A stretch of 64,000 bases of DNA, from NCBI GenBank assembly GCA_030710605.1, contig CP092863.1, positions 141,066,472 through 141,130,471 of the forward strand, written 5' to 3'. The stretch is from Cordylochernes scorpioides (taxonomy: Eukaryota; Arthropoda; Arachnida; Pseudoscorpiones; Chernetidae). The notes beneath the pieces are model-generated. The model searched no databases. It was given only the letters and a program-made list of their open reading frames with translations, and was not told the origin of the DNA. Made by a program: the position numbers and the translations under genes. Positions 1 to 64,000 of this stretch are shown here, in pieces. The number at the start of each line of letters is the position of its first letter. Position 1 is the stretch's first letter.

Positions 1-30
1 ACTTAGTGTAGGTAGACATAATATAGCCAC

Positions 31-963
31 GTTTGGAATGTAGATAGTGTAGGATCTGGTGACGATTTTGAGGAAAATATTTGGAAAAAGATAAAAAGAG
101 AGATAGATATCACGGATTTAGGAGCTGCAAAAAACTTTCTTGGAATGGAATTTGAATATAGGGATGATAGCATTTTTATAAATCAAAAGAAATATATTGA
201 AGAAATATTGGAAGCCTATAATTTGCATGATTGTAATCCTTCGAAAACTCCGTTATGCATTTCTACAAATTATGATTTATTTGAGAATAGTAAATCGATT
301 GATCAAAAATACTATCAAGAAATTGTTGGAAAGTTGATTTACATAGCAACTAGAACAAGACCGGGCATATGTAATGCTATAAGCAATATGAGTAGATTTA
401 ATAAAGATCCTAGAGAGGTTCACATGAATGGATTGAAGAAAATATTAAGATATTTAAAGGGAACTATGAACTATGAATTGATCTACTCTAGGGGAGATTC
501 AAGTGTTGTAACTTATACTGATGCGAGTTGGGACAGAACAGCTGATGCGAGATCGTATTCTGGTTTTGTTATAGAAATGGGAAACAATTAACTTAATTGG
601 AAGAGTAATAAGCAAAGATCTGTTGCCTTGTCAACTGCAGAGAGTGAATTGGAAGCCTTATCTGAAGGAATTAAAGAATTAATTTGGACGCGTAACATCA
701 TTAGAGAAATGAAGATTAGTTTGAAAGATCAAATTACTGTTTATTGTGACAGCCGGAATGCCATATCTATGATTGAGTAAAAAAATATGAAAGCAAGTAC
801 GAAGTACTTTAATAGAAAGTGTCACTTCATAAGACAAATTGTGGAAGATGAAGAAATTGAAGTTTTGCATATCCCTTCAGAGGAAATGAAAGCGGACCAT
901 CTCACCAAGAGTGTGGATGCTGTCAAGATTAAGAACTGCCTAAGTGGTGGAGTTATTTTTTGA
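31..963 (+). pseudogene. copia retrotransposon pol, C-terminal part (RT end and RNase H)
   Basis: This is the 3' end of a Ty1/copia-type polyprotein. The frame carries the copia hallmark DLGAAKNFLGMEF (about 115-153), then a KTPL segment, then YTDASWDRTADARSYSGF, the start of the RNase H domain. After a stop at 589-591 the same frame continues with STAESELEALSEG, the conserved copia RNase H block, and after a second stop at 778-780 with HIPSEEMKADHLTK, the usual C-terminal block. RNase H would degrade the RNA strand during reverse transcription. Two in-frame stops make this copy inactive. The 5' part lies outside the window. A polypurine tract and a 3' LTR follow directly, so this is the end of a full-structure element and not a random fragment. 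Confidence 0.9.
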
Positions 964-983
964 GGAATGAAAATTGAAAATTT

Positions 984-993
984 GAAGGGGAGA
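984..993 (+). other. polypurine tract of the copia element
   Basis: The purine run GAAGGGGAGA lies just 5' of the LTR start. In LTR retroelements this site primes plus-strand DNA synthesis, and its position just upstream of TGTTG supports the LTR boundary chosen. Confidence 0.6.
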
Positions 994-995
994 TT

Positions 996-1243
996 TGTTG
1001 ATGTTTATAATTTAAAATATTCATTTTCATTCTATGATTTAATTAATCTGTGAACTAATTTATTCTGTGGTGTTGTATGTATATAAATATGTGTATTTCT
1101 TTGAGTAGGAGTGGGAGATAGTATTTGAGGAGACGTTAAAGTGTAAGAGTATTTAGTTTTAATTATAGTCATTGTTTTTTTGTGCCTTCAATAAAGAAGT
1201 TTTAAGTTTTAATAGAGACTAATTTATTAAGATTCTCCCAACA
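996..1243 (+). repeat. 3' LTR of the copia element (248 bp)
   Basis: The segment starts TGTTG and ends CAACA, a perfect 5-bp terminal inverted repeat with TG/CA ends. It contains a TATA-like stretch near 1078 and an AATAAA polyadenylation signal at 1190-1195. It follows a polypurine tract and pol. Its right end abuts the reverse-transcriptase frame of a minus-strand LINE, so the copia element is inserted in that LINE. The left LTR is outside the window, so the target duplication cannot be checked. Confidence 0.75.
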
Positions 1244-3225
1244 AATAGATCATTCATTATGATGTTCCAAATTGTCGGAGATAAGGGTCCTCCTTGCGGA
1301 CATCCTTTACTTAGTTTTTTGGTGAATTCATTCGTAGAGTACCTAAATCTTATCTTCCGGTTAGTGAAGTAGGATTTCATGAGTTTTATTATTGATGCTG
1401 GTATATTATCCTCATCGAGTCTTTTTATCACCATTGGCCACCAGGTATTGTCAAAAGCTCCACTAATATCTATTGCAATTATAGCCGTATACTCCTTGGC
1501 TTTGTGTTCTAATGCAGTGTGAATTATTTCAGTTAATGCAGTTATGGTAGATCGAGATTTTGTAAATCCATGTTGACGATTACTGAATAATTTCATTTCC
1601 TCGTAGAATTTGATGATTTTGTTGTTTATTATTCTTTCAAAAATTTTTGAAAGATTTGAATTTAGACATAGAGGTCGATAGCTGACACAATATTTATAAT
1701 CGGATTTACCCGGCTTTGGAATGATCAGCGTCTCTGCTCTTTTCCATTCATCAGGAAAGTAACTCATATCCAGACACTTCTGGTAGATTTTAGTTAATAG
1801 TGGTACCGCGAATTGTTTTGCGTGTATTATCATATTATTAGAAATGTTATCTATTCCTGGAGATTTTTTCGGATGCAATTTTTCAATAATAGCATTTACT
1901 TCATTGATTGTGATTATTGGTTCTGTTGTGTTCGAAAGTCTTAATGCATATTTCCTTATATTTGTATGTGTATTCTTATCTTCACCTGGGTTGTCATCAG
2001 GAAATAGAGTGGCTATTAATTCCTCAGTTTTCTGTTGTTGTTCTTGATATGTGTTTGTTTCTAATATTTGTAGTTGTTTATTCGAGTTACCTCTTAATTT
2101 TTTGTATATTTTGTATAAATTCCCATAAGGATTGGTCGAATTATTTTCGTCTAGAAAGGTCCTCCACGATATTCTTTTGGCCTTTTTAATCTCTCGTAAA
2201 TATTTATTTCTTGTTCTTTTAAATAATTCTATTAAATATTCTGAAGGATTCCGAGTTCGGTAATAAAGATTTCTTACATAGTGAAAGTAGGTTTTTAAAA
2301 TCTCCAGTTCTGTATTCCACCAGTTAGCTGCACCACATTTTGGAGCTACATTATATTTTAGTTTCAGTGAGGATTAGGCAGATTCAATTAGAATTTCCGA
2401 AAGTTCTTTTATTATTTGATCAACCTTTTCTGGTGTGGATATATTGACCGATAAGCTTTCAAACTTTTTCTTGTCAGCGTCATTCACATTCTGTGTAAAT
2501 CTTGGCCAATCTGTTTTTTTCTCATTGAATTTCCAAGTTGTATATAGCGTTGTGGTTGAAAATTGTTCAGTCATACATACATCAAATAGTATCGCAACGT
2601 GATCAGATATTTGGGATATTTGTTGTGTACACCATTTCATTATAGTTGTAAGAGCTTTTTTATTTGTCAATGTTAAATCAATTACACTGGCATTCCTGCA
2701 GGTTGGTGTTTTATCATTGTGTATAATTAGATTAGTTACCTCGATAATGGGAAATAACCTATGGCCGTTATAATTTGTCTTTAAATCATACCATAGCGGA
2801 GATTTCGCATTGAAGTCTCCACATAGAATCAGAGGTGTATTCCTGAAATTGGCAACTAATTCTTTCAAAAATGATTCGTGGTCTTTGTTCATAGAGTTAG
2901 GATGTATATATATGTTAGAAATTATTAAAATTTTTGTTTTAGTGTAAACCACAATGGTTGTTGCGAAAGAATTAGTAAATTGTGTAATTAGTTTCGTTTG
3001 AAGACTACTATTATTAACAATTATAGCTGTATTTACACTTTGAGTGTTCTCTATTTGATATTTCTTAGCTGACCATGGAATAATTACTTCTCCATCAATT
3101 GTATAGGGTTCTTGTACTAAAATTATATCTGCTGTTTTAATTTCATTGGAAGAATAAAGTTAGTTTATACATATAATACTTTTCCTCGCATTTTGTTGTA
3201 CTATTTTAATCTTATTAATTTGCAT
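1244..3225 (-). pseudogene. LINE copy 1, ORF2 (endonuclease and reverse transcriptase), broken
   Basis: This is the second ORF of an R1/Jockey-like non-LTR retrotransposon. It begins near 3225 with VQQNARKS, typical of an apurinic-type endonuclease start. The endonuclease core LILCGDFNAKSPLW and HVAI follow within 2374-2952. The reverse transcriptase lies at 1244-1930, with YRPLCLNSNLSKIFERII, motif A AIDISGAFDN and motif B GCPQGGPLSPTIWN. At least two in-frame stops (about 3159 and 2371-2373) and a frame change near 1900 disable it. The catalytic YADD block and the C-terminus are missing because the copia LTR begins at 1243. It is the same family as the plus-strand copy at 55165-57925. Confidence 0.85.
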
Positions 3226-3279
3226 ATCATAAAGTTAAAAAAAAATCAGGAAAAGTGATTTTATGCAAATTAATTGTTT

Positions 3280-4010
3280 TTAATTTCTATCTCTGGACTT
3301 TGGTAATCAGTTCGTTGTATTATTAAATCAATTTGCTTACTGTAGATAGGGCATTCTCTTGAATTAGGTTTATGTTATAAATTTCTATTTTTAAAATACG
3401 GATGTTTCGAGCAGTTGCAACAATTCATATTACTTGAGCATTGGTGTTGGCCCTCCAGACCGCATTTGGTGCATTTTTTAGTATTTGGGCAGTTGTTTTT
3501 GCGATGGTTAGGGTTGAACTCAAAGCAGTTCTGGCATTGATTTACCAGTACTTTATCCCGTACTTCACAGCGTTGAATATCCGTGTATATTTTGTTGTTT
3601 TTATTGATAGTTTGGTACACTCGCGGAGAAACTCTCAACACGATGTCATGTTCTTGTCTGTTGGATTTAATAGGAAAAAGTACTTTGATTTCGTTTTCAC
3701 AGTCATTCAGTTCTGAATTCATCTCGCATAAAATAGTTGGTAAATTTACTATGTCAGTAATTTTATTGACCGATTTGATAACTACTGTTGGGTCTCGCAT
3801 CTTAGGTTTGTATATTTTACTCAAAGAATTGATTTCATCCGATTTCTTAAAACTCTCAATCAACTGATCAATGTCTTTTTCATCAGGTAATTTTATGATC
3901 GTGCCTTTCATTGTATTGATAATTTTAGTAATTTTTGCTTTATTCCCTTCCTGGCGTAGCTGTTTTACATAATCGCTTACTTTTTGGTGAATGGAAGAAA
4001 TATTTTGCAT
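3280..4010 (-). pseudogene. LINE copy 1, ORF1 (gag-like, CCHC zinc knuckles)
   Basis: This is the nucleic-acid-binding ORF1 of the LINE. The ATG is at 4010 and the frame is open for 211 codons. The C-terminal part has a knuckle-rich region beginning CQNCFEFNPNHRKNNC and continuing CTKCGLEGQHQC and NCCNCSKHP. An in-frame stop near 3375 follows NRNL, but the same frame continues with KPNSRECPIYSKQIDLIIQ, which matches the end of the second copy (ECPIYKSHIDKIIQRT). The stop is therefore a mutation and not the true end. The N-terminal half is lysine-rich with no clear motif. It sits just upstream of ORF2, as expected. Confidence 0.85.
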
Positions 4011-4139
4011 ATCGTTAGCTGTAATTATTAAAGTTTGTTCTTTGATTGCATGTCCTTCCTTATTTATACAGATATGAAGATCACAGTTTCGAATCCTGAC
4101 CGGTTCGTTTTTTTACAATTGTAGTAAATTTACTTGAAT

Positions 4140-4575
4140 TTATTATCTTATAATGCCTTCTACTTGGAATGTGTAATCTGGTAATGTATTTAATTGCAAT
4201 GCATTATCCTGTAATGGCTTGCGTCATCTCTCGGAATAAATGTAAACTAATCGGTGATTTTTAATATTACTAGAATTGGTCAAATATCCTTTCTTGATTA
4301 ATCAAGAAAAGTTAACTACATACACATTTTGAGCTGTTGACCCTCATTAGAGTTGAGCAAACTGTACGACAACGACAAAAAACTGGTCTTTTAGACATCC
4401 TGAAAAATCATGAAACAGGTATTTAAGGTCAGAAGTGCATGAGGACGCCAACAATTAGTTAATATTATAACGATTAGTTGTGTGTGTGTGGTGTGTGTAA
4501 TTTATTCCGACAGATGGCACAAGCCATCAGTAAATTTTAGTTGAACGATCAGGAGATGCCTTTTTTTTCTTAATT
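4140..4575. repeat. foldback MITE family E, diverged copy
   Basis: This is a degraded inverted repeat. The left arm has TTGCGTCATCT and the right arm the complementary ATGGCACAAGCCATC, with TTGATTAATCAAG in the centre. It matches the near-perfect foldback at 23922-24304. It lies 3' of the last visible kelch exon. Confidence 0.6.
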
Positions 4576-4745
4576 TATTCACACACACATTATCCCAGTA
4601 GAGATTTTACTTTTGTATTATTTTTTCATATATAAATATATGATATATAGACATAGTGTTCTTGGCTTTTAGACACCTCTAGAACATACACCGAAGTAAG
4701 ATCATAGGTCTAGAACCTCCCACGACAGCCCAGTAGATCCCCTAC

Positions 4746-4929
4746 CTGCCACTCTCATCCTTGCCTCCCAGCACGTAGATGGAGCCAGAGGCCACGACTG
4801 TGCCGTTGTAGACACGGGCGTGAATAAGGTCCGATATCCTGGACCACCTCTGCACTTCCAGGTTGTACATGAAGCAGGTCCGAGTGGGCGCCAGCTCCCC
4901 GCTGATGGAATCCCGCGGATCACAACCAC
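4746..4929 (-). CDS. kelch gene exon 13 (Kelch repeat), last exon found
   Basis: 184 nt; acceptor TGTCCAG, donor GGCAG|GTAGGG. It encodes GCDPRDSISGELAPTRTCFM, then YNLEVQRW, LIHARVYNGT and GSIYVLGGKDESG. This is a full Kelch blade plus the GG doublet of the next. The donor leaves 2 nt, so the gene continues. No matching next exon is visible from 1 to 4745. Confidence 0.88.
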
Positions 4930-7900
4930 CTGGACACACCCAGTTACATCTAACTGTGGTTGACAAACATTTATTTTGCTTATCCCTAGTACACGTGGTA
5001 CAGTAATCATGTTGGGTAGAAGTTGATGACTGCTTTTACTGTAAGTGCACCACAGTTCGACTTTTGCATTTACAAATATGCCAGAGCCCCGTTTGGTTAC
5101 TTACACTCGCTGGTGGGGTTGGACTTATATTTCGTTTTGGAATATAATTACAAATGTGCCAGAGCTACAGTATACAGGCCATGATATTCATGGTGGGTAG
5201 AAGTGGGCAACTGCTTTTACTGTGAGCGCACCACATGTCTACACATGAAGTTCGATTTTTCCCTTAAAAATATGCCAGAGCCACAGTGTACAGGGTACAA
5301 GCCATGATATTCATGGTGGGTAGAAGTAGGCAAAGCCACAGTGTACAGGGTACAAGCCATGATATTCATGGTGGGTAGAAGTAGGCAAATGCTTTTACTG
5401 TGGATGCACCACATGTCTACACATGTGAAAAGCAGTTCGACTTTTGTACTTACAAATCTGCCAGAGAGCCCTGTTTGTTTACTTGCACTCGCTGGTGGGG
5501 TTGGATTTTTGCAAGAATCGGGGGCCATTGGAGCATTTCTTTTCAAATAAAAAAAAAGTGCCCAATGCTGGAATCGAACCCGAGTCGTAGCAGTCGAAAA
5601 CCAACGGTTTAGACCATTCTTTCACTGACCCCTGGTGTAAAAACATAGATGGATTATGAAAATTCGAAACTATTATAGACGCGTATGATTCTTTTTAAAG
5701 GTCAAACAATTATTTATACTGCCCTTACTGCAATGAAAAATTAATGGGAGTAAGGGCAGTAGAAATAGTTTAATAATAATAATAAAAAGAATCATACGCG
5801 TCTATAATAGTTTCGAATTTTGATAACAGATGGAGCACTAATGTATCATAATACAATATTATATAAAGGTTGTTGTAACTTACCAATGACATAGAGGGTA
5901 TTGTTCAGAAGTACAAGATTGTGGTGATGTCTTGGTACTGGCATCTTGCCAGCTTGTTCCCATTTGTCATCATTCGGGTAGTACACGTGTATGGCCGTTC
6001 CTGCACACATGGGTGGATTCAGAGTTAACATGTGAGATAGAAAAAATGAAAGTGTTCCATTTTCACATCAAAATGTCTTCACAATGTAGCCTCTCGAAGC
6101 CTAAATGTGACCGATTTTTTCCTAGTTTAGAAAGCCAATATATACAATCATAGACAAGACTTAAGGAAGTTTGCAGCTGCAATGCTTTAATGCCTCAATT
6201 CTTATATATAGATGGAATGATATCGCCTTATAATTATATGGTCTGTGTGTTGTTGTTGTCATGTCCAATGAAGAGCCTCAGATGTCCCCGTGCATCTCTA
6301 TCACAGCAGTCTCAATGTCCTCTTTGTGGTTCATTGAGTTTATATGTGGTCTGTGCGTATTTTCGCTAAGTAATACCCAGACGGTTGCCACCTACCCACG
6401 GTGAGATCATCGGTCCTGAAAGGGTCCAGGCCGCCAGTAACGTAAAGCAGCGGTTGATCAGGGACTCTGAAGAAGTCCGGAGATGTGGACTTGGGACCTC
6501 CGATCTCGAACCAATCGTCGATATTGTTGAGGTAGAGGTTGGAGGCGGGGTTGGTGATCTGGAGGATGATCTTGGGGTCCAGCCACACCTGGTCGGGTTT
6601 CTTCACCATCTGACAGCACACAGCTCCTGTGGTTCCTTCATATATATATATATATATATATATGGTGTGACTACAATCATCATCTTTGTTCATCATAAGA
6701 GTCTATATATATTCAATAAAATAATCTTCTGTATTATTATTAAGGTGAAAAAAATATATATACACTCATGGACAAAACTTAAGGAAGTTGTACCTTTTAG
6801 CATGTATATCGGGATTCAGACAATAACTCTGAAAGATACACTCATGGACAAAACTTAAGGAAGTTGTACCTTTTAGCATGTATATCGGGATTCAGACAAT
6901 AACTCTGAAAGATACACTCATGGACAAAACTTAAAGAAGTTGTACCTTTTAGCATGTATATCGGGATTCAGACAATAACTCTGAAAGATACACTCATGGA
7001 CAAAACTTAAGGAAGTTGTACCTTTTAGCATGTATATCGGGATTCAGACAATAACTCTGAAAGATACACTCATGGACAAAACTTAAGGAAGTTGTACCTT
7101 TTAGCATGTATATCGGGATTCAGACAATAACTCTGAAAGATACACTCATGGACAAAACTTAAGGAGGTTGTACCTTTTAGCATGTATATCGGGATTCAGA
7201 CAATAACTCTGAAAGATACACTCATGGACAAAACTTAAGGAAGTTGTACCTTTTAGCATGTATATCGGGATTCAGACAATAACTCTGAAAGATACACTCA
7301 TGGACAAAACTTAAGGAAGTTGTACCTTTTAGCATGTATATCGGGATTTAGACAATAACTCTGAAAGATACACTCATGGACAAAACTTAAGGAAGTTGTA
7401 CCTTTTAGCATGTATATCGGGATTCAGACAATAACTCTGAAAGATACACTCATGGACAAAACTTAAGGAAGTTGTACCTTTTAGCATGTATATCGGGATT
7501 CAGACAATAACTCTGAAAGATACACTCATGGACAAAACTTAAGGAAGTTGTACCTTTTAGCATGTATATCGGGATTCAGACAATAACTCTGAAAGATACA
7601 CTCATGGACAAAACTTAAGGAAGTTGTATCTTTTAGCATGTATATCGGGATTCAGACAATAACTCTGAAAGATACACTCATGGACAAAACTTAAGGAAGT
7701 TGTATCTTTTAGCATGTATATCGGGATTTAGACAATAACTCAGAAAGATACACTCATGGACAAAACTTAAGGAAGTTGTATCTTTTAGCATGTATATCGG
7801 GATTCAGACAATAACTCTGAAAGATACACTCATGGACAAAACTTAAGGAAGTTGTATCTTTTAGCATGTATATCGGGATTCAGACAATAACTCTGAAAGA

Positions 7901-10900
7901 TACACTCATGGACAAAACTTAAGGAAGTTGTATCTTTTAGCATGTATATCGGGATTCAGACAATAACTCTGAAAGATACACTCATGGACAAAACTTAAGG
8001 AAGTTGTATCTTTTAGCATGTATATCGGGATTCAGACAATAACTTTGAAAGATACACTCATGGACAAAACTTAAGGAAGTTGTATCTTTTAGCATGTATA
8101 TCGGGATTCAGACAATAACTCTGAAAGATACACTCATGGACAAAACTTAAGGAAGTTGTATCTTTTAGCATGTATATCGGGATTCAGACAATAACTCTGA
8201 AAGATACACTCATGGACAAAACTTAAGGAAGTTGTACCTTTCAGCATGTATATCGGGATTCAGACAATAACTCTGAAAGATATTACAGTGACATTTATTG
8301 AAGACACACGAGATAACCAAGTGTGAACAAAATTGCTTCTGTCTCTTAAATAAATAAAAAAAAAAAAACAGATGACCGGCGACATCAAAATATGAAACTT
8401 CATTAAGTTTTGTCCATGAGTGTATGTCTAGTACACCATGATAATCATGGTGGGCAGTTAACAACTGCTTTTACTCTAAGTGCACCTCATATATACATAT
8501 GTGGGAACAGTTCGACCTTTGCACTTGTAAGTGTGACAAATCAATCTCCAACTTGATTATTTTCACTCACTGGAGAGGTTGAACTTTAGCAAGAATCGAA
8601 AGTCATTGAAGTAGTAATGCGAGAATCGATTCTGAGTAGTGACCGTTGAAAATCGGCGGTTTATATATCACTGCTTCACCACCACCGATTGTTTTAAAGA
8701 AGGGCGATAAATATTGAAGATTACTATTTGAAATATTCCATTATTGCTTCAATCGCCCGATTCTTGTAGAATTCCAACCCCACAAATAAGTGTAAGTAAC
8801 TAAAACGGCACACTTGTAAGTTATACATTCCAACTACATATGTAGACATGTGGTATACTTACAATAAAATCCGTCACTAACTACCAACCGTAATTATCAT
8901 GGCCTATACAATGTTTATTAGGGATTAGTAAAAATGGCCAATAGAGGGTAAAAAAAAAAGATAACTCACCAAGCTTTTGTTCATGGCCTTGCGAACTCGA
9001 GAACCCCTGAAGATAGCTTGAATCTTCATTGCTGCCTGTAGGTAACGGACCTTCATCTTATAGAAGGAACGTCGAACCCGTAGACCTTTGTAGCAAGCTT
9101 GGATCTTTGTCGCAGCGTGGTAGATCTCAGCTTGGCTGTGGTAGTAGGGGTTGTACTTGGTGTCATCCTGCACGACCGCTATCTTGTCTTCTAATTCCTC
9201 AACTCATGGATTTCTGGGGGGGGGGGGATATGTAAATATAGTTAATCTATTCTGAGGCAATAACTCGCCATCTATATAAGATATAAAATACCATAAAGTA
9301 TGTTTGCATTCATGGACAAAACTTAAGGAAGCTGTACCTTTCAGCATGTATATCGGGATTCAGACAATAACTCTGAAAGATATTACAGTCACCTTTATTG
9401 AAGACATACGAGATAACCAAGTGTGTATACACTCATGAACAAAACATGAGGAAGTTGTACCTTTTAGCATGTACCAGGTCTATTAGTATGAAACGCGAAA
9501 ATGGCCGCCAGAGGGCGCTGTGAAGCTTTATTTGAGCCGATGGTGGCGCTGTTGAAGGCGTTTTGTTTTTCGACTCACGTGGCATCAGCACACGTGCAGT
9601 TTTAGAAAAATTGAAATCGTGGAAAATTTCTGGAGCCCGTGGAAAATGGCGATTTCCGAGCCAAAAAGTGCCCATTTGCGGGAAGTTTTGTTGTTCGCCT
9701 TCAACTGGAAGAAAAGTGCCACTGAAGCCCACCGAATGCTCGAGGAAGTTTACGGCGACCACGCTCTGAGCAAATCACAGTGTTACAGGTGGTTTAAAAA
9801 ATTCCAAAGTGGCGATTTCGAACTTGATAATGAACCACGTGGAAAACCGCCCCTAAAGTTAGAGGACGCTGAACTGCAAGCTTTGTTGGATAAGGACAGT
9901 ACCCAAACGCAGGAGAAACTCGCGAAACAGCTCCAGGTGTCTCAAGGTGCTGTTTCCCTACGTTTAAACAGCCTCGGAATGACCCAAAAGCTTTCCAGAT
10001 GGATCCCCCACGAGTTGAGCGAAAGGCAGCAAGAACGACGTCTGGTAACCTGCGAAGGGCTGCTCGTCAGGCATGAAAAGAAGTCATTTTTGCACCGAAA
10101 ACATAACTTCTGATGAGAAATGGATCCACTTCAGCAATCCTACGCGCCAAAAGTCGTGGGGCCTGCCCGGCCAATTTCCAAAACAGACACCTAGGCCCAA
10201 TCGCTTCGGAAAAAAGGCAATGCTTTGCGTATGGTGGGACCAGACCGGCGTAGTATATTTCGAGCTCCTGAAAGCTCCTGTCAATACTAGTCGAAACGAA
10301 CAACAGATGCACAGTTTGAGAGAGGCGTTTATTGAAAAAAGACCGGAATGGCGTGAAAAGCACAACAAGCTGATACAGCATGACAACGCTCCAGCCCACA
10401 ACGCTACGGTGGTCAAAAACACCATAATAGACTTGGGCTGGGAACTCTTACCCCACCCGCCGTACTCACCAGACTTAGCGCCGTCGGACTACCACCTTTT
10501 CACATCTTTAGGACACGCCCTAAAAAACCAGGAATTTTCGAACTCAGACATACTCCGAAAATGGCTTGTTGACTGGTTCGACTCAAAAGGAATAGAATTT
10601 TTCAGACAAGGAATTCGAAAATTGCCTGAAAGGTGGTCCGAGTGTATAGCTAATCAGGGCAATTACTTTGAATAAATAATCTTTTGTTGTATGGAATTGG
10701 TGAACATTTGAATTCACTGAAATTTTTCGCGTTTCATACTAATAGACCTGGTATATCGGGATTCAGCCAATAAATCTGAAAGATATTACAGTGACCTTTA
10801 TTGAAGACACAAGATAACCAAGCGAAAAAAGTCTCTGTCTTCTTCTTTTTCTTTAAAAAAAAAGTACCGGCGATATCATAAACCTTCCACTTCCTTAAGT

Positions 10901-13900
10901 TTTGTTTATGAGTGTTATTTCTAAATATTACAATGAGAGAAACGTAGCCTCCGAGGATAAGTTTCTTATTTTAATAAACGCCTTCTCAAGCTTTCGGGTA
11001 GTGTGAACCCTGCTACAGGAGTATATAACGAAATGAATATCAATTTCGTTATATGCTCCTGTAGAAAGGTTTACACACTACCCGAAAGCTTGAGAAGGCG
11101 TTTATTAAAATAAGAAACTTATCCTCGGAGGCTACGTTTTATTGTAATTTAAATTTCAGAGGATTCGTCCGATTTTCTAGATAGGTTTAACGCTTCACGA
11201 TTTTGCGTGTCATCCTTGCGCTGGGGCCATGCTAATCTTCTCTGTATCGTTCCTATTGTAGTAGTTGTACCGCCGAACTGGTATCACAGGTGCCATGCTA
11301 ATCTTCTCTGTATCCTTCCTATTGTAGTAGTTGTACCGCCGAACTGGTATCACAGGGGCCATGCTAATATTCTCTGTGCATCGTTCCTATTGTAGTAGTT
11401 GTACCGCCGAACTGGTATCACAGGTGCCATGCTAATATTCTCTGTATCCTTCCTATTGTAGTAGTTGTACCGCCGAACTGGTATCACAGGGGCCATGCTA
11501 ATATTCTCTGTGTATCCTTCCTATTGTAGTAGTTGTACCGCCGAACTGGTATCACAGGGGTCATGCTAATATTCTCTGTGCATCGTTCCTATTGTAGTAG
11601 TTGTACCGCCGAACTGGTATCACAGGGGCCATGCTAATATTCTCTGTGCATCGTTCCTATTGTAGTAGTTGTACCGCCGAACTGGTATCACAGGTGCCAT
11701 GCTAATATTCTCTGTATCCTTCCTATTGTAGTAGTTGTACCGCCGAACTGGTATCACAGGGGTCATGCTAATCTTCTCTGTATCCTTCCTATTGTAGTAG
11801 TTGTACCGCCGAACTGGTATCACAGGGGTCATGCTAATCTTCTCTGTATCGTTCCTATTGTAGTATATGTACCGCCGAACAAGCGTGTACTAGGTTCAAT
11901 AATATATAGGTTTAAGATATAGAGTTAAAAATAAAAGTATTCAAATATTGAGGTATGTGTTTGTGTTTACTTACCCAAAGCATAGTTTCCCCTTCCAGCA
12001 AATACTTCCTGGGTCTCTGTTGATACTTGAGGAAGCTATCTTGTTTACCAACAATCCTAGCGGCTGCATAGCTGACACACACAGTAAACATTATGTAAAT
12101 ATGATACGTTAGCGCGCCATCTATATTTAGGAAATAAAACTATTAAGTACAATTTTTCTTTTTTGCAAATAAAACAAACTTTCTACTGTCCTTACTGCGA
12201 TGAAAAAGGGTGAATTATATTAGTGAAACGGCTAGATGATTTCATTACTGATGAGACAAATACGTTATCACGCCATTCTATATTCAAGAAGTGAAACCAA
12301 ATAAGAATGGAAATCTACTGCTGTACATGACTGGTACAGAGCTGGAGGGACAATTATGGTCTACCAGAGGAGGTTATGGGTTCTATGGAGACGTACCATG
12401 TGGCACAGAGCAGCATGTGCAGAACCTCCGGAATCTCCAAGATCCCCGGCAGTACTGGCGGATGGAAGCACGCCAGCAGTTCCTCCACGGACATCTGGTT
12501 GAAGCGAACACACGACAGCACCTGGGGCACGTGCTTCTCCCTCGTGTAGAAGTCGTAGTCGATCCACTTGAGGGCGGCCATGAACACGGGGATCTCGCTG
12601 GTGGGCACCCGTGAGTCACACGTAGTGTGGTGAACATGTTGTAGGCGTTACAGGTAAGATGTTGTAGCCTCGAGTTACACGAAGTATGTACTAGATATCA
12701 AGTTACACGATGAGTGGTGTATAGAGAATATTGTAGCCTCAAGTTACACGAAGAGTGGTATGGAGAGCATGTTGTATCCTCAAGTTACACGAAGTAATAT
12801 AGTAGCTATCAAATTACACGAAGAGAGGTGTATAGAACACGTTGTAGTCTCAAGTTACACGAAGAGTGGTTTAGAGAGAATGTTGTATCGTCAAGTTACA
12901 AGTAGTAATAGAGTAGCTATCAAATTACACGAAGAGTCATGTAGAGAGCATGTTGTAGCCTCAAGTTACACGAAAAGTGGGCTAGAGAGCATGTTGTAGC
13001 CTAAAGTTACACGAAGTAATGCAGTAGCAATCAAATTACACGAAGGGTGGTGAAGAAACCATGTTGCAGCCTCAAGTTACACGAAGAGTGGTGTGAATAG
13101 CATGTTGCAGCCTCAAGTTACACGAAGAGTGGTGTGAATAGCATGTTGTAGCCTCAAGTTACACGTTATACGTATTAGGTATCAAGTAACACACAATGTA
13201 TTATAATATCCGTATTCACTATCTTAATAGAAATGTTGTTTTTTAAAATACCAAAGAGCGAAAAAAAAAAAAGGAACCGTGCCAGAATCGAACCGTTAAC
13301 CTTTTCTCTCGAGTCTGACAGACACACAACCATTGCTCCGTGACCACTTGCGGTACTAAGGACTATAGGTCTATTTAATGGTTTATCTAATTTAACCAGA
13401 CAAATCATTTCTCTACCCACTAAGAATGGAAACGCACTTACACCTATACGATAATGTAAATAGTGATTAGCGGAACATTGTGGGTTCGATTCCCATCCCT
13501 GGACACTTTTATTTTTCCGTTCATCATTACTCTTCATAATTCACCCTTTCATACCTAATCCAAAAAGGTTAGAAATAGTAAATATTTCACCTTGAAATAA
13601 ATTTTGATTTTTAATTGAAAAGGCACTCATGCGGTGTAACTTTAAGTGTTGTTTTACAGGTCTTTTTATATTTACATAATACCTTATTCAGATGTGTTGT
13701 AGGCAATTGAAGCATTTTTAACGGGAGAAGTGACTATTTTAATACATTACTGCCATCCTCCCGACACTTTATATATATATATATTGTAAATTACCTGCTT
13801 TGTCAATCAATTATTTATTTATTTATGTTTACCTAGCCATATATTTTTTCCAACCAACTACTAACCAACCAATTTATGTATTTATTTATGTTGTGGGTCG

Positions 13901-16900
13901 GTGTTACAAAAAGAACAGCCAAATAAGTGATTTTATAAATATATGATTATTATTAGATATAAGGATACATATGTTGACAAAAGAATAACAACCGCACACA
14001 GCAGTAGAACAAAGGCAGTCTTAAGGTTATATAAAAGGAAGAAGACTGACGGTTGAGGTGGGCCGTTCCCATTGGTCAGTTCATCTTCATGCAGCGCCTC
14101 CAAGCGGTGCCCGTGTCCACGCTTCTCTCATCAATTTATTTATGTTGATGAAGCTATATATTATTCCACACCAATTTCCCTCCAACAAATGACCTTCAAA
14201 TTTATCTGATTTGGTGTCCATTGAAGACAATCAAGTTATCATAGGAGAGTTGTCTAAACCGTTGGTTTTCGACCGCTACCCCTCGGGATTGAATCCCACA
14301 TTGAGCGCACTTTTTCCTTATTTAAAAAATGCTCCAATGGCCAACCGATTCTTGTAAAAGTTAAACTCCACCAGCGAGTGCAAGTAACTAAACTGTGCTT
14401 TTTAGCAAACTTGTAAGTGAAAAAGTCGAACTGCTTTTCACTTGTGTAAACATTATGAAAATAGAGCAATCCATAACTAGATCTTTAATTAAAAATACAT
14501 ATATTGGATTTAAAAAAAAACTTATTTATCAATATTTCAGTTCGCTGAACGCCAACCTTTTTCAAAGTATAACAACGTATTTATGTCAAGATGTGTAGAT
14601 ATGTGGTGTACTTACAATAAAAGCAATAGTATTATGTATTGACAACAGAGTATTGTTGTCATTGACTTATTGTGTAGTTATTTATCATCATCATACATAT
14701 GTATATAAGTCAGACCAAATAAAGAACTATCATCTTATGTCACCTACTTGCCTCTCCTTAGATCCTACATGCCATCGAGAATATAACAAACTAGCCGAAT
14801 GACCCGGTCAACGCCCGTGTTTTACCCGATTGAATGTTTTGATTCAAATGCTATTTGTTACAATTATAAATTGGCGCCTTAAATAAATGAATATATTAGT
14901 TAATAACTATAGCCTATGTGCTTTATCTGTCTATGTACTGTTGGCTTGCGTAGGCGTCTCTTACTGGGAAAAAGAAAGAGAGGATTCCATTTGGTTATTA
15001 TCTAATATATGCATTTATTTAGGGAGCGACACGCTCCAACACAATAGTTACATAAATAGCGAGTGGGGGGGGGGGGCATGATGGGGGGGGGGGGCAAAGG
15101 TGGCGTGACCGTAGCCAACCAATAGGAGGGCGCCATTCAAAAAAAAAAAAAGCAAACGGTGACAGAGAGAGATGACTGATTAGGAGATGAGGAAAGACGC
15201 TCGTAACTGTATATAGAATAGCTTACTACCCACCATGATTACCATTGCCTGCACCACGTGTACTAGGGATAAAAAAATAAGGGATAATAAGAGAAACAGG
15301 TAGGAAAGACAGATACCTGTGAGTACCGATGGTATCAGCTCCCAAGATGTCACAGATGTAGCACACATCCAGCAACATGAACTCAATGCTCTCCGTGACT
15401 TCCATGAACCGGGAGGTAATGACACGGAATGCACGCTGACAGGCGTGGCTGATGTTGAGTTTCTTGGCTGTGACATAGAGGTACAGCGCGCTGACAACTC
15501 CGCCGATCTTGCCGGACAGGATCTGGACACATTCCATTGATTCCAATTGAAGTATTTGGGACACACAAACTTTATGTTGTATATACACTCATGGAAATAA
15601 ATTAAGGAAGTGGGGGTCGATGGTAGGGTGGTCTAAACCGTTGGTTTCGGACCACTACGACTCCGGATCAAATCCCGCATTGGTATATTTTTCTAATTAA
15701 AAAAATTGCTCCAATGACCCCCCGATTCTTACAAAAGTCTAACCCCACCAGCGAATGTAAGTAACCAAACGGGCCTCTAGCACATTTGTGAATGCAAAGT
15801 AGAACTTCTTTTCAAATGTGTAGATATGTGGTGCACTTACAGTAAAAGCAGTCGCCTACCTCTACCCACCATGATTATCATGGCCTGTACCACGAGTACT
15901 AGGGATAATAATAATATTGTTGTTGTCGTGTCCAAAAAAGAGCCTCAGATGTCTCCATGCATCTCCATCACAGCAGCAGCAATATCCACTATCTTGGGTG
16001 TGTAAAGCTGTAGGGATAATAATATAATATACTTAAGGAAGTGGAAAGTCTTTGATATCGCCGGTCGTATATATTCTTGAGGTACTTGAAGAACTAACGC
16101 ACTATCTTTAAAAAAAAACACACACAATTATGCATGAATGTTTCTTTTCCAAATAAAATTTTTTTATAAACTCTATTTATATATAAATATACTATCGTGA
16201 AAGCCTATGTTCATAGTTTACTTACACTAATAGACAAAACTTATAAGGAAGTGGAAAGTCTTTGAAGTCGCCGGTCGTCTATATATTTTTTTTGAAGGAG
16301 AAAGACACAATTTTGTTCACATTTGGTCATCTCAGGTGTTTTCAATAAAGGTGACTCTGTATTAAATATATTTCAGAGTCATGGTCTGAATTCCGCTAAA
16401 CATGCTAAAAGGTACAACTTTCTTAAGTTTTGTTCACACTTGGTTATCTCATGTGTCTTCAATAAAAGTCACTGTAATATCTTTCAGAGTTATTGTCTCA
16501 ATCCCGATATGTTAAAAAGCACAACTTCCTTAAGTTTTGTCCATGAGTGTAATTAATATAAATATTCCTGTGAATTAGTTATAGAAGTAAAACAACGAAT
16601 TGCGATGTGTTTTTTCATTTTTTAAAATGCGCAAAGAATTCGAATATTAACTCTTTTTCAAATTTACTAAATTTGATTGCAAATATTCTCGCTAAAATAA
16701 TTTTCTACTGTCCTTACTACAATAGTGAAACTTATTGAGATGGCCTGGATCATCAATCGTGAACCATCTCCGCGGTTTCGCCAGTTTAAGCTCTTATAAC
16801 TCTCTATTATTGTGTATTAGTCTGTTTAGCTTTTATAACCGTTAGTGAAGATTAAGTAATTTTAAGCTAACTATGTGGACATAGGCTCTTTGAAGATAGT

Positions 16901-19900
16901 ATAAATAAATTAATGTTTATATATTCATGTACGAAATGAGGCACCTCTCCCTTCAAATGTGCATCAGAAAGATAGCACTGTTGCATCACCCTGGTAAAAA
17001 ATATTTACTAGTGATGATAAAGAATTAGTCATAACACCAGTTTTGACAAATTCAGACAAAAGCCAACAACCTGTATACCATGGTTTCAGGCTATGACCCT
17101 CATCAGTACAGGGACGGCTTCACTTTCATAACATCCTACGAAGAGGGGTTTATGAAATCTGCTCATTCTTTATCATCACTAGTAATCGTTCTGATGCTTA
17201 ATTAAAGAGGGATATGTCACTTTTGGTACTTTAAAAAGTCTAAATACCGATATGCATGCTTACAGTGCACACATCAGTTTAGGAAAATTCAGACAAAAAG
17301 CCAACAACCTGTAACCCATTGTTTCGGGCTTTGTCCCTCATCAGTACAGGGACGGCTTCAATTTCATAACATCCTATGAGAGGAATTATGAAATCGATCG
17401 AATTTACCAAAGAGATGGTTAAGTGGAACTGGTGAAGTGACGAGGACCGATTTTAAGGCTAAAATACAACATAAAGTTGCATGAGGAGGATATTCATGTA
17501 CTGAAAAAGACACCTCTCCCTTCAAATGTGCATCAGAACGATGGCACTATTGCATCACCTTTGCCACTTTACCAGCTTGACCACCCGTCTTGAATATATT
17601 ATTCTCTTCTTCTAGTCCACGCATCGCCTGCCATACCTGGGCACAGATGTGCGTGATGTCCTTCATCTGTAGCAGCCGAGATGCCCTGAAGACATCTCCT
17701 AGGTTGTTACAGGTCAGCTGAAGACGGCCTGTATACATGTAGCTGAGAAGGATCTCGAAAGCACTCCCGCTCACGTTCTGAAGCTCCACCTGTACAACCC
17801 AGCCATCATTCTATCTATAAAATAGAACTGCATGCTGATTGGCTAATGAACATTATATAAGAATGGTGGTGGTATTTGTATCCTTTGAGGATGAACAAAA
17901 TTATGTTTGATCAAGGTCTCTTCTGTAGTTTATATAAATTCTACAAGGCCGCAGTCACCGTTCGAAGGAGATTATTGGATTCGCTGAATGTCGTGGTCCA
18001 TTCAGATGAGGAAAGTGAAGACTAAAACACGGCTGATTCCACACTCGTCTTTTCAGTGATACGCTAAACCTGACGTATGTACGGTGTGGCCATTGGACAT
18101 GTGTCGGACCTGGAGGCTGTTGTTGGGTTCTGTGCTGTCTGTAGTATAGGAGCTCTATCTATGCATCCTTCCTGTGGTGAATCTGTATAAGACCGGTGGT
18201 CTTAATAAAGTTATGTGTGTTTGATGATCTCTTTAGACCATATCTAAAAGTCCATTATTTTCTAACTTTGTTATGGTAGTTATGGGTTTGGAAAATGGTT
18301 CTTTGTGGTTAAATCTGACAGAATATGATCTGGGGAGACTTCTATATCATTGCAATTTGTACAGGTTTTATAAGTTTTTTGTACATTTCGGAATTTTAAG
18401 GTTTTAATATGGACACTTCTTAATCTTGTTAAAGCTGTTTGTTGGTTTCTATTTGCTTTAATGATTCTTCTATTTGCTTCAATAGTCATTAGTGATTTAA
18501 TGGAGCTTTCAGCTTTGTTTTATTTTCATTCTTTTGGTACGTGTTTATTTCTTCAAATGTGAGTTTGTTACTATTGCTTGGTAGGTGACATTATATTTTG
18601 ATAACATGTCAGTTTCTTATTTATGTGGTAGAATTAACGCGTTGAGTAGATAACAAACAGCAAGCGAATAAAACGAATATCATAACGATCAGATGATTCT
18701 AACATTCTTATCAGATGTGGGTTACATACTAAATCGTCTTTATATATATATATATATCGAAATATTCGTCGGTAGGGTATTGGTCTATTAAATGAAGGTT
18801 GCCTCTCTCGTCAAAATAGAAGCTAAAACTAAGCGCCATCTATTGACGGTCTCCGTAAATTAATGGATTCAGGTTAGTGACAAAGCCACAACACCAGCTC
18901 TGGCAAACTGAGAAGTGTCCACTTAGAGACTATGATTTTGGGTTAATGGCGTACGTCAGTGCAGGGCGAACTTTAATTTTATAAATCAATTTCCTCCCAG
19001 CAAAATTTCCATCTATATTTTGACCATAGATTTGGCCTAGCAAGTCTATCAGCTAAAAACCTCTTTGGCAGATTGTGAAGATTCCATTGGATCCCTTGTG
19101 GATCTCATGGAATAAATCCGTGGACGAGTGGGTAACACCCTCGATTCCGACAGTCATGAACCGGAATTGAATCCCGCGTTAACATTTTGTTTAATATGTG
19201 AATAACTTTCACATATTATTCATTGTAGTAATTATCATAAACTAGGTTGCTCTTTCTGAGCGGTACATAATAAAGTGATTTTGGAAATGGAATAAAGTCC
19301 GCCCTAAGCTGACAAGGGCCATTAGCCCGAAACCATGGTCTCTAGGTGGACGCTTCTCAGTTTGCCAAATCTGGTGTTGTGGCTTTGTCACCGACCTGAT
19401 ATCGCTAATTTGCGAGACGGTCAATAGATGACGCTAAGTTTTAGCGTCTATTTTGACGGGAGAGGTGACCTTTTTTTATATATACAGGTTTATATTTGTA
19501 TAAAGAGAGAATCAGGTGCTTATCATATTATTGTATGAAAAATTGAATTTAGTCAAAAAATGAATTATATCAGAAAGTGCTGCTATCTATGAATGGAATT
19601 TATTAAGTTTATATTATTCTAATATACTTAAAAGGAAGAGAGTAAAATAGGATTAAAATTTGTTCGCGGAATTCTAATGGGATAGAAAGCTAGAGGGCAG
19701 TAGATTGATTCATTTCCAATATATCTTCTGACAGTTTCTTTCACAAACATCTCCATTAAGAATAAAAGATAAATTTGAATTGACAAACTTTAATGTGTGA
19801 ATTGTATGGTTAGATCAAATAAGAGAAATTTAAATATTTGTTGAGAAATTTCTTGAAAATGGAGTGTTTTCCTTAAGTTTATTTCAGATATAAATATTGA

Positions 19901-22900
19901 TTCTATATTGTTTGTTTGCTTTTTTTCTCAAATGGGGTAAAATATACGGAAAAAAATACAATTTGTTGTAAAAAAAAAAAGTTTTTTTTCTTTTTTTGCT
20001 TATCCTTAGTACACGTGGTACAGGCCATGATAATCATGGTAGGTAGAAGTAGGCGACTGCTTTTACTGTAAGTGTACCACATGTCTACACATGTGAAAAG
20101 CAGTTCGACTTTGCACTTACAAATGTGCCAGAGCCCCGTTTGGTTACTTGCATTCGCTGGTGGGGTTGGACTTTTGCAAGAATCGGGGGCCATCGGAGCA
20201 TTTTTTTTTTTTAATCAGAAAAAAGTGTCCAATGCGGGAATATCGAAACCGTGTCGTAGCGGACGAAAACCAACGGTTTAGACCATCCTTCCACTGACCC
20301 CCTGTTGTAAAAAAGTAATAGAGATTATACTGCTAAGTAAATAAAGTTCGTAAACATTATTTATGAATATATTATGATATAATTATTCCATATTATCTTT
20401 TTCTCTTCTATAGAAGAGATTTTTAGGTCTGAATTCTAGAAGGTCGCATCAAATATACACTCATGGACAAAATATAAGGAAGTTGTACCTTTTAGCATGT
20501 ATATCGGGATTGAGACAATAACTCTGAAATATATTACAGTGACCTTTATTGAAGACACACGAGATAACCAAGTATGTATACACTCATGGACAAAACTTAA
20601 GTAAGTTGCACCTTTTAGCATGTATATCGGGATTCAGACAATAACTCTGAAAGTTATTACAGTGACCTTTATTGAAGACACACGAGATAACCAAGTATGT
20701 ATACATTCATAAACAAATCTTAAGGAAGTTGTATCTTTCAGCATGTATATCGGGATTCAGACATAATTCTGGAAGATATTTGACATACGGTGACCTCTAT
20801 TGAAGACACACGAGATAACCAAGTGTGAACAAAATTGTCTCTGTCTTCTTCTTCTTCAACAAAAAAAGACCGGCGACATCAAATAATTCCACTACTATTT
20901 CCTTTATTTTTGTCCATGAGCATATGTTACATTTTGCATAATGATAATTTGATCCAATCAATATTGGTTGGAGACGAAGTCACAACACAATAACATAATT
21001 TTACAATTGGCCAATGCTGATATTGTGTCTTTGTTACCGACCCGAGTCCGGTAGTTTACGGAGACGATCATTAAATGACACTTAGTTTTAGCTTCTTTGT
21101 TTTAAAAAGAGAGCCGACTATTATTTTATAAATTTATAAATAAACTATATGATGAATCATTGATATTTATATTCATACGACTACTTGATAAAAAGTTAAT
21201 ATGGGAAAATATATGTAAATAAGATACTTACATCCTGTACTTCAAGGCGACCTGGAGCTAGCAGATTTTTCTGGAAGAACGGGCAGTAGCACGTGAGGAC
21301 GGCTTTATGTGCAAGGAAACAGCGGTCTTTGACTCTCACAACGATGTCAGTCATGTGAGATTTGATCCAGAGCTGTACGGTATGTTCGCCAAGTCGGGCG
21401 TGATGGATACATGTGGAGCTAGGGGCGTCTTTCCACATGGGCGCGGTACTTCCCATCATCTGGAAATGTGGGGGGTTTCCTTGTCCTATGGAAGGTAGAA
21501 GTGGAGGGCGGCTATCGGCGATGTAAGGGTCAAGACTCGATTCTAACCACGGCTGCACAATAGATTGTGGTTAAAACTACTTCATCGTAAAGATAGAGGT
21601 TGCCTGGCCTGCATTCATATTTATATAAAAAATAGACATTTCGGCCAGTTGGAATTTTTTATTTTCTCAACGTTTCGACAAAAATATTTTGTCTTCTTCA
21701 GGCGAAGTAAATAAAAATAAAGCATTTGGTAAGGCGTTAAAAATTGTTCTGGGGTTGCAAGGGCGTTCTTACGTGATTTCTTTTTTAAATCACGTGAGAA
21801 TGCCCTTGCAAATCTCAGAACAATTTTAAACGCCTTACCAAATGCTTTATTTTTTTTTACTTCGCCTGAAGAAGACAAAATATTTTTGTCGAAACGTTGA
21901 GAAAAAAAAAAAAAACTCCAACTGGCCGAAGTGTCTATTTTTCATAAAAAACCACTTTATTACAATTTTCATATATAATACAATATAATGCGGCTTATGA
22001 TTGTAGAACGACGTTTTCACAAGTTTTACCGGAAATGTTTCTTTTGAACGAAAAATCGTAATTTATTTTAAGGAGAAATGACGACTATTCCTATCCTTAT
22101 TTCATTTACCAGTTGCAAACAAGACACGCTATATCCGATCTGGATAATTGCGCGTGAAACTATTTACACTAATTCATATTGTAGTAGGGTAGGTAACAGA
22201 ATTATCAAAAGGAAAATAAATCCTTAGGGATGATGTATAAAAGGATGAATTGTTTTTTTCCCCTTATCCCTAGTCCACGTGGTACAGGCCATGATAATCA
22301 TGGTGGGTAGTTAGCGACTGCTTTTACTGTAAGTACACCACATGTCTACACATGTGAAAAGCAGTTCGACTTTGCACTTACAAATGTGCCAGAGCCCCGT
22401 TTGGGTAATTGCACTCGCTGGTGGGATTGAACTTTTACAAGAATCGGGGGTCATTGGAGCATTTTTTTTTTCAAAACAGAAAAAGTGCCAAATGCGGGAA
22501 TCGAACCCGGGTCGTAGCGGTCGAAAACGAACGGTTTAGACCATCCTTCCATTGACCCCCCAGGATGAATTGTGAAGAGTAATAATGAACGGAAAAATAA
22601 AATCCCTGGACACTTTTATTTTTCCGTTCATCATTGCTTTTCACAATTCATCCTTTCATACCTCATCCCTAAAGATAGAAATAGTCGTTATTTCTCCTTA
22701 AAATAAATTACGATTTTTCGTTCAAAAGAAACATTTGCGGTAAAACTTGTCGTTTTACAATGTTCATATATAAGATTATTCCACTAGATGGCGCTATGCC
22801 ATCTAAAATCACATGTTCTTCTGGTCAGGATATGCCTTCATTATTTTTAATATAAGATTATATAGGGTTTTAAATACAAAATTGAATGGTAGATTAAACT

Positions 22901-25900
22901 GGCGAAACCGCTGGGAGGGTTCACCACTGATGAGCCAGGCCCTCCCATTAATTTTTCAATTGCAGTAAGGACAGCAGAAATTGTTAATTTTTTAAAAGAA
23001 TCATACGCGTCTATATTAGTTTCGAATTTTGATAACAGATGGCGCGCTAATGCTACATAAAATTGAATAAATAAGATTGAATAATGATAAATATATGGTT
23101 ACAGGGCTGCGAAAGAAAAAAAAAACCATTGAGAAAAGAGAACCATATGTAAATAAATATGTAAATGAACGACACCTGTAAATAACTAACTCATATTTCC
23201 TAAGCAATTATACACCTGGGTGAATCCTGTGTAGGACATAGATCCCCAATAAAAGGCTTGTTGTTTATTAATACGTGAATAAAATAAATATACATATATA
23301 AAATAATTAATAAATATACATATATATTAGATAATAAAATGCATATATTGGATTTAATAAAATATTTATTTTGCCAATATTTCGGCTGGCTGAACGCCAA
23401 CCTTTATCGAGGCATTACATTTTTGTATACACAAACTCAGCAAGCCGAAATATTGGCAAAATTAATATTTTATTAAATCCAATATATGCCCTTTATTATC
23501 TAATGAATTAAGTATGGATTGCTCTATTTTCAAATATATATATATAAAATAAATACAAAGTCTTCATTGGTAACGCCCACCGCGGGAAAGACTCCGCCAC
23601 CGATGGACTGCGAGAGTTAATATATCCCACAGAGTGGGCAGGTCGATGTGATGGCTGGTGTTACCACCTCAAGACCAAGATGGTACTTGTAGAGAAAGAG
23701 ATTGAGATTGAAAATACTTTACTCCAAATTTATATTAGGTTATATAAGGTTTAAATATAAAATTGAATAAATATGAAAAAATAAGGCTGAATAATTATAT
23801 AAATATATGAATAAAATAAATGTAAATAGAAAATAATTTATGAATAATCACACACACACACATATATATATATATGAAAAAATAGTACAAATGTTATATT
23901 GTACTGGGATAAGGTGCATAAATTAAGAAAAAGGCATCTCCATATTGTGCAACTGAAAGTTGCTGATGGCTTGCGCCATCTATCGGAATAAATATCAACT
24001 ATTCTCGTTGATTTTTAGTTATTCCAGAATTGGCCAAATACCCATTCTTGATTAATCAAGAAAAGCTAACCACGGACGCGTTTCGGGCTATCTTTGGTCG
24101 TTGAGGTACAGCTTGCACCACGCTGATGAGGGCCAATAGCCCGAAACGCGTCCGTGGTTAGCTTTTCTTGATTAATCAAGAATGGGTAGTTGGCCAATTC
24201 TGGAATAATTAAAAATCAACGAGAATAGTTGATATTTATTCCGATAGATGGCGCAAGCCATCAGCAACTTTCAGTTGCACGATAAGGAGATGCCTTTTTC
24301 TTAACATATATATATATGAAATATTACACCAAGTCTCTTCATAGGTGTGAACAAAATTGCCTCTGTCACAAACGACCGGCGATATCAAAGACTTGCCACT
24401 TCCTTAAGTTTTGTCCATGAGTGAAGCAGGTGATATTATATGGTGGTAGTAAATAGTTACCGTGTTGTCGGATGTCCTTTCACTCAGGAAAGGAGCAGAT
24501 TTGATATGGAGGCCCTGGAAAATAAAAAAGAATAAACAATTTATAAAACAATAGAACAAAAGAATGTGAAAAAATAATATACAAATGAAATTGTATTGGG
24601 ATCAGGTGAATTAATTAAGAAAAAGACATCTATTGATCGTGCAGCTAAAAGTTGCTGTTGGCTTGCGCCATCTGTCGGAATAAATATCAACTATTGAATG
24701 ATTTTTAATTATACCAGAATTTGCCAAATACCCATTCTTGATTAATATAGAAAAGTTAACCATGTACACGTTTCAGGATTTTTTTGTTGTTGAGGTACAG
24801 CTTGCACCACGCTGACGAGAGCCAACAGCCCGAAACGCGTATGTGGTTAGCTTTTCTTGATTAATCAAGAATGGGTATTTGGCCAATTCTCGAATAATAT
24901 AAAAATCAACGAATAGTTGATATTTATTCCTACAGATGGCGCAAGCCATCAGCAACTTTGAGTTGAACGATCAGGAGATGCCTTTTTTTTTTTAAAGAAA
25001 TAATGTTTGGGATTTGAAAGGTAAAATACTATATATATATAAAAAGGGCAATTTCTGATCATTTGAATGAACCGTTCTGGAGACTAACGCCACCTATCGG
25101 AATAAATACCAACTAAATACACATGTCGATATATTTTATTCCTGAGAATATAAAAGGTTTATTCAATATTCAACAATAAATCCGAAAATCAATGTTTTAT
25201 TGATAATTGACAAGAGTCATTAGCCCGAAACCATGGTCTCTAGGTGGACGCTTTTCTGTTTTCCAAAGCTGGTGTTGTGGCTTTGTCACCGACCCAGTTT
25301 GCGGCGACGGTCAATAGATGGCGTCTAGTTTTGACGTCTATTTTGATGGGAGAGGTGACCTTTATCTTTATAGATTAAAATCCTCCCGGCAAAATTTCCA
25401 TCTAAATTTTATCCATAGATTTGGCCCAGCCACTTTGCCCAGCTAAACACTTCTTCGGCAGATTGTGAGGATTCCATGGGATCCCTTGTGGATCTCATGG
25501 AATAAAGTCCGCCCTAGACTGAAGATAGCTATAAACCGAGACCATGGTCTCTAGGTGGACGCTTCTCAGTTTTCTAAAGCTGGTTTTGTGGCTTTGTCAC
25601 CGACCTGAGTCCGCTAGTTTGTGGAGACAGTCAATAGATGGCGTCTAGTTTTAACGTCTATTTTGACGGGAGAGGTGACCATTATTTGTATAGATCAATA
25701 TCCTCCTGACAAAATATCCATTTAAATCTGTTATTTTCCTGGATAATTCCAGATAATGATAAGAGTGTGTTAAAGTACTGAATTATCTTACTTCCAATGT
25801 CTTGTTGTTATTGATGTCAGGGGCAGATGGACAAGTGATACTCTCCTGTACACACAGAAGTTTATTTAGTAGACATTATGCAATTAAGTTAACTTATTAG

Positions 25901-27819
25901 AGATATATGCTAAAGTTGCATATATTCGCAATAACTCAGCGTTATATGAAATATTTTAAATTTATGTTATTAATATATATTCATGAAAAAAATAATTTTA
26001 AAGAAGGCCAGGGGTTGGTATTAATAAAACAAAATAGGTGCTTACATATCCTGACCACGCTCATTTGAACTTTTTAGATGACAGAGTTCCGTCTAGTGGA
26101 GCAAAAATCAATTGAACACTGATTTAACTTGTTCCCTGATATTTAGCCAATCCATTTCCGTGATGAATCAAGAAAACCCGACCACGAACGCGCTTTGGGC
26201 TGTTGGCCCTCGTCAGCATGGTGCAGAATGATCAGCATTTTTAAGAAACAGATGGCTCTGTAAATTGTTTAATGAATGTTTTCATTGAAGTAGAAGATAC
26301 AAAGTGATTCTTGAACCAAACTTACTTTGAACAGTTTCTCATGAAGATGGAGCTCCTCACTGGGGAGATAGACAATACCAATCTGAAACACCACAGTTTC
26401 TTATTGGCTGTTATATACACGTAGATGATTGGCTGTTGAGATATTCTATAACTATATAAAATACTTTGAGTCAAAAGGCGATCCATCAATTAAATATATA
26501 TAAAAGGGCGTACATGGATCTGTAAAGAAAAAAAAACTTTTTTTTTCTTTTTCTCAAAATATTTCGAGAGATTGCTCCCTCTTTATCAATTTATTGCATA
26601 GTAAAATTGAGTTTACTGTGCAATAAATTGATAAAGAGGGAGCAATCTCTCGAAATATTTTGAGAAAAAGAAAAAATATCTACATTATTTTTCTTTACAG
26701 ATCCAGGTACGTCCTTTTATATATACAATACATAAACGCGTCATCCTTTATTGTATTATTAAGCTACCTGTATTATCGCGAAATCATTTATTCAGAATAA
26801 AACAATTTCTTTCTGTCTTTTTAAACATAATACAAATACGATGCATTGACGTTGCCCATCAAATATATATACTGATGAACAAAACTTAAGGAAGTCTTAC
26901 CTTTGGTAGGTATAGGTATAACTTTCTTATGTTTTGTCTATGAGTGGATTTCCAAGTAACTTGCATTCTCGAAAATGCCTTTAGACCATAAATAAATATG
27001 AAACAATACATATAACGTGATAAGATATCAATAAGGTTTCATATCTTATGTACATTTAGGGAAAGAATTTTCTCTCAAATCCTGTGGTTTCTTGTTATAC
27101 CACGGGACTAGCATTCTCGAAAAGGCCTTTCGACCATAATTCAATACGAATGAATATATATAGAAAAAAGATCCAATAATGTTTCATGTTTTATATGTAC
27201 ATTTAAGGAAGAAAATTTCTCAAATACGCTAGTTTTAGTGTGTGTGTGCCAAGTAACTTCTTGAACAGATATTTTGTCCATGAATCAATAGAAATAAATA
27301 GGAATTAATTCCATTAGGAGTTTTATGTTTTATATAAATTTTAGGAAGACACTTTCTCAAATACTATAGTTTTGGTAATACCAAGTAACTTATGGAACAG
27401 ACATTGTGTCCATAAATCAATAAAAATCAATAAATAGGAATTAATACCATTAAGATGTTTCATGTTTTATGTACATTTATGGAAACTATTTTCTCAAATC
27501 TGCAAGGTTTGATTATGTCAAGAAACTTTTAGAACAGAAAATTTGTCCAAGAATCAATATAGAAGCCAATAAATAGGAATTAGTACCATTAGGATGTTTC
27601 GTGTTTATGTATATTTGAAGAGCGCATTTTTATCAAATTCTTCTGATTTCTTGTGATTGGTGTCAGAAGACTTACATTCTCACCCTGTCCTTTCTGCGAG
27701 GCGACAATCGCTGCGACATTGTCATCGAATTCGCTGTCGCCATTGTGGACATCCGAACCTCCTTTGAAGGCCTCCAGTCCCGACTTGAGATAGAGAGAAT
27801 CTTTGCCTAGAGCCGACAT
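4746..27819 (-). CDS. BTB-BACK-IQ-Kelch protein gene (13 exons visible, 3' end not found)
   Basis: This spliced minus-strand gene encodes a kelch-family protein, normally a substrate adaptor for a cullin-3 ubiquitin ligase or an actin-binding protein. Exons read 27819-27676, 26382-26326, 25845-25792, 24514-24461, 21552-21232, 17789-17637, 15522-15317, 12597-12397, 12071-11975, 9197-8970, 6609-6396, 6000-5884 and 4929-4746. All use GT-AG junctions and all phases agree (2030 nt). Approximate residues: N-terminal segment 1-160, BTB 160-260, BACK 262-428, two IQ motifs 429-505, Kelch repeats from about 540. Three Kelch blades are visible; the rest should be in exons left of the window, beyond the LINE and copia insertions. 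IQ motifs, which bind calmodulin or myosin-light-chain-like proteins, are unusual between BACK and Kelch. Introns are filled with repeats. I do not recognise an orthologue, so no symbol is given. Splice sites are inferred by eye. Confidence 0.85.
4981..5140 (-). repeat. tRNA-derived SINE, truncated copy
   Basis: This is the body of the window's main SINE (minus), from the tail side (CACGTGGTACAG) to the CGCTGGTGGGGTTGGAC block, without the tRNA-like head. It lies in the intron between exons 12 and 13. Confidence 0.75.
5163..5633 (-). repeat. tRNA-derived SINE with internal 55-bp duplication
   Basis: This is a minus-strand SINE whose head at the right carries a tRNA-like A box and B box (GAATCGAACCC on plus). 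The tail portion contains a 55-bp direct duplication at about 5280-5389 covering GTACAAGCCATGATATTCAT, which makes this copy longer than the roughly 300-bp norm. Confidence 0.8.
5645..5860. repeat. foldback MITE family G
   Basis: This is an inverted repeat with arms around AATCATACGCGTCTATAATA (left arm 5661-5700, right arm about 5780-5819). The centre carries CTGCCCTTACTGCAATG and its complement. At least ten related copies occur in the window. Confidence 0.7.
5884..6000 (-). CDS. kelch gene exon 12 (Kelch repeat)
   Basis: 117 nt; acceptor TGTGTGCAG, donor ATTG|GTAAGT. It encodes TAIHVYYPNDDKWEQAGKMP, then PRHHHNLVLLNNTLYVIG, a Kelch repeat (Y-P--D-W------MP--R-------N--LYVIGG). The second glycine of the GG doublet is completed by exon 13. 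Confidence 0.9.
6243..6340. repeat. dispersed repeat fragment, also at 15923-16000
   Basis: GAGCCTCAGATGTC, CATCTC and ATCACAGCAG are shared with 15945-15990, next to TTGTTGTTG runs. It resembles the 3' end of a LINE with a GTT-type tail, but no coding part remains. Confidence 0.45.
6396..6609 (-). CDS. kelch gene exon 11 (linker and first Kelch blade)
   Basis: 214 nt; acceptor CTGTCAG, donor CCGTGG|GTAGG. It encodes a linker (MVKKPDQVWLDPKIILQI) and then PLLYVTGGLDP, the first Kelch glycine doublet. It leaves 1 nt, which joins exon 12 to give glycine. An (AT)n run lies just upstream in the intron. The plus-strand frame over this exon is a shadow. Confidence 0.82.
6763..8422 (+). repeat. MITE-A copy whose left end is amplified into 20 x 76 bp
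   Basis: A Tc1/mariner-type MITE with terminal inverted repeats CACTCATGGACAAAACTTAA / TTAAGTTTTGTCCATGAGTG and TA on both sides (6761-6762, 8423-8424). The left terminal 76 bp is present 20 times head to tail, with no indel across the array (6762 to 8206 is exactly 19 x 76). The last unit then runs into the normal MITE body and right end. Early units read TACCTTTT and most later ones TATCTTTT. Single-copy members (47973, 48824) are about 210 bp. It lies in the intron between exons 10 and 11. Confidence 0.92.
8427..8690 (-). repeat. tRNA-derived SINE, diverged
   Basis: This minus-strand copy abuts the MITE-A right end. The tail block CCATGATAATCATGGTGGGC is at the left and a degraded tRNA-like head (GAATCGATTCTGAG) at the right. 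Confidence 0.7.
8755..8915 (+). repeat. tRNA-derived SINE body fragment
   Basis: A plus-strand partial SINE body starting at CCGATTCTTGTAGAATTCCA and running to the tail ATTATCATGGCC. The head is missing. It ends about 55 bp from exon 10. Confidence 0.65.
8970..9197 (-). CDS. kelch gene exon 10 (two IQ motifs)
   Basis: 76 codons in phase 0, with acceptor GTTGAG and donor TTG|GTGAGT. The sequence contains AATKIQACYKGLRVRRSF and AAMKIQAIFRGSRVRKAM, two IQ motifs (IQ---[RK]G---R) spaced 25 residues apart, expected to form a basic helix that binds calmodulin-like proteins. A C12 tract (G12 on plus, 9216-9227) upstream of the acceptor serves as polypyrimidine tract. An alternative acceptor GTGCAG inside the exon keeps the frame and would shorten it by 10 codons. 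This exon places IQ motifs between BACK and Kelch. Confidence 0.8.
9474..10751 (+). mobile_element. mariner transposon, full length (1278 bp)
   Basis: The ends are CCAGGTCTATTAGTATGAAA and its complement at 10732-10751, and the inverted repeat continues with CGCGAAAA. TA flanks both ends (9472-9473, 10752-10753), the mariner target duplication. The element carries one transposase gene on the same strand, broken by a single frameshift. It is inserted in a MITE-A copy, so it is younger than that copy. Confidence 0.93.
9646..10675 (+). pseudogene. mariner transposase, one frameshift
   Basis: This enzyme would bind the inverted repeats and cut and paste the element. The N-terminus has the mariner helix-turn-helix: SAHLREVLLFAFNWKKSATE, then YRWFKKFQSGDFELDNEPRG. 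The C-terminal half has the catalytic aspartates in TSDEKWIHF, IQHDNAPAH and YSPDLAPSDYHLF, with exactly 34 residues between the second and third (D34D). A single frame change lies near 10098-10103, between FLHRK and ITSDEKW. Elsewhere the frame is open to the TAA at 10673-10675, giving about 343 residues, the usual mariner size. The start at 9646 (MAISEPKSAHLR) is preferred over 9619 by comparison with family N-termini. Confidence 0.92.
10931..11144. repeat. foldback MITE family C
   Basis: This is a near-perfect inverted repeat with arms of about 95 bp. The left arm has GTAGCCTCCGAGGATAAG and CTTCTCAAGCTTTCGGGTAG, and the right arm their complements, around a short centre (ATATAACGAAATGAATATCA). 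Related copies are at 35935-36125 and, as one arm, 46540-46615. Confidence 0.88.
11189..11892 (-). pseudogene. U6 snRNA-derived sequence with ten tandem 5'-domain units
   Basis: Read on the minus strand, the far end (about 11888) matches the U6 5' region: CTTG-TTCGGC, then GTACATATACTACAATAGGA and GATACAGAGAAGATTAGCAT. The near end (11189-11228) matches the U6 internal stem-loop and 3' part: GCGCAAGGATGACACGCAAA and TCGTGAAGCGTT. Between them the central part (about U6 nt 8-62 plus a short linker TGTGATACCAG) is repeated, making ten copies of the ACAGAGA / TTAGCATG core in steps of 66 or 68 bp. U6 RNA forms the spliceosome active site; ACAGAGA and the AGC triad are preserved in the units. There is no T-run terminator after the 3' end, so a working U6 gene is unlikely. 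It lies in the intron between exons 9 and 10. Confidence 0.88.
11975..12071 (-). CDS. kelch gene exon 9 (BACK domain, end)
   Basis: 97 nt; acceptor GTGTCAG, donor TTTGG|GTAAG. The 2-nt carry from exon 8 makes cysteine: CAT-C-YAAARIVG, then KQDSFLKYQQRPRKYLLEGE. PRKYLL is typical of the end of BACK. An alternative AG nine bases downstream gives an immediate stop, so the upstream acceptor is preferred. It lies only about 80 bp from the U6-derived array. Confidence 0.75.
12100..12290. repeat. MITE family G fragment
   Basis: Contains CTACTGTCCTTACTGCGATG followed by GTGAAACGG and ACTGATGAG, as in the other family G copies, plus flanking GCGCCATCTAT motifs. It lies between exons 8 and 9. Confidence 0.5.
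12397..12597 (-). CDS. kelch gene exon 8 (BACK domain, middle)
   Basis: 201 nt; acceptor GCCCACCAG, donor ACATG|GTACGT. The split codon with exon 7 gives serine: GTH-S-EIPVFMAALKWIDYDF, the BACK motif (SE--VF-A---W---D). It continues with QVLSCVRFNQMSVEELLACF. The intron on its acceptor side is a 41-bp minisatellite. The plus-strand open frame over this exon is an antisense shadow. Confidence 0.88.
12605..13190 (+). repeat. 41-bp minisatellite
   Basis: About 14 imperfect tandem copies of a unit near 41 bp, with the core TCAAGTTACACGAAGAGTGG followed by a variant of GAGAGCATGTTGTAGCC. It begins within 10 bases of the acceptor of exon 8 and forms much of that intron end. Unit length varies through small indels. 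Confidence 0.88.
13260..13515. repeat. tRNA-like (SINE-type) repeat, second family
   Basis: Two B-box-like segments face each other: CCAGAATCGAACCGTTAACC (minus orientation) near 13280 and GGGTTCGATTCCC near 13484 (plus). The first also reads as a degraded tRNA on the minus strand. The block CACTTTTATTTTTCCGTTCA after the second also occurs at 22610, in a different repeat. These are probably tRNA-derived repeat ends, not tRNA genes. Confidence 0.5.
13515..14240. repeat. intron DNA with repeat family J and AT-rich filler
   Basis: 13520-13690 matches repeat J (CCTTTCATACCTAATCC, AGAAATAGTAAATATTTC, ACTCATGCGGTG), also at 22060, 22640 and 50275. 13770-14200 is AT-rich with ATTTATTTATTTATG runs and a short less AT-rich piece (14040-14130) I do not recognise. 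No exon-like segment was found. Confidence 0.4.
14242..14625 (+). repeat. tRNA-derived SINE split by a family D MITE
   Basis: The head reads GTCTAAACCGTTGGTTTTCG with B box GGGATTGAATCCC. The body runs to about 14455, is interrupted by a family D fragment (about 14457-14590, with CGCTGAACGCCAACCTTT), and resumes GTGTAGATATGTGGTGTACT. The SINE is therefore older than that insertion. Confidence 0.75.
14640..15180. other. unassigned intron DNA with two G12 tracts
   Basis: 14645-14800 has a TATA-like GTATATAAG followed by AATAAAG, an arrangement seen in LTRs, but I could not find matching ends. 15065-15076 and 15083-15094 are two G12 runs separated by CATGAT. No coding segment was found. Confidence 0.35.
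15221..15275 (+). repeat. SINE tail fragment
   Basis: CTACCCACCATGATTACCAT and CACCACGTGTACTAGGGATA match the SINE 3' part. It lies about 40 bp past the donor of exon 7. Confidence 0.65.
15317..15522 (-). CDS. kelch gene exon 7 (BACK domain, first part)
   Basis: 206 nt, entering in phase 0 and leaving with 2 nt (AG). Acceptor GTGTCCAG, donor CACAG|GTATCT. It encodes ILSGKIGGVVSALYLYVTAK, then KLNISHACQRAFRVITSRFM and IEFMLLDVCYICDILGADTI. This follows the helical BACK pattern (A-K-----C-----F-------F--L). It joins exon 6 as CAQ|ILSG. Confidence 0.85.
15612..15915 (+). repeat. tRNA-derived SINE, full-length copy
   Basis: Complete from the tRNA-like head (GTGGTCTAAACCGTTGGTTT, B box GGATCAAATCC) through the CCGATTCTTACAAAAGTCTA block to the tail ATTATCATGGCCTGTACCAC and GGGATAATAATAAT. 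It directly follows a MITE-A terminus fragment (15585-15611). Confidence 0.85.
16225..16549 (-). repeat. MITE-A copy with duplicated end
   Basis: Minus orientation. The left terminus reads CACTAATAGACAAAACTTAT and the right terminus TTAAGTTTTGTCCATGAGTG, followed by TA. The distal terminal segment is present about twice (TTCTTAAGTTTTGTTCACAC near 16421 and again at the end). Confidence 0.8.
16690..16915. repeat. MITE family G copy
   Basis: CTACTGTCCTTACTACAATA leads to GAGATGGCCTGGATCATCA, CGCGGTTTCGCCAGTTTAA and ACTATGTGGACATAGGCTCT, the family G order seen at 43715-43950. Confidence 0.7.
16920..17545. repeat. MITE family H, two inverted copies
   Basis: Repeated segments GACAAAAGCCAACAACCTGT, CATCAGTACAGGGACGGCTT and CACCTCTCCCTTCAAATGTG occur at about 16925-17200 and 17270-17540. 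The second copy ends close to exon 6. Related sequence appears in the tandem array at 36515-37550. Confidence 0.65.
17637..17789 (-). CDS. kelch gene exon 6 (second half of BTB domain)
   Basis: 51 codons in phase 0, with acceptor TTGTACAG and donor CAG|GTATGG. It encodes VELQNVSGSAFEILLSYMYT, then GRLQLT and GDVFRASRLLQMKDITHICA. This is the conserved BTB C-terminal half (FE-LL-Y-YTG, V---A-LLQM--I---C). It joins exon 5 as LEVQD|VELQNV. Confidence 0.88.
17935..18240 (+). repeat. LINE 3'-UTR-like repeat, also at 42380-42610
   Basis: About 240 bp is shared with 42380-42610, including AATGTCGTGGTCCATT, GATACGCTA, GACGTATGTACGGTGTGGCC and the end AAGACCGGTGGTCTTAATAA. Ending in an AATAAA-like signal suggests the 3' end of a retroelement. 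Confidence 0.6.
18280..18489 (-). pseudogene. LINE C-terminal fragment (RNase H / zinc-finger tail)
   Basis: A 69-codon minus frame contains TALTRLRSVHIKTLKFRN, then TCTNCNDIEVSPDHIL. This is the pattern of the C-terminus of R1/Jockey-like retrotransposons (ALTRLRSGH---L, C--C------DHIL--C). The rest of the element is absent. It differs from the other LINE families in the window. Confidence 0.65.
18835..19480. repeat. MITE family I with an embedded tRNA-like segment
   Basis: An inverted-repeat element whose ends carry TATTGACGGTCTCCGTAAA / CGAGACGGTCAATAGATG and an inner TGGTCTCTAGGTGGACGCTT. At about 19110-19180 it holds GACGAGTGGGTAACACCCTC and TGAATCCCGCGTTAACATTT, a tRNA-like insert also found at 55695-55790. 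A second family I copy is at 25195-25720. Confidence 0.65.
19480..19965. other. AT-rich intron, nothing recognised
   Basis: AT-rich sequence with short A and T runs. I see no repeat match within the window, no splice-bounded coding segment, and no RNA gene. Confidence 0.5.
19990..20305 (-). repeat. tRNA-derived SINE with probable target duplication
   Basis: A full-length minus-strand SINE with its head at the right (GTTTAGACCATCC on plus). TGTTGTAAAAAA occurs on both sides (about 19966 and 20303), consistent with a LINE-type target-site duplication, although A-runs weaken this. Confidence 0.8.
20458..20922 (+). repeat. MITE-A copy with end tripled at 123-bp spacing
   Basis: Left termini begin at 20458, 20581 and 20704, exactly 123 bp apart. 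Each runs through GAGATAACCAAGTATGTATA before restarting; the third continues into the full body and the right end TGTCCATGAGCA. The duplicated segment is longer than the 76-bp unit at 6763. Confidence 0.88.
21232..21552 (-). CDS. kelch gene exon 5 (first half of BTB domain)
   Basis: 107 codons in phase 0, with acceptor ATTGTGCAG and donor GAT|GTAAGT. The first ~65 residues are proline-rich linker. The BTB/POZ domain then begins: HMTDIVVRV, then CFLAHKAVLTCYCPFFQKNL, which matches the BTB signature (D-V-F-AHK-VL-S-FF). BTB domains dimerise and contact cullin-3. The next exon completes the domain without a frame change. Confidence 0.85.
21621..21952. repeat. long foldback MITE with about 150-bp arms
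   Basis: A near-perfect inverted repeat. The left arm includes AATAGACATTTCGGCCAGTT, CTCAACGTTTCGACAAAAAT and AATAAAGCATTTGGTAAGGC, and the right arm their complements. The centre holds a short inner palindrome around CACGTGA. The minus-strand open frame across it is an artefact of the palindrome. It lies about 70 bp from exon 5. Confidence 0.88.
22060..22770. repeat. foldback repeat family J, split by a SINE
   Basis: Left arm 22060-22253 (AAATCGTAATTTATTTTAAG, CTTAGGGATGATG), right arm 22562-22770 with the complement (TCATCCCTAA, AATAAATTACGATTT). A SINE is inserted at the middle. A small hairpin (GATGAACGGAAAAATAAAA type) lies at 22570-22650. Confidence 0.75.
22254..22561 (-). repeat. tRNA-derived SINE with 12-bp target duplication
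   Basis: A full-length minus-strand SINE. The tRNA-like head has a B box (GAATCGAACCCGGGTC on plus) and an A-box region GTTTAGACCATCC. AGGATGAATTGT flanks it on both sides (22242-22253, 22562-22573). This is the best-delimited SINE copy here and shows LINE-type insertion. Confidence 0.92.
22880..23060. repeat. MITE family G copy
   Basis: Contains CGAAACCGCTGGGAGGGTTC, ACCACTGATGAGCCAGGCCC and the terminus AATCATACGCGTCTATATTA with GATGGCGCGCTAATG. Confidence 0.8.
23327..23504. repeat. foldback MITE family D
   Basis: Inverted arms TTAGATAATAAAATGCATAT ... GCCAATATTTCGGCTGG, and the complement GCCGAAATATTGGC ... ATATGCCCTTTATTATCTAA. Other copies are at 33720, 33842, 49868 and 50868. Confidence 0.85.
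23560..23705 (+). repeat. dispersed repeat shared with 43035-43130
   Basis: CAGAGTGGGCAGGTCGATGT, GATGGCTGGTGTTACC and CTCAAGACCAAGATGGTACT recur at 43035-43130. No protein motif is evident and its origin is unknown. Confidence 0.55.
23922..24304. repeat. foldback MITE family E, near-perfect copy
   Basis: Arms of about 180 bp are almost identical when inverted: left AAGGCATCTCC ... GATGGCTTGCGCCATC ... CTTGATTAATCAAG ... GGACGCGTTTCGGGCT; right the complement. The loop is CTTTGGTCGTTGAGGTACAG and following bases. High arm identity suggests recent activity or gene conversion. Confidence 0.9.
24330..24424 (+). repeat. MITE-A right-end fragment
   Basis: From GTGTGAACAAAATTGCCTCT through CGACCGGCGATATCAAAGAC to TTAAGTTTTGTCCATGAGTG. 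The left end is absent. It stops about 35 bp before exon 4. Confidence 0.75.
24461..24514 (-). CDS. kelch gene exon 4 (54 nt)
   Basis: An 18-codon exon in phase 0, with acceptor TTTTCCAG and donor ACG|GTAACT. It encodes GLHIKSAPFLSERTSDNT. There is no domain match. It sits between two foldback MITEs of family E, less than 200 bp from each. Confidence 0.6.
24611..24985. repeat. foldback MITE family E, diverged copy
   Basis: Same structure as 23922-24304, with TTGGCTTGCGCCATCTGTCG at the left and GATGGCGCAAGCCATCAGCA at the right. Left-arm mutations (TATAGAAAAG for the usual ATCAAGAAAAG) show it is older. Confidence 0.8.
25195..25720. repeat. MITE family I, two partial copies
   Basis: CATGGTCTCTAGGTGGACGC occurs at about 25231 and 25540, each followed by GCTGGTTTTGTGGCTTTGTC-like sequence and CAATAGATGGCGTCTAGTTT. 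CCATGGGATCCCTTGTGGAT lies between. Confidence 0.7.
25792..25845 (-). CDS. kelch gene exon 3 (54 nt)
   Basis: An 18-codon exon in phase 0, with acceptor TGTACAG and donor GAA|GTAAGA. It encodes ESITCPSAPDINNNKTLE, a hydrophilic segment without a recognised domain. It is one of three consecutive phase-0 micro-exons and could be skipped in some transcripts without breaking the frame. Confidence 0.6.
26030..26235. repeat. MITE family F fragment
   Basis: TCCTGACCACGCTCATTTGA, GACAGAGTTCCGTCTAGTGG and GACCACGAACGCGCTTTGGG match 42680-42870. GATGGCGCTCTACCATC at 29285 is the complementary end. Confidence 0.6.
26326..26382 (-). CDS. kelch gene exon 2 (57 nt)
   Basis: A 19-codon exon in phase 0, between acceptor TTTCAG and donor AAA|GTAAGT. 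It encodes IGIVYLPSEELHLHEKLFK. No domain is recognised. Support is the clean splice sites, phase agreement with its neighbours, and coding-like sequence amid AT-rich introns. Confidence 0.65.
26495..26725. repeat. foldback MITE, another family
   Basis: Inverted arms ACATGGATCTGTAAAGAAAA ... CTCAAAATATTTCGAGAGAT ... TTTATCAATTTATTGCA, and their complement. The centre is TAGTAAAATTGAGTTTACTG. It lies about 110 bp upstream of exon 2. Confidence 0.88.
26869..26944. repeat. internally deleted MITE-A (about 76 bp)
   Basis: GATGAACAAAACTTAAGGAA at the left is followed within 35 bp by CTTATGTTTTGTCTATGAGT at the right. Only the two ends remain. Confidence 0.6.
26950..27670 (-). repeat. degenerate ~140-bp tandem repeat reaching the exon 1 donor
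   Basis: Five imperfect units start near 26955, 27107, 27252, 27385 and 27522, and a sixth start near 27666 coincides with the exon 1 donor. Shared blocks are AACTTnnnGAACAGA or GCATTCTCGAAAA, TTGTCCATGAATCAATAGAA, AATAGGAATTAATACCATTA and GTTTCATGTTTTATGTACAT. The exon edge ACTTACATTCTC resembles ACTTGCATTCTC at 26958. Confidence 0.7.
27676..27819 (-). CDS. kelch gene exon 1 (start codon, N-terminus)
   Basis: The ATG is at 27819-27817, with an in-frame TAG six bases upstream, so it is the first possible start in this exon. It encodes 48 residues beginning MSALGKDSLYLKSG, acidic and without a recognised domain. The donor is AAT|GTAAGT, phase 0. A CTAG just before the ATG preceded by pyrimidines could also serve as an acceptor, so an upstream exon cannot be excluded. 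Confidence 0.7.
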
Positions 27820-28078
27820 GTCCTAGTCTACAAGGAAGGATTGCGTTGCAAAACCTTCAATTTTAGATCTAGGATATGATCTTTGGTGGGATTCTAAGTA
27901 AGTTTTACCATTGTTCCGACCTTGGTAACATTTCAAACCTGTTCGGTTTTCGTCGGGAAAGGCAAAATACTCACATCTCATCTCCTCTACTACCCATCTT
28001 CACTTAAGAAACTTATAATTGAACGCTTCAAGAAAATGATTCTAGTTTTAATACCAAAATGTTCATTTTTCTGAATAT

Positions 28079-28279
28079 TTGAGAACAAAATTGATTTTGT
28101 TGATGTTGGGAAAGGATAAAGGAAGAAGGAAGAGAGGAAGACCTGTAATGAGCTGGCTAGAAGGGGTCAAGGAAGCTACCAAAAGGTCACTAGATAAGCT
28201 GTGGATAATGACAACTAACAGATCAAATTGGAAAATATTTAACTATATGGTCACCAAAAGTCGACTTAATAGACACTAA
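28079..28279 (+). pseudogene. LINE C-terminal tail fragment
   Basis: A 66-codon frame has GRRKRGRPVMSWLEGVKEAT, then KRSLDKLWIMTTNRSNW. This is a common C-terminal signature of a LINE family (RGRP---W--GV-EAT-RSL-EL---T-NR--W). It recurs at 42890-43020 and 36470-36540. No reverse-transcriptase part is present. Confidence 0.7.
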
Positions 28280-28437
28280 CTACAAATTGATCTTTGAATT
28301 TATATCTATAAAGCTGTTTTATTGGTGTTTTTTTACTAGTAAAAATGGTTGACGAGGTTCTTCATAGCTTTGAACGGCAATTCATCTCATAGAGACAATT
28401 TTGATGGCGAACCCTTATTTGGTTCTTGATATTTTTA

Positions 28438-28882
28438 CACTCATGGACAAAACTTAAGGAAGTTGTACCTCTCAGCATGTATATCGGGTGTCAGACAATA
28501 ACTCTGAAAGATATTACCGTGACCTTTATTGAAGATAACACTGAATTACACTCATAGACAAAACTTGAGGAAGTTGTACCTTTCAGCATGTATATCGGGA
28601 GTCAGACAATAACTCTGAAAGATATTACCGTGACCTTTATTGAAGATAAACACTGAATTACACTCATAGACAACACTTAAGGAAATTTTACCTTTTGGCA
28701 TGTATATTGGGATTCAGACTATAACTTTGAAAGATATTACAGTGACCTTTATTGAAGACACACGAGAAAAACAAGTCTGAACAAAATTGCCTCTGTCCCC
28801 TTTAAAACAAATAACAACAAAATAAAACAGACGACTGGTAATATTAAAGACTTTCTACCTCCCTAAGTTTTGTTCATGAGTT
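28438..28882 (+). repeat. MITE-A copy with end tripled at 111-112-bp spacing
   Basis: Left termini start at 28438, 28549 and 28661. Units end with GAAGATAACACTGAATTA before restarting. The third runs into the complete body and the right end TTAAGTTTTGTTCATGAG-like at 28882. The junction sequence differs from that of the 123-bp array at 20458. Confidence 0.85.
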
Positions 28883-28989
28883 TGTTGTCACCAAAATTTG
28901 AACTTGATGAACGCTAACAACCAATTAATCTTTGTATTTCAACCCGAAAAACGGTCTTATTGAAGTTTTTACGAGTTAAAGACTTTAAA

Positions 28990-29110
28990 GTTATAAAAAC
29001 CTAGTAAGGACAGTATTAAATTGAGTTATTTTAAAAAGAATCATACGCGTCAAAAATAGTTCAAATTTATCATAACAGATGGCGGTCTAATGCATTCATA
29101 ATAATATTTA
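28990..29110. repeat. MITE family G end fragment
   Basis: AGAATCATACGCGTCAAAAA and CATAACAGATGGCGGTCTAA match the family G terminus. The other end is not visible. Confidence 0.6.
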
Positions 29111-29219
29111 ACTAAGAGAAACCTTTTTCAACAGGATAGCGTTAAAATTACATAAGAAAAAAGTGATTATATTGGATAAGAAACCTTATAAACATATAGC
29201 TAGATTAATTGTTATATAT

Positions 29220-29335
29220 ATACAGTTGGCCAAATATCACGGAACAAGTTAAATCAACGTTTAGTTGATTTTTGTTCCACTAGATGGCGCTCTACCATCT
29301 AAAATGCTCATGTTAGCAGTCAGAATAGGCATTTT
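29220..29335. repeat. MITE family F end fragment
   Basis: TTGGCCAAATATCACGGA, CGTTTAGTTGATTTTTGTTC and AGATGGCGCTCTACCATCTA are shared with 46900-47010. Confidence 0.65.
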
Positions 29336-29418
29336 TTTGTTTTAAATATATATGTAATTATATAGTTAGAACGACAGTATATATTGAGATTTACTTTCCA
29401 TGGTTATTCAAGTTCCTT

Positions 29419-29733
29419 CAGGAGGTCGGTGGAAGGATGGTCTAAACCGTTGGTTTTCGACCGCTACGACCTGGGATCGAATCCCGAAGGGGATGATTTT
29501 TTATGATTTAAAAAAATGTTCTAATGGCCCCCGATTCTTTCAAAAGTCCAACCCCACCAGCGAGCGCAAGTAACCAAACGGGGCTCTGGCACATTTGTAA
29601 GTGCAAAGTCGAACTGCTTTCCACATGTGTAGACATGTGGTGCACTTACAGTAAAAGCAGTCGCCTACTTCTACGCACCATGATTATCATGGCCTGTACC
29701 ACGTGTACTAGGGATAAGCAAAAAAATAAATTA
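29419..29733 (+). repeat. tRNA-derived SINE with 9-bp target duplication
   Basis: A full-length plus-strand SINE: head GGTCTAAACCGTTGGTTTTC, B box GGGATCGAATCCC, body and tail GTACTAGGGATAAGCAAAAA. AAGTTCCTT flanks it at 29410-29418 and 29734-29742. The head sits where a tRNA gene would, but it lacks a complete acceptor stem. Confidence 0.9.
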
Positions 29734-29880
29734 AAGTTCCTTGAAAGCTTAACTCGGATGTGTCAATAAACTCTTCAGTTCATGATGTTTTAAGTATTCA
29801 TGGTACAGTACATGTTAATTATGGCTGATAAGTCATTGCAATTATTTACACTGCAATATGTAGAGTGTATTTACATGTAG

Positions 29881-30024
29881 AATGTACTTAAATACACATA
29901 TAAATATTATATTTACATATACATGTAGAATGTACTTAAATACACATATAAATATTATATTTACATATACATGTAGAATGTACTTAAATACACATATAAA
30001 TATTATATTTACATATACATGTAG
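29881..30024 (+). repeat. 48-bp x 3 minisatellite
   Basis: Units start at 29881, 29929 and 29977 (AATGTACTTAAATACACATA ...). They are identical or nearly so, and degenerate copies continue to about 30180. The minus-strand open frame here exists because 48 is divisible by three. Confidence 0.85.
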
Positions 30025-30531
30025 TATGTATTTCATATTCATATAGAATGTATTTACATACTCGTGTTGAATGCATTCCATACACATATAGAGAATGTAG
30101 TTAAATATATATACCCATGTACTTATACACGTGTAGAATGATTTCACTTACATATGTAGGATGTATTTATGTACTCGTGTAGAATCTGTTTTACTTGCTT
30201 TTACATTGAGCCAGTTTAGTTATTTGTATTGACTGATGTGATCAAGTTGAATCTTTATACATTCTACGAGTACTAAAATCTTTATTCATTTGAAATTTTC
30301 TTACTCTTGTGATATCTTAAGGCTGTCAGAGTAATGGATTCTCAAAGCTCAGTTTAGGTGGTTAATTTATTTATCTTCGATCCTCCTCATATCACAAGCC
30401 ATCTCAAACTGCGATGCCTCGGTGGTGGTGTTATATAGCTCTGAATTTGGATTTGAAATGGTTGGTATTCTCTTATAATATTCAGGAATTTCTGACGTCC
30501 TGGTAACCCAACAATGAACTATTGCAGTATC

Positions 30532-31015
30532 CGCTGAATTCCCGCCGGGCGAGGAACAAGTTGGGGAAGTTCCTGTACAAAACAGGCCTGGTACTACATC
30601 AGGGACAGTGGTACTGCTCCGTGGATACATTGAGCTAAGCACAGCTGCCACAGACGTCTACATTCTCAAGTCCGGCTTTATCTACCAGAGTAACCGCTGA
30701 TCCACGCCGGGCGAGGAACTAGCTGGGGAGTTCCTGTACAAACAAGCCCGGCCCTACATCAGGAGTAGCGCCATTGCTCCGTGGCTACGTTATAGCTGAA
30801 CACAGCTGCCACAGTCCGGGACGTCTACTTTCTCTAATCCGAATTCATCTACCAGAGTAGACGCTGTTTCCGCCGGGCAAGGAACAAGTTGGGGGTTCCT
30901 ATACAAAGAGGCCCGGCCCTACATTATGGTACAGTGTTGCTACTCAGTGGCTACATTCAAGCTTGTAACAGCTGCCACAAGACCGGGACGTCTACATTCT
31001 ATATCTCGGCATCTA
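30532..31015 (+). repeat. GC-richer tandem repeat, three units of 163-167 bp
   Basis: Units begin CGCTGAATTCCCGCCGGG, CGCTGATCCACGCCGGG and CGCTGTTTCCGCCGGG at 30532, 30695 and 30862. Each continues with GAGGAAC-AG-TGGGG, TTCCT-TACAAA, CCCGGCCCTACAT, an ACAGCTGCCACA block, GACGTCTAC and ATCTACCAGAG. Base composition is clearly less AT-rich than the flanks. No protein match is evident. Confidence 0.85.
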
Positions 31016-31149
31016 CCACATCGCGGCTCTACAACTAAGTCCAGCGTCTACAGGCTCTCGCATCCAGGTCCGTACACTCAGTGACCGTCGAATTCGGATT
31101 GCTTCTCCGGGATATGCAAATATTGTATTAGATCATACTTGGAGGAATA

Positions 31150-31600
31150 TGATGATGGAGATTCAGCAAGATGATCACGTCCTCATCACTCAAATAATTG
31201 TATTCAGAATTTCCCGACAATATATACATCAAGAATCTCCATTTCTACAGAAACACCAACTCTACCTACATTTCACCAACATCTACATAGCTACACCCTC
31301 CTTCAGCACCAACTCTACGAACATTCCATGAATATCTACATGAATACATCTCTAGTAACACCAACTCTACCTATATTCCACCAACATCTACATAGCTACA
31401 CCTTCCCTGAGCACCAACTCTACAAACATCACATAAAGATTTACATGACCACATCTCCAGTTACACCAACTCTGCATATGTTCCATCAATACTTACATAA
31501 TTACATATACATCGACATCAACTCTACACACATTCCACCAACATCTACATATTTACATATACATCGACACCTACTCTACACACGCTCCAACAACACCACA
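31150..31600 (+). repeat. degenerate short tandem repeat (ACCAACTCTAC type)
   Basis: ACACCAACTCTACCTACATT, ACCAACTCTACGAACATTCC, ACCAACTCTACAAACATCAC and CATCAACTCTACACACATTC recur about every 45-55 bp with CATCTACATAGCTACA between. The short Thr- and His-rich frames here are products of the repeat. Confidence 0.65.
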
Positions 31601-32590
31601 TGTACAGATTCCAAACCTGTTTGAATGAATCCGGCTTCCTCTTTCCTTTTCAGAATCGCTACCAGCCTCTCTAACCTCAATCCAACAGCTCTCTTCTGAA
31701 GTCTCTTTGTTCTTCAGTACATCCCGCCTCTACAGAACTGACTCAACTATTGTGACTTGAATCTCCAGATAGAAGAATTTCCTCAACAAGCTCTCTACAA
31801 ACCTGATGATCTATTATCAGTGATTGATTTTTCAATTCAAGACCCGAACATATTGATGCCTTTATTAAAAAGCTCCAAAATATAAGGAAGAAATCGCTGG
31901 CTGTCGCATACGCCGAAAATATCCTTTCATTTAAACAAGGATTTAATGATTAAGATACGTAGAGGATTCTTGCTGATATGCTGCTACATGGAATAGATCT
32001 CTGAACGGGAAACACACTCTGTGAAACATTCGGATATAAGGAATCCCGCTGGATGATGCATTTGATGCTTTGAATCTGATTCACAAATTTTCGAGATCTC
32101 AAATCGCCAAACAAATACTTGCACAATAAAGAAATAATCGCTTGATGAATAAAAATAAACTTATATTTATTATTTCAAAAATATTTATATATCACACATT
32201 GGTTTCATATATATATAATTAAAGATCGTAAGTGAAAGAAGTTTATTTGAATGTAGGTGCTGTAAACTAAACCACTAACTTATTCAATATGAGAATCATG
32301 TATTCAAGAAATTAAGCTATTGAATCACTTATATTTATTTTAAAATAAAGCATACTTCCTACTTTACATAAATTCTATAAATTACTTTATTGAAAAATGA
32401 CACAAACTAAACTGAGCTTTCGGATTGGTCTCTTTTATCTAAAGATAAGAAAGAAATGGCATCCTACTTTTTATCGTTAGATTGAGGACACTCTTTCGAA
32501 ATTCTTGGTTGTTTTGTGTTCCTTCATAATAAAATAATTGTATCTCTCACGAAATTTGCTATGTCCTTTATTTATATTCATTTCCGTAGA
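31600..32590. other. unassigned intergenic DNA
   Basis: 31600-32120 is moderately AT-rich and continuous with the repeats to its left; it may be the rest of one larger element. 32120-32590 is AT-rich with AATAAA-like runs. No open frame or RNA was recognised. Confidence 0.4.
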
Positions 32591-33400
32591 GAAAATATAA
32601 ATAAATTTGATTTATTAGTGCGCCATCTGGTATGAGAAATTAGAACTATTTTAGTGCATATATAGTTCTTTTTAAAATTGTACAATTTTCTTCTGCCCAT
32701 ACTTCAATGATAAATTTATAATTACACGTATTTTTTACTGTCCTCAAAGCTTCATGTCCATATTCTATTTAAAATATAATTTCCAAGAGGTCAGCTTCAG
32801 TTTTGGTATAAGATAAAAAACAGCAGAATGCAATATTACAACGGTAGTGTAGATTAAAATAGCGAAACCGCTGGGAGGGTTCACCACTGATGAGCCAGGC
32901 CCTCCCATTAATTTATCATTTCAGTAAAGGCAGTAGAATATTTTGTTTAATTAGAAAAAAAGTACTATACGCGTATAAAATAGTTTCAATTTTTCTTATA
33001 TAAATACATCTATACATATAAAATGAAAGGATTTAAAAGCACGAATGTTTCTTTTATACATAATACAAACTTCTACTGCCCTCACTGCGATGAAAAAATA
33101 TATTGGGAGGGCTTGGCTCATCAGTGGTGAACCCTCCCAGCGGTTTCGCCAATTTAATCCACCAGACCGCTTCTCAGAGCTCTAATACTGCATTGGACGA
33201 TTCTGCTTATATACGCAGCACTGAAGGGTGGAATCTCAGAAATTGTTTTCAAGAAAACTATGGACATAAGCTTATAGGACAGTAGAATTACATTTAAATA
33301 TTTGCATCGAGCAATGCTCTTCCGCAAACAATAACGACAAGGTCAGTTAGGTATAAATTAACACAAAGCAATAACGCGCCATCTATACATATAAAATGAA
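32590..33400. repeat. cluster of MITE family G copies
   Basis: At least three copies or halves. One near 32600-32720; one at 32845-33010 with GAAACCGCTGGGAGGGTTCA; one at 33060-33310 with GGCTCATCAGTGGTGAACCC and TATGGACATAAGCTTATAGG. The direct repeat ATGAAAGGATTTAAAAGCAC occurs at about 33023 and 33397. Confidence 0.75.
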
Positions 33401-33719
33401 AGGATTTAAAAGCACGAAATAGAATCAAGTCGATAATATTTTAAACGACTTGCTGAAGAAGAAACCAGGGAGAAAAGGAATAATACAATCTGAGCTCCAT
33501 TTCACAACATTTCAATTTAACATCATTGTAGGATCGAAATTCCAACGGATGTTTGCTTGTGCTTTTAACCGAGATTTTTACTTTCCCCTTCAGATAGAAA
33601 AGAGATAAAAAGTCATTTTAGCTTTTTCAATTGTCAAATGGAACATCAGTTTTTTTCCTCTCATACATACCACAAGAATTCTCTGTTAATATTATTTAAG
33701 TGTAAATATTTAATTAAAA

Positions 33720-34102
33720 AGGCATATATTGGATCAAAATATCATTTATTTTACCAATATTTCAGTTGGCTGAACACCAACCTTTATCAAGGTATTATAA
33801 CATATTAATTTTTTGAAAATAGAGCAATCCATATTTAATTCATTAGATAATAAAAGGCATATATTGGATTTAGTAAAATATTTATTTTGCCAATATTTCG
33901 GTTGGCTGAACGCCATCCTTTATCAAGGTATAACCTATTTTGTATACACAAACTCATAATATAAATAGTATACACTAAGCGGCGCTGAGTTTGTGTATAC
34001 AAAAATGTAATGCCTTGATAAAGGTTTGGCGTTCAGCCAGCCGAAATATTAGCAAAATAAATATTTTATTAAATCCAATATATGTCTTTCATTATCTAAT
34101 AT
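33720..34102. repeat. MITE family D, half copy plus a full foldback
   Basis: A half copy (33720-33800, GCCAATATTTCAGTTGGCTG-like) precedes a full foldback at 33842-34102. The latter has arms with GCATATATTGGATTTAGTAA, CGGTTGGCTGAACGCCATCC and the inverted complement, around TACACTAAGCGGCGCTGAGT. Confidence 0.8.
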
Positions 34103-34228
34103 ATTAATTATTAAATGTAAATGTAATTTATTTATTATAAATATAGTCATTACAAATGTAGATCTTATTCACCTTTATTTATTTACAATATTTTATTTCT
34201 CTAATTTGAGACCAAAATTTTACAATGG

Positions 34229-34310
34229 CGACAGGTTCTTGCAAAAGTTCAACTTCATTATTGAGAGAAATTAACCAAACAGGGCTCTGGTACACTTATA
34301 AGTTATAAAA
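34229..34310 (+). repeat. SINE body fragment
   Basis: TTCTTGCAAAAGTTCAACTT and ACCAAACAGGGCTCTGG match the SINE body. It is cut at the right by the mariner at 34316. Confidence 0.6.
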
Positions 34311-34315
34311 TAATA

Positions 34316-35626
34316 CAAGGTATGTCCCATAAGTTCCCGGACTGGGTCCATAAAAAAATAAATAAATGAAAAATGTAAATGAATTTGACTGTTTATTATA
34401 GAAAAAATATCTGGCTACACGGTGGTACCAATATCGAGGCGGTACTTGCGCGCGCGCCAAGGTTATTCTAATTTATTTAAAGGTCACACCTAGCGCTGCG
34501 GCGATTTTACGATGGAACAAAAATTGAAGCAGAGGATTTGCATAGAATTTTGTGTGAAACTTCAAATATCAGCAACCGAAACTTTTGAAATGCTTAATAA
34601 AGCATTCCCCAATGACGCCCCAAAGAGAACAACTGTTTTTGAATGGCATTCTAGATTCAAAGCTGGAAGAATTTCCATTGAAGATGATTCTCGTCAAGGA
34701 CGCCCAAAATTTCAAAGGACTGATGAAAATGTGCAAAAAAATCACCGATTTGATAAAAGAAAATCCTCGAACCACTTTGCTGGAGCTAGAGCAAGACACA
34801 GGCATCTCTAAAACAACGATTGGAAGGATCGTAACCGAAGATTTGAAGCTCAAAAAGACTCCTGCAAAATTCATCCCAAGATTCCTCACCAATGAGCAAA
34901 AACTGTGTCGGCTTGCAACCTGTGAGGACATGATGGAAATGACAAGAACGGATCCAGAATGGAAAGACAAGATAATCACAGGCGACGAGACATGGGTCTA
35001 TGGCTATGACCCTGAAACCAAACCTCAATCTGCCGAGTGGAGAGGTTAGGGTGAGCCTAGACCCAAAAAATCCAGAAACAAGGTGTTGCTGGTCGCTTTT
35101 TCGGATAACAAGGGCATTGTTCATCACGAGTATCTTCCTGCAGGCCAAACAGTTATTAAGGAAATGTATTTGGGCATTCTTCGCCGTCTAAGGGAAGCGA
35201 TTCGAAAAAAAAAAGGCCAGAAAAATGGACTAATGGTGGCTGGATCCTACACCATGACAATGCTCGCCCTTACACAGCGCACTTGATGACTAGCTTTTTG
35301 GCGAAAAACGGGACACAAATCCTACTTCAACCACCCTATTTCCCAGACATCGCACCAAATGACTTTTTCCTGTTCCCCAAACTTAAAGCAGTTCTAAAAG
35401 GAAGACATTTTGACACCAGGGATGACATAATAGAAAAATCGCCGTTAGCATTGAAGAGCATTCCAAAAGAGGCTTATAAAAACTGTTTCGACAATTGGGA
35501 GAAACGATGGCGCTGTTGCGTTGAAGCAAGGGGGGATTACTTTGAAAAGTTTTAATAATTTTTTTTTTTTTAAATCTTACCTTTTTTTTTATGGACCCAG
35601 TCCGGGAACTTATGAAACATAACTTG
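34316..35626 (+). mobile_element. mariner transposon, second family (1311 bp)
   Basis: Terminal inverted repeats: CATAAGTTCCCGGACTGGGT at the left and its complement at the right, with outer ends CAAGGTATG / CATAACTTG, and TA on both sides (34314-34315, 35627-35628). Length is standard for mariner. The inverted repeats are unlike those of the element at 9474, so it is a separate family. Confidence 0.92.
34512..35555 (+). pseudogene. mariner transposase, multiply broken
   Basis: The N-terminal helix-turn-helix EQKLKQRICIEFCVKLQISA and TTVFEWHSRFKAGR sits in one frame. After a frame change near 34700 the rest runs LLELEQDTGISKTTIGRIV, then TGDETWVYGYDPETK with the first catalytic aspartate. 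A TAG stop lies at 35047-35049. A second frameshift in the A-run near 35205-35215 is followed by ILHHDNARPYTAH and PYFPDIAPNDFFLF, with 34 residues between the aspartates (D34D). All three catalytic aspartates survive. It ends at EKF and TAA at 35553-35555. Confidence 0.92.
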
Positions 35627-35934
35627 TATTAACAGGATTGTTTGAAGTTTATATGTTAATTTATAATTATTCTTATTTTTAAATTCATAGAAGCATTCTT
35701 CTGGCAGATATTTTTATCATCATCATTTTAGATATATATATTTTTAGTTAGTTATCAAATCATTTGCAATTGTAGTTTCTTTTTTATTTTGTTGTGTTCC
35801 TTTTTAAGCAATAAAATATATAGAACTAAGGTTTAATATTCAATTCAAGCATATAGACCAACATCGATTCATTTTTAAAACAAAGCAAAATCATAAGCTT
35901 ATACAACTTTCACTTTTTCATACAAGGATTTTCT

Positions 35935-36125
35935 AGAGATTGGTTTGTTTTTATTAATACAATTTCAAGATTTTGGGTATCATTGCCCTTTTACAGGAGT
36001 ACATAAAACGAATAATAAAAAACTATGAGAATAAGCTATTCGTTTTATACACTCCTTTAGAAAGGTAAAGATGCCCGTAACCTTGAGATTATATTAATAA
36101 AAATAAACTCATCTCCAGAAACTTG
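35935..36125. repeat. foldback MITE family C, diverged copy
   Basis: Inverted arms around TTTTTATTAATACAATTTCA and CTTTTACAGGAGTACATAAA, with the complement TATACACTCCTTTAGAAAGG and ATTATATTAATAAAAATAAA. Same layout as 10931-11144. Confidence 0.7.
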
Positions 36126-36514
36126 TGTTGTATTATTTGATTTATATCTTGAAGATTTACAAAAATATCAATTGACATTTGTAAATTCGAAAGTCAAACT
36201 GCTTTCTACATATGTAGAGCTATCATATATCATAGTTAAAGGGGACAAGAAACTGTTGACATTGCTTAGAATTATTAATGAAACTGATTCCAATAATTAT
36301 TAATTAAACATTATATTTATTGATTTACAAGAGAGAAAACAAAATATAAAAGGGAAACTAATATTGAAACAAAGGAACTTTTTTCTGTTTCGGTTAACGC
36401 CTATTTACCTGTGAGATTACACACACTCTGTGGTAACAATTAATTAATATATATACAACAGAAACCTATCAGGTCACTAGAGAAGTTGCGAGTGATGATC
36501 ATCAACAGAACAAA

Positions 36515-37550
36515 TTGGTGAATATTTGTTCATAAACTCATCAAAGCTCATCTTGTGTGATGAACAGTAATAATAAAAGTTGTTATTAATATATTTGTCC
36601 CAAAAGGGACACCTCTACTTATAAAATGCATTAAAAATTCCATTTTGTTTATCATGTCAGCAAAAAACGTATTGGTGGTGATAAAAAATAAACCAAAACT
36701 TCAGTTTTAACAAATTCAGATAAAAGCCAACCTGTAGACTTGTGCTGCAATTAATTCTTTATCACTAACAGATGGTGAATATTTGTTCATATAGATATCA
36801 AAGCTCAACTTGTGTGATGTACAGTAATAGAAACGCAATAAATAAATATATATGTCCCAAAAGGGACACCTCTACCTATAAAAATGTATTAAATAATCTA
36901 TTTTGTTTATCATGTCAGTAAAAAACGTATTGGTTGTTATAAAAAATAAACCAAAACCCAGTTTTAACAAATCAGATAAAAGCCAACCTGTAGACTTGTG
37001 TTGCAATTAATTCTTTATCACTAACAGATGGGGAATATTTGTTCATATAGATATCAAAGCTCAACTTATGTGATGTACAGTAATAGAAACGCAATAAATA
37101 AATATATATGTCCCAAAAGGAACACCTCTACCTATAAGAATGTATTAAATAATCCATTTTGTTTATCATGTCAGTAAAAAACGTATTGGTTGTTATAAAA
37201 AATAAACCAAAACCCAGTTTTAACAAATCAGATAAAAGCCGACCTGTAGACTTGTGTTGCAATTAATTCTTTATCACTAACAGATGGGGAATATTTGTTC
37301 ATATAGATATCAAAGCTCAACTTGTGTGATGTACAGTAATAATTAAAGTTGTAATAAATAAATATATATGTCCTAAAAGCAATACCTTTTCCTATAAAAT
37401 TCACTAAATAATCCATTTTGTATATCATGTAAGTAAAAAAACGTATTGATGTTGATAAAAAATGAACCAAAAACCCAGTTTTAATAAATCAGATAAAAGC
37501 CAACCTGTAGACTTGTGTTGCAATTCATTCTTTATCACCAACATTGCGTT
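36515..37550 (+). repeat. 256-bp tandem repeat, about four units
   Basis: GATGG(T/G)GAATATTTGTTCAT recurs at 36771, 37027 and 37283, exactly 256 bp apart. A more diverged first unit starts near 36515. The unit contains AAAGCTCAACTTGTGTGATG, GGGACACCTCTACC and GCCAACCTGTAGACTTGTG. The first unit merges at its left with a LINE C-terminal tail (AGGTCACTAGAGAAG...), suggesting the unit incorporated LINE and family H MITE sequence. Confidence 0.85.
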
Positions 37551-37619
37551 TTGTACTTGGATTCATAAATATAAAACATTTTTTAAATCCATATTTAAAG
37601 GGAGAGGTACCTTTTTTGG

Positions 37620-39445
37620 TACATGAATACCATCCTATCGCATCTTTATGTTATAAATAGATATGATATTGCAAACGATTTTTTAAAACAATGTTACTTA
37701 ACTAAATGTAGTCGTCAAAGATAAAAACTAGAAATAATTAAATATTTCTTTTTATTTTGGATCAATTAGTTTTTTTTTTTAAAGTAAGCTATATTGATTT
37801 AAATATACAATGATACATAATCTTTAATAAAAAATTTCGAAGTTAATTCCTTATTTTTTATATAAAAATTAAAAAGGTCAAATATTTACATACTCGTATA
37901 CAACTAATTAGCATAATTAAATCATTTTTCACTAAAATATTTTATGGTCACTTTTTTTTTCAATATTTTAATTCAATTTTTAAGACTTCAACCTATTATA
38001 TATATTTACCAAGTTACTCCAGAGGATTTTACCTTGTTTAAATAAAAGTAATAAACGTGAAAAAAGATTTCTAAAAAGGTTAATAAGTCTTAACATGAAT
38101 AAATCAAAATCTAAACTATATATAAATATAACGATATTTTTTGTTTGGTGTTTATATTTTTATATTATAATTAAGAATGAGATTTGTATAAATTGTTTAT
38201 TAAACTTTATACTGATCTTTTTACATCACCACGTTGTTTACATTCTACATCTTATTCTTGTTGTTTATAATGATGATATATATTTATTCACAGATTAATA
38301 GGAAATATATATTTAGTCCCAAACATTTTTCATAATCTATATTTATATCAATGAATATTACAACAAACTAATTTATAATAGAAATTATATAAATATTCCA
38401 CCAATATATAAAACTGTAATATACTAAAATATTGTGATGAGTCTAAATTATTTTAAAATAAAATAGTTTTTTTTTATTATATATATATATAAAAAAACAA
38501 TTAAATACAAAAATTATCAATAGGTGGAGTTAGTAGTCAATAATTATAAGCAAATCAGCTTTCTTTTCTTGAATATAAACAAAAGGTATTTACAAACAAA
38601 TATTATATATAAATCTTTGATATTATTTATATCAAAAATATATTATTTTGTGTGTAGATTATAATAGTATTTATTATTTACAAAATAAATTATTAATTGT
38701 TACCTTAATTTAATATCAAACGATAAAGTTAATTACATAAGGTAGGCTTAATAATGAAATTGTTAACATTTATTTATTGTTCTTATCTAAAATATATGTG
38801 TCACTATTTAAATATTTAGATTAATTTTCATTTTTATTAGTTATTAACTTATCTTTCAGTTTGGTGTAAAGTATAATTTTATATTTTATTTTCATTTTGA
38901 AGTAAACATCTATTTTTTGTTTAAAATAATATTAATTTATTAGAGTGAAGGTATAATTCTGTTTTTATATTTTACTTTGAGGCAAAGTAATTTCTTATAA
39001 TTTTAGGAGCTATCTGTTTTAATATTATAAATAGTCTTATATTTCTTTGTGTCAATTTTACCTTTGTTTTCGATAAATAAATATTTTTTACTAAAATTTA
39101 AACACCCTTATATATAAATTGGTTCTGTTGTTTGTAATGAAGTCTTGAGTGTGATAGGGAGATTTTTGGCCAAATGTAGATAATAATCTTTTTGGTCATT
39201 ATTTTCACGTCACTTAAAAAAATATGTATATAAATGTGAAAATATGTATATATATAGGGAAAAAATATATTTAAAAAAAATTAAATAACATTTTTTTTAC
39301 TTTTATATTTAGTAACTTTCTTTTATATTTATATTTACATATTCTATAAAACTCGGTTTATGCCTTTAAATAAATTTTATGAAATGTAATGAAAATGTAA
39401 AAAAAATGATATTAATAAATTAGGACACATGTTTAGTTTTGAATA
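37620..39445. other. very AT-rich intergenic DNA
   Basis: About 1.8 kb of extremely AT-rich sequence with many short A and T runs. A 67-codon hydrophobic frame at 38095-38298 is expected by chance in such composition. I see no repeats shared with the rest of the window and no RNA gene. Confidence 0.6.
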
Positions 39446-39447
39446 TA

Positions 39448-41826
39448 CAGTGGTACCTCGACATACGAGCGCCCCAACATACGAGTTTTTCGAGATACGA
39501 GCAGACGAGCAAGTGATTTTTTGCTTTTAGTTACGAGCGAAATTCGAGATACGAGTTCGGTTCGGTAGTGTTGAAGATATTAATCTGTGATTTTAAATGT
39601 TTCTTTTTGACCAGTACTTTTGTTTTGTTTTTGCTTTTCCTAAAATGTTTCTTTCTTCTTCTTCATTATTATTTGTTCTATATGCAAAGCTTTGTTTTTT
39701 GAGACTTGAATAAACAAATTCAAGTTTATTATATTTTTGTGTGCTTTTAAAGTTAAAACACAACAGGTAGTAACACGCAGTCGCGCCATCACGATCAGTT
39801 AGCAGCGTGCTTCCGCTGTGATAAGTTGTGTTTTGTGTTCGCGTTTTGTGTTCGTTAACATTTACAGTTTTAGTTCATTTATTTTTATAACCATGGATCG
39901 GAAGAAAGTTTGTAAAAGGTCAAGTGCTAAGAAAAAGATGATGAGTATTGAATTAAAACGTGAAATTATAGAAAAACATGAGCAAGGTGTTCGAGTTGTT
40001 GACTTGTCGAGGCAGTATGGCCGTAGTACGTCCATGATATGTTCTGTGCTTAAACGGAAGGAGTCGATAAAGTGTCTAACGCCGGCTAAGGGCCTCACGA
40101 TAATTTCCAAGCTGCGAACCTCCCTTCATGAAAATATGGAGAAACTGCTGATGGTGTGGGTAACAGAAAAGCAGGTCCAAGGAGATACCTTAACGCAGAC
40201 CATCATTTGTGAGAAGGCAAGAGCGATCTACGGAGATTTGCTGAAGCAAACCCCGCAGACTTCCATCGACGAGGCATCGGAAGAGGCATTTAAAGCCAGC
40301 CGGGGCTGGTTTGAGAATTTTAAAAAGAGGAGCGGTATTCATTCCGTTGTCAGACATGGTGAGGCAGCAAGTTCAGATATGAAGGCAGCTGAGGATTACA
40401 TAAAAACATTTTCCGATCTAATGAAAGCCCAAGGATACATCTCTCAGCAAGTCTTCAATTGTGATGTGACAGGGCTGTTCTGGAAAAAGATGCCGAATAG
40501 AACATATATACCGGCAGAGGAGAAGATGATGCCAGGCCACAAACCTATGAAGGACAGATTGACTGTGCGCCAATGCGAGTGGCGACTGCAAGATCAAGCC
40601 TCTGCTCGTGTACCATTCGGAAAACCCCAGATCATTTAAATTACATAAGATTTTGAAAGAAAAACTGCAAGTTATGTGGAGGTCGAACCCGAAGGCATGA
40701 GTCACCAGGAAGTTCTTTGTGGAGGGGGTAAACCTGGGTTTCGGCCCTACTGTTAAGAAATATCTACAGGAAAATAACCTACCCGTGCAAGCCCTTCTCA
40801 TCCTCGACAATGCCCCTGCTCATCCACCAAACCTCGAAGATGACATCCTCGAGGAGTTAAAATTCCTAAGGTTTCTCAACTTACCACCCAACACCATTCC
40901 TATCCTGCAGCCCATGGATCAGCAAGTGATTTCTAATTTTAAAAAACTATACACCAAGCATCTGTTTCGGCGCTGCTTTGAAGTGACGGAGAGTACTAAC
41001 CTCACCCTTCGAGAGTTCTGGAAGGACCACTTTAATATAGCGATTTGCCTACAAATTATCGATCAGGCCTGGTTGGGAGTTACAACGAGGAGCTGTGGCC
41101 TGAAGCTGTAGCTGAAAGGATCTATGAAGAATTGGAACCCGGTGTTTCAGTAGAGGAGGAGATTGTATCTCTGGGGAAATCCATGGGTTTAGAGGTGGAA
41201 GAGAGAGACGTGAACGAGCTCATCGAGGAGCACACCCAGGAACTGACGACTGAGGAGATACAAGAGTTACAGTCACAGCAGCATACTGAGGTTATGCAAG
41301 TAATTGCTTTTGAGGAGTCAGAGGAGGAGGTTATTTCTACAAGTGAGATAAAGGAGATCTTAGGAATGTGGGAGAGAGTTTCACAGTTCGTGGAAAAAAA
41401 AAAAACACCCAGAAAAAGTTGCAACAGGTCGTGCATCTGACCTTTTTAATGACACTTGCCTAACTCATTTCCGGAACATTCTGAGAGGGAGGAAGAAACA
41501 AACCTCCTTGGACATGTTTTTTTCTAAACGGCCTACAGGTGAAAGCGAGAAAAATGTAGCGAAAAAGGCAAAGACCAGTGAGGATATCTAATTTATTTCT
41601 TTACATTCTCTTTTTTGTTTTGTGCAATAAATATTTGATATTTATAAATACGTTTTTATTATTTAAAATCACGTAACAAAAATAACTGGGGTGAGATTTT
41701 GGAGGTTGGAACGGATTAATGGTAGTTCAATTGTTTTGTATGGGGAAATTTGCTTCGAGATACGAGTAATTCAAGATACGAGCAAGGTTGCGGAACGAAT
41801 TAAACTCGTATGTCGAGGTACCACTG
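39448..41826 (+). mobile_element. Tigger/pogo-type DNA transposon (2379 bp)
   Basis: The ends are CAGTGGTACCTCGACATACG and its complement, with TA on both sides (39446-39447, 41827-41828). Subterminal GATACGAG repeats occur at both ends. The length fits a full Tigger. It carries a pogo-family transposase with several breaks. The surrounding DNA is AT-rich intergenic sequence. Confidence 0.93.
39893..41591 (+). pseudogene. Tigger/pogo transposase, broken
   Basis: It starts MDRKKVCKRSSAKKKMMSIE, then a CENP-B-type helix-turn-helix (VVDLSRQYGRSTSMICSVLK) and the second DNA-binding part ending GWFENFKKRSGIHSV. The DDE core has FNCDVTGLFWKKMP, ALLILDNAPAHPP and PILQPMDQQVISNFKKLY, so three aspartates remain; the residue after the first is V where family members have E. 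Breaks: a frame change near 40570, a TGA at 40698-40700 where tryptophan is expected, a frame change near 41085, and another in the A-run at 41396-41405. The last frame ends SEKNVAKKAKTSEDI, TAA at 41589-41591. It is not functional as read. Confidence 0.92.
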
Positions 41827-42039
41827 TAATAATTTTCTCTGCCGTTACTAAAATGATAAATATATTAGGAAGGTATAAAAAAGGAAACATAAGTGCTATA
41901 TAAATAAATATTTATTTATTAAAATATAAAATAATTTAAATCATTTTTATATCTTTTTGTTTATTTATCATTATTTTTTTGTAACAATTAAATAAGAAAA
42001 AATGGTACAAATTCGATATTGTACTGGAATAAGGTGCAT

Positions 42040-42288
42040 AATTATGAAAAAAGGGCATCTCCTTATCGTGCAACTAAAAGTTAAGGTAGAGCTTGCACCA
42101 GGCTGATGAGGGGCCAACAGCCCGAAACGCGTCCGTGGTTAGATTTTCTTGATTAATCAAGAATGGGTATTTGGACAATTCTGGAATAATTAAAAATCAA
42201 CGAATAGTTTATATTTATTGCGACGGATGGCGCAAGCCATCAGCAACTTTCAGTTGCACGATAAGGAGATGCCCTTTTTTCATAATTA
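42040..42288. repeat. MITE family E, shortened copy
   Basis: Left end TAATTATGAAAAAAGGGCAT, then an internal deletion, GAAACGCGTCCGTGGTTAGA, TTGATTAATCAAG and the right end GATAAGGAGATGCCCTTTTT. One arm is largely lost. Confidence 0.8.
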
Positions 42289-42379
42289 AATAAGAGCCAA
42301 TAAAATATTTAGAATTATTTATAAATAGTTTACTTTTCCAATGATAGATGGCGCGATAATTCATCATGGTTTAATACCG

Positions 42380-42610
42380 AATGTCGTGGTCCATTTAGAT
42401 GAGGAAAGTGAAGACTAGAACGCGGCTGATTCCACACTCGTCTTTTCACTGATACGCTAGCCTTGACGTATGTACGGTGTGGCCACTGGACATGTGTCGG
42501 AGCTGGAAGTGGTTGTTGAGTTCTGTGCTGTCTGGAGTACAGGAGCTCTATCTATGCTTCCTTCCTGTGGGGAATCTGTATAAGACCGGTGGTCTTAATA
42601 AAAAAAGATT
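42380..42610 (+). repeat. LINE 3'-UTR-like repeat, second copy
   Basis: Matches 17935-18240 along its length and ends AGACCGGTGGTCTTAATAAA followed by an A-rich stretch, as expected of a retrotransposed 3' end. Confidence 0.65.
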
Positions 42611-42659
42611 ATATATGGTTGAATACAGATTAAAATGAATAAAATAATAATATAGAATA

Positions 42660-42870
42660 ATATGAAAACAAATCAGGCATATCTTGACCACTAACAATGT
42701 TTTTCAGATGACAGAGTGAAATCTAGTGGAACTGAAATCAACTAAACCTTTATTTAACCTGTTCCTTTTGATATTTGGACAACCCATTTTCTTGATAAAT
42801 CAAGAAAAGCCTACCACGAACGGGGTTTCGGGCTGTTGGCCCTTGTCAGCGTAGTGCAGGCTGTACATCT
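42660..42870. repeat. MITE family F copy
   Basis: AGGCATATCTTGACCACTAA, GATGACAGAGTGAAATCTAG and CTACCACGAACGGGGTTTCG match 26030-26235. Confidence 0.6.
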
Positions 42871-42889
42871 ACGACAAAAAAATCTTTAT

Positions 42890-43130
42890 TGAAAAATTGA
42901 AGGAGAAGAGGAAGAATTCCAATGTGCTTGCTAGAAGGGGTCAAGAAAACTACTGGAAGGTCACTAGATGAGCTACAAGTGATTGTAACCAACAGATCAA
43001 ATTGAAGAATATAGGTCGCCACCAATGGCCTGAAAGAGGTCTTTCCAACAGAGTGGGCAGGTCGATGTGATGGCTGGTGTTACCCACCTCAAGACCAAGA
43101 TGGTACTTGTAGATGGTAGGAAAGAGAGGA
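42890..43130 (+). pseudogene. LINE C-terminal tail remnant plus dispersed repeat
   Basis: Frame-interrupted sequence reads CLLEGVKKTTGRSLDELQVI, then VTNRSN, the same LINE tail as at 28079. From 43035 it continues into the repeat shared with 23560-23705 (GAGTGGGCAGGTCGATGTGA). Confidence 0.55.
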
Positions 43131-43224
43131 GGGGTAGATGAAGGAATGAATCAAACCTTCGTTTTGTGACAGCCACGATCCTGAATTTACCTCTTTTTCT
43201 CTAAAAAACATTATTTCAATGAAT

Positions 43225-43393
43225 ATTTCTAAAGTCTAACCCCGCCAGTAAAGGCAAGTAGACAAACAGTGCTCTAACACATCTATCAGTGCAAATATGC
43301 TGCCTTTTATATATGTAAACATGTGGTGCAATTAGAATATAATCAGTCGCTGAATACCCACCATGATTATCATGGCCGCGTGTACTTGGGATA
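43225..43393 (+). repeat. SINE copy lacking its head
   Basis: Starts in the body at AAAGTCTAACCCCGCCAGTA and ends at CACCATGATTATCATGGCC. The tRNA-like region is missing. Confidence 0.7.
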
Positions 43394-43429
43394 TATGCTA
43401 CCGACTTAGTAATCTCTCTATTTTCCATA

Positions 43430-43520
43430 AAGGTCCTGTAATATATTTTAGAGTTATTGTCTGAATCGCGATATACATGTTAAAAGATACAACATCCTTA
43501 AGTTTTGTCTATGAGTGTAG
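43430..43520 (-). repeat. MITE-A end fragment
   Basis: Minus-orientation fragment ending AAGTTTTGTCTATGAGTG, with CGATATACATGTTAAAAGAT inside. Confidence 0.7.
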
Positions 43521-43714
43521 ACTTCTTCCTAACCCTTTTTATAAAGGTATTCTCTAATATTTACTGAAAATATGTTTGAAAAAATATTAGTAATGGAATA
43601 ACAGAATATAATGTATCAGACTGATGTAGTGTAAAATTATTATTAATAGAAAATATTCATAACACGCAACTGAACATTGCTGATGAATTTTCACATGATC
43701 TTTGTTTTATTTTA

Positions 43715-43950
43715 AAAGTAAAACAATTTCTACTGCACTTACTGCAATGGAAAAATCAATGGGAGGGCCTGGCTCATCAGTGGTGAACCCTCCCAGCGGT
43801 TTCGCCAGTTTAATCTACCATACCGCTGTTATATTGCATTTTTCGATCTTCTTTTTATAGTGATACTGAAGCTAGACTCTTGGAATGGGTATTTTAGATG
43901 AACTATGGATATAAGCTTTGAGGACAGTAGAATTACATATAATTATGAAG
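43715..43950. repeat. MITE family G copy
   Basis: Nearly consensus: GGGAGGGCCTGGCTCATCAG, TGGTGAACCCTCCCAGCGGT, TTCGCCAGTTTAATCTACCA and AACTATGGATATAAGCTTTG. Confidence 0.8.
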
Positions 43951-43964
43951 TTAAACATGGGATA

Positions 43965-44110
43965 TAGCGAACTCTACCTTATAACGAACTTGAAATAATT
44001 CTCATATCTATTATATAATACAGTAAACTATTTTGCTATAATGAACCATGGCTATAGTGAACCAAAGTTTTTTTGGGAGATAAATTCTGACTGTCATGTG
44101 GTGGATTGCC
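43965..44110. repeat. possible Tigger-related terminus fragment
   Basis: GATATAGCGAACTCTACC, TTATAACGAACTTGA and the inverted-looking GCTATAATGAACCATGG / CTATAGTGAACC resemble Tigger or pogo ends. No clear boundaries or TA duplication were found. Confidence 0.35.
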
Positions 44111-44485
44111 AACCAACGACATCAGCTCCCCATCATGGTGACTTATGGACTAATATAGTCTCCATGACCTTGTGTAATTATACAATGGGATAAAAAAAAG
44201 TTTAGTCTCATTAGGGTTAGCTAAATATAGATTTTACGGTTTAATGAAATTCCTTTTATAACAATAAAATATATCATTGTTAATTTTCTTTTATTATAAG
44301 TTTCTATAAAATTGAAACCTTTAATTAGATTACAATTTAATATATAATATTTGGTTATATATTTATATAATATACTTTTCTCTTTCATTTGGCGTCAGTG
44401 TCCTGAGCGGGAGATCGCGTTTTACAAGATGTTTATTAATGTATATGTCATTTCATTAAAACTATCAATAAAAAAGAAATCTGTT

Positions 44486-44491
44486 TTTATT
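44486..44491 (-). terminator. polyadenylation signal of the HSF-type gene
   Basis: AATAAA on the minus strand (TTTATT on plus), about 50 bp past the stop codon. It is the nearest such hexamer downstream of the gene; AT-rich DNA makes chance matches common. Confidence 0.45.
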
Positions 44492-44537
44492 AATCATATA
44501 ATTATGTTGGTTGTGTTTTGAAGGTGGATCATCGAGG

Positions 44538-45533
44538 TCAGAAGAGGTCTGGGAGGCTGAACATGCAGGAAACCTCTGGCTCCAAGCCGTTCGCTGCGTC
44601 CTGTTCTTCCTTCTGCAAGAGATCATAGAACTTCTTACAGAAGGTGTCGTCTATCTTCGAGAAAGGTGAGTCCAGAGCTAGAGAATCTTCCAGACTTGAA
44701 ATCACCATGTCATCATTCTGTACCAAACTTCTCGGAGAAATATCGGGATTCAGTAGTTGGGTGACATCGTAGGTTGATGTGATGGGTAGATCCTGTTGGG
44801 GTTGACATTTCTTTTGGGATTGAGTAGGTGGTGGCTGTGGTTGTTCAATAGGAGTTGTGATTATCTTGGATGGAGGATTTGTTTTTGGGGTTCGAACTTG
44901 GATATTGTCCCAGGCATACTGGTTCCAGGTGGTTGAAGTTGTGCTTGAGTAACTCGTGGTTGTGGGATTGGTTGCCGTGTTCTGAGCATAAACATGGTGA
45001 TGATGATAATCATTGGTGGATTGAGATAGGACAGCTTGCTGCCTCTTCAATGCTTCTTGGAATGCCAGGTGGCATTTTGCGATCCTCGATATTCTCAGAT
45101 TGCTACTATCATCTGCCTTACAATTACTTCGAATCTTCAAGGAACTTGGTTTTCTTGAAACTTTCTTGAGTAAGTCATATCTTCCTCGGGTAAAGTTATC
45201 ATTCCGGAATTCGTGGATATCCCCGTTCTGTTCTGAAAATGCATCTTGATGACAATGATTCACTTTTCGAAATCCATATAGATTCAGTTGACGAATGAAA
45301 CTTGTAATGTTGCTTGTCTTGAATGTATCTTGTTTGTTGTCGAGGTATTCTTCTTGGAATTTGGGATAATCCAATATAATCGAGGTGCCATCTAAACTCC
45401 AACGAATTGCTCCAGATTTGCATTCATTCACGATTTTCCAAAGTTTCTGAGGAAATCGCATTGAAATTAATGGTTGACCTTGAGTCGATTGGAATAATCC
45501 AAGATTCTTTTTAATATGATATGGGGAATACAT
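44538..45533 (-). CDS. heat-shock-factor-type DNA-binding protein, intronless
   Basis: A 331-residue open frame from the ATG at 45533 to the TGA at 44540-44538. Residues about 24-128 form an HSF winged-helix DNA-binding domain: FPQKLWKIVNECKSGAIRWS, the recognition helix NITSFIRQLNLYGFRKVNHC, and HEFRNDNFTRGRYDLLKKVS. The wording (LWKIVN, IRWSLDGTSIILD) is closer to the divergent HSFY/HSF5 type than to classic HSF1. I see no hydrophobic-repeat oligomerisation domain. The middle (about 175-260) is rich in Q, P, T, S and H, and the C-terminus is acidic (DDMVISSLEDSLALD, CMFSLPDLF), as in activation domains. The protein would act in the nucleus on GAA-type elements. A single exon and no visible poly(A) or target duplication leave open an old retrocopy or a naturally intronless gene. 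An upstream non-coding exon is possible. Confidence 0.88.
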   Translation of the reverse strand: MYSPYHIKKNLGLFQSTQGQPLISMRFPQKLWKIVNECKSGAIRWSLDGTSIILDYPKFQEEYLDNKQDTFKTSNITSFIRQLNLYGFRKVNHCHQDAFSEQNGDIHEFRNDNFTRGRYDLLKKVSRKPSSLKIRSNCKADDSSNLRISRIAKCHLAFQEALKRQQAVLSQSTNDYHHHHVYAQNTATNPTTTSYSSTTSTTWNQYAWDNIQVRTPKTNPPSKIITTPIEQPQPPPTQSQKKCQPQQDLPITSTYDVTQLLNPDISPRSLVQNDDMVISSLEDSLALDSPFSKIDDTFCKKFYDLLQKEEQDAANGLEPEVSCMFSLPDLF

Positions 45534-45559
45534 TATTTTCTTTTTTATAATAATTAAAT

Positions 45560-46185
45560 TGATATTTATTTAAAATCTTTAAAAAACAGGAAGTTGTAAA
45601 GGTGGGTATAAACACCCGTTACGAAGCCCAAATTCTAAGTGCAAGCCACGCGCGGGTGAACGTTCAAGCACGTTCATTTGACCTCTACTCTCAAATTTAA
45701 AAGAAAAAATATTCAAAGATAAAATTTCCATAAAATATAAGATATATTCAATCTATGAAATATTAAAACAATTAATATTTTATATAAGATGACCTTATAG
45801 AAAAATCTTTGTTTATTTAAAATAATTTTTAAAAACAATTTAAAAATTAAAAAGCGTTTATTTTTATTTCAATTTAAAGCGTCATGTCCCTATAGGAACA
45901 CTTGCGCTGTCATACATGTATGTTTCTACATTTGTCTATATATATTTATTTGCAATCATTTTAGGCCGTAAAGAATAGTCAAAAAATATTAACATGGAGA
46001 AAGAAAAAGGAAACATTGTCCTCAATATATAATTATAAACAAAATCAGTTCATTTTATCATTATTATTAAAAGAGAAGAGAAAAAAATTATATGTAAGAG
46101 TTTATACATTGTGTAAGAGGACAAATGAAATATAGAAAACCGATATTATGTATTTTATTATAATTATATTTGATAAACTCTATTC
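45560..46185. other. AT-rich flank of the HSF-type gene
   Basis: Includes the likely 5' flank or UTR (45534-45700), which has a less AT-rich patch GCCACGCGCGGGTGAACGTT. The rest is AT-rich with no recognised feature. Confidence 0.45.
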
Positions 46186-46189
46186 ATGA

Positions 46190-46320
46190 TAAAAATTGTG
46201 GAAAAGTTTTAAAATTGCAAATATTTTCTCACAATGATTGAAAGCTAGCGTTTTTAATAAAAAAGAAACTTATTGTGAGAAAATATTTGTAATTTTAAAA
46301 ATATTTGATAATGTTTGTGG
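46190..46320. repeat. foldback element, small
   Basis: Inverted arms AAAATTGCAAATATTTTCTC ACAAT / ATTGTGAGAAAATATTTGTA around GAAAGCTAGCGTTTTTAA. Confidence 0.75.
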
Positions 46321-46539
46321 TAAGGCCACCAAAAAGATACGACCCCGAACTTAAATTAAAAGGGAAACATGTTATATATAGTTATATAATCTATGTACAC
46401 ACAGATATCTGTAAACACAGAACGTAAACAATTGAGGTGTGATAAAATATATAATTGTTCTAGCACGGTGTGCTATATTAATTGGCTCCATATAAAGGCT
46501 TTAATTATATTAAATATTATCAGATTATCGTGATACTCC

Positions 46540-46615
46540 TGTGGAAGGACTGACAGGTCCGAAAGCTAGAGAATAAAAAAATTGAGCAAGAAACTTAGCC
46601 CTGGGGACTTTATTT
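46540..46615. repeat. MITE family C, single arm
   Basis: TACTCCTGTGGAAGG, CCGAAAGCTAGAGAATAA and AAGAAACTTAGCCCTGGGGA resemble one arm of 10931-11144. The partner arm is missing. Confidence 0.5.
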
Positions 46616-46869
46616 TCTTTATAATATTATATATTGTTGTGTCTATGCATATTTTCTCTTTGTGCACAATTTACATAGTTTAAATTTAACGTATTTGTGC
46701 TATAAATAGGACGTAAGAATAAAGGTAAGCCTTAGGAATAGACTTGTTGCCTTAAACTTCTTTCTTGGCCCGGATCGACACGACAAATACGTATGAATAA
46801 TTAAGGCTGAGGTAAAATAGAAACCGTATAAATACAATATTGCAGAAATGATATAAACATTATATGGAT

Positions 46870-47015
46870 GGCTTTTCTTGATTTTCAAGAAATTGGGTTG
46901 GCCAAATATCACGGAGAAAGCTAAATAAACGTTTAGTTTATTTTTGCTCCACTAGATGGCGCTCTGCCATCTAAAAAGCACATGTGCTCGTGGTCAGGAG
47001 ATGCCTTCTTTATTT
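46870..47015. repeat. MITE family F copy
   Basis: TTGATTTTCAAGAAATTGGG, GCCAAATATCACGGAGAAAG, GATGGCGCTCTGCCATCTAA and CAGGAGATGCCTTCTTTA match 29220 and 22765. Confidence 0.65.
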
Positions 47016-47354
47016 TTAATTTTAAAGACTGTGATAAAATAAATAATAAACTATATCTTGATATTTGTGTTCATAAAAACGGTAAAAACAGTTTCTTTCA
47101 CCAAAAATATAAGATTGTATTAAAATATATCGAAATTTAACATTTTAAAAGTATCTTCGACGTAAACGCTTAAAAAGGTTTTAAAACAATATATTTTGCA
47201 TATTGGTTTTTAATAATAGGTGTATTCAAGTAATTTTCTACTTTTTAATTGTGTGTGTTGCAATAGAATTATATATATTATTCTAATAAATGATTATATA
47301 TATTTTCCTAACCTATCACCGCAAAGTTTTAACAAGATTTCCTTCTTTAGTAAT

Positions 47355-47475
47355 TTTATTTCTATAAAATTTGTAACAAATAAATTTACTGGCAATGTGT
47401 TTCTTTTCAATAATATCTGATGATATTAGTGAAAGGAAACACATTGCCAGTAAATTTATTTGTTACATATTTTAT
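47355..47475. repeat. short foldback (hairpin) element
   Basis: TTTGTAACAAATAAATTTAC TGGCAATGTGTTTC is followed, after about 40 bp, by its complement GAAACACATTGCCAGTAAAT. Arms are about 38 bp with few mismatches. Confidence 0.8.
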
Positions 47476-47479
47476 CGAT

Positions 47480-47970
47480 TGATGAAAATTAAATTTATAA
47501 ATTCTATATTTAAAATGACTCCCCGTATATACAATATCATATATTCAATGAATGTTTATTATTTTACGTTAATATACAGTTCTTACATAGAAAGACCTTC
47601 TTTTTAAGCCCTAAAACTTACCATGAAACTCAATCCCTGTGGATGTTCTAATTTAATATATATGTTAAATAGCTTAGATATGTATATATAATTGATATAT
47701 TTATCATATATATATATACTATTTTGAAAATATTCATTTAATATGAAAGTATTTGAATAATTTTAAAATTGAACATATGCCCTAAAGGACACTGATTAAA
47801 TTATTTCAGAAATTATTTTATTTTTTAATTTAGAGAAATATAGTTACACTATACTATTAGTGTTATTATGATATAAATAATAAATTATTTTATAGCGTAT
47901 AATCATATATTATTAGTAAGAAAAATCTTACCAAAAGTTCAATTCTTTTCTCACAAATAACATATATATA
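47480..47970. other. AT-rich intergenic DNA
   Basis: Nothing recognised apart from TATATA runs. Confidence 0.5.
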
Positions 47971-47972
47971 TA

Positions 47973-48181
47973 CACTCATAGACAAAACTCAAGGAAGTTG
48001 TACCTTTTAACATGTATATCGAGATTCAGACAATAACTCTGAAAGATATTACAGCGACCTTTATTGAAGACACACGAGATAACCAAGTCTGAACAAAATT
48101 TCCTTTATCATCTTCTTCTTCTTAAAAAAAGACGACCGACGACATCAAAGATTTTCCAATTTCTTTAATTTTTCCATGAAT
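47973..48181 (+). repeat. MITE-A, single-unit copy (about 209 bp)
   Basis: CACTCATAGACAAAACTCAA at the left, the standard body (ATTGAAGACACACGAGATAA, GACGACCGACGACATCAAAG) and the right end TTTTCCATGAATATA. It has one terminal unit only, so it gives the basic element size. Confidence 0.85.
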
Positions 48182-48239
48182 ATATATATATATTCTCCTA
48201 GATGAATATTATATTTGTTACATATTTTAACGATATATG

Positions 48240-48820
48240 GCGATTGAATTTATAAATTTAATAATTATATATATATGTTTTCGTTTCTTATTTTTTTCGC
48301 ACTCACTGCTGTTATAAAAAAAAATTCCCTCACAAAACGTGAACTTTGCGACTATACCAATAAACACTAACCAGTACTAATTGATAACTCTCTCCTATTT
48401 AGCCTCCAAGCCAATCAAATAGTAGAATTTAATTCTCTCTCCTGCTGTCAGAAACCCAATTTATCCCGCTGGGCTGACAGCTAGAATAAATCTTCTTGTG
48501 TGATATAGTTTGCTTTACTAATTTAGAGATTCTCTAGCTGTGTGATTATAAATAACACACTCGGTGTATGTGTGTGTGATTCTCAAAGTTAACGAAGCTT
48601 TATTAGAAATGTCAGCCATTCCACGTAACTACAGTTGTTTTAAATTAATATATCTAGCGATATATATAATTAGAGATCGAGAAAGAGGGGACTGAATTTT
48701 AAATAGAATATTCAATTATATTAACCCCATGTATAATCCAATAATCAATATTTATTATCAAATATTTTGATGTAAAATCACAGCCCACCTTAAAAATAGA
48801 ATGCATATTATTAACAAAAA
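48240..48820. other. intergenic DNA, possible LTR remnant
   Basis: 48310-48620 is less AT-rich, with CTCTCCTGCTGTCAGAAACC, GGGCTGACAGCTAGAATAAA and GTGTGATTCTCAAAGTTAAC. The arrangement hints at an LTR, but no matching ends were found. Confidence 0.3.
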
Positions 48821-48823
48821 ATA

Positions 48824-49035
48824 CACTCATGGACAAAACCTAAGGAAATGGGAAGTGATTGATGTCGTCGGTCGTCTGTTTTTGAAGGAGACAGAGGAAA
48901 TTCTGTTCACACTTGGTTATCTCTTGTATATCTCGTGTCTTCAAAAAAGGTCAAATTAATATATATATCTATAAATGTCTGAATCCTTATATACATTATA
49001 AAAGATACAACTTCCTCAAGTTTTGTCCATAAATG
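48824..49035 (-). repeat. MITE-A, single-unit copy (212 bp)
   Basis: Opposite orientation to the copy at 47973. It starts CACTCATGGACAAAACCTAA and ends CTCAAGTTTTGTCCATAAAT with TA at each side. No duplicated end. Confidence 0.85.
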
Positions 49036-49119
49036 TAATTAAAAACAAGAGGTAAAAATATATAAGTAACCACAATAATTGTAAAAACAATTTTATATAA
49101 AAGAAAATGATGTTTATTT

Positions 49120-49680
49120 TTCAAATAAAGCAAAATATCTACTGTCCTTACTGAGATGAGAAAATATTAGGAGGGCTTGGCTCATCAGTGGGGAACCCTC
49201 CAAGCGGTTTCGCCAGTTTAATATTCCAGACGGATTTTAGAGCTCCAATGCTGTATTGGACGGTTCTGCTTATATGCTACACTAAAATATGGAACTTAAG
49301 GTATTTCAACTCATGGACAAAAGGAAGTTGTACCTTTTAATATGTATATTGGGATTCAGACAATAACACTGAAATATATTTGATACGCAGTGACCTTTAT
49401 TGAAGACACAAGATAACAAAGTGTGAAAAAAATTGCTTCTGTATCCTTAAAAAAAAAAAAAAAAAAAACAGACAAGGGGTGACAATACTTTAAAATTTAT
49501 TAATATTTTCCATTAGTGTGAGTAAACTATGAACATAAACTTTTGAAACAGTATATTTACAAATAAATCGAGTTTATAAAGTTATAAAGTTTGTTTGATT
49601 TGGAGAAGAAACATTCGTCCATAATGGTATTATTTTATCTCATGTATAGATGGCGCGTTTGTGACTCATGTTTAATTATA
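49120..49680. repeat. MITE family G with a MITE-A inside
   Basis: CTACTGTCCTTACTGAGATG, GGCTCATCAGTGGGGAACCC and GCGGTTTCGCCAGTTTAATA lie at the left; TAAACTATGAACATAAACTT and TAGATGGCGCGTTTGTGAC at the right. A MITE-A copy (about 49312-49519, ACTCATGGACAAAAGGAAGT ... ATTAGTGTGAG) is inserted between. Confidence 0.75.
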
Positions 49681-49867
49681 AAAGAAGTACAGAATAATTA
49701 ACGAGAACGTAGAGCATGATAAAGTACTTCATTATATACTTTCAAACGTAGTAGTTAAGTAGAAGGATTCCCCCCTTTTTTTTCGCGGGGCCGAACTACC
49801 GTTTTCCCTCCTCTATATATATATATAAGAAATGTTTTAGATAAAGTTATATATATATTAATAATAA

Positions 49868-49985
49868 AAAAGCATATATTTGATTTGATAAAAGATTTAT
49901 TTTGCCAATATTTCGGCTGGCTGAACGCCAACCTTTATCGAGGCATTACCATTTTGTATTCACAAACTCAGCGCCGCATAGCGTT
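49868..49985 (+). repeat. MITE family D, half copy
   Basis: AAGCATATATTTGATTTGAT, CGGCTGGCTGAACGCCAACC and CAAACTCAGCGCCGCATA. Confidence 0.75.
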
Positions 49986-49989
49986 ATAA

Positions 49990-50860
49990 TATCACAGTTG
50001 AAATCATTTAAAATGTATATTTATCCCCCACAGTAGGTGGGGGAAATTTGTGCATGAAAAAAAATATATATATAGAAGTTAAAAGTTGATAATTCTTTTG
50101 TGTTTAAGTTAGATGATTAAATAGTTGTTTATATGTATTATATTTATCTATATATCTTATTAAGGAGAGAAAAATGTATTTAGATATAGCTTGCTAATCT
50201 AATAGAATTCCCTATATAAAATATTACTATTATTACAAGTTTTAAATATAGTTCTGTCAATATATAAATTCATATTTCACCCTTTCATACTTCATCCAAA
50301 AAGGTTAGAAATAGTAAATATTTCTCCTTGAAATAAATGTTGATTTTTCACAGAAAAGAAACTCATGCGGTGAAACTTCAAGTGTCGTCTTATAATCATA
50401 GGCCGCAGTGTATTATAATATATAAATCCATGTTAACTTTTACTCTATAAAATCAACTTAATTTAAATTTTATATTTAAGATTTAAATTTTTATTAGATA
50501 AACTTTATTATTTACATTTCATATATATATAAATAAACTATTTTTACTGAATATATTTACACGGGGGTATCAACAATGGCTTAACTATCCCCCTGTACAC
50601 TTGCTGTAAACGTGCTGTTTACACACTATTTCCACTCTAAGAAAAGGTTTTAAAGAAGCGATTTAAACTTTTAATTCCAATTTAATTGGCGACTACCTTC
50701 GGAAATTCTTAGAAATGTGCTTTTTATAGAATTAGAAAGAATTGCGTTGTGTTAAAAATATTTATGTCTTTCTTGTAATTTTATATCCGTAACATTCTAG
50801 TTTTAAAGAATATAAAATGATTTGTTTATATATACATAGTAAATATTTCGAAAATAGAGC
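49990..50860. other. AT-rich intergenic DNA with a repeat J fragment
   Basis: 50275-50400 is a fragment of repeat J (CCTTTCATACTTCATCC, ACTCATGCGGTGAAACTTC). The rest is AT-rich, with nothing else recognised. Confidence 0.45.
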
Positions 50861-50867
50861 AATCCAT

Positions 50868-51075
50868 ATTTAATTCATTAGATAATAAAAAGGCATATAT
50901 TGGATTTAATAAAATATTTTTTTGCCAATATTTTGGCTGGCTGAACGCCAACCTTTATCAAGGCATTACATTTTTTTCCTCAAAAATGTAATGCCTTGAT
51001 AAAGGTTGGCGGTTAGCCAGCCGAAATATTAGCAAAATAAGTCTGTTATTAAATCCAATATATGCCTTTTTATTA
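50868..51075. repeat. foldback MITE family D
   Basis: Arms with AAAGGCATATATTGGATTTA, GCTGGCTGAACGCCAACCTT and the complement TAAAGGTTGGCGGTTAGCCA. The centre is very short (TTTTTTCCTC). Confidence 0.85.
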
Positions 51076-51460
51076 TATAAGAGTAAATATTAAAATAAAC
51101 AAAGTTCAATATACATGTATATTGAATGTATATTCAACTTTATTCATTTTAATATTGTATATCATGTCTCTTTTATTATATTGTCTCATGTAGGAAATTA
51201 AAACACACAGACAGACAATAAAATGACACAATTTATTTAATGCCAAAATAAAGTTACAAATTTTGAAATTGGAGAGACAGGCAATGAGAGAAGTTTTTAT
51301 ATACAATATAACAAAACGTTAATAATTTATAATATATTCATTAATTTATAAATATTTTTCTATGATATTAATAAATGGTGAGTGTCAGGCCATAAACTCT
51401 TTAGAAGGTTTATTAACTTATGCAAAACCAATGTAATGGCAGATTTCTTATTTGTAAATA

Positions 51461-51874
51461 CACTCATGGACAAAACATAGAGTTTTACATTTTACCCTAT
51501 ATATCAGGATTAAAACAATAACTCTGAAAGATATTACAGTGACCTTTATTGAAGACACACGAGATAACCAAGTGTGAACAAAACTTAAGGAAGTTGTACC
51601 TTTCAGCATATATATCGGGATTCAGACAACAACTCTGAAAGATATTACAGTGACCTTTATTGAAGACACACGAGATAACCAAGTGTGAACAAAACTTAAG
51701 GAAGTTGTACCTTTCAGCATATATATCGGGATTCAGACAACAACTCTGAAAGTTATTACAGTGACCTTTATTGAAGACACACGAGATAACCAAGTGTGAA
51801 CAGCCTCTATGTCTTAAAAAATAGACGAACAGTGACATCAAAATATGAAATTTCTTTAACTTTTGTCCATGAGT
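51461..51874 (+). repeat. MITE-A copy with end tripled at about 110-bp spacing
   Basis: The segment AACAAAACTTAAGGAAGTTG ... GATAACCAAGTGTG is repeated with units at 51461, about 51570 and about 51680. At each internal junction GTGTG runs straight into AACAAAACTTAAGG, so the outer CACTCATGG is missing. The third unit continues to the right end TTTTGTCCATGAGTG. The junction differs from those of the other arrays. Confidence 0.85.
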
Positions 51875-51879
51875 GTATA

Positions 51880-52530
51880 AAATAAGATCTTTTCAAATAA
51901 ATCGTAAATTTATTATGAAAAATGATATTTTTTAACCTCAATGACACTCATATTCTCTAATAAAAATGGCATTTCAGTTAGTTGAAATTCTCTATTTGCC
52001 ACGATATAGCAATATTCATATCATCATCAGTAGGAACAAAAATATAAAATTAAGAAATAAATAAAATATTTAATAGGTTATTAGGTTATATAGAGTATAT
52101 ATAGGTAAATCAGGTAAAACTTATATATATATTATAATAAAAAAAAGTCGAACAAATATTCAAAATGTGTGATATCAAACATAATATATACAATATTTAT
52201 TTATGTGTTCAAGCTTCTAACTGTACTATGTACAATTTTTCATTTTTTCTATTCCCTGAATATCTACTTGAAACAAGTCATATTGGATAGGTTGAAAAAA
52301 TCAACTGGGATGAAAGCAATAAATAATATCACGCTATGTAACGCTGAGTTTGTTTGTACAAAATAAATACGTTATAATGCCTTGACAAAGGTTGGCGTGC
52401 ATACAACCGAAATGTTATAAAATATATAATTTTTTGAAATCAATATATAACATTTAATTGTCATATATATGCATGTATGTATAAGTAATTTAAACTTTTC
52501 AGATCTGTATGTTTATTCTCAAATTAAAAT
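51880..52530. other. AT-rich intergenic DNA with a family D fragment
   Basis: 52340-52415 carries part of family D (ACGCTGAGTTTGT, CCTTGACAAAGGTTGGCGTG). The rest is AT-rich with no recognised feature. Confidence 0.45.
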
Positions 52531-52534
52531 AATT

Positions 52535-52760
52535 TAATACTGCATTTGCTGCAATGATCAATTAATGGGAGGGCCTGGCTCATCAGTGGTGAACCCTCCC
52601 AGCGGTTTCGCCAATTTAATCTACCGCTTGGAGAGTTCACCATTGATGAGCCAGGACCTTCCATTAATTTATCATTGCAGTAAAGGCAGTAATAAAATTA
52701 TTTTATTTTGGTCAAAATATTTTAAATTTCTAATAAAAGATGGCGCGATAATGCATCATG
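52535..52760. repeat. MITE family G, inverted pair
   Basis: GGGAGGGCCTGGCTCATCAG, TGGTGAACCCTCCCAGCGG and AATTTAATCTACC are followed by the inverted, diverged GAGTTCACCATTGATGAGCC, and the terminus AAAGATGGCGCGATAATGCA. Confidence 0.8.
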
Positions 52761-52774
52761 TTGATATATATGTA

Positions 52775-55150
52775 CAGGGTGATCCAAAAGTCCCGCACAA
52801 CTTTAAAAATTAATAACTCCGCGAATATTTGCGCTAGAGCAATGCGGTAAACACCATTGTGTTCAGAATGCAATAGGATTTTTTATGGCAAATATTGAAA
52901 ATTTCGAAATTGATTTTAGTTACAATTTCATTCCCTAGATGGCGCTGTATTAGAATCAGATATTCAGCGGCCAAATTGTTTGATTAATTGAAAAATATAA
53001 CTGATCGACACGTATTTTTCCTTTTTGTATACCAGGAAAGAATCCTAATAATATCAAATCGTTAATTAATAAAGCACCATTTCGCCAAAAGTTAGAAGAA
53101 ATGGTTAACGATTTTTAAATACAATCTGAGATATGTAAAATAGGTATATGCAAATTAAAACATGTAGCAAAAAATATTTATATTTTTGATAGAGTTTTGT
53201 CAAATATATTGAATGTTTGAAAAACATAGCTGAGTTCAATATACGATTTTTTGAAATGTTAATATAGTACCAAAAATTATGATGGTACTACTAATAGGAT
53301 ATCTTGCTATAAGGAATGTGTAATTTCTTGAATAATTGGCGACACTCGACTATTTAACTGGAAATTTGTCATGATCCAACAAATGAAATATAGATGGGAG
53401 TGACAAAATACATTTGTTGTACTTTATTCCAAATATCCTATGGGCTTGTCAAATGTTATCATTGTTTATTATACTGTACACGATTTTTTAAAATGTATCC
53501 CCTCAAAAATAAATATAATTTTTAAATCAACCTTTTGCGTTGAAAAACGTGGTAGTAAAATCATTTTGTATTATTTTTTTTTTGCCCAAAATTTCTAAAG
53601 GTGGGGGGTTGCAGAGAATATTCCTTATGCTATTTCTTTTAATGAGCGAAAAGCGATAAATTAAACATAAGGGGTAAAATTGTGTGTACAGTGTTATTCG
53701 AGAAGTTATAACACTTTGGTCTGCACGACATAATATAAGATGTGAGCAAATGACAAACAAACAAAAATTACTGTTCACAAATAAAAAAGAGACAAGATAC
53801 GAGGACAGAATTTATTTACCCATAACCCAACACAAAGAGCTTCAAAATATTGGTAGATAATATAATACATGGCAGCTTATATAACACATGAGGTAACTTG
53901 TCTCTTGGAGGCCTTGTCTCTTGTATTAGATCACAATCCTTGCTCAATGTGGCGCCCTTCATTCTCAAACACCGCCTGCAGACGATAGATGACAGATTGG
54001 ACAGCATTAAATAACATATCTGTTGAAATTGATGAAACGTGCCGTCTGATAGAAGCCTTCAACATGGCCAATGTGGTAGGCCAGCATCGATAAACACGCG
54101 ACTTAATGTACCCCCATAGCCAAAAATCGCAAGGCGTCAAGTCTGGTGATCTTGAAGGCCACTGGTGTATAAAGTGGCGACTTATCACACGATCTTCACG
54201 AACGTATCCTTCAGCAATTGTTTGGCACCGCGGGAGATATGAGGAGGTCCTCCATCTTGCATGAATGTTATTTCGCTCAGTGCTTGTCTGTCCTGCAATA
54301 TGGGGATAACCTTTTATCTCAAAAGTTGAACATAACGTTCACCAGTTACAGAAACGGTTTTAAAAGTTCTTCCATTTATTTCTTCAAAGAAAAATGGCCC
54401 AATAATAAAAGAAGAAGTGAACCCACACCAAACTGTAACTCTGGGCTGATGAAGTGGCATTTCTGTAAAAATCCTAGGGTTTTCTGTTGCCCAATTGCGG
54501 CTGTTTTGAGTGTTGACTTCTCCATTTAGAGAAAAGTGAGCTTCATCTGTCCACAGAACATTCGACAGCCAGTTTTCATCAATATCAATTTGCCGGAAAA
54601 CCCATGCAGCAAATTCTTGACGCTTCTCAAAATCGCCGACTTTTAGCTCGTGAAATCTTTGAATTTTGTACGGGTATTTTTTAAGAAAAATTCTTAGAGC
54701 TCTCCAAACTGTTCCATACGAAATCCCCGTTTGTCGAGAAACTTGTCGAGCACTTACTTCTCCATACGTGGATAACGTTTCAATAGCTTCAACATTCTGC
54801 GAAACCGTAACAGCCACTGACTTGCGTGTCGATGGTCTTCCACTCCGAGGTTTTGCTTCCAGAGATCCAGTCTTCTCAAAATTTTTTATCATTCTCCTTA
54901 GAGAGTAGCAACTCATGGGTCCTTTACCTCTTCGAATACCTTTAAAGTTACGAAACGCTCGTAAAGCTTCAGTGGAAGATTCTGAATTGCAATAATAAAA
55001 TTTCACCAAGAGTACTTTATCCTGTAGTGACGGCATCCCAGAGTAAAATAAATGATCAGGGATAGTTGAATTTTTCAAAAGAAATTAAAATAAACATAAT
55101 CGATATATGGCTTCTGAAGCCAACTGTGCGGACGTGTTTGGCATCGCTTG
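52775..55150 (-). mobile_element. Tc1/mariner-superfamily transposon, decayed
   Basis: The left end reads CAGGGTGATCCAAAAGTCCC GCACAA after TA. A degenerate partner lies at about 55121-55150 (CTGTGCGGACGTGTTTGGCA TCGC), aligning with the complement of the left end with several changes. The transposase lies on the minus strand near the right end, with about 1 kb of AT-rich non-coding DNA at the left. The right boundary is uncertain. Confidence 0.7.
53934..55078 (-). pseudogene. IS630/Tc1/mariner-type transposase, broken
   Basis: It begins near 55078. From PSLQDKVLLVKFYYCNSESS onward it has the N-terminal region seen in many arthropod transposase-like proteins, then helix-turn-helix parts (MIKNFEKTGSLEAKPRSGRP, ISYGTVWRALRIFLKKYPYK). 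The catalytic region has VLWTDEAHFSLNG, MQDGGPPHIS and WPSRSPDLTPCDFWLWG. About 40 residues separate the second and third aspartates, so it is not the D34D mariner type and fits a DD39-41D class, subject to a nearby frameshift. A TAA follows YVQLLR near 54310 and a frameshift lies near 54190-54200. It is inactive as read. Confidence 0.82.
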
Positions 55151-55164
55151 TCTCGTACCGCGAA

Positions 55165-55575
55165 TGGGATTTAACTCTGCATATCACAATATAGTATTAA
55201 AAGTAACTCCTAAAGTTTACCAAATTTTAAGAAAAATGGGTAATGAGATATACACCTATTTTGAGCGATGTTCTACACAAGACAGAATATTTGTAAGACA
55301 ATGCCAAAATTGTTTTGAATTTAATCCGAACCATAAAACAAAAGACTGCCAAAACATTAAAATATGTAAAATATGCGGTGTACAGGGTAGCCACAACTGT
55401 ACTGAAGCGCAAAATTGTCGCAATTTCTCTAAGCACCCTAAATTTAAAAACTTTTCTACAAACCATAAATCAAATTCAAGTGAATGCCCGATTTACAAAT
55501 CACACATAGACAAAATTATCCAAAGGACACAATATTCACAAATATACGAGGGAAATGATGTAGCAAATACAATTT
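55165..55575 (+). pseudogene. LINE copy 2, ORF1 C-terminal part
   Basis: Same family as 3280-4010: IVLKVTPKVYQILRKMGN, then CQNCFEFNPNHKTKDC, CKICGVQGSHNC and ECPIYKSHIDKIIQRTQYS. The N-terminal half is missing; the left edge is near the degenerate end of the DNA transposon. The second cysteine of the last knuckle is serine or asparagine (CRNFSKHP). Confidence 0.85.
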
Positions 55576-55689
55576 AAAGCTTAATCTTAAATAAATTAAT
55601 ATCCTATATGATTGAAAATGTGAGATGTATTCAACAAAATGTAAGAAAAAGTTTTACTGCGATAAGTAAACTACAGGCCAACACTAGAG

Positions 55690-55800
55690 ATGACCCACCT
55701 GACAAGGACGAGTGGGCAACACCCTCGTTTCCAGACAGTCATGAACCGGGATCGAATCCCGCGTTAACATTTTGTTTGATATGTGAATATCCTTCACCTG
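55690..55800 (+). repeat. tRNA-like repeat inside the LINE endonuclease
   Basis: GGACGAGTGGGCAACACCCT, GGGATCGAATCCC and GCGTTAACATTTTGTTTGAT match 19110-19180. The B-box-like GGGATCGAATCCC suggests a tRNA-derived SINE. It differs from the main SINE. Confidence 0.6.
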
Positions 55801-57079
55801 ACATTCTTTTGATTTAAGAACCATATGTTTTACATGAAAATGTTATTTATGATATGGACTCTCAAATTATATGTTCGAATAAAACTGGGGAAAAATATAC
55901 GGCAACTATAATTTTAAATAAAAATATAAAGTTCAGCAAAGAGGAAAAATTCACAAATTCTTTTTGTACAACAATATCTATTTCTACAGTTAAAGCAAAA
56001 TTAATTATTTCTAATTTCTACATTCATTCGAATACATTTAACCCTGTTCATCAAACATTCATTAGAGATCTGCTCAAAACGTATATAAATCAACCTGTAA
56101 TCCTTTGCGGTGATTTTAATTCAATACATACTATATGGTTTGTTATAAACTCTAATGGATATAGATTACAACCTATTATAGACGAATGTAACCTCTTTAT
56201 ACATAACCTGAAAAAACACCCACCTGCCGCGGAGAGTAAGTATAATTGATCTCACAATCTCGAATAAACACTCACTAAGTTTAATAAACAACTGGCATAC
56301 CTCTGATTTGACTAATATTTCCGACCATGTTGCTGTTGAATTTGATATCAGGTTAAAGAATGGTCATTTATTCAATAATCAAATTTCCACTTTGAAAAAA
56401 AATGCGAATTGGGCAAATTTTTCTAATAACATATCATTACAAGATACAAAAAACTGGGAATTGATATAAGCAGAGTGAAAGATGAGGAAGACATTGATGG
56501 GATAGTGAACGCACTCATGAATTTATTGAGAGAAGCAGCATATAAATCTTCGAAGGTTGAATCCCCCATTAATAAACATGTTTCCAGAATTGACTGGTGG
56601 ACTAATGAACAGGAAATAATAAAAAATCATTTTCATTATATTAGAAACTAGTATTATCGTCATAAAACAATCAGTTACAATACATTTAAGTTGGCAAGAA
56701 ACAAATACACTAATGCAATAAGAAAAGCTAAAAGAACTAACTGGCGAAACGTTATTGAAGAAAATTACACAGATAATCCATTTGGTAATGCTTATAAGTT
56801 CTTCAATAAATTAAGATCCTCAAATGTAAAGAATGGAATTCCCATAATTGACAATTCACCAGAATATCTAAAAGAGCAAACAATGACCATATTAATGGAC
56901 GATTTAATTCCTAAAGACGATCCTAATTTGGACAATTTTCTACAACAAATAATTAGAAATTTTAAGCCACGAATGAATAATCCAAGCATAATTATTATCG
57001 AAGTAGAAGAAATAATGAATATCATTTCTAATTCTGATGTTTAAAAAGCTCCAGGTTTAGACAACATAAGTAACAATAT

Positions 57080-57326
57080 TGTAGCGTAGAAATCAAGCCT
57101 TGAAATATCCTAAGATATAAAATAATTTATTGATGACGTCACAACGACGAGTCGACAATTATTAACAAGTCAGCAAAACTATCTACAGCTAGAGAATCTT
57201 AAGCAAGCAAGCAAAGAAATATTTTAAAGATGATTTCACAAATACAGAGTAATATATTTTTTATAATCTGTTGAGTATTTTCATTGAATAATATTAAATT
57301 AAATAATAAAATATTTCTTCGCCACA
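57080..57326 (+). repeat. solo LTR (247 bp) with 4-bp target duplication
   Basis: Ends TGTAGCG / CGCCACA, inverted with one mismatch. ATAT flanks both sides (57076-57079, 57327-57330). AATAAA lies at 57305-57310, and a TGACGTCA palindrome near 57134. The LINE frame is interrupted exactly here. The 4-bp duplication fits a gypsy-like element. Confidence 0.8.
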
Positions 57327-57925
57327 ATATGATCAAATGTGCTTACCCAAAAATTAAGCATATGTTATGCAAACTATTTAATAAATGTATTCAAAAAGGG
57401 GCATTATCCGGAGAAATGGAAAATAGCAGCTCTAAAGATAATTCCTAAACCACATAAATCTAATTTGGAATCAACAAAAAGTTATCGACCTATCTCATTG
57501 ATTTCAAATCGAAAAATCGAATTTATGAATTTTATGAAAGTAATAATCTTTTGAGCTCCCCCCAGACAACATGGATTTGTCAAATAAAAATCAACGACAA
57601 CGTGCTTGAATAAAATATTTATCGATCGAGGATCAACAGCGATACGACTTGGATATTCCAGATATAATTGAAAATTTGATTAAATATAAAATTACACTAT
57701 TGAAGAAAAATACTAACCAAACATTTCAAAGTTTCTTTCCCGCTAATATTTCGAATTATTTTCGGGCAAATTTCCACAACTCTAAATTTATTACAAATCA
57801 CGGAAATTTTAGAAGCTTTTTAAAATTTATCAAAGCAGTGCAGGATTCAAGATGCTTCTGTGGATGTGAGGAACAAATTTCTATTCATCTGCTGCTAAAT
57901 TGCCCCGTCTTTCAAGAGTATAGAG

Positions 57926-58695
57926 CAGTGTCGGGCAACCTTTTTCGAGTTGCGGCGCACTAAGCTTAATTTATTTTTTTCGCGGCGCACCTGTGAGAAT
58001 TTCGTAACAAAAATATTTTTTTCCTTTTTTAACCAACAGATTTTACGGTGTACAAAACTTATTGTGTGAATGTGTGTGTTTTACGACATGCAAAAAAAAT
58101 GAAGAATTACTACAGCAATACTTTGACGAAAACTCCGAATAAATTTTTAAAATAAATTTATAATTTTTTTTTCTTTTTTATAGCTTTGAGTCTCTATTAA
58201 TAAACAGCTGTGACAAAGATTGTAAATGAGGGTTAAGTTTGGACATATTATTTTAAAAATTAGGTATTTTCCCGCAGTATGTATTCAACTTTATTAAATA
58301 AAGTTGTTTTCGCGGATTGTTTTTTTTTTAACTTATGATTTTAAATAGGTACGTACCTATTTGCATTTTTATTTTTTAATAATGGCACGTGCCAGTTATG
58401 TACGTCAATATTATGTACATACGTTATATGAAATATAAAATTATGCAAACGGTTGTAATTATAATACCAAAATAAGTTTTATATAAAATGAAATTTGCTT
58501 TTTTTTAATTTCATTTTTTATATGAAAATTTTTGAAAAAAATTATTAAAATTGAATAAAAATTATAAAAAATATTTTTGAAACATTATTTTTAAATTTAA
58601 CCAAAAGTTCTAAATACCTACAAAAATGTTCGCGGCACACCTAGAATTCTTCGCGGCACACCAGTGTGCCACGGCACACCGGTTGCCCGACACTG
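57926..58695. mobile_element. non-autonomous hAT element (770 bp) with 8-bp target duplication
   Basis: The 15-bp inverted ends are CAGTGTCGGGCAACC and the complement. GTATAGAG occurs directly on both sides (57918-57925, 58696-58703), the 8-bp duplication of hAT elements. Near the ends are GC-rich subterminal repeats (TTGCGGCGCAC, CGCGGCACACC). The interior is AT-rich with no transposase. It interrupts LINE copy 2 near its C-terminus; the LINE sequence resumes after 58703. Confidence 0.93.
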
Positions 58696-58800
58696 GTATA
58701 GAGAGAGAAATAAGGATAACCCAGGCCCCTGGAGCGCAAGAAACGCCAACTGCCCGGGCTGTCAAGCTAACTAGTAGAAACCAGTTACTCTAGATTATAT

Positions 58801-61250
58801 TTATATAGAGCCAATTGCAGAGCCGAACCAGCTGGTCAGGAAGTTCCATGCCTGCAGAGAACCCGGGAGTCCAGCCAACGAGACTGGGTCGAAGGAGGTC
58901 TTCCCAAGCAGCAGAGCTGTCTTCATTCTGTGTTGCATGAAAGCAGGGCATCTGAATAGAAGGTGGTCCACAGTCTGTTGTTCCTCCATACAATGTGGGC
59001 AAGATGGGTCTTCCCCAGGACGCCAGAGAACCAAGTCTGCCCGAACATGGCCATGTCCTGTGAGTAAGGTGGTGGTGACTTCTCCAGGACGGACCTTAGG
59101 GAGGAATTGGAGCAGCCGGTCTGGAGTATGGGCTATTCTCCTCAGGTGTCTGTTGTAGTGGTCCTGGCAATAAACCTCCGTCCATGCGTCTAGGGCTGCC
59201 GCGCGTGAGTGGTTACGGGCCAGGCTTCTAGGCAGAATGGAAAATGATGGCTCTAAGATCAAAACGGCCGCGTTCTTAGCAGCTCTGTCTGCTCTTTCCT
59301 TTCCGTCGATGCCGCAGTGTCCCGGCACCCAACACAGATTTACGTTTTGGTTGGTGTTCAGTGCGAGAATAATCTTAGCTAATAATGTCGATCGAACTGG
59401 ACCTGACGTACATATCGTCCCTACAACTGCAAACTATCGAATGTGAAAAATTCAATTTTGAAGGAGAGAGAAATGAAGAGACCATGTCATGGTCTCTTCA
59501 TTTCTCCCTCCTTCAATGCCTTCCTCTACTGAGGGTAGGCCACATGGTCTCTTCATTTCTCTCTCCTTCAAAATTGAATTTTTCACATTCGATAGTTTGC
59601 AGTTGTAGGGACGATATGGCTGACAGAGCTGATCTGCAGTCCGACGCGATAGTGATCGCATTTCTTGAATAACCTTCCTTCACCAAACGGACCGCTCAGC
59701 GGATTGCCAGAAGTTCAGCCTGGAAGGCTGTGCAGTTGGGATGGAGCCGTAAGAGAACGGGCTGCTGATCTTCTGATGAGGGAACAATTGCAGCGCCCAC
59801 CCCAGCCTCATTTTTTGATCCGTCTGTGAATATTATAGGTGTTGTTATCTCCTCGATGTTTTGACTGAAGGACAATTGACGTCTATCTGGAGGGTATGGC
59901 GAAGAAGCAGGGCCTGGTCTAGATTCAAAATTTCCTTCATTGATTTCCTTCAGGAACGCCGTACGAGACCTAACAATAATATCGAAAGGAGGGCTGCCGG
60001 TGATGGAGATGGCTGAGACTGTAGGTGTGTAAGGACCTCCTCTCAGTACACGTTTCGCAAAATTCCAGTGAAGGCTCCTTAGTTGCCTAATGCCTTCGCT
60101 GGAGAGAGCACGACCTCCCCATGCTGACGCTCCGTCCAGCTGAAAAGAAGATTCCAAATTTACCCTGTATGGTGTGGGTGAGTCGTGGGATTATTGATCT
60201 GCATCTACGTGTGATCTTGCGTAGGTGGGCGACAAATCCGCGGGTCTGGTAAAACTCCACTCCTAAGATTGTGACGGTCTTCTTGATGTTTAAAGGTTGA
60301 CCAAGGACTCTAAGCCCTGTCTCGGAGTTGGGGTGGACATTACGCCATTGGAACAGGCAAGCTTGAGTCTTAATGGGGTTTATATTAAGACCATTTATCG
60401 TGCACCAAGATGTCAACCTCTCCAAGAAGGTGTTAGTGGCAGAGACCGGCAGGCGACTACGAACCTGAGTCATAAGGGTGAAGTCGTCCGCGTAAGCTAT
60501 TAATCGGCTATCTATGATGGAGGGAAGGGTGAAGATGGTCCGAGCAACTATGTTCCACAGGAAAGGACTTAGCGCTGAACCCTGGGGAGTGCCGAGTTGG
60601 GAGGACGTACATTCTGTTGCTGTCCAAGCTGAGTAAGAAACCGTCCGGTCTTCCAAAAAGCTTTTTACTAAACAGGTAATAGACTCTGAGCAATTTAGAC
60701 GTTCAAGATTTTGTATGATTGCCTGCCTCCAAACAGTGTCGAAGGCCTTACTGATGTCCGAGCTGATGACAAGAGTTTTCCTCCAGTGAGCTTGTCTTTC
60801 TTCAATTAATTGAGTGATACTCGCCAGTGCATCTTCCGCTGAACGACCATTTACGGTACCCAATACGGTTTTGTATTGATCTTCAAAGAACCATCCATGA
60901 CGATCCGCGAGCCTCTGAAGTCGGGCCAGGATACATCTCTCAAATACTTTGGCCATAGTGTTCAATAAAGTAATAGGTCTGTATTTCTCCAGCTGACTGG
61001 TGGCTGAATTGGAGGGTTTAGGCAGAAGTATGAGGCGGCCTTCTTTCCATTGACGGGGGAAGTGGCCCATACGAAGGCATTTGGTGAACAATTCGGCCAG
61101 CAGGAATTGCAAGGACGGGCCGCCCAGGTCTAGGCATTTTGAACCAAGACCGTCAGGGCCCGGGGCTTTCCTTTTTCCACAGCGATGAATGGCTCGCAAA
61201 ACTTCCCAGGGTTTGAATTCAGGTTCGTCTGAGTGAGCAGAAATTGCATT
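58801..61250 (-). pseudogene. LINE copy 3 (R1-like), reverse transcriptase and RNase H
   Basis: Reverse transcriptase at 61199-60087: KRKAPGPDGLGSKCLDL, ILLPKPSNSATSQLEKYRPI, motif A ISSDISKAFDTVWR, motif B LGTPQGSALSPFLWNI, and the catalytic LIAYADDFTL. RNase H: PIIFTDGSKNEAGVGAAIV and CTAFQAELLAIR (60157-59696), ASDCRSALSAISSLQ, and VPGHCGIDGKERADRAAKNA (from 59328). The C-terminal cysteine motif is CPHCMEEQQTVDHLLFRC, ending at GSI near 58801. Breaks: a TGA after ELLAIR, a frame change near 60150, and a palindromic insertion at 59418-59616. It belongs with the parts at 61273-61740 and 63602-64000, and is much less AT-rich than the rest of the window. Confidence 0.9.
59418..59616. repeat. 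inverted duplication within the RNase H domain
   Basis: CGTCCCTACAACTGCAAACT through GAAATGAAGAGACCA at the left (about 70 bp) is repeated inverted at the right, ending CAGTTTGCAGTTGTAGGGAC G. About 60 bp lie between, itself containing a partial inverted piece (CATGGTCTCTTCATTTCTCC). Only one arm belongs to the LINE coding sequence (ISSLQLQTIE), so the other is a copy. Confidence 0.88.
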
Positions 61251-61272
61251 CCTTTGCGGGTGAGGTCTGGTG

Positions 61273-61740
61273 TCATGTAGGAAAAAGTGATTTTAACAGG
61301 GTCTGGCAAGTCTCATGAGGATTGTAAAGAGAGCCGTTATCATGTTTGAGAAGTGGCGGATCTCGGGGGGAGCCGCGGCCCCGGGCGATAAATCGATGTA
61401 TGTCACTCCAGTATGCGGATGACACCTCCTTGCAGAGATTAAACCAGGATTTACTTTTAGCTTTCCGTATAGCCGCCTTCAGTCGATTATGGCACACTCG
61501 GTATAAACAGCGGAAGAAATTCCTAATAGAACACCGGACTTTCTGACTATAACGGCGGAGGGAGATAACCAACCTTCTGATCCGACTCAGTTCGGGGGTC
61601 CACCACGGCTTTGACGGTCTTGTAGTATTGGAACGTCGCCCCATGGAAGAGTCACAAGCTGATTGCAGGATGGAAGTCAGAAGGAGGACCACCCTGTCAA
61701 TATTTTCTGGGCTAGAGGCCTCGTTTAATAAGGTAGTTAC
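61273..61740 (-). pseudogene. LINE copy 3, region between endonuclease and RT
   Basis: Minus frame with SKPWWTPELSRIRRLVISLR and NRLKAAIRKAKSKSWFNLCK, the usual stretch between endonuclease and RT (WW---L---R---R--R, K---W---C). A frame change at about 61250 separates it from the RT frame. At 61740 it is interrupted by a plus-strand LINE and resumes at 63602. Confidence 0.85.
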
Positions 61741-63592
61741 ACCATCAAATTATAGGGGCATTGCCCTTATAAGCAACTTGTCAAAACATTTTACATCCAT
61801 ATTAAAAAATAGACTAAGTAATTGGATTGAAAATAGAAAGCTCATAGCGGAAAACCAGGCAGGATTCAGAAAGGGCTACTCGTGCAAAGACCATATCTTC
61901 ACGCTTACGTCACTAATTCAAATGACATTAAACCGCAAAAGGAGGAAACTTTACACATTCTTTGTTGATCTTAAAAAGCGTTTGATACAGTTCCACATCT
62001 ACTATTATGGAGAAAGCTTGCGCTTGTTGGTTTAAGTGGGCGATTTATCAAACTTATACAGAACTACTATGCTCAAATGATGGCAGCAGTCAGATGGAGC
62101 GGCTCTTTTACAGAATTTATCAAAATACAATCAGGTGTTCTTCAGGGTGAACCTCTTTCACCGTATTTATTTATTATTTTCAATAACGATCTGGTTGCTA
62201 CGCTGGATGATTCTGACCTGCCAGGTATATACTTACCGGGCCATGGAACTATACACCTGCTCCTGTTCGCGGATGATATAGTCTTCCGTGGTGAATCCAA
62301 GATAAATATCAAAATAAAGATTAATTTAATAAAGAATATTTTGAGGAAAATAGTTTAACTCTGAACCAATTCCAGTCTAAAATCGTAGCGTTTCGAAATG
62401 GAGGCCGCTTGGCTAGATCTGACGTTTGGTTTTGGGGCCAACAACCTTTGACAGTTACCTCAAAATATACGTATCTTGGCTACCCCTTAACAATCAAGAA
62501 TCCAACTGCTTACGTGGCGCAGCACTTTGAAAGCAAATCATTGATTGCTACAAACGCAGTATGGAGAATACTATCTAAGTCAAGAACCATATCGTTCGGA
62601 GCAGTGATGAAATTACTTGACTCCATAGTTTTATCCACGTTATTATACTCGGCCCCACTGTGGGCGACGAATCAGATAAGAGTTGTAAACCAGATCCAGG
62701 ATATTTTTCTTACGGCGATTTCTTGACCTTCGCAAATTTACACTCCGGGCTATATCTTACGAACAGAAACCGAAAGGATGTCCCTTGAATTAAACATTAC
62801 GAAATTGATTATAAAGTTCTAGATCGGATTTTAAAAATGGACAGGACAAGATTACCATATGTTTGCTTGTTTCAGCTCTAGGAAGTTTCAATTTTGGGAA
62901 AAGCGGGAAACAACTTTATTTATAACCTGAATAACATCATTGACTCTTGGGGTTTTTCTTTTCTTAAGAACTGTGAAGATTATATGGTTTTGCGAGGAGA
63001 AATGCCTAGAATAGTTCAAACCACAGTGGACCAGCTACTCCAATTTGACCGAGCTAAGATACAAAACTCAACTCATTGTATTCACTATCAATCTCTAAGT
63101 AGCTCCTTTATGACGGAGGATTACTTACTATCAAACCTCTCTTTGAAAATAGCCCGTCAAAGGATGCTATGGCTATTTTCCCCCGAGGATATCACGGGAT
63201 TTTGGAACAGCGACCCTTTAAATTTCTACTTCTGCAATGCTGGCATCCAAAAAATTTGGTTCATTATCTATTCCATTGCCCATTCCTACAGGAAAAGAGA
63301 CTGGAAATTCGCGAAATTTCGGGGCTAACTCACTATAATGAACAACATGTATATACAATTTTTACTACTCTCCAGCTGGATAAAACATTTGTTTATAAAT
63401 ATTTAAAATTTTTCAAGGCGATTAACAAAATGAGGGAAGAAGTGCTCAACTCCCCAGACAACGGCTGATTGCTCCACCTCCCCTCTAAATTGCTTTTCCT
63501 CCTCACTCATGTACATATATAACCTCTTAGGGGAATCCCCTTGTAAGACAATAGTGTCTTAATAAAGGTTTTTGTTGTTGTTGTTATAATAG
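61741..63592 (+). mobile_element. LINE copy 4, 5'-truncated, inserted into LINE copy 3
   Basis: The insert is bounded by the direct repeat GGTAGTTAC (61732-61740, 63593-63601), a LINE-type target-site duplication. It begins inside the RT coding region and ends AATAAAGGTTTTTGTTGTTG with a GTT-type tail. The family differs from the host LINE. Removing it rejoins the host frame as SLHQVTTL|LNEASSPENI. Confidence 0.93.
61745..63470 (+). pseudogene. LINE copy 4 reverse transcriptase, frameshifted
   Basis: Starts SNYRGIALISNLSKHFTSIL, then ENQAGFRKGYSCKDHIFTL and motif A FFVDLKK(AFDTV), frameshifted near 61975. Motif B follows as IQSGVLQGEPLSPYLFIIFN, and the catalytic LLLFADDIVF at 62254-62283. 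The thumb and C-terminal region has TYLGYPLTIKN, SIVLSTLLYSAPLWA and, after more frame changes, a C-terminal stretch to about 63468. Several frameshifts make it inactive. The element lacks its endonuclease because of the 5' truncation. Confidence 0.88.
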
Positions 63593-63601
63593 GGTAGTTA
63601 C

Positions 63602-64000
63602 CTGGTGGAGAGAAGAGTTGAGGAAGGATTTAAAGGTCTGTTCTTTATATGAGGATTCAACCCAGGAGGATTTTGTCTCGTTATTGACCATGTCTAGGAA
63701 TGTAGTCCAGATAGGTATATGGTCAGTGAAGGCCATCTCATCTGATAAACCTCTAGTGACATGGATAGCCAGTGAGCTGGATGCCAGAGTTACATCTATA
63801 GAAGAAGATAAAGGCCCATTTGACCAGGTCGAGTCCACAGGAGGTCCCAAGAAATGAAGATCATTGAAGCTGGCGAACTCTTCAAGATTAGCACCCCGGA
63901 AGTCCAACCTCGCACCGATGCCCCAGGTAGGAGAGTGGGCGTTAGTGTCCATACCCAGGATCACTGGAAGAGACGCCCGTCTTATCGTATCTTCCAGAAG
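63602..64000 (-). pseudogene. LINE copy 3, endonuclease domain (runs off the window)
   Basis: The minus frame has VILGMDTNAHSPTWG (endonuclease GD-NAH type motif), NDLHFLGPPVDSTWSNG, SSIDVTLAS and the active-site region FTDHIPIW. An R1-clade style endonuclease cuts target DNA to prime reverse transcription. The 5' part and ORF1 would lie right of the window. Confidence 0.85.

Follow-up and report, generated by a model that had tools for sequence, protein, structure and literature searches.

A probable case of a retroposed U6 snRNA copy expanded internally in tandem, within a large dispersed repeat family of Cordylochernes scorpioides

Satellite DNA can grow from a retroposon or an RNA gene, which yields head-to-tail monomers, local homogenisation and high copy number, while snRNA-derived SINEs are dispersed retroposons with an snRNA-derived head. 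As for U6 itself, mammalian U6 retropseudogenes and U6/L1 chimeras have, according to the parts of the source considered, an intact U6 5' end, often a truncated 3' end, target-site duplications and template switching between U6 and other RNAs (PMC4476161). In the fungus Magnaporthe grisea, tripartite chimeric retrogenes fuse several cellular RNAs, by their title via double template jumps (PMC2104539). The U6-derived arrays of C. scorpioides, first seen in a 64,000-nucleotide stretch of DNA (hereafter the window, meaning that whole stretch), bear comparison with each of these systems. With the mammalian copies they share the intact 5' end, flanking duplications and, it may be, template switching, but the words 'tandem' and 'dimer' occur 0 times in the main text of PMC4476161, whereas the Cordylochernes copy became a repeat of >20,000 units. 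They differ from snRNA-derived SINEs in that the unit repeats internally, and from satellites of the above kind in that the arrays are short and dispersed and that the seed gene's own 5' and 3' ends often bound them, as do, in part, insertion duplications.

The original prediction, namely a single U6-like sequence on the minus strand amplified internally into ten units, is borne out by the Rfam model and by reading the units (Table 1). The location also stands; the ends, formerly 11189 and 11892, are now set at 11191, where GAAGCG closes the 3' end and is followed by the flanking direct repeat, and at 11890. On the minus strand, the element begins with GTACACGCTTGTTCGGCGG, which is the U6 5' end, and the repeated domain corresponds to the 5'/central part (U6 nt ~1-64), in ten copies whose starts (GTTCGG, minus strand) lie at 11880, 11814, 11748, 11682, 11614, 11546, 11478, 11412, 11344 and 11278. 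Units 1, 2, 3, 7 and 9 are 66 nt long, units 4, 5, 6 and 8 are 68 nt long, with two additional bases immediately 5' of ACAGAGA (4/10 units), and unit 10 continues into the U6 3' part. Tandem Repeats Finder gives 11223-11880, a period of 66 and 9.8 copies. Units are joined by CCCCTGTGATACCAGTTCGG where normal U6 reads CCCCTGCGCAAGG, and the identity of unit 3 with unit 7 and of unit 4 with unit 8 may be taken as a sign of local block duplication.

Table 1. Features of the U6-derived array and its flanking repeat in the window
Feature	Position	Strand	Remarks
Whole element	11191..11890	-	U6 5' end GTACACGC, then ten tandem units, then U6 3' part GTGAAGCG
Unit 1, with true U6 5' stem-loop GTACACGCTTGTTCGGCGGTAC	11821..11890	-	Rfam U6 model 1-65, 51.4 bits
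Eight inner units, 66 or 68 bp, with linker TGTGATACCAG between them	11285..11820	-	
Last unit, a full-length U6 match including the 3' half	11179..11284	-	Rfam U6 model 1-105, 93.8 bits
5' copy of putative target-site duplication TTAAACCTAT	11906..11915	-	15 nt filler (11891-11905) before U6 +1
3' copy of putative target-site duplication TTAAACCTAT	11181..11190	-	Directly after GAAGCG

Run on the minus strand, the Rfam U6 covariance model (RF00026, gathering score 44) finds matches at both edges. Only the last unit is matched over model positions 1-105 (E 7.1e-23), and positions 1-65 are matched in unit 1 and at 11820-11755 (48.2 bits) and 11350-11285 (46.0 bits). Five further units score 37-41 bits, under the gathering score, and the unit at ~11754-11689 has no Rfam U6 match at E up to 0.5.

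As had been predicted, the 66-/68-bp steps preserve the catalytic core, ACAGAGA and TTAGCATG being kept in 10/10 units; among the arrays sampled, ACAGAGA is found in the consensus of 21/22 (the exception being L063). Such conservation might speak for a functional multi-ACAGAGA RNA, spliceosomal or U4-binding and under selection, but we find this hardly credible. The conservation is explicable by recent spread, the base after ACAGAGAA is changed (G to T) in units 3-8, i.e. 6/10, and the inner units lack the U6 3' half. The array starts at the snRNA 5' end, its upstream sequence is unlike the gene promoters seen, TATAWA is absent at -40..-18, and the lack of a T-run terminator after the 3' end, noticed from the outset, is confirmed. 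The 712-nt array RNA folds worse than 20/20 shuffles (z +8), on which ground a stable designed fold was rejected. Given the structure of U6 and a unit of ~nt 1-64, the 3' strand of the U6 internal stem-loop is presumably missing from the inner units. As the window array moreover has neither promoter nor terminator, expression of the arrays as U6 is improbable, and so is a role in splicing, judging from the sequence.

This array is one of a dispersed family, and the genome-wide count proposed in the original prediction gives >20,000 units. In the assembly (2,619,359,433 bases, 24 contigs), the junction CCTGTGATACCAGTTCGGCGGTAC has, with ≤3 mismatches, 10,641 + 11,382 = 22,023 matches (reversed control 0), which at 66 bp each amounts to ~1.45 Mb or 0.06% of the 2.62-Gb genome. 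In its head-to-tail monomers and the high copy number of its unit, the window array resembles satellite DNA. A DNA search with the array found at least 154 matches of 86-100% identity on 15/24 contigs (best 40 of 1722 candidates), and the longest overlapping run among the matches listed is ~5 kb (on C12). The window itself apart, the matches listed (within query 58 to 765) cover nothing beyond the repeat part, the U6 5' head and the U6 3' half, and none of them takes in the flanks of the window array. By strict tests on 20 distinct array loci, the U6 head is present in 10/20 and the U6 3' half in 10/20, with weaker likenesses to U6 ends, by eye, in several others. These loci come from L050-L079 (30 fetched, 20 distinct), which were the best matches to the window array and are therefore biased to similar arrays. 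L080-L087 were chosen from the junction, U6 3'-half and canonical-head lists for visible spacing or position. L088-L090 were picked from the derived-head list because a period could be seen in them, L091-L107 at will from the same list. In viral contigs, the junction and paired cores have 0 matches. The U6 core has one match in a genome-contig collection, a full U6 (L001, 104.9 bits) on JAIYDP010000129.1 from a Verrucomicrobiaceae bin, which is probably eukaryotic contamination.

The arrays are known here from the assembly alone, and one might ask whether they are an assembly artefact or a collapsed cluster of real U6 genes. This is very improbable, since the sampled arrays are separate places that differ in flanks and unit variants, which speaks against the collapse envisaged as a possible refutation, and the U6 genes seen stand apart from one another and carry promoters. 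In nine gene-like loci among the best-scoring U6 loci, a T-run and a TATA box close to -30 are both present (9/9; these loci were labelled by eye, partly for that TATA, and their PSE was judged by eye only). A multi-copy functional U6 cluster was likewise rejected, on the promoter and terminator data. U6 sequences are otherwise abundant: the U6 3' half is matched at least 3779 times in the genome, the canonical head ACATATACTAAAATTGG at least 3260 times and a derived head, in which ACAACTACTACAATAGG replaces ACATATACTAAAATTGG, at least 1594 times (control 0 in each case; both head counts include repeated heads inside arrays). For another snRNA, U2, the count of matches to the 5' piece CTTCTCGGCCTTTTGGCTAAGATCA is 6650 (≤3 mismatches, control 0); in eight copies (L119-L126) the likeness to U2 fades, by eye, within ~20 nt and 0/8 reach the Rfam gathering score, and among 100 exact matches listed no pair is nearer than ~850 bp.

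Evidence of retroposition comes from the flanks. For elements with both ends readable, the 43 nt at the 5' edge and the 45 nt beyond the 3' edge of the same element were aligned with each other, 3192 mismatched flank pairs serving as the null; 13 loci (genes, gene-like loci, L001 and L002) and one of 58 rows were left out. Single U6 copies have a flanking repeat at p<0.05 in 14/38 cases and at p<0.01 in 8/38 (p 1.7e-9), with duplications of 18 bp (L033), 15 bp (L044), 14 bp (L037 and L097) and 13 bp (L041) in single retrocopies. For arrays, the figures are 8/19 and 5/19 (Mann-Whitney p 8e-6), the 19 rows including the other-period arrays L010, L021 and L088 and a two-core row (other strand of L056); for 66-bp-type arrays alone, window array included, they are 5/16 and 3/16. 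Four of the eight positive arrays (L010, L021, L077 and L088, three of which are not of the 66-bp type) have CT-rich repeats, where matches are cheap and the evidence weaker. Clear cases are L068 (22 units, TCCAACAGAATCTC), L101 (5 units, TCCTTCTAACTCT), L083 (6 units, TCC[A/T]CAAGTGAT) and the window array, whose 10/10 match of TTAAACCTAT has, taken alone, p 0.016-0.019, i.e. moderate. In 11/19 arrays, L011 among them, there is no direct repeat above the 5% level. With promoter and terminator missing and these retroposition marks present, the inert satellite seeded by a U6 pseudogene, one of the two options first offered, is the most likely reading.

Several other repeats lie in the window. 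Next to the array, 10940-11139 is a near-perfect, MITE-like palindrome, with 100% complementarity between its 66-nt outer arms and 88% between the inner ones, in which Rfam mir-491 scores under the gathering score. By eye, 9469-10756 is a mariner-like transposon (33-nt inverted ends 97% complementary, two overlapping reading frames), and LINE-, mariner- and pogo-like fragments can be recognised as well. Another tandem family (ATACACTCATGGACAAAACTTAAGGAAGTT or alike) is found at 6760-8282, 20454-20824, 28435-28758 and 51498-51802, with periods of 76, 123, 112 and 111 bp, respectively.

Tandem growth is not peculiar to the 66-bp unit. U6 arrays with other units have periods of 48 bp (L080), 44 bp (L081), 112 bp (L082), 113 bp (L088), 125 bp (L089), 121 bp (L090) and ~49 bp (L118). 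The 44-49 bp units (L080, L081 and L118) consist of the first ~35 nt of U6 and a CA-rich or CATTTTG flank; the units of L088, L090 and L118 include sequence from upstream of the first copy, and that of L082 is without the flanking repeat. Full U6s also occur head to tail, three in L010 (with T-runs between them) and two in L021. U6 copies have thus been expanded in tandem on several occasions, and it is the 66-bp type that spread.

Once in place, the arrays seem to have had histories of their own. Among 613 units from 35 arrays, units are nearer to their own array in 29/35 arrays, the nearest neighbour lying in the same array with a frequency of 0.471 vs 0.038 on permuted labels (maximum 0.055, 100 permutations), and in some arrays (e.g. 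L063, L079, L103 and L107) half of the units or more share a change private to that array. The derived unit is dominant in 28/30 array rows (the exceptions being L083 and L011), which argues for one common source of that unit. First units tell something else: in arrays not picked by head type, they are canonical in 6/18 vs 16/355 for interior units (Fisher p 2.4e-4), and in 4/16 vs 4/331 without L072 and L083 (p 1.9e-4). This count omits L058+ (whose first unit is cut off), the window array (whose first unit is mixed), L099, all arrays selected by a derived head, and L051, L055, L063, L064 and L071 from among the 20 loci. Purely local expansion would not lead one to expect a canonical first unit ahead of a derived interior, a pattern that fits either a switch of the reverse transcriptase onto U6 RNA close to the 5' end or an invasion of older U6 retrocopies.

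Such an invasion could have been general, with a 66-bp satellite, carried for example on extrachromosomal circles, entering already scattered U6 retrocopies through homologous recombination and leaving in place the host head, tail and flanking repeats. The excess of canonical first units, the abundance of U6 copies with a 3' half and the make-up of L011, which is the same place as L002 (G000:C20:72888598 region) and has seven units with canonical ends around a derived middle, are all in its favour. This scenario is possible but rather doubtful, because the first unit is derived in 12/18 of the same arrays, although canonical heads outnumber derived ones genome-wide by the above counts, and the last unit is canonical in just 2/18.

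L011 is also of interest in another respect. Directly before its U6 head lies ~70 nt of the U4 5' part (Rfam U4 47.5 bits, gathering score 46), so that this locus, for which no flanking duplication was found, is a U4-U6 chimera. It may come from template jumps like the retrogenes of M. grisea, a 66-bp tandem repeat not being mentioned in the part of that source considered (PMC2104539). As for the window array, a hidden U4 fragment before it was rejected, with no Rfam match for a U4 remnant up to E 5 in 11860-12200, and so was a DNA-level duplication of its neighbourhood with L011, since the flanks differ and their likeness is in common repeats only.

Might the multi-unit RNA itself have been mobile? 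A transcribed U6 concatemer would then have been reverse-transcribed and inserted whole, in the manner of a SINE that has an internal repeat, sometimes switching to U6 or U4 RNA. The edges of the arrays often fall at U6 +1 and at the U6 3' half, with direct repeats around part of them; this agrees with such a scenario, as do the U4 part of L011 and the head-to-tail full-length U6s of L010 with T-runs between them. We nonetheless consider it unlikely, since the locus-specific variants point to growth after insertion and signals for transcription are rare, TATAWA at -40..-18 being present in 3/33 array rows (L092, L094 and L088) and a T5 no further than 30 nt from the 3' end in 2/23 (other-period arrays included in both counts).

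A search of the genome with the promoter of the U6 gene L014 (best 40 of 276 candidates scored, all 16 listed promoter-covering matches inspected) points the same way, none of the 16 leading into an array, although finding none does not prove absence. Ten of the 16 are single-length U6 genes, including L014 and L012; for the other eight, length was judged from a masked stretch of exactly the canonical 69 nt, followed by the U6 3' end and T-run. L116 is a broken chimera, and in L117 the U6 portion is lost. L127-L130 continue into other sequence; a single U6 stands separately ~260 nt past the L127 promoter, and a short 66-bp array lies on the opposite strand at L129 and L130. The transcribed multi-ACAGAGA RNA of the original prediction thus finds no promoter support in the window or in these matches. 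In L116 (G000:C8:80890700-80891900; Rfam U6 53.4 bits), two U6 5' parts and a piece resembling a U6 promoter are joined in one insertion flanked, by eye, by a 15-bp repeat (CATCAAGCACAATAA). At L128, L129 and L130, L014-like promoters precede other sequences, which may be other pol III genes.

Taken together, the window locus is likely to be a retroposed U6 snRNA copy, internally expanded in tandem and belonging to a large dispersed family. As a whole, the arrays probably form inert tandem DNA derived from U6 and dispersed over the genome, with retroposition marks on its members. We picture the following course of events: (i) U6 RNA would have been reverse-transcribed and inserted by LINE machinery, as U6 is in mammals (the U6 copies in this analysis are tied to no LINE), (ii) in one U6 lineage, ~nt 1 to 64 would have been duplicated, a shortened and altered 5' end becoming the linker, (iii) copies with that duplication would have spread through the genome, (iv) each array would, after insertion, have grown, shrunk and been homogenised locally by unequal exchange or slippage and (v) units would occasionally have been exchanged between loci. 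Neither a founder nor a dimer with a promoter came to light, so that the route of spread is one that we infer, and the shared 66-bp unit may have been moved by multi-unit RNA, by template switching or by invasion of existing U6 retrocopies. The most far-reaching version, in which a germ-line multi-unit U6 RNA is a new kind of mobile repeat, built by template switching, able to fuse with U4, inserted whole with target-site duplications and then subject to satellite growth, strikes us as improbable.

How novel is all this? An internally expanded U6 is not described in the titles and abstract openings listed in searches of open-licence literature (subscription papers being mostly outside this scope), nor is a U6 satellite in the parts considered of PMC4476161, PMC4935994 and PMC12274263. 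The components, snRNA retrocopies and satellite growth, are of known kinds, while their combination, and its scale in U6, were not met in the open-licence literature so covered.

In conclusion, it seems that a spliceosomal RNA has seeded a new sort of repeated DNA, the importance of which does not lie in any likely role in splicing. What it shows is a way in which an RNA that ranks among the most conserved of eukaryotes becomes dispersed tandem DNA. It also provides thousands of loci, marked by their flanks, for testing how a retrocopy becomes a satellite, whether through events in the RNA that precede insertion or through events in the DNA that follow it.
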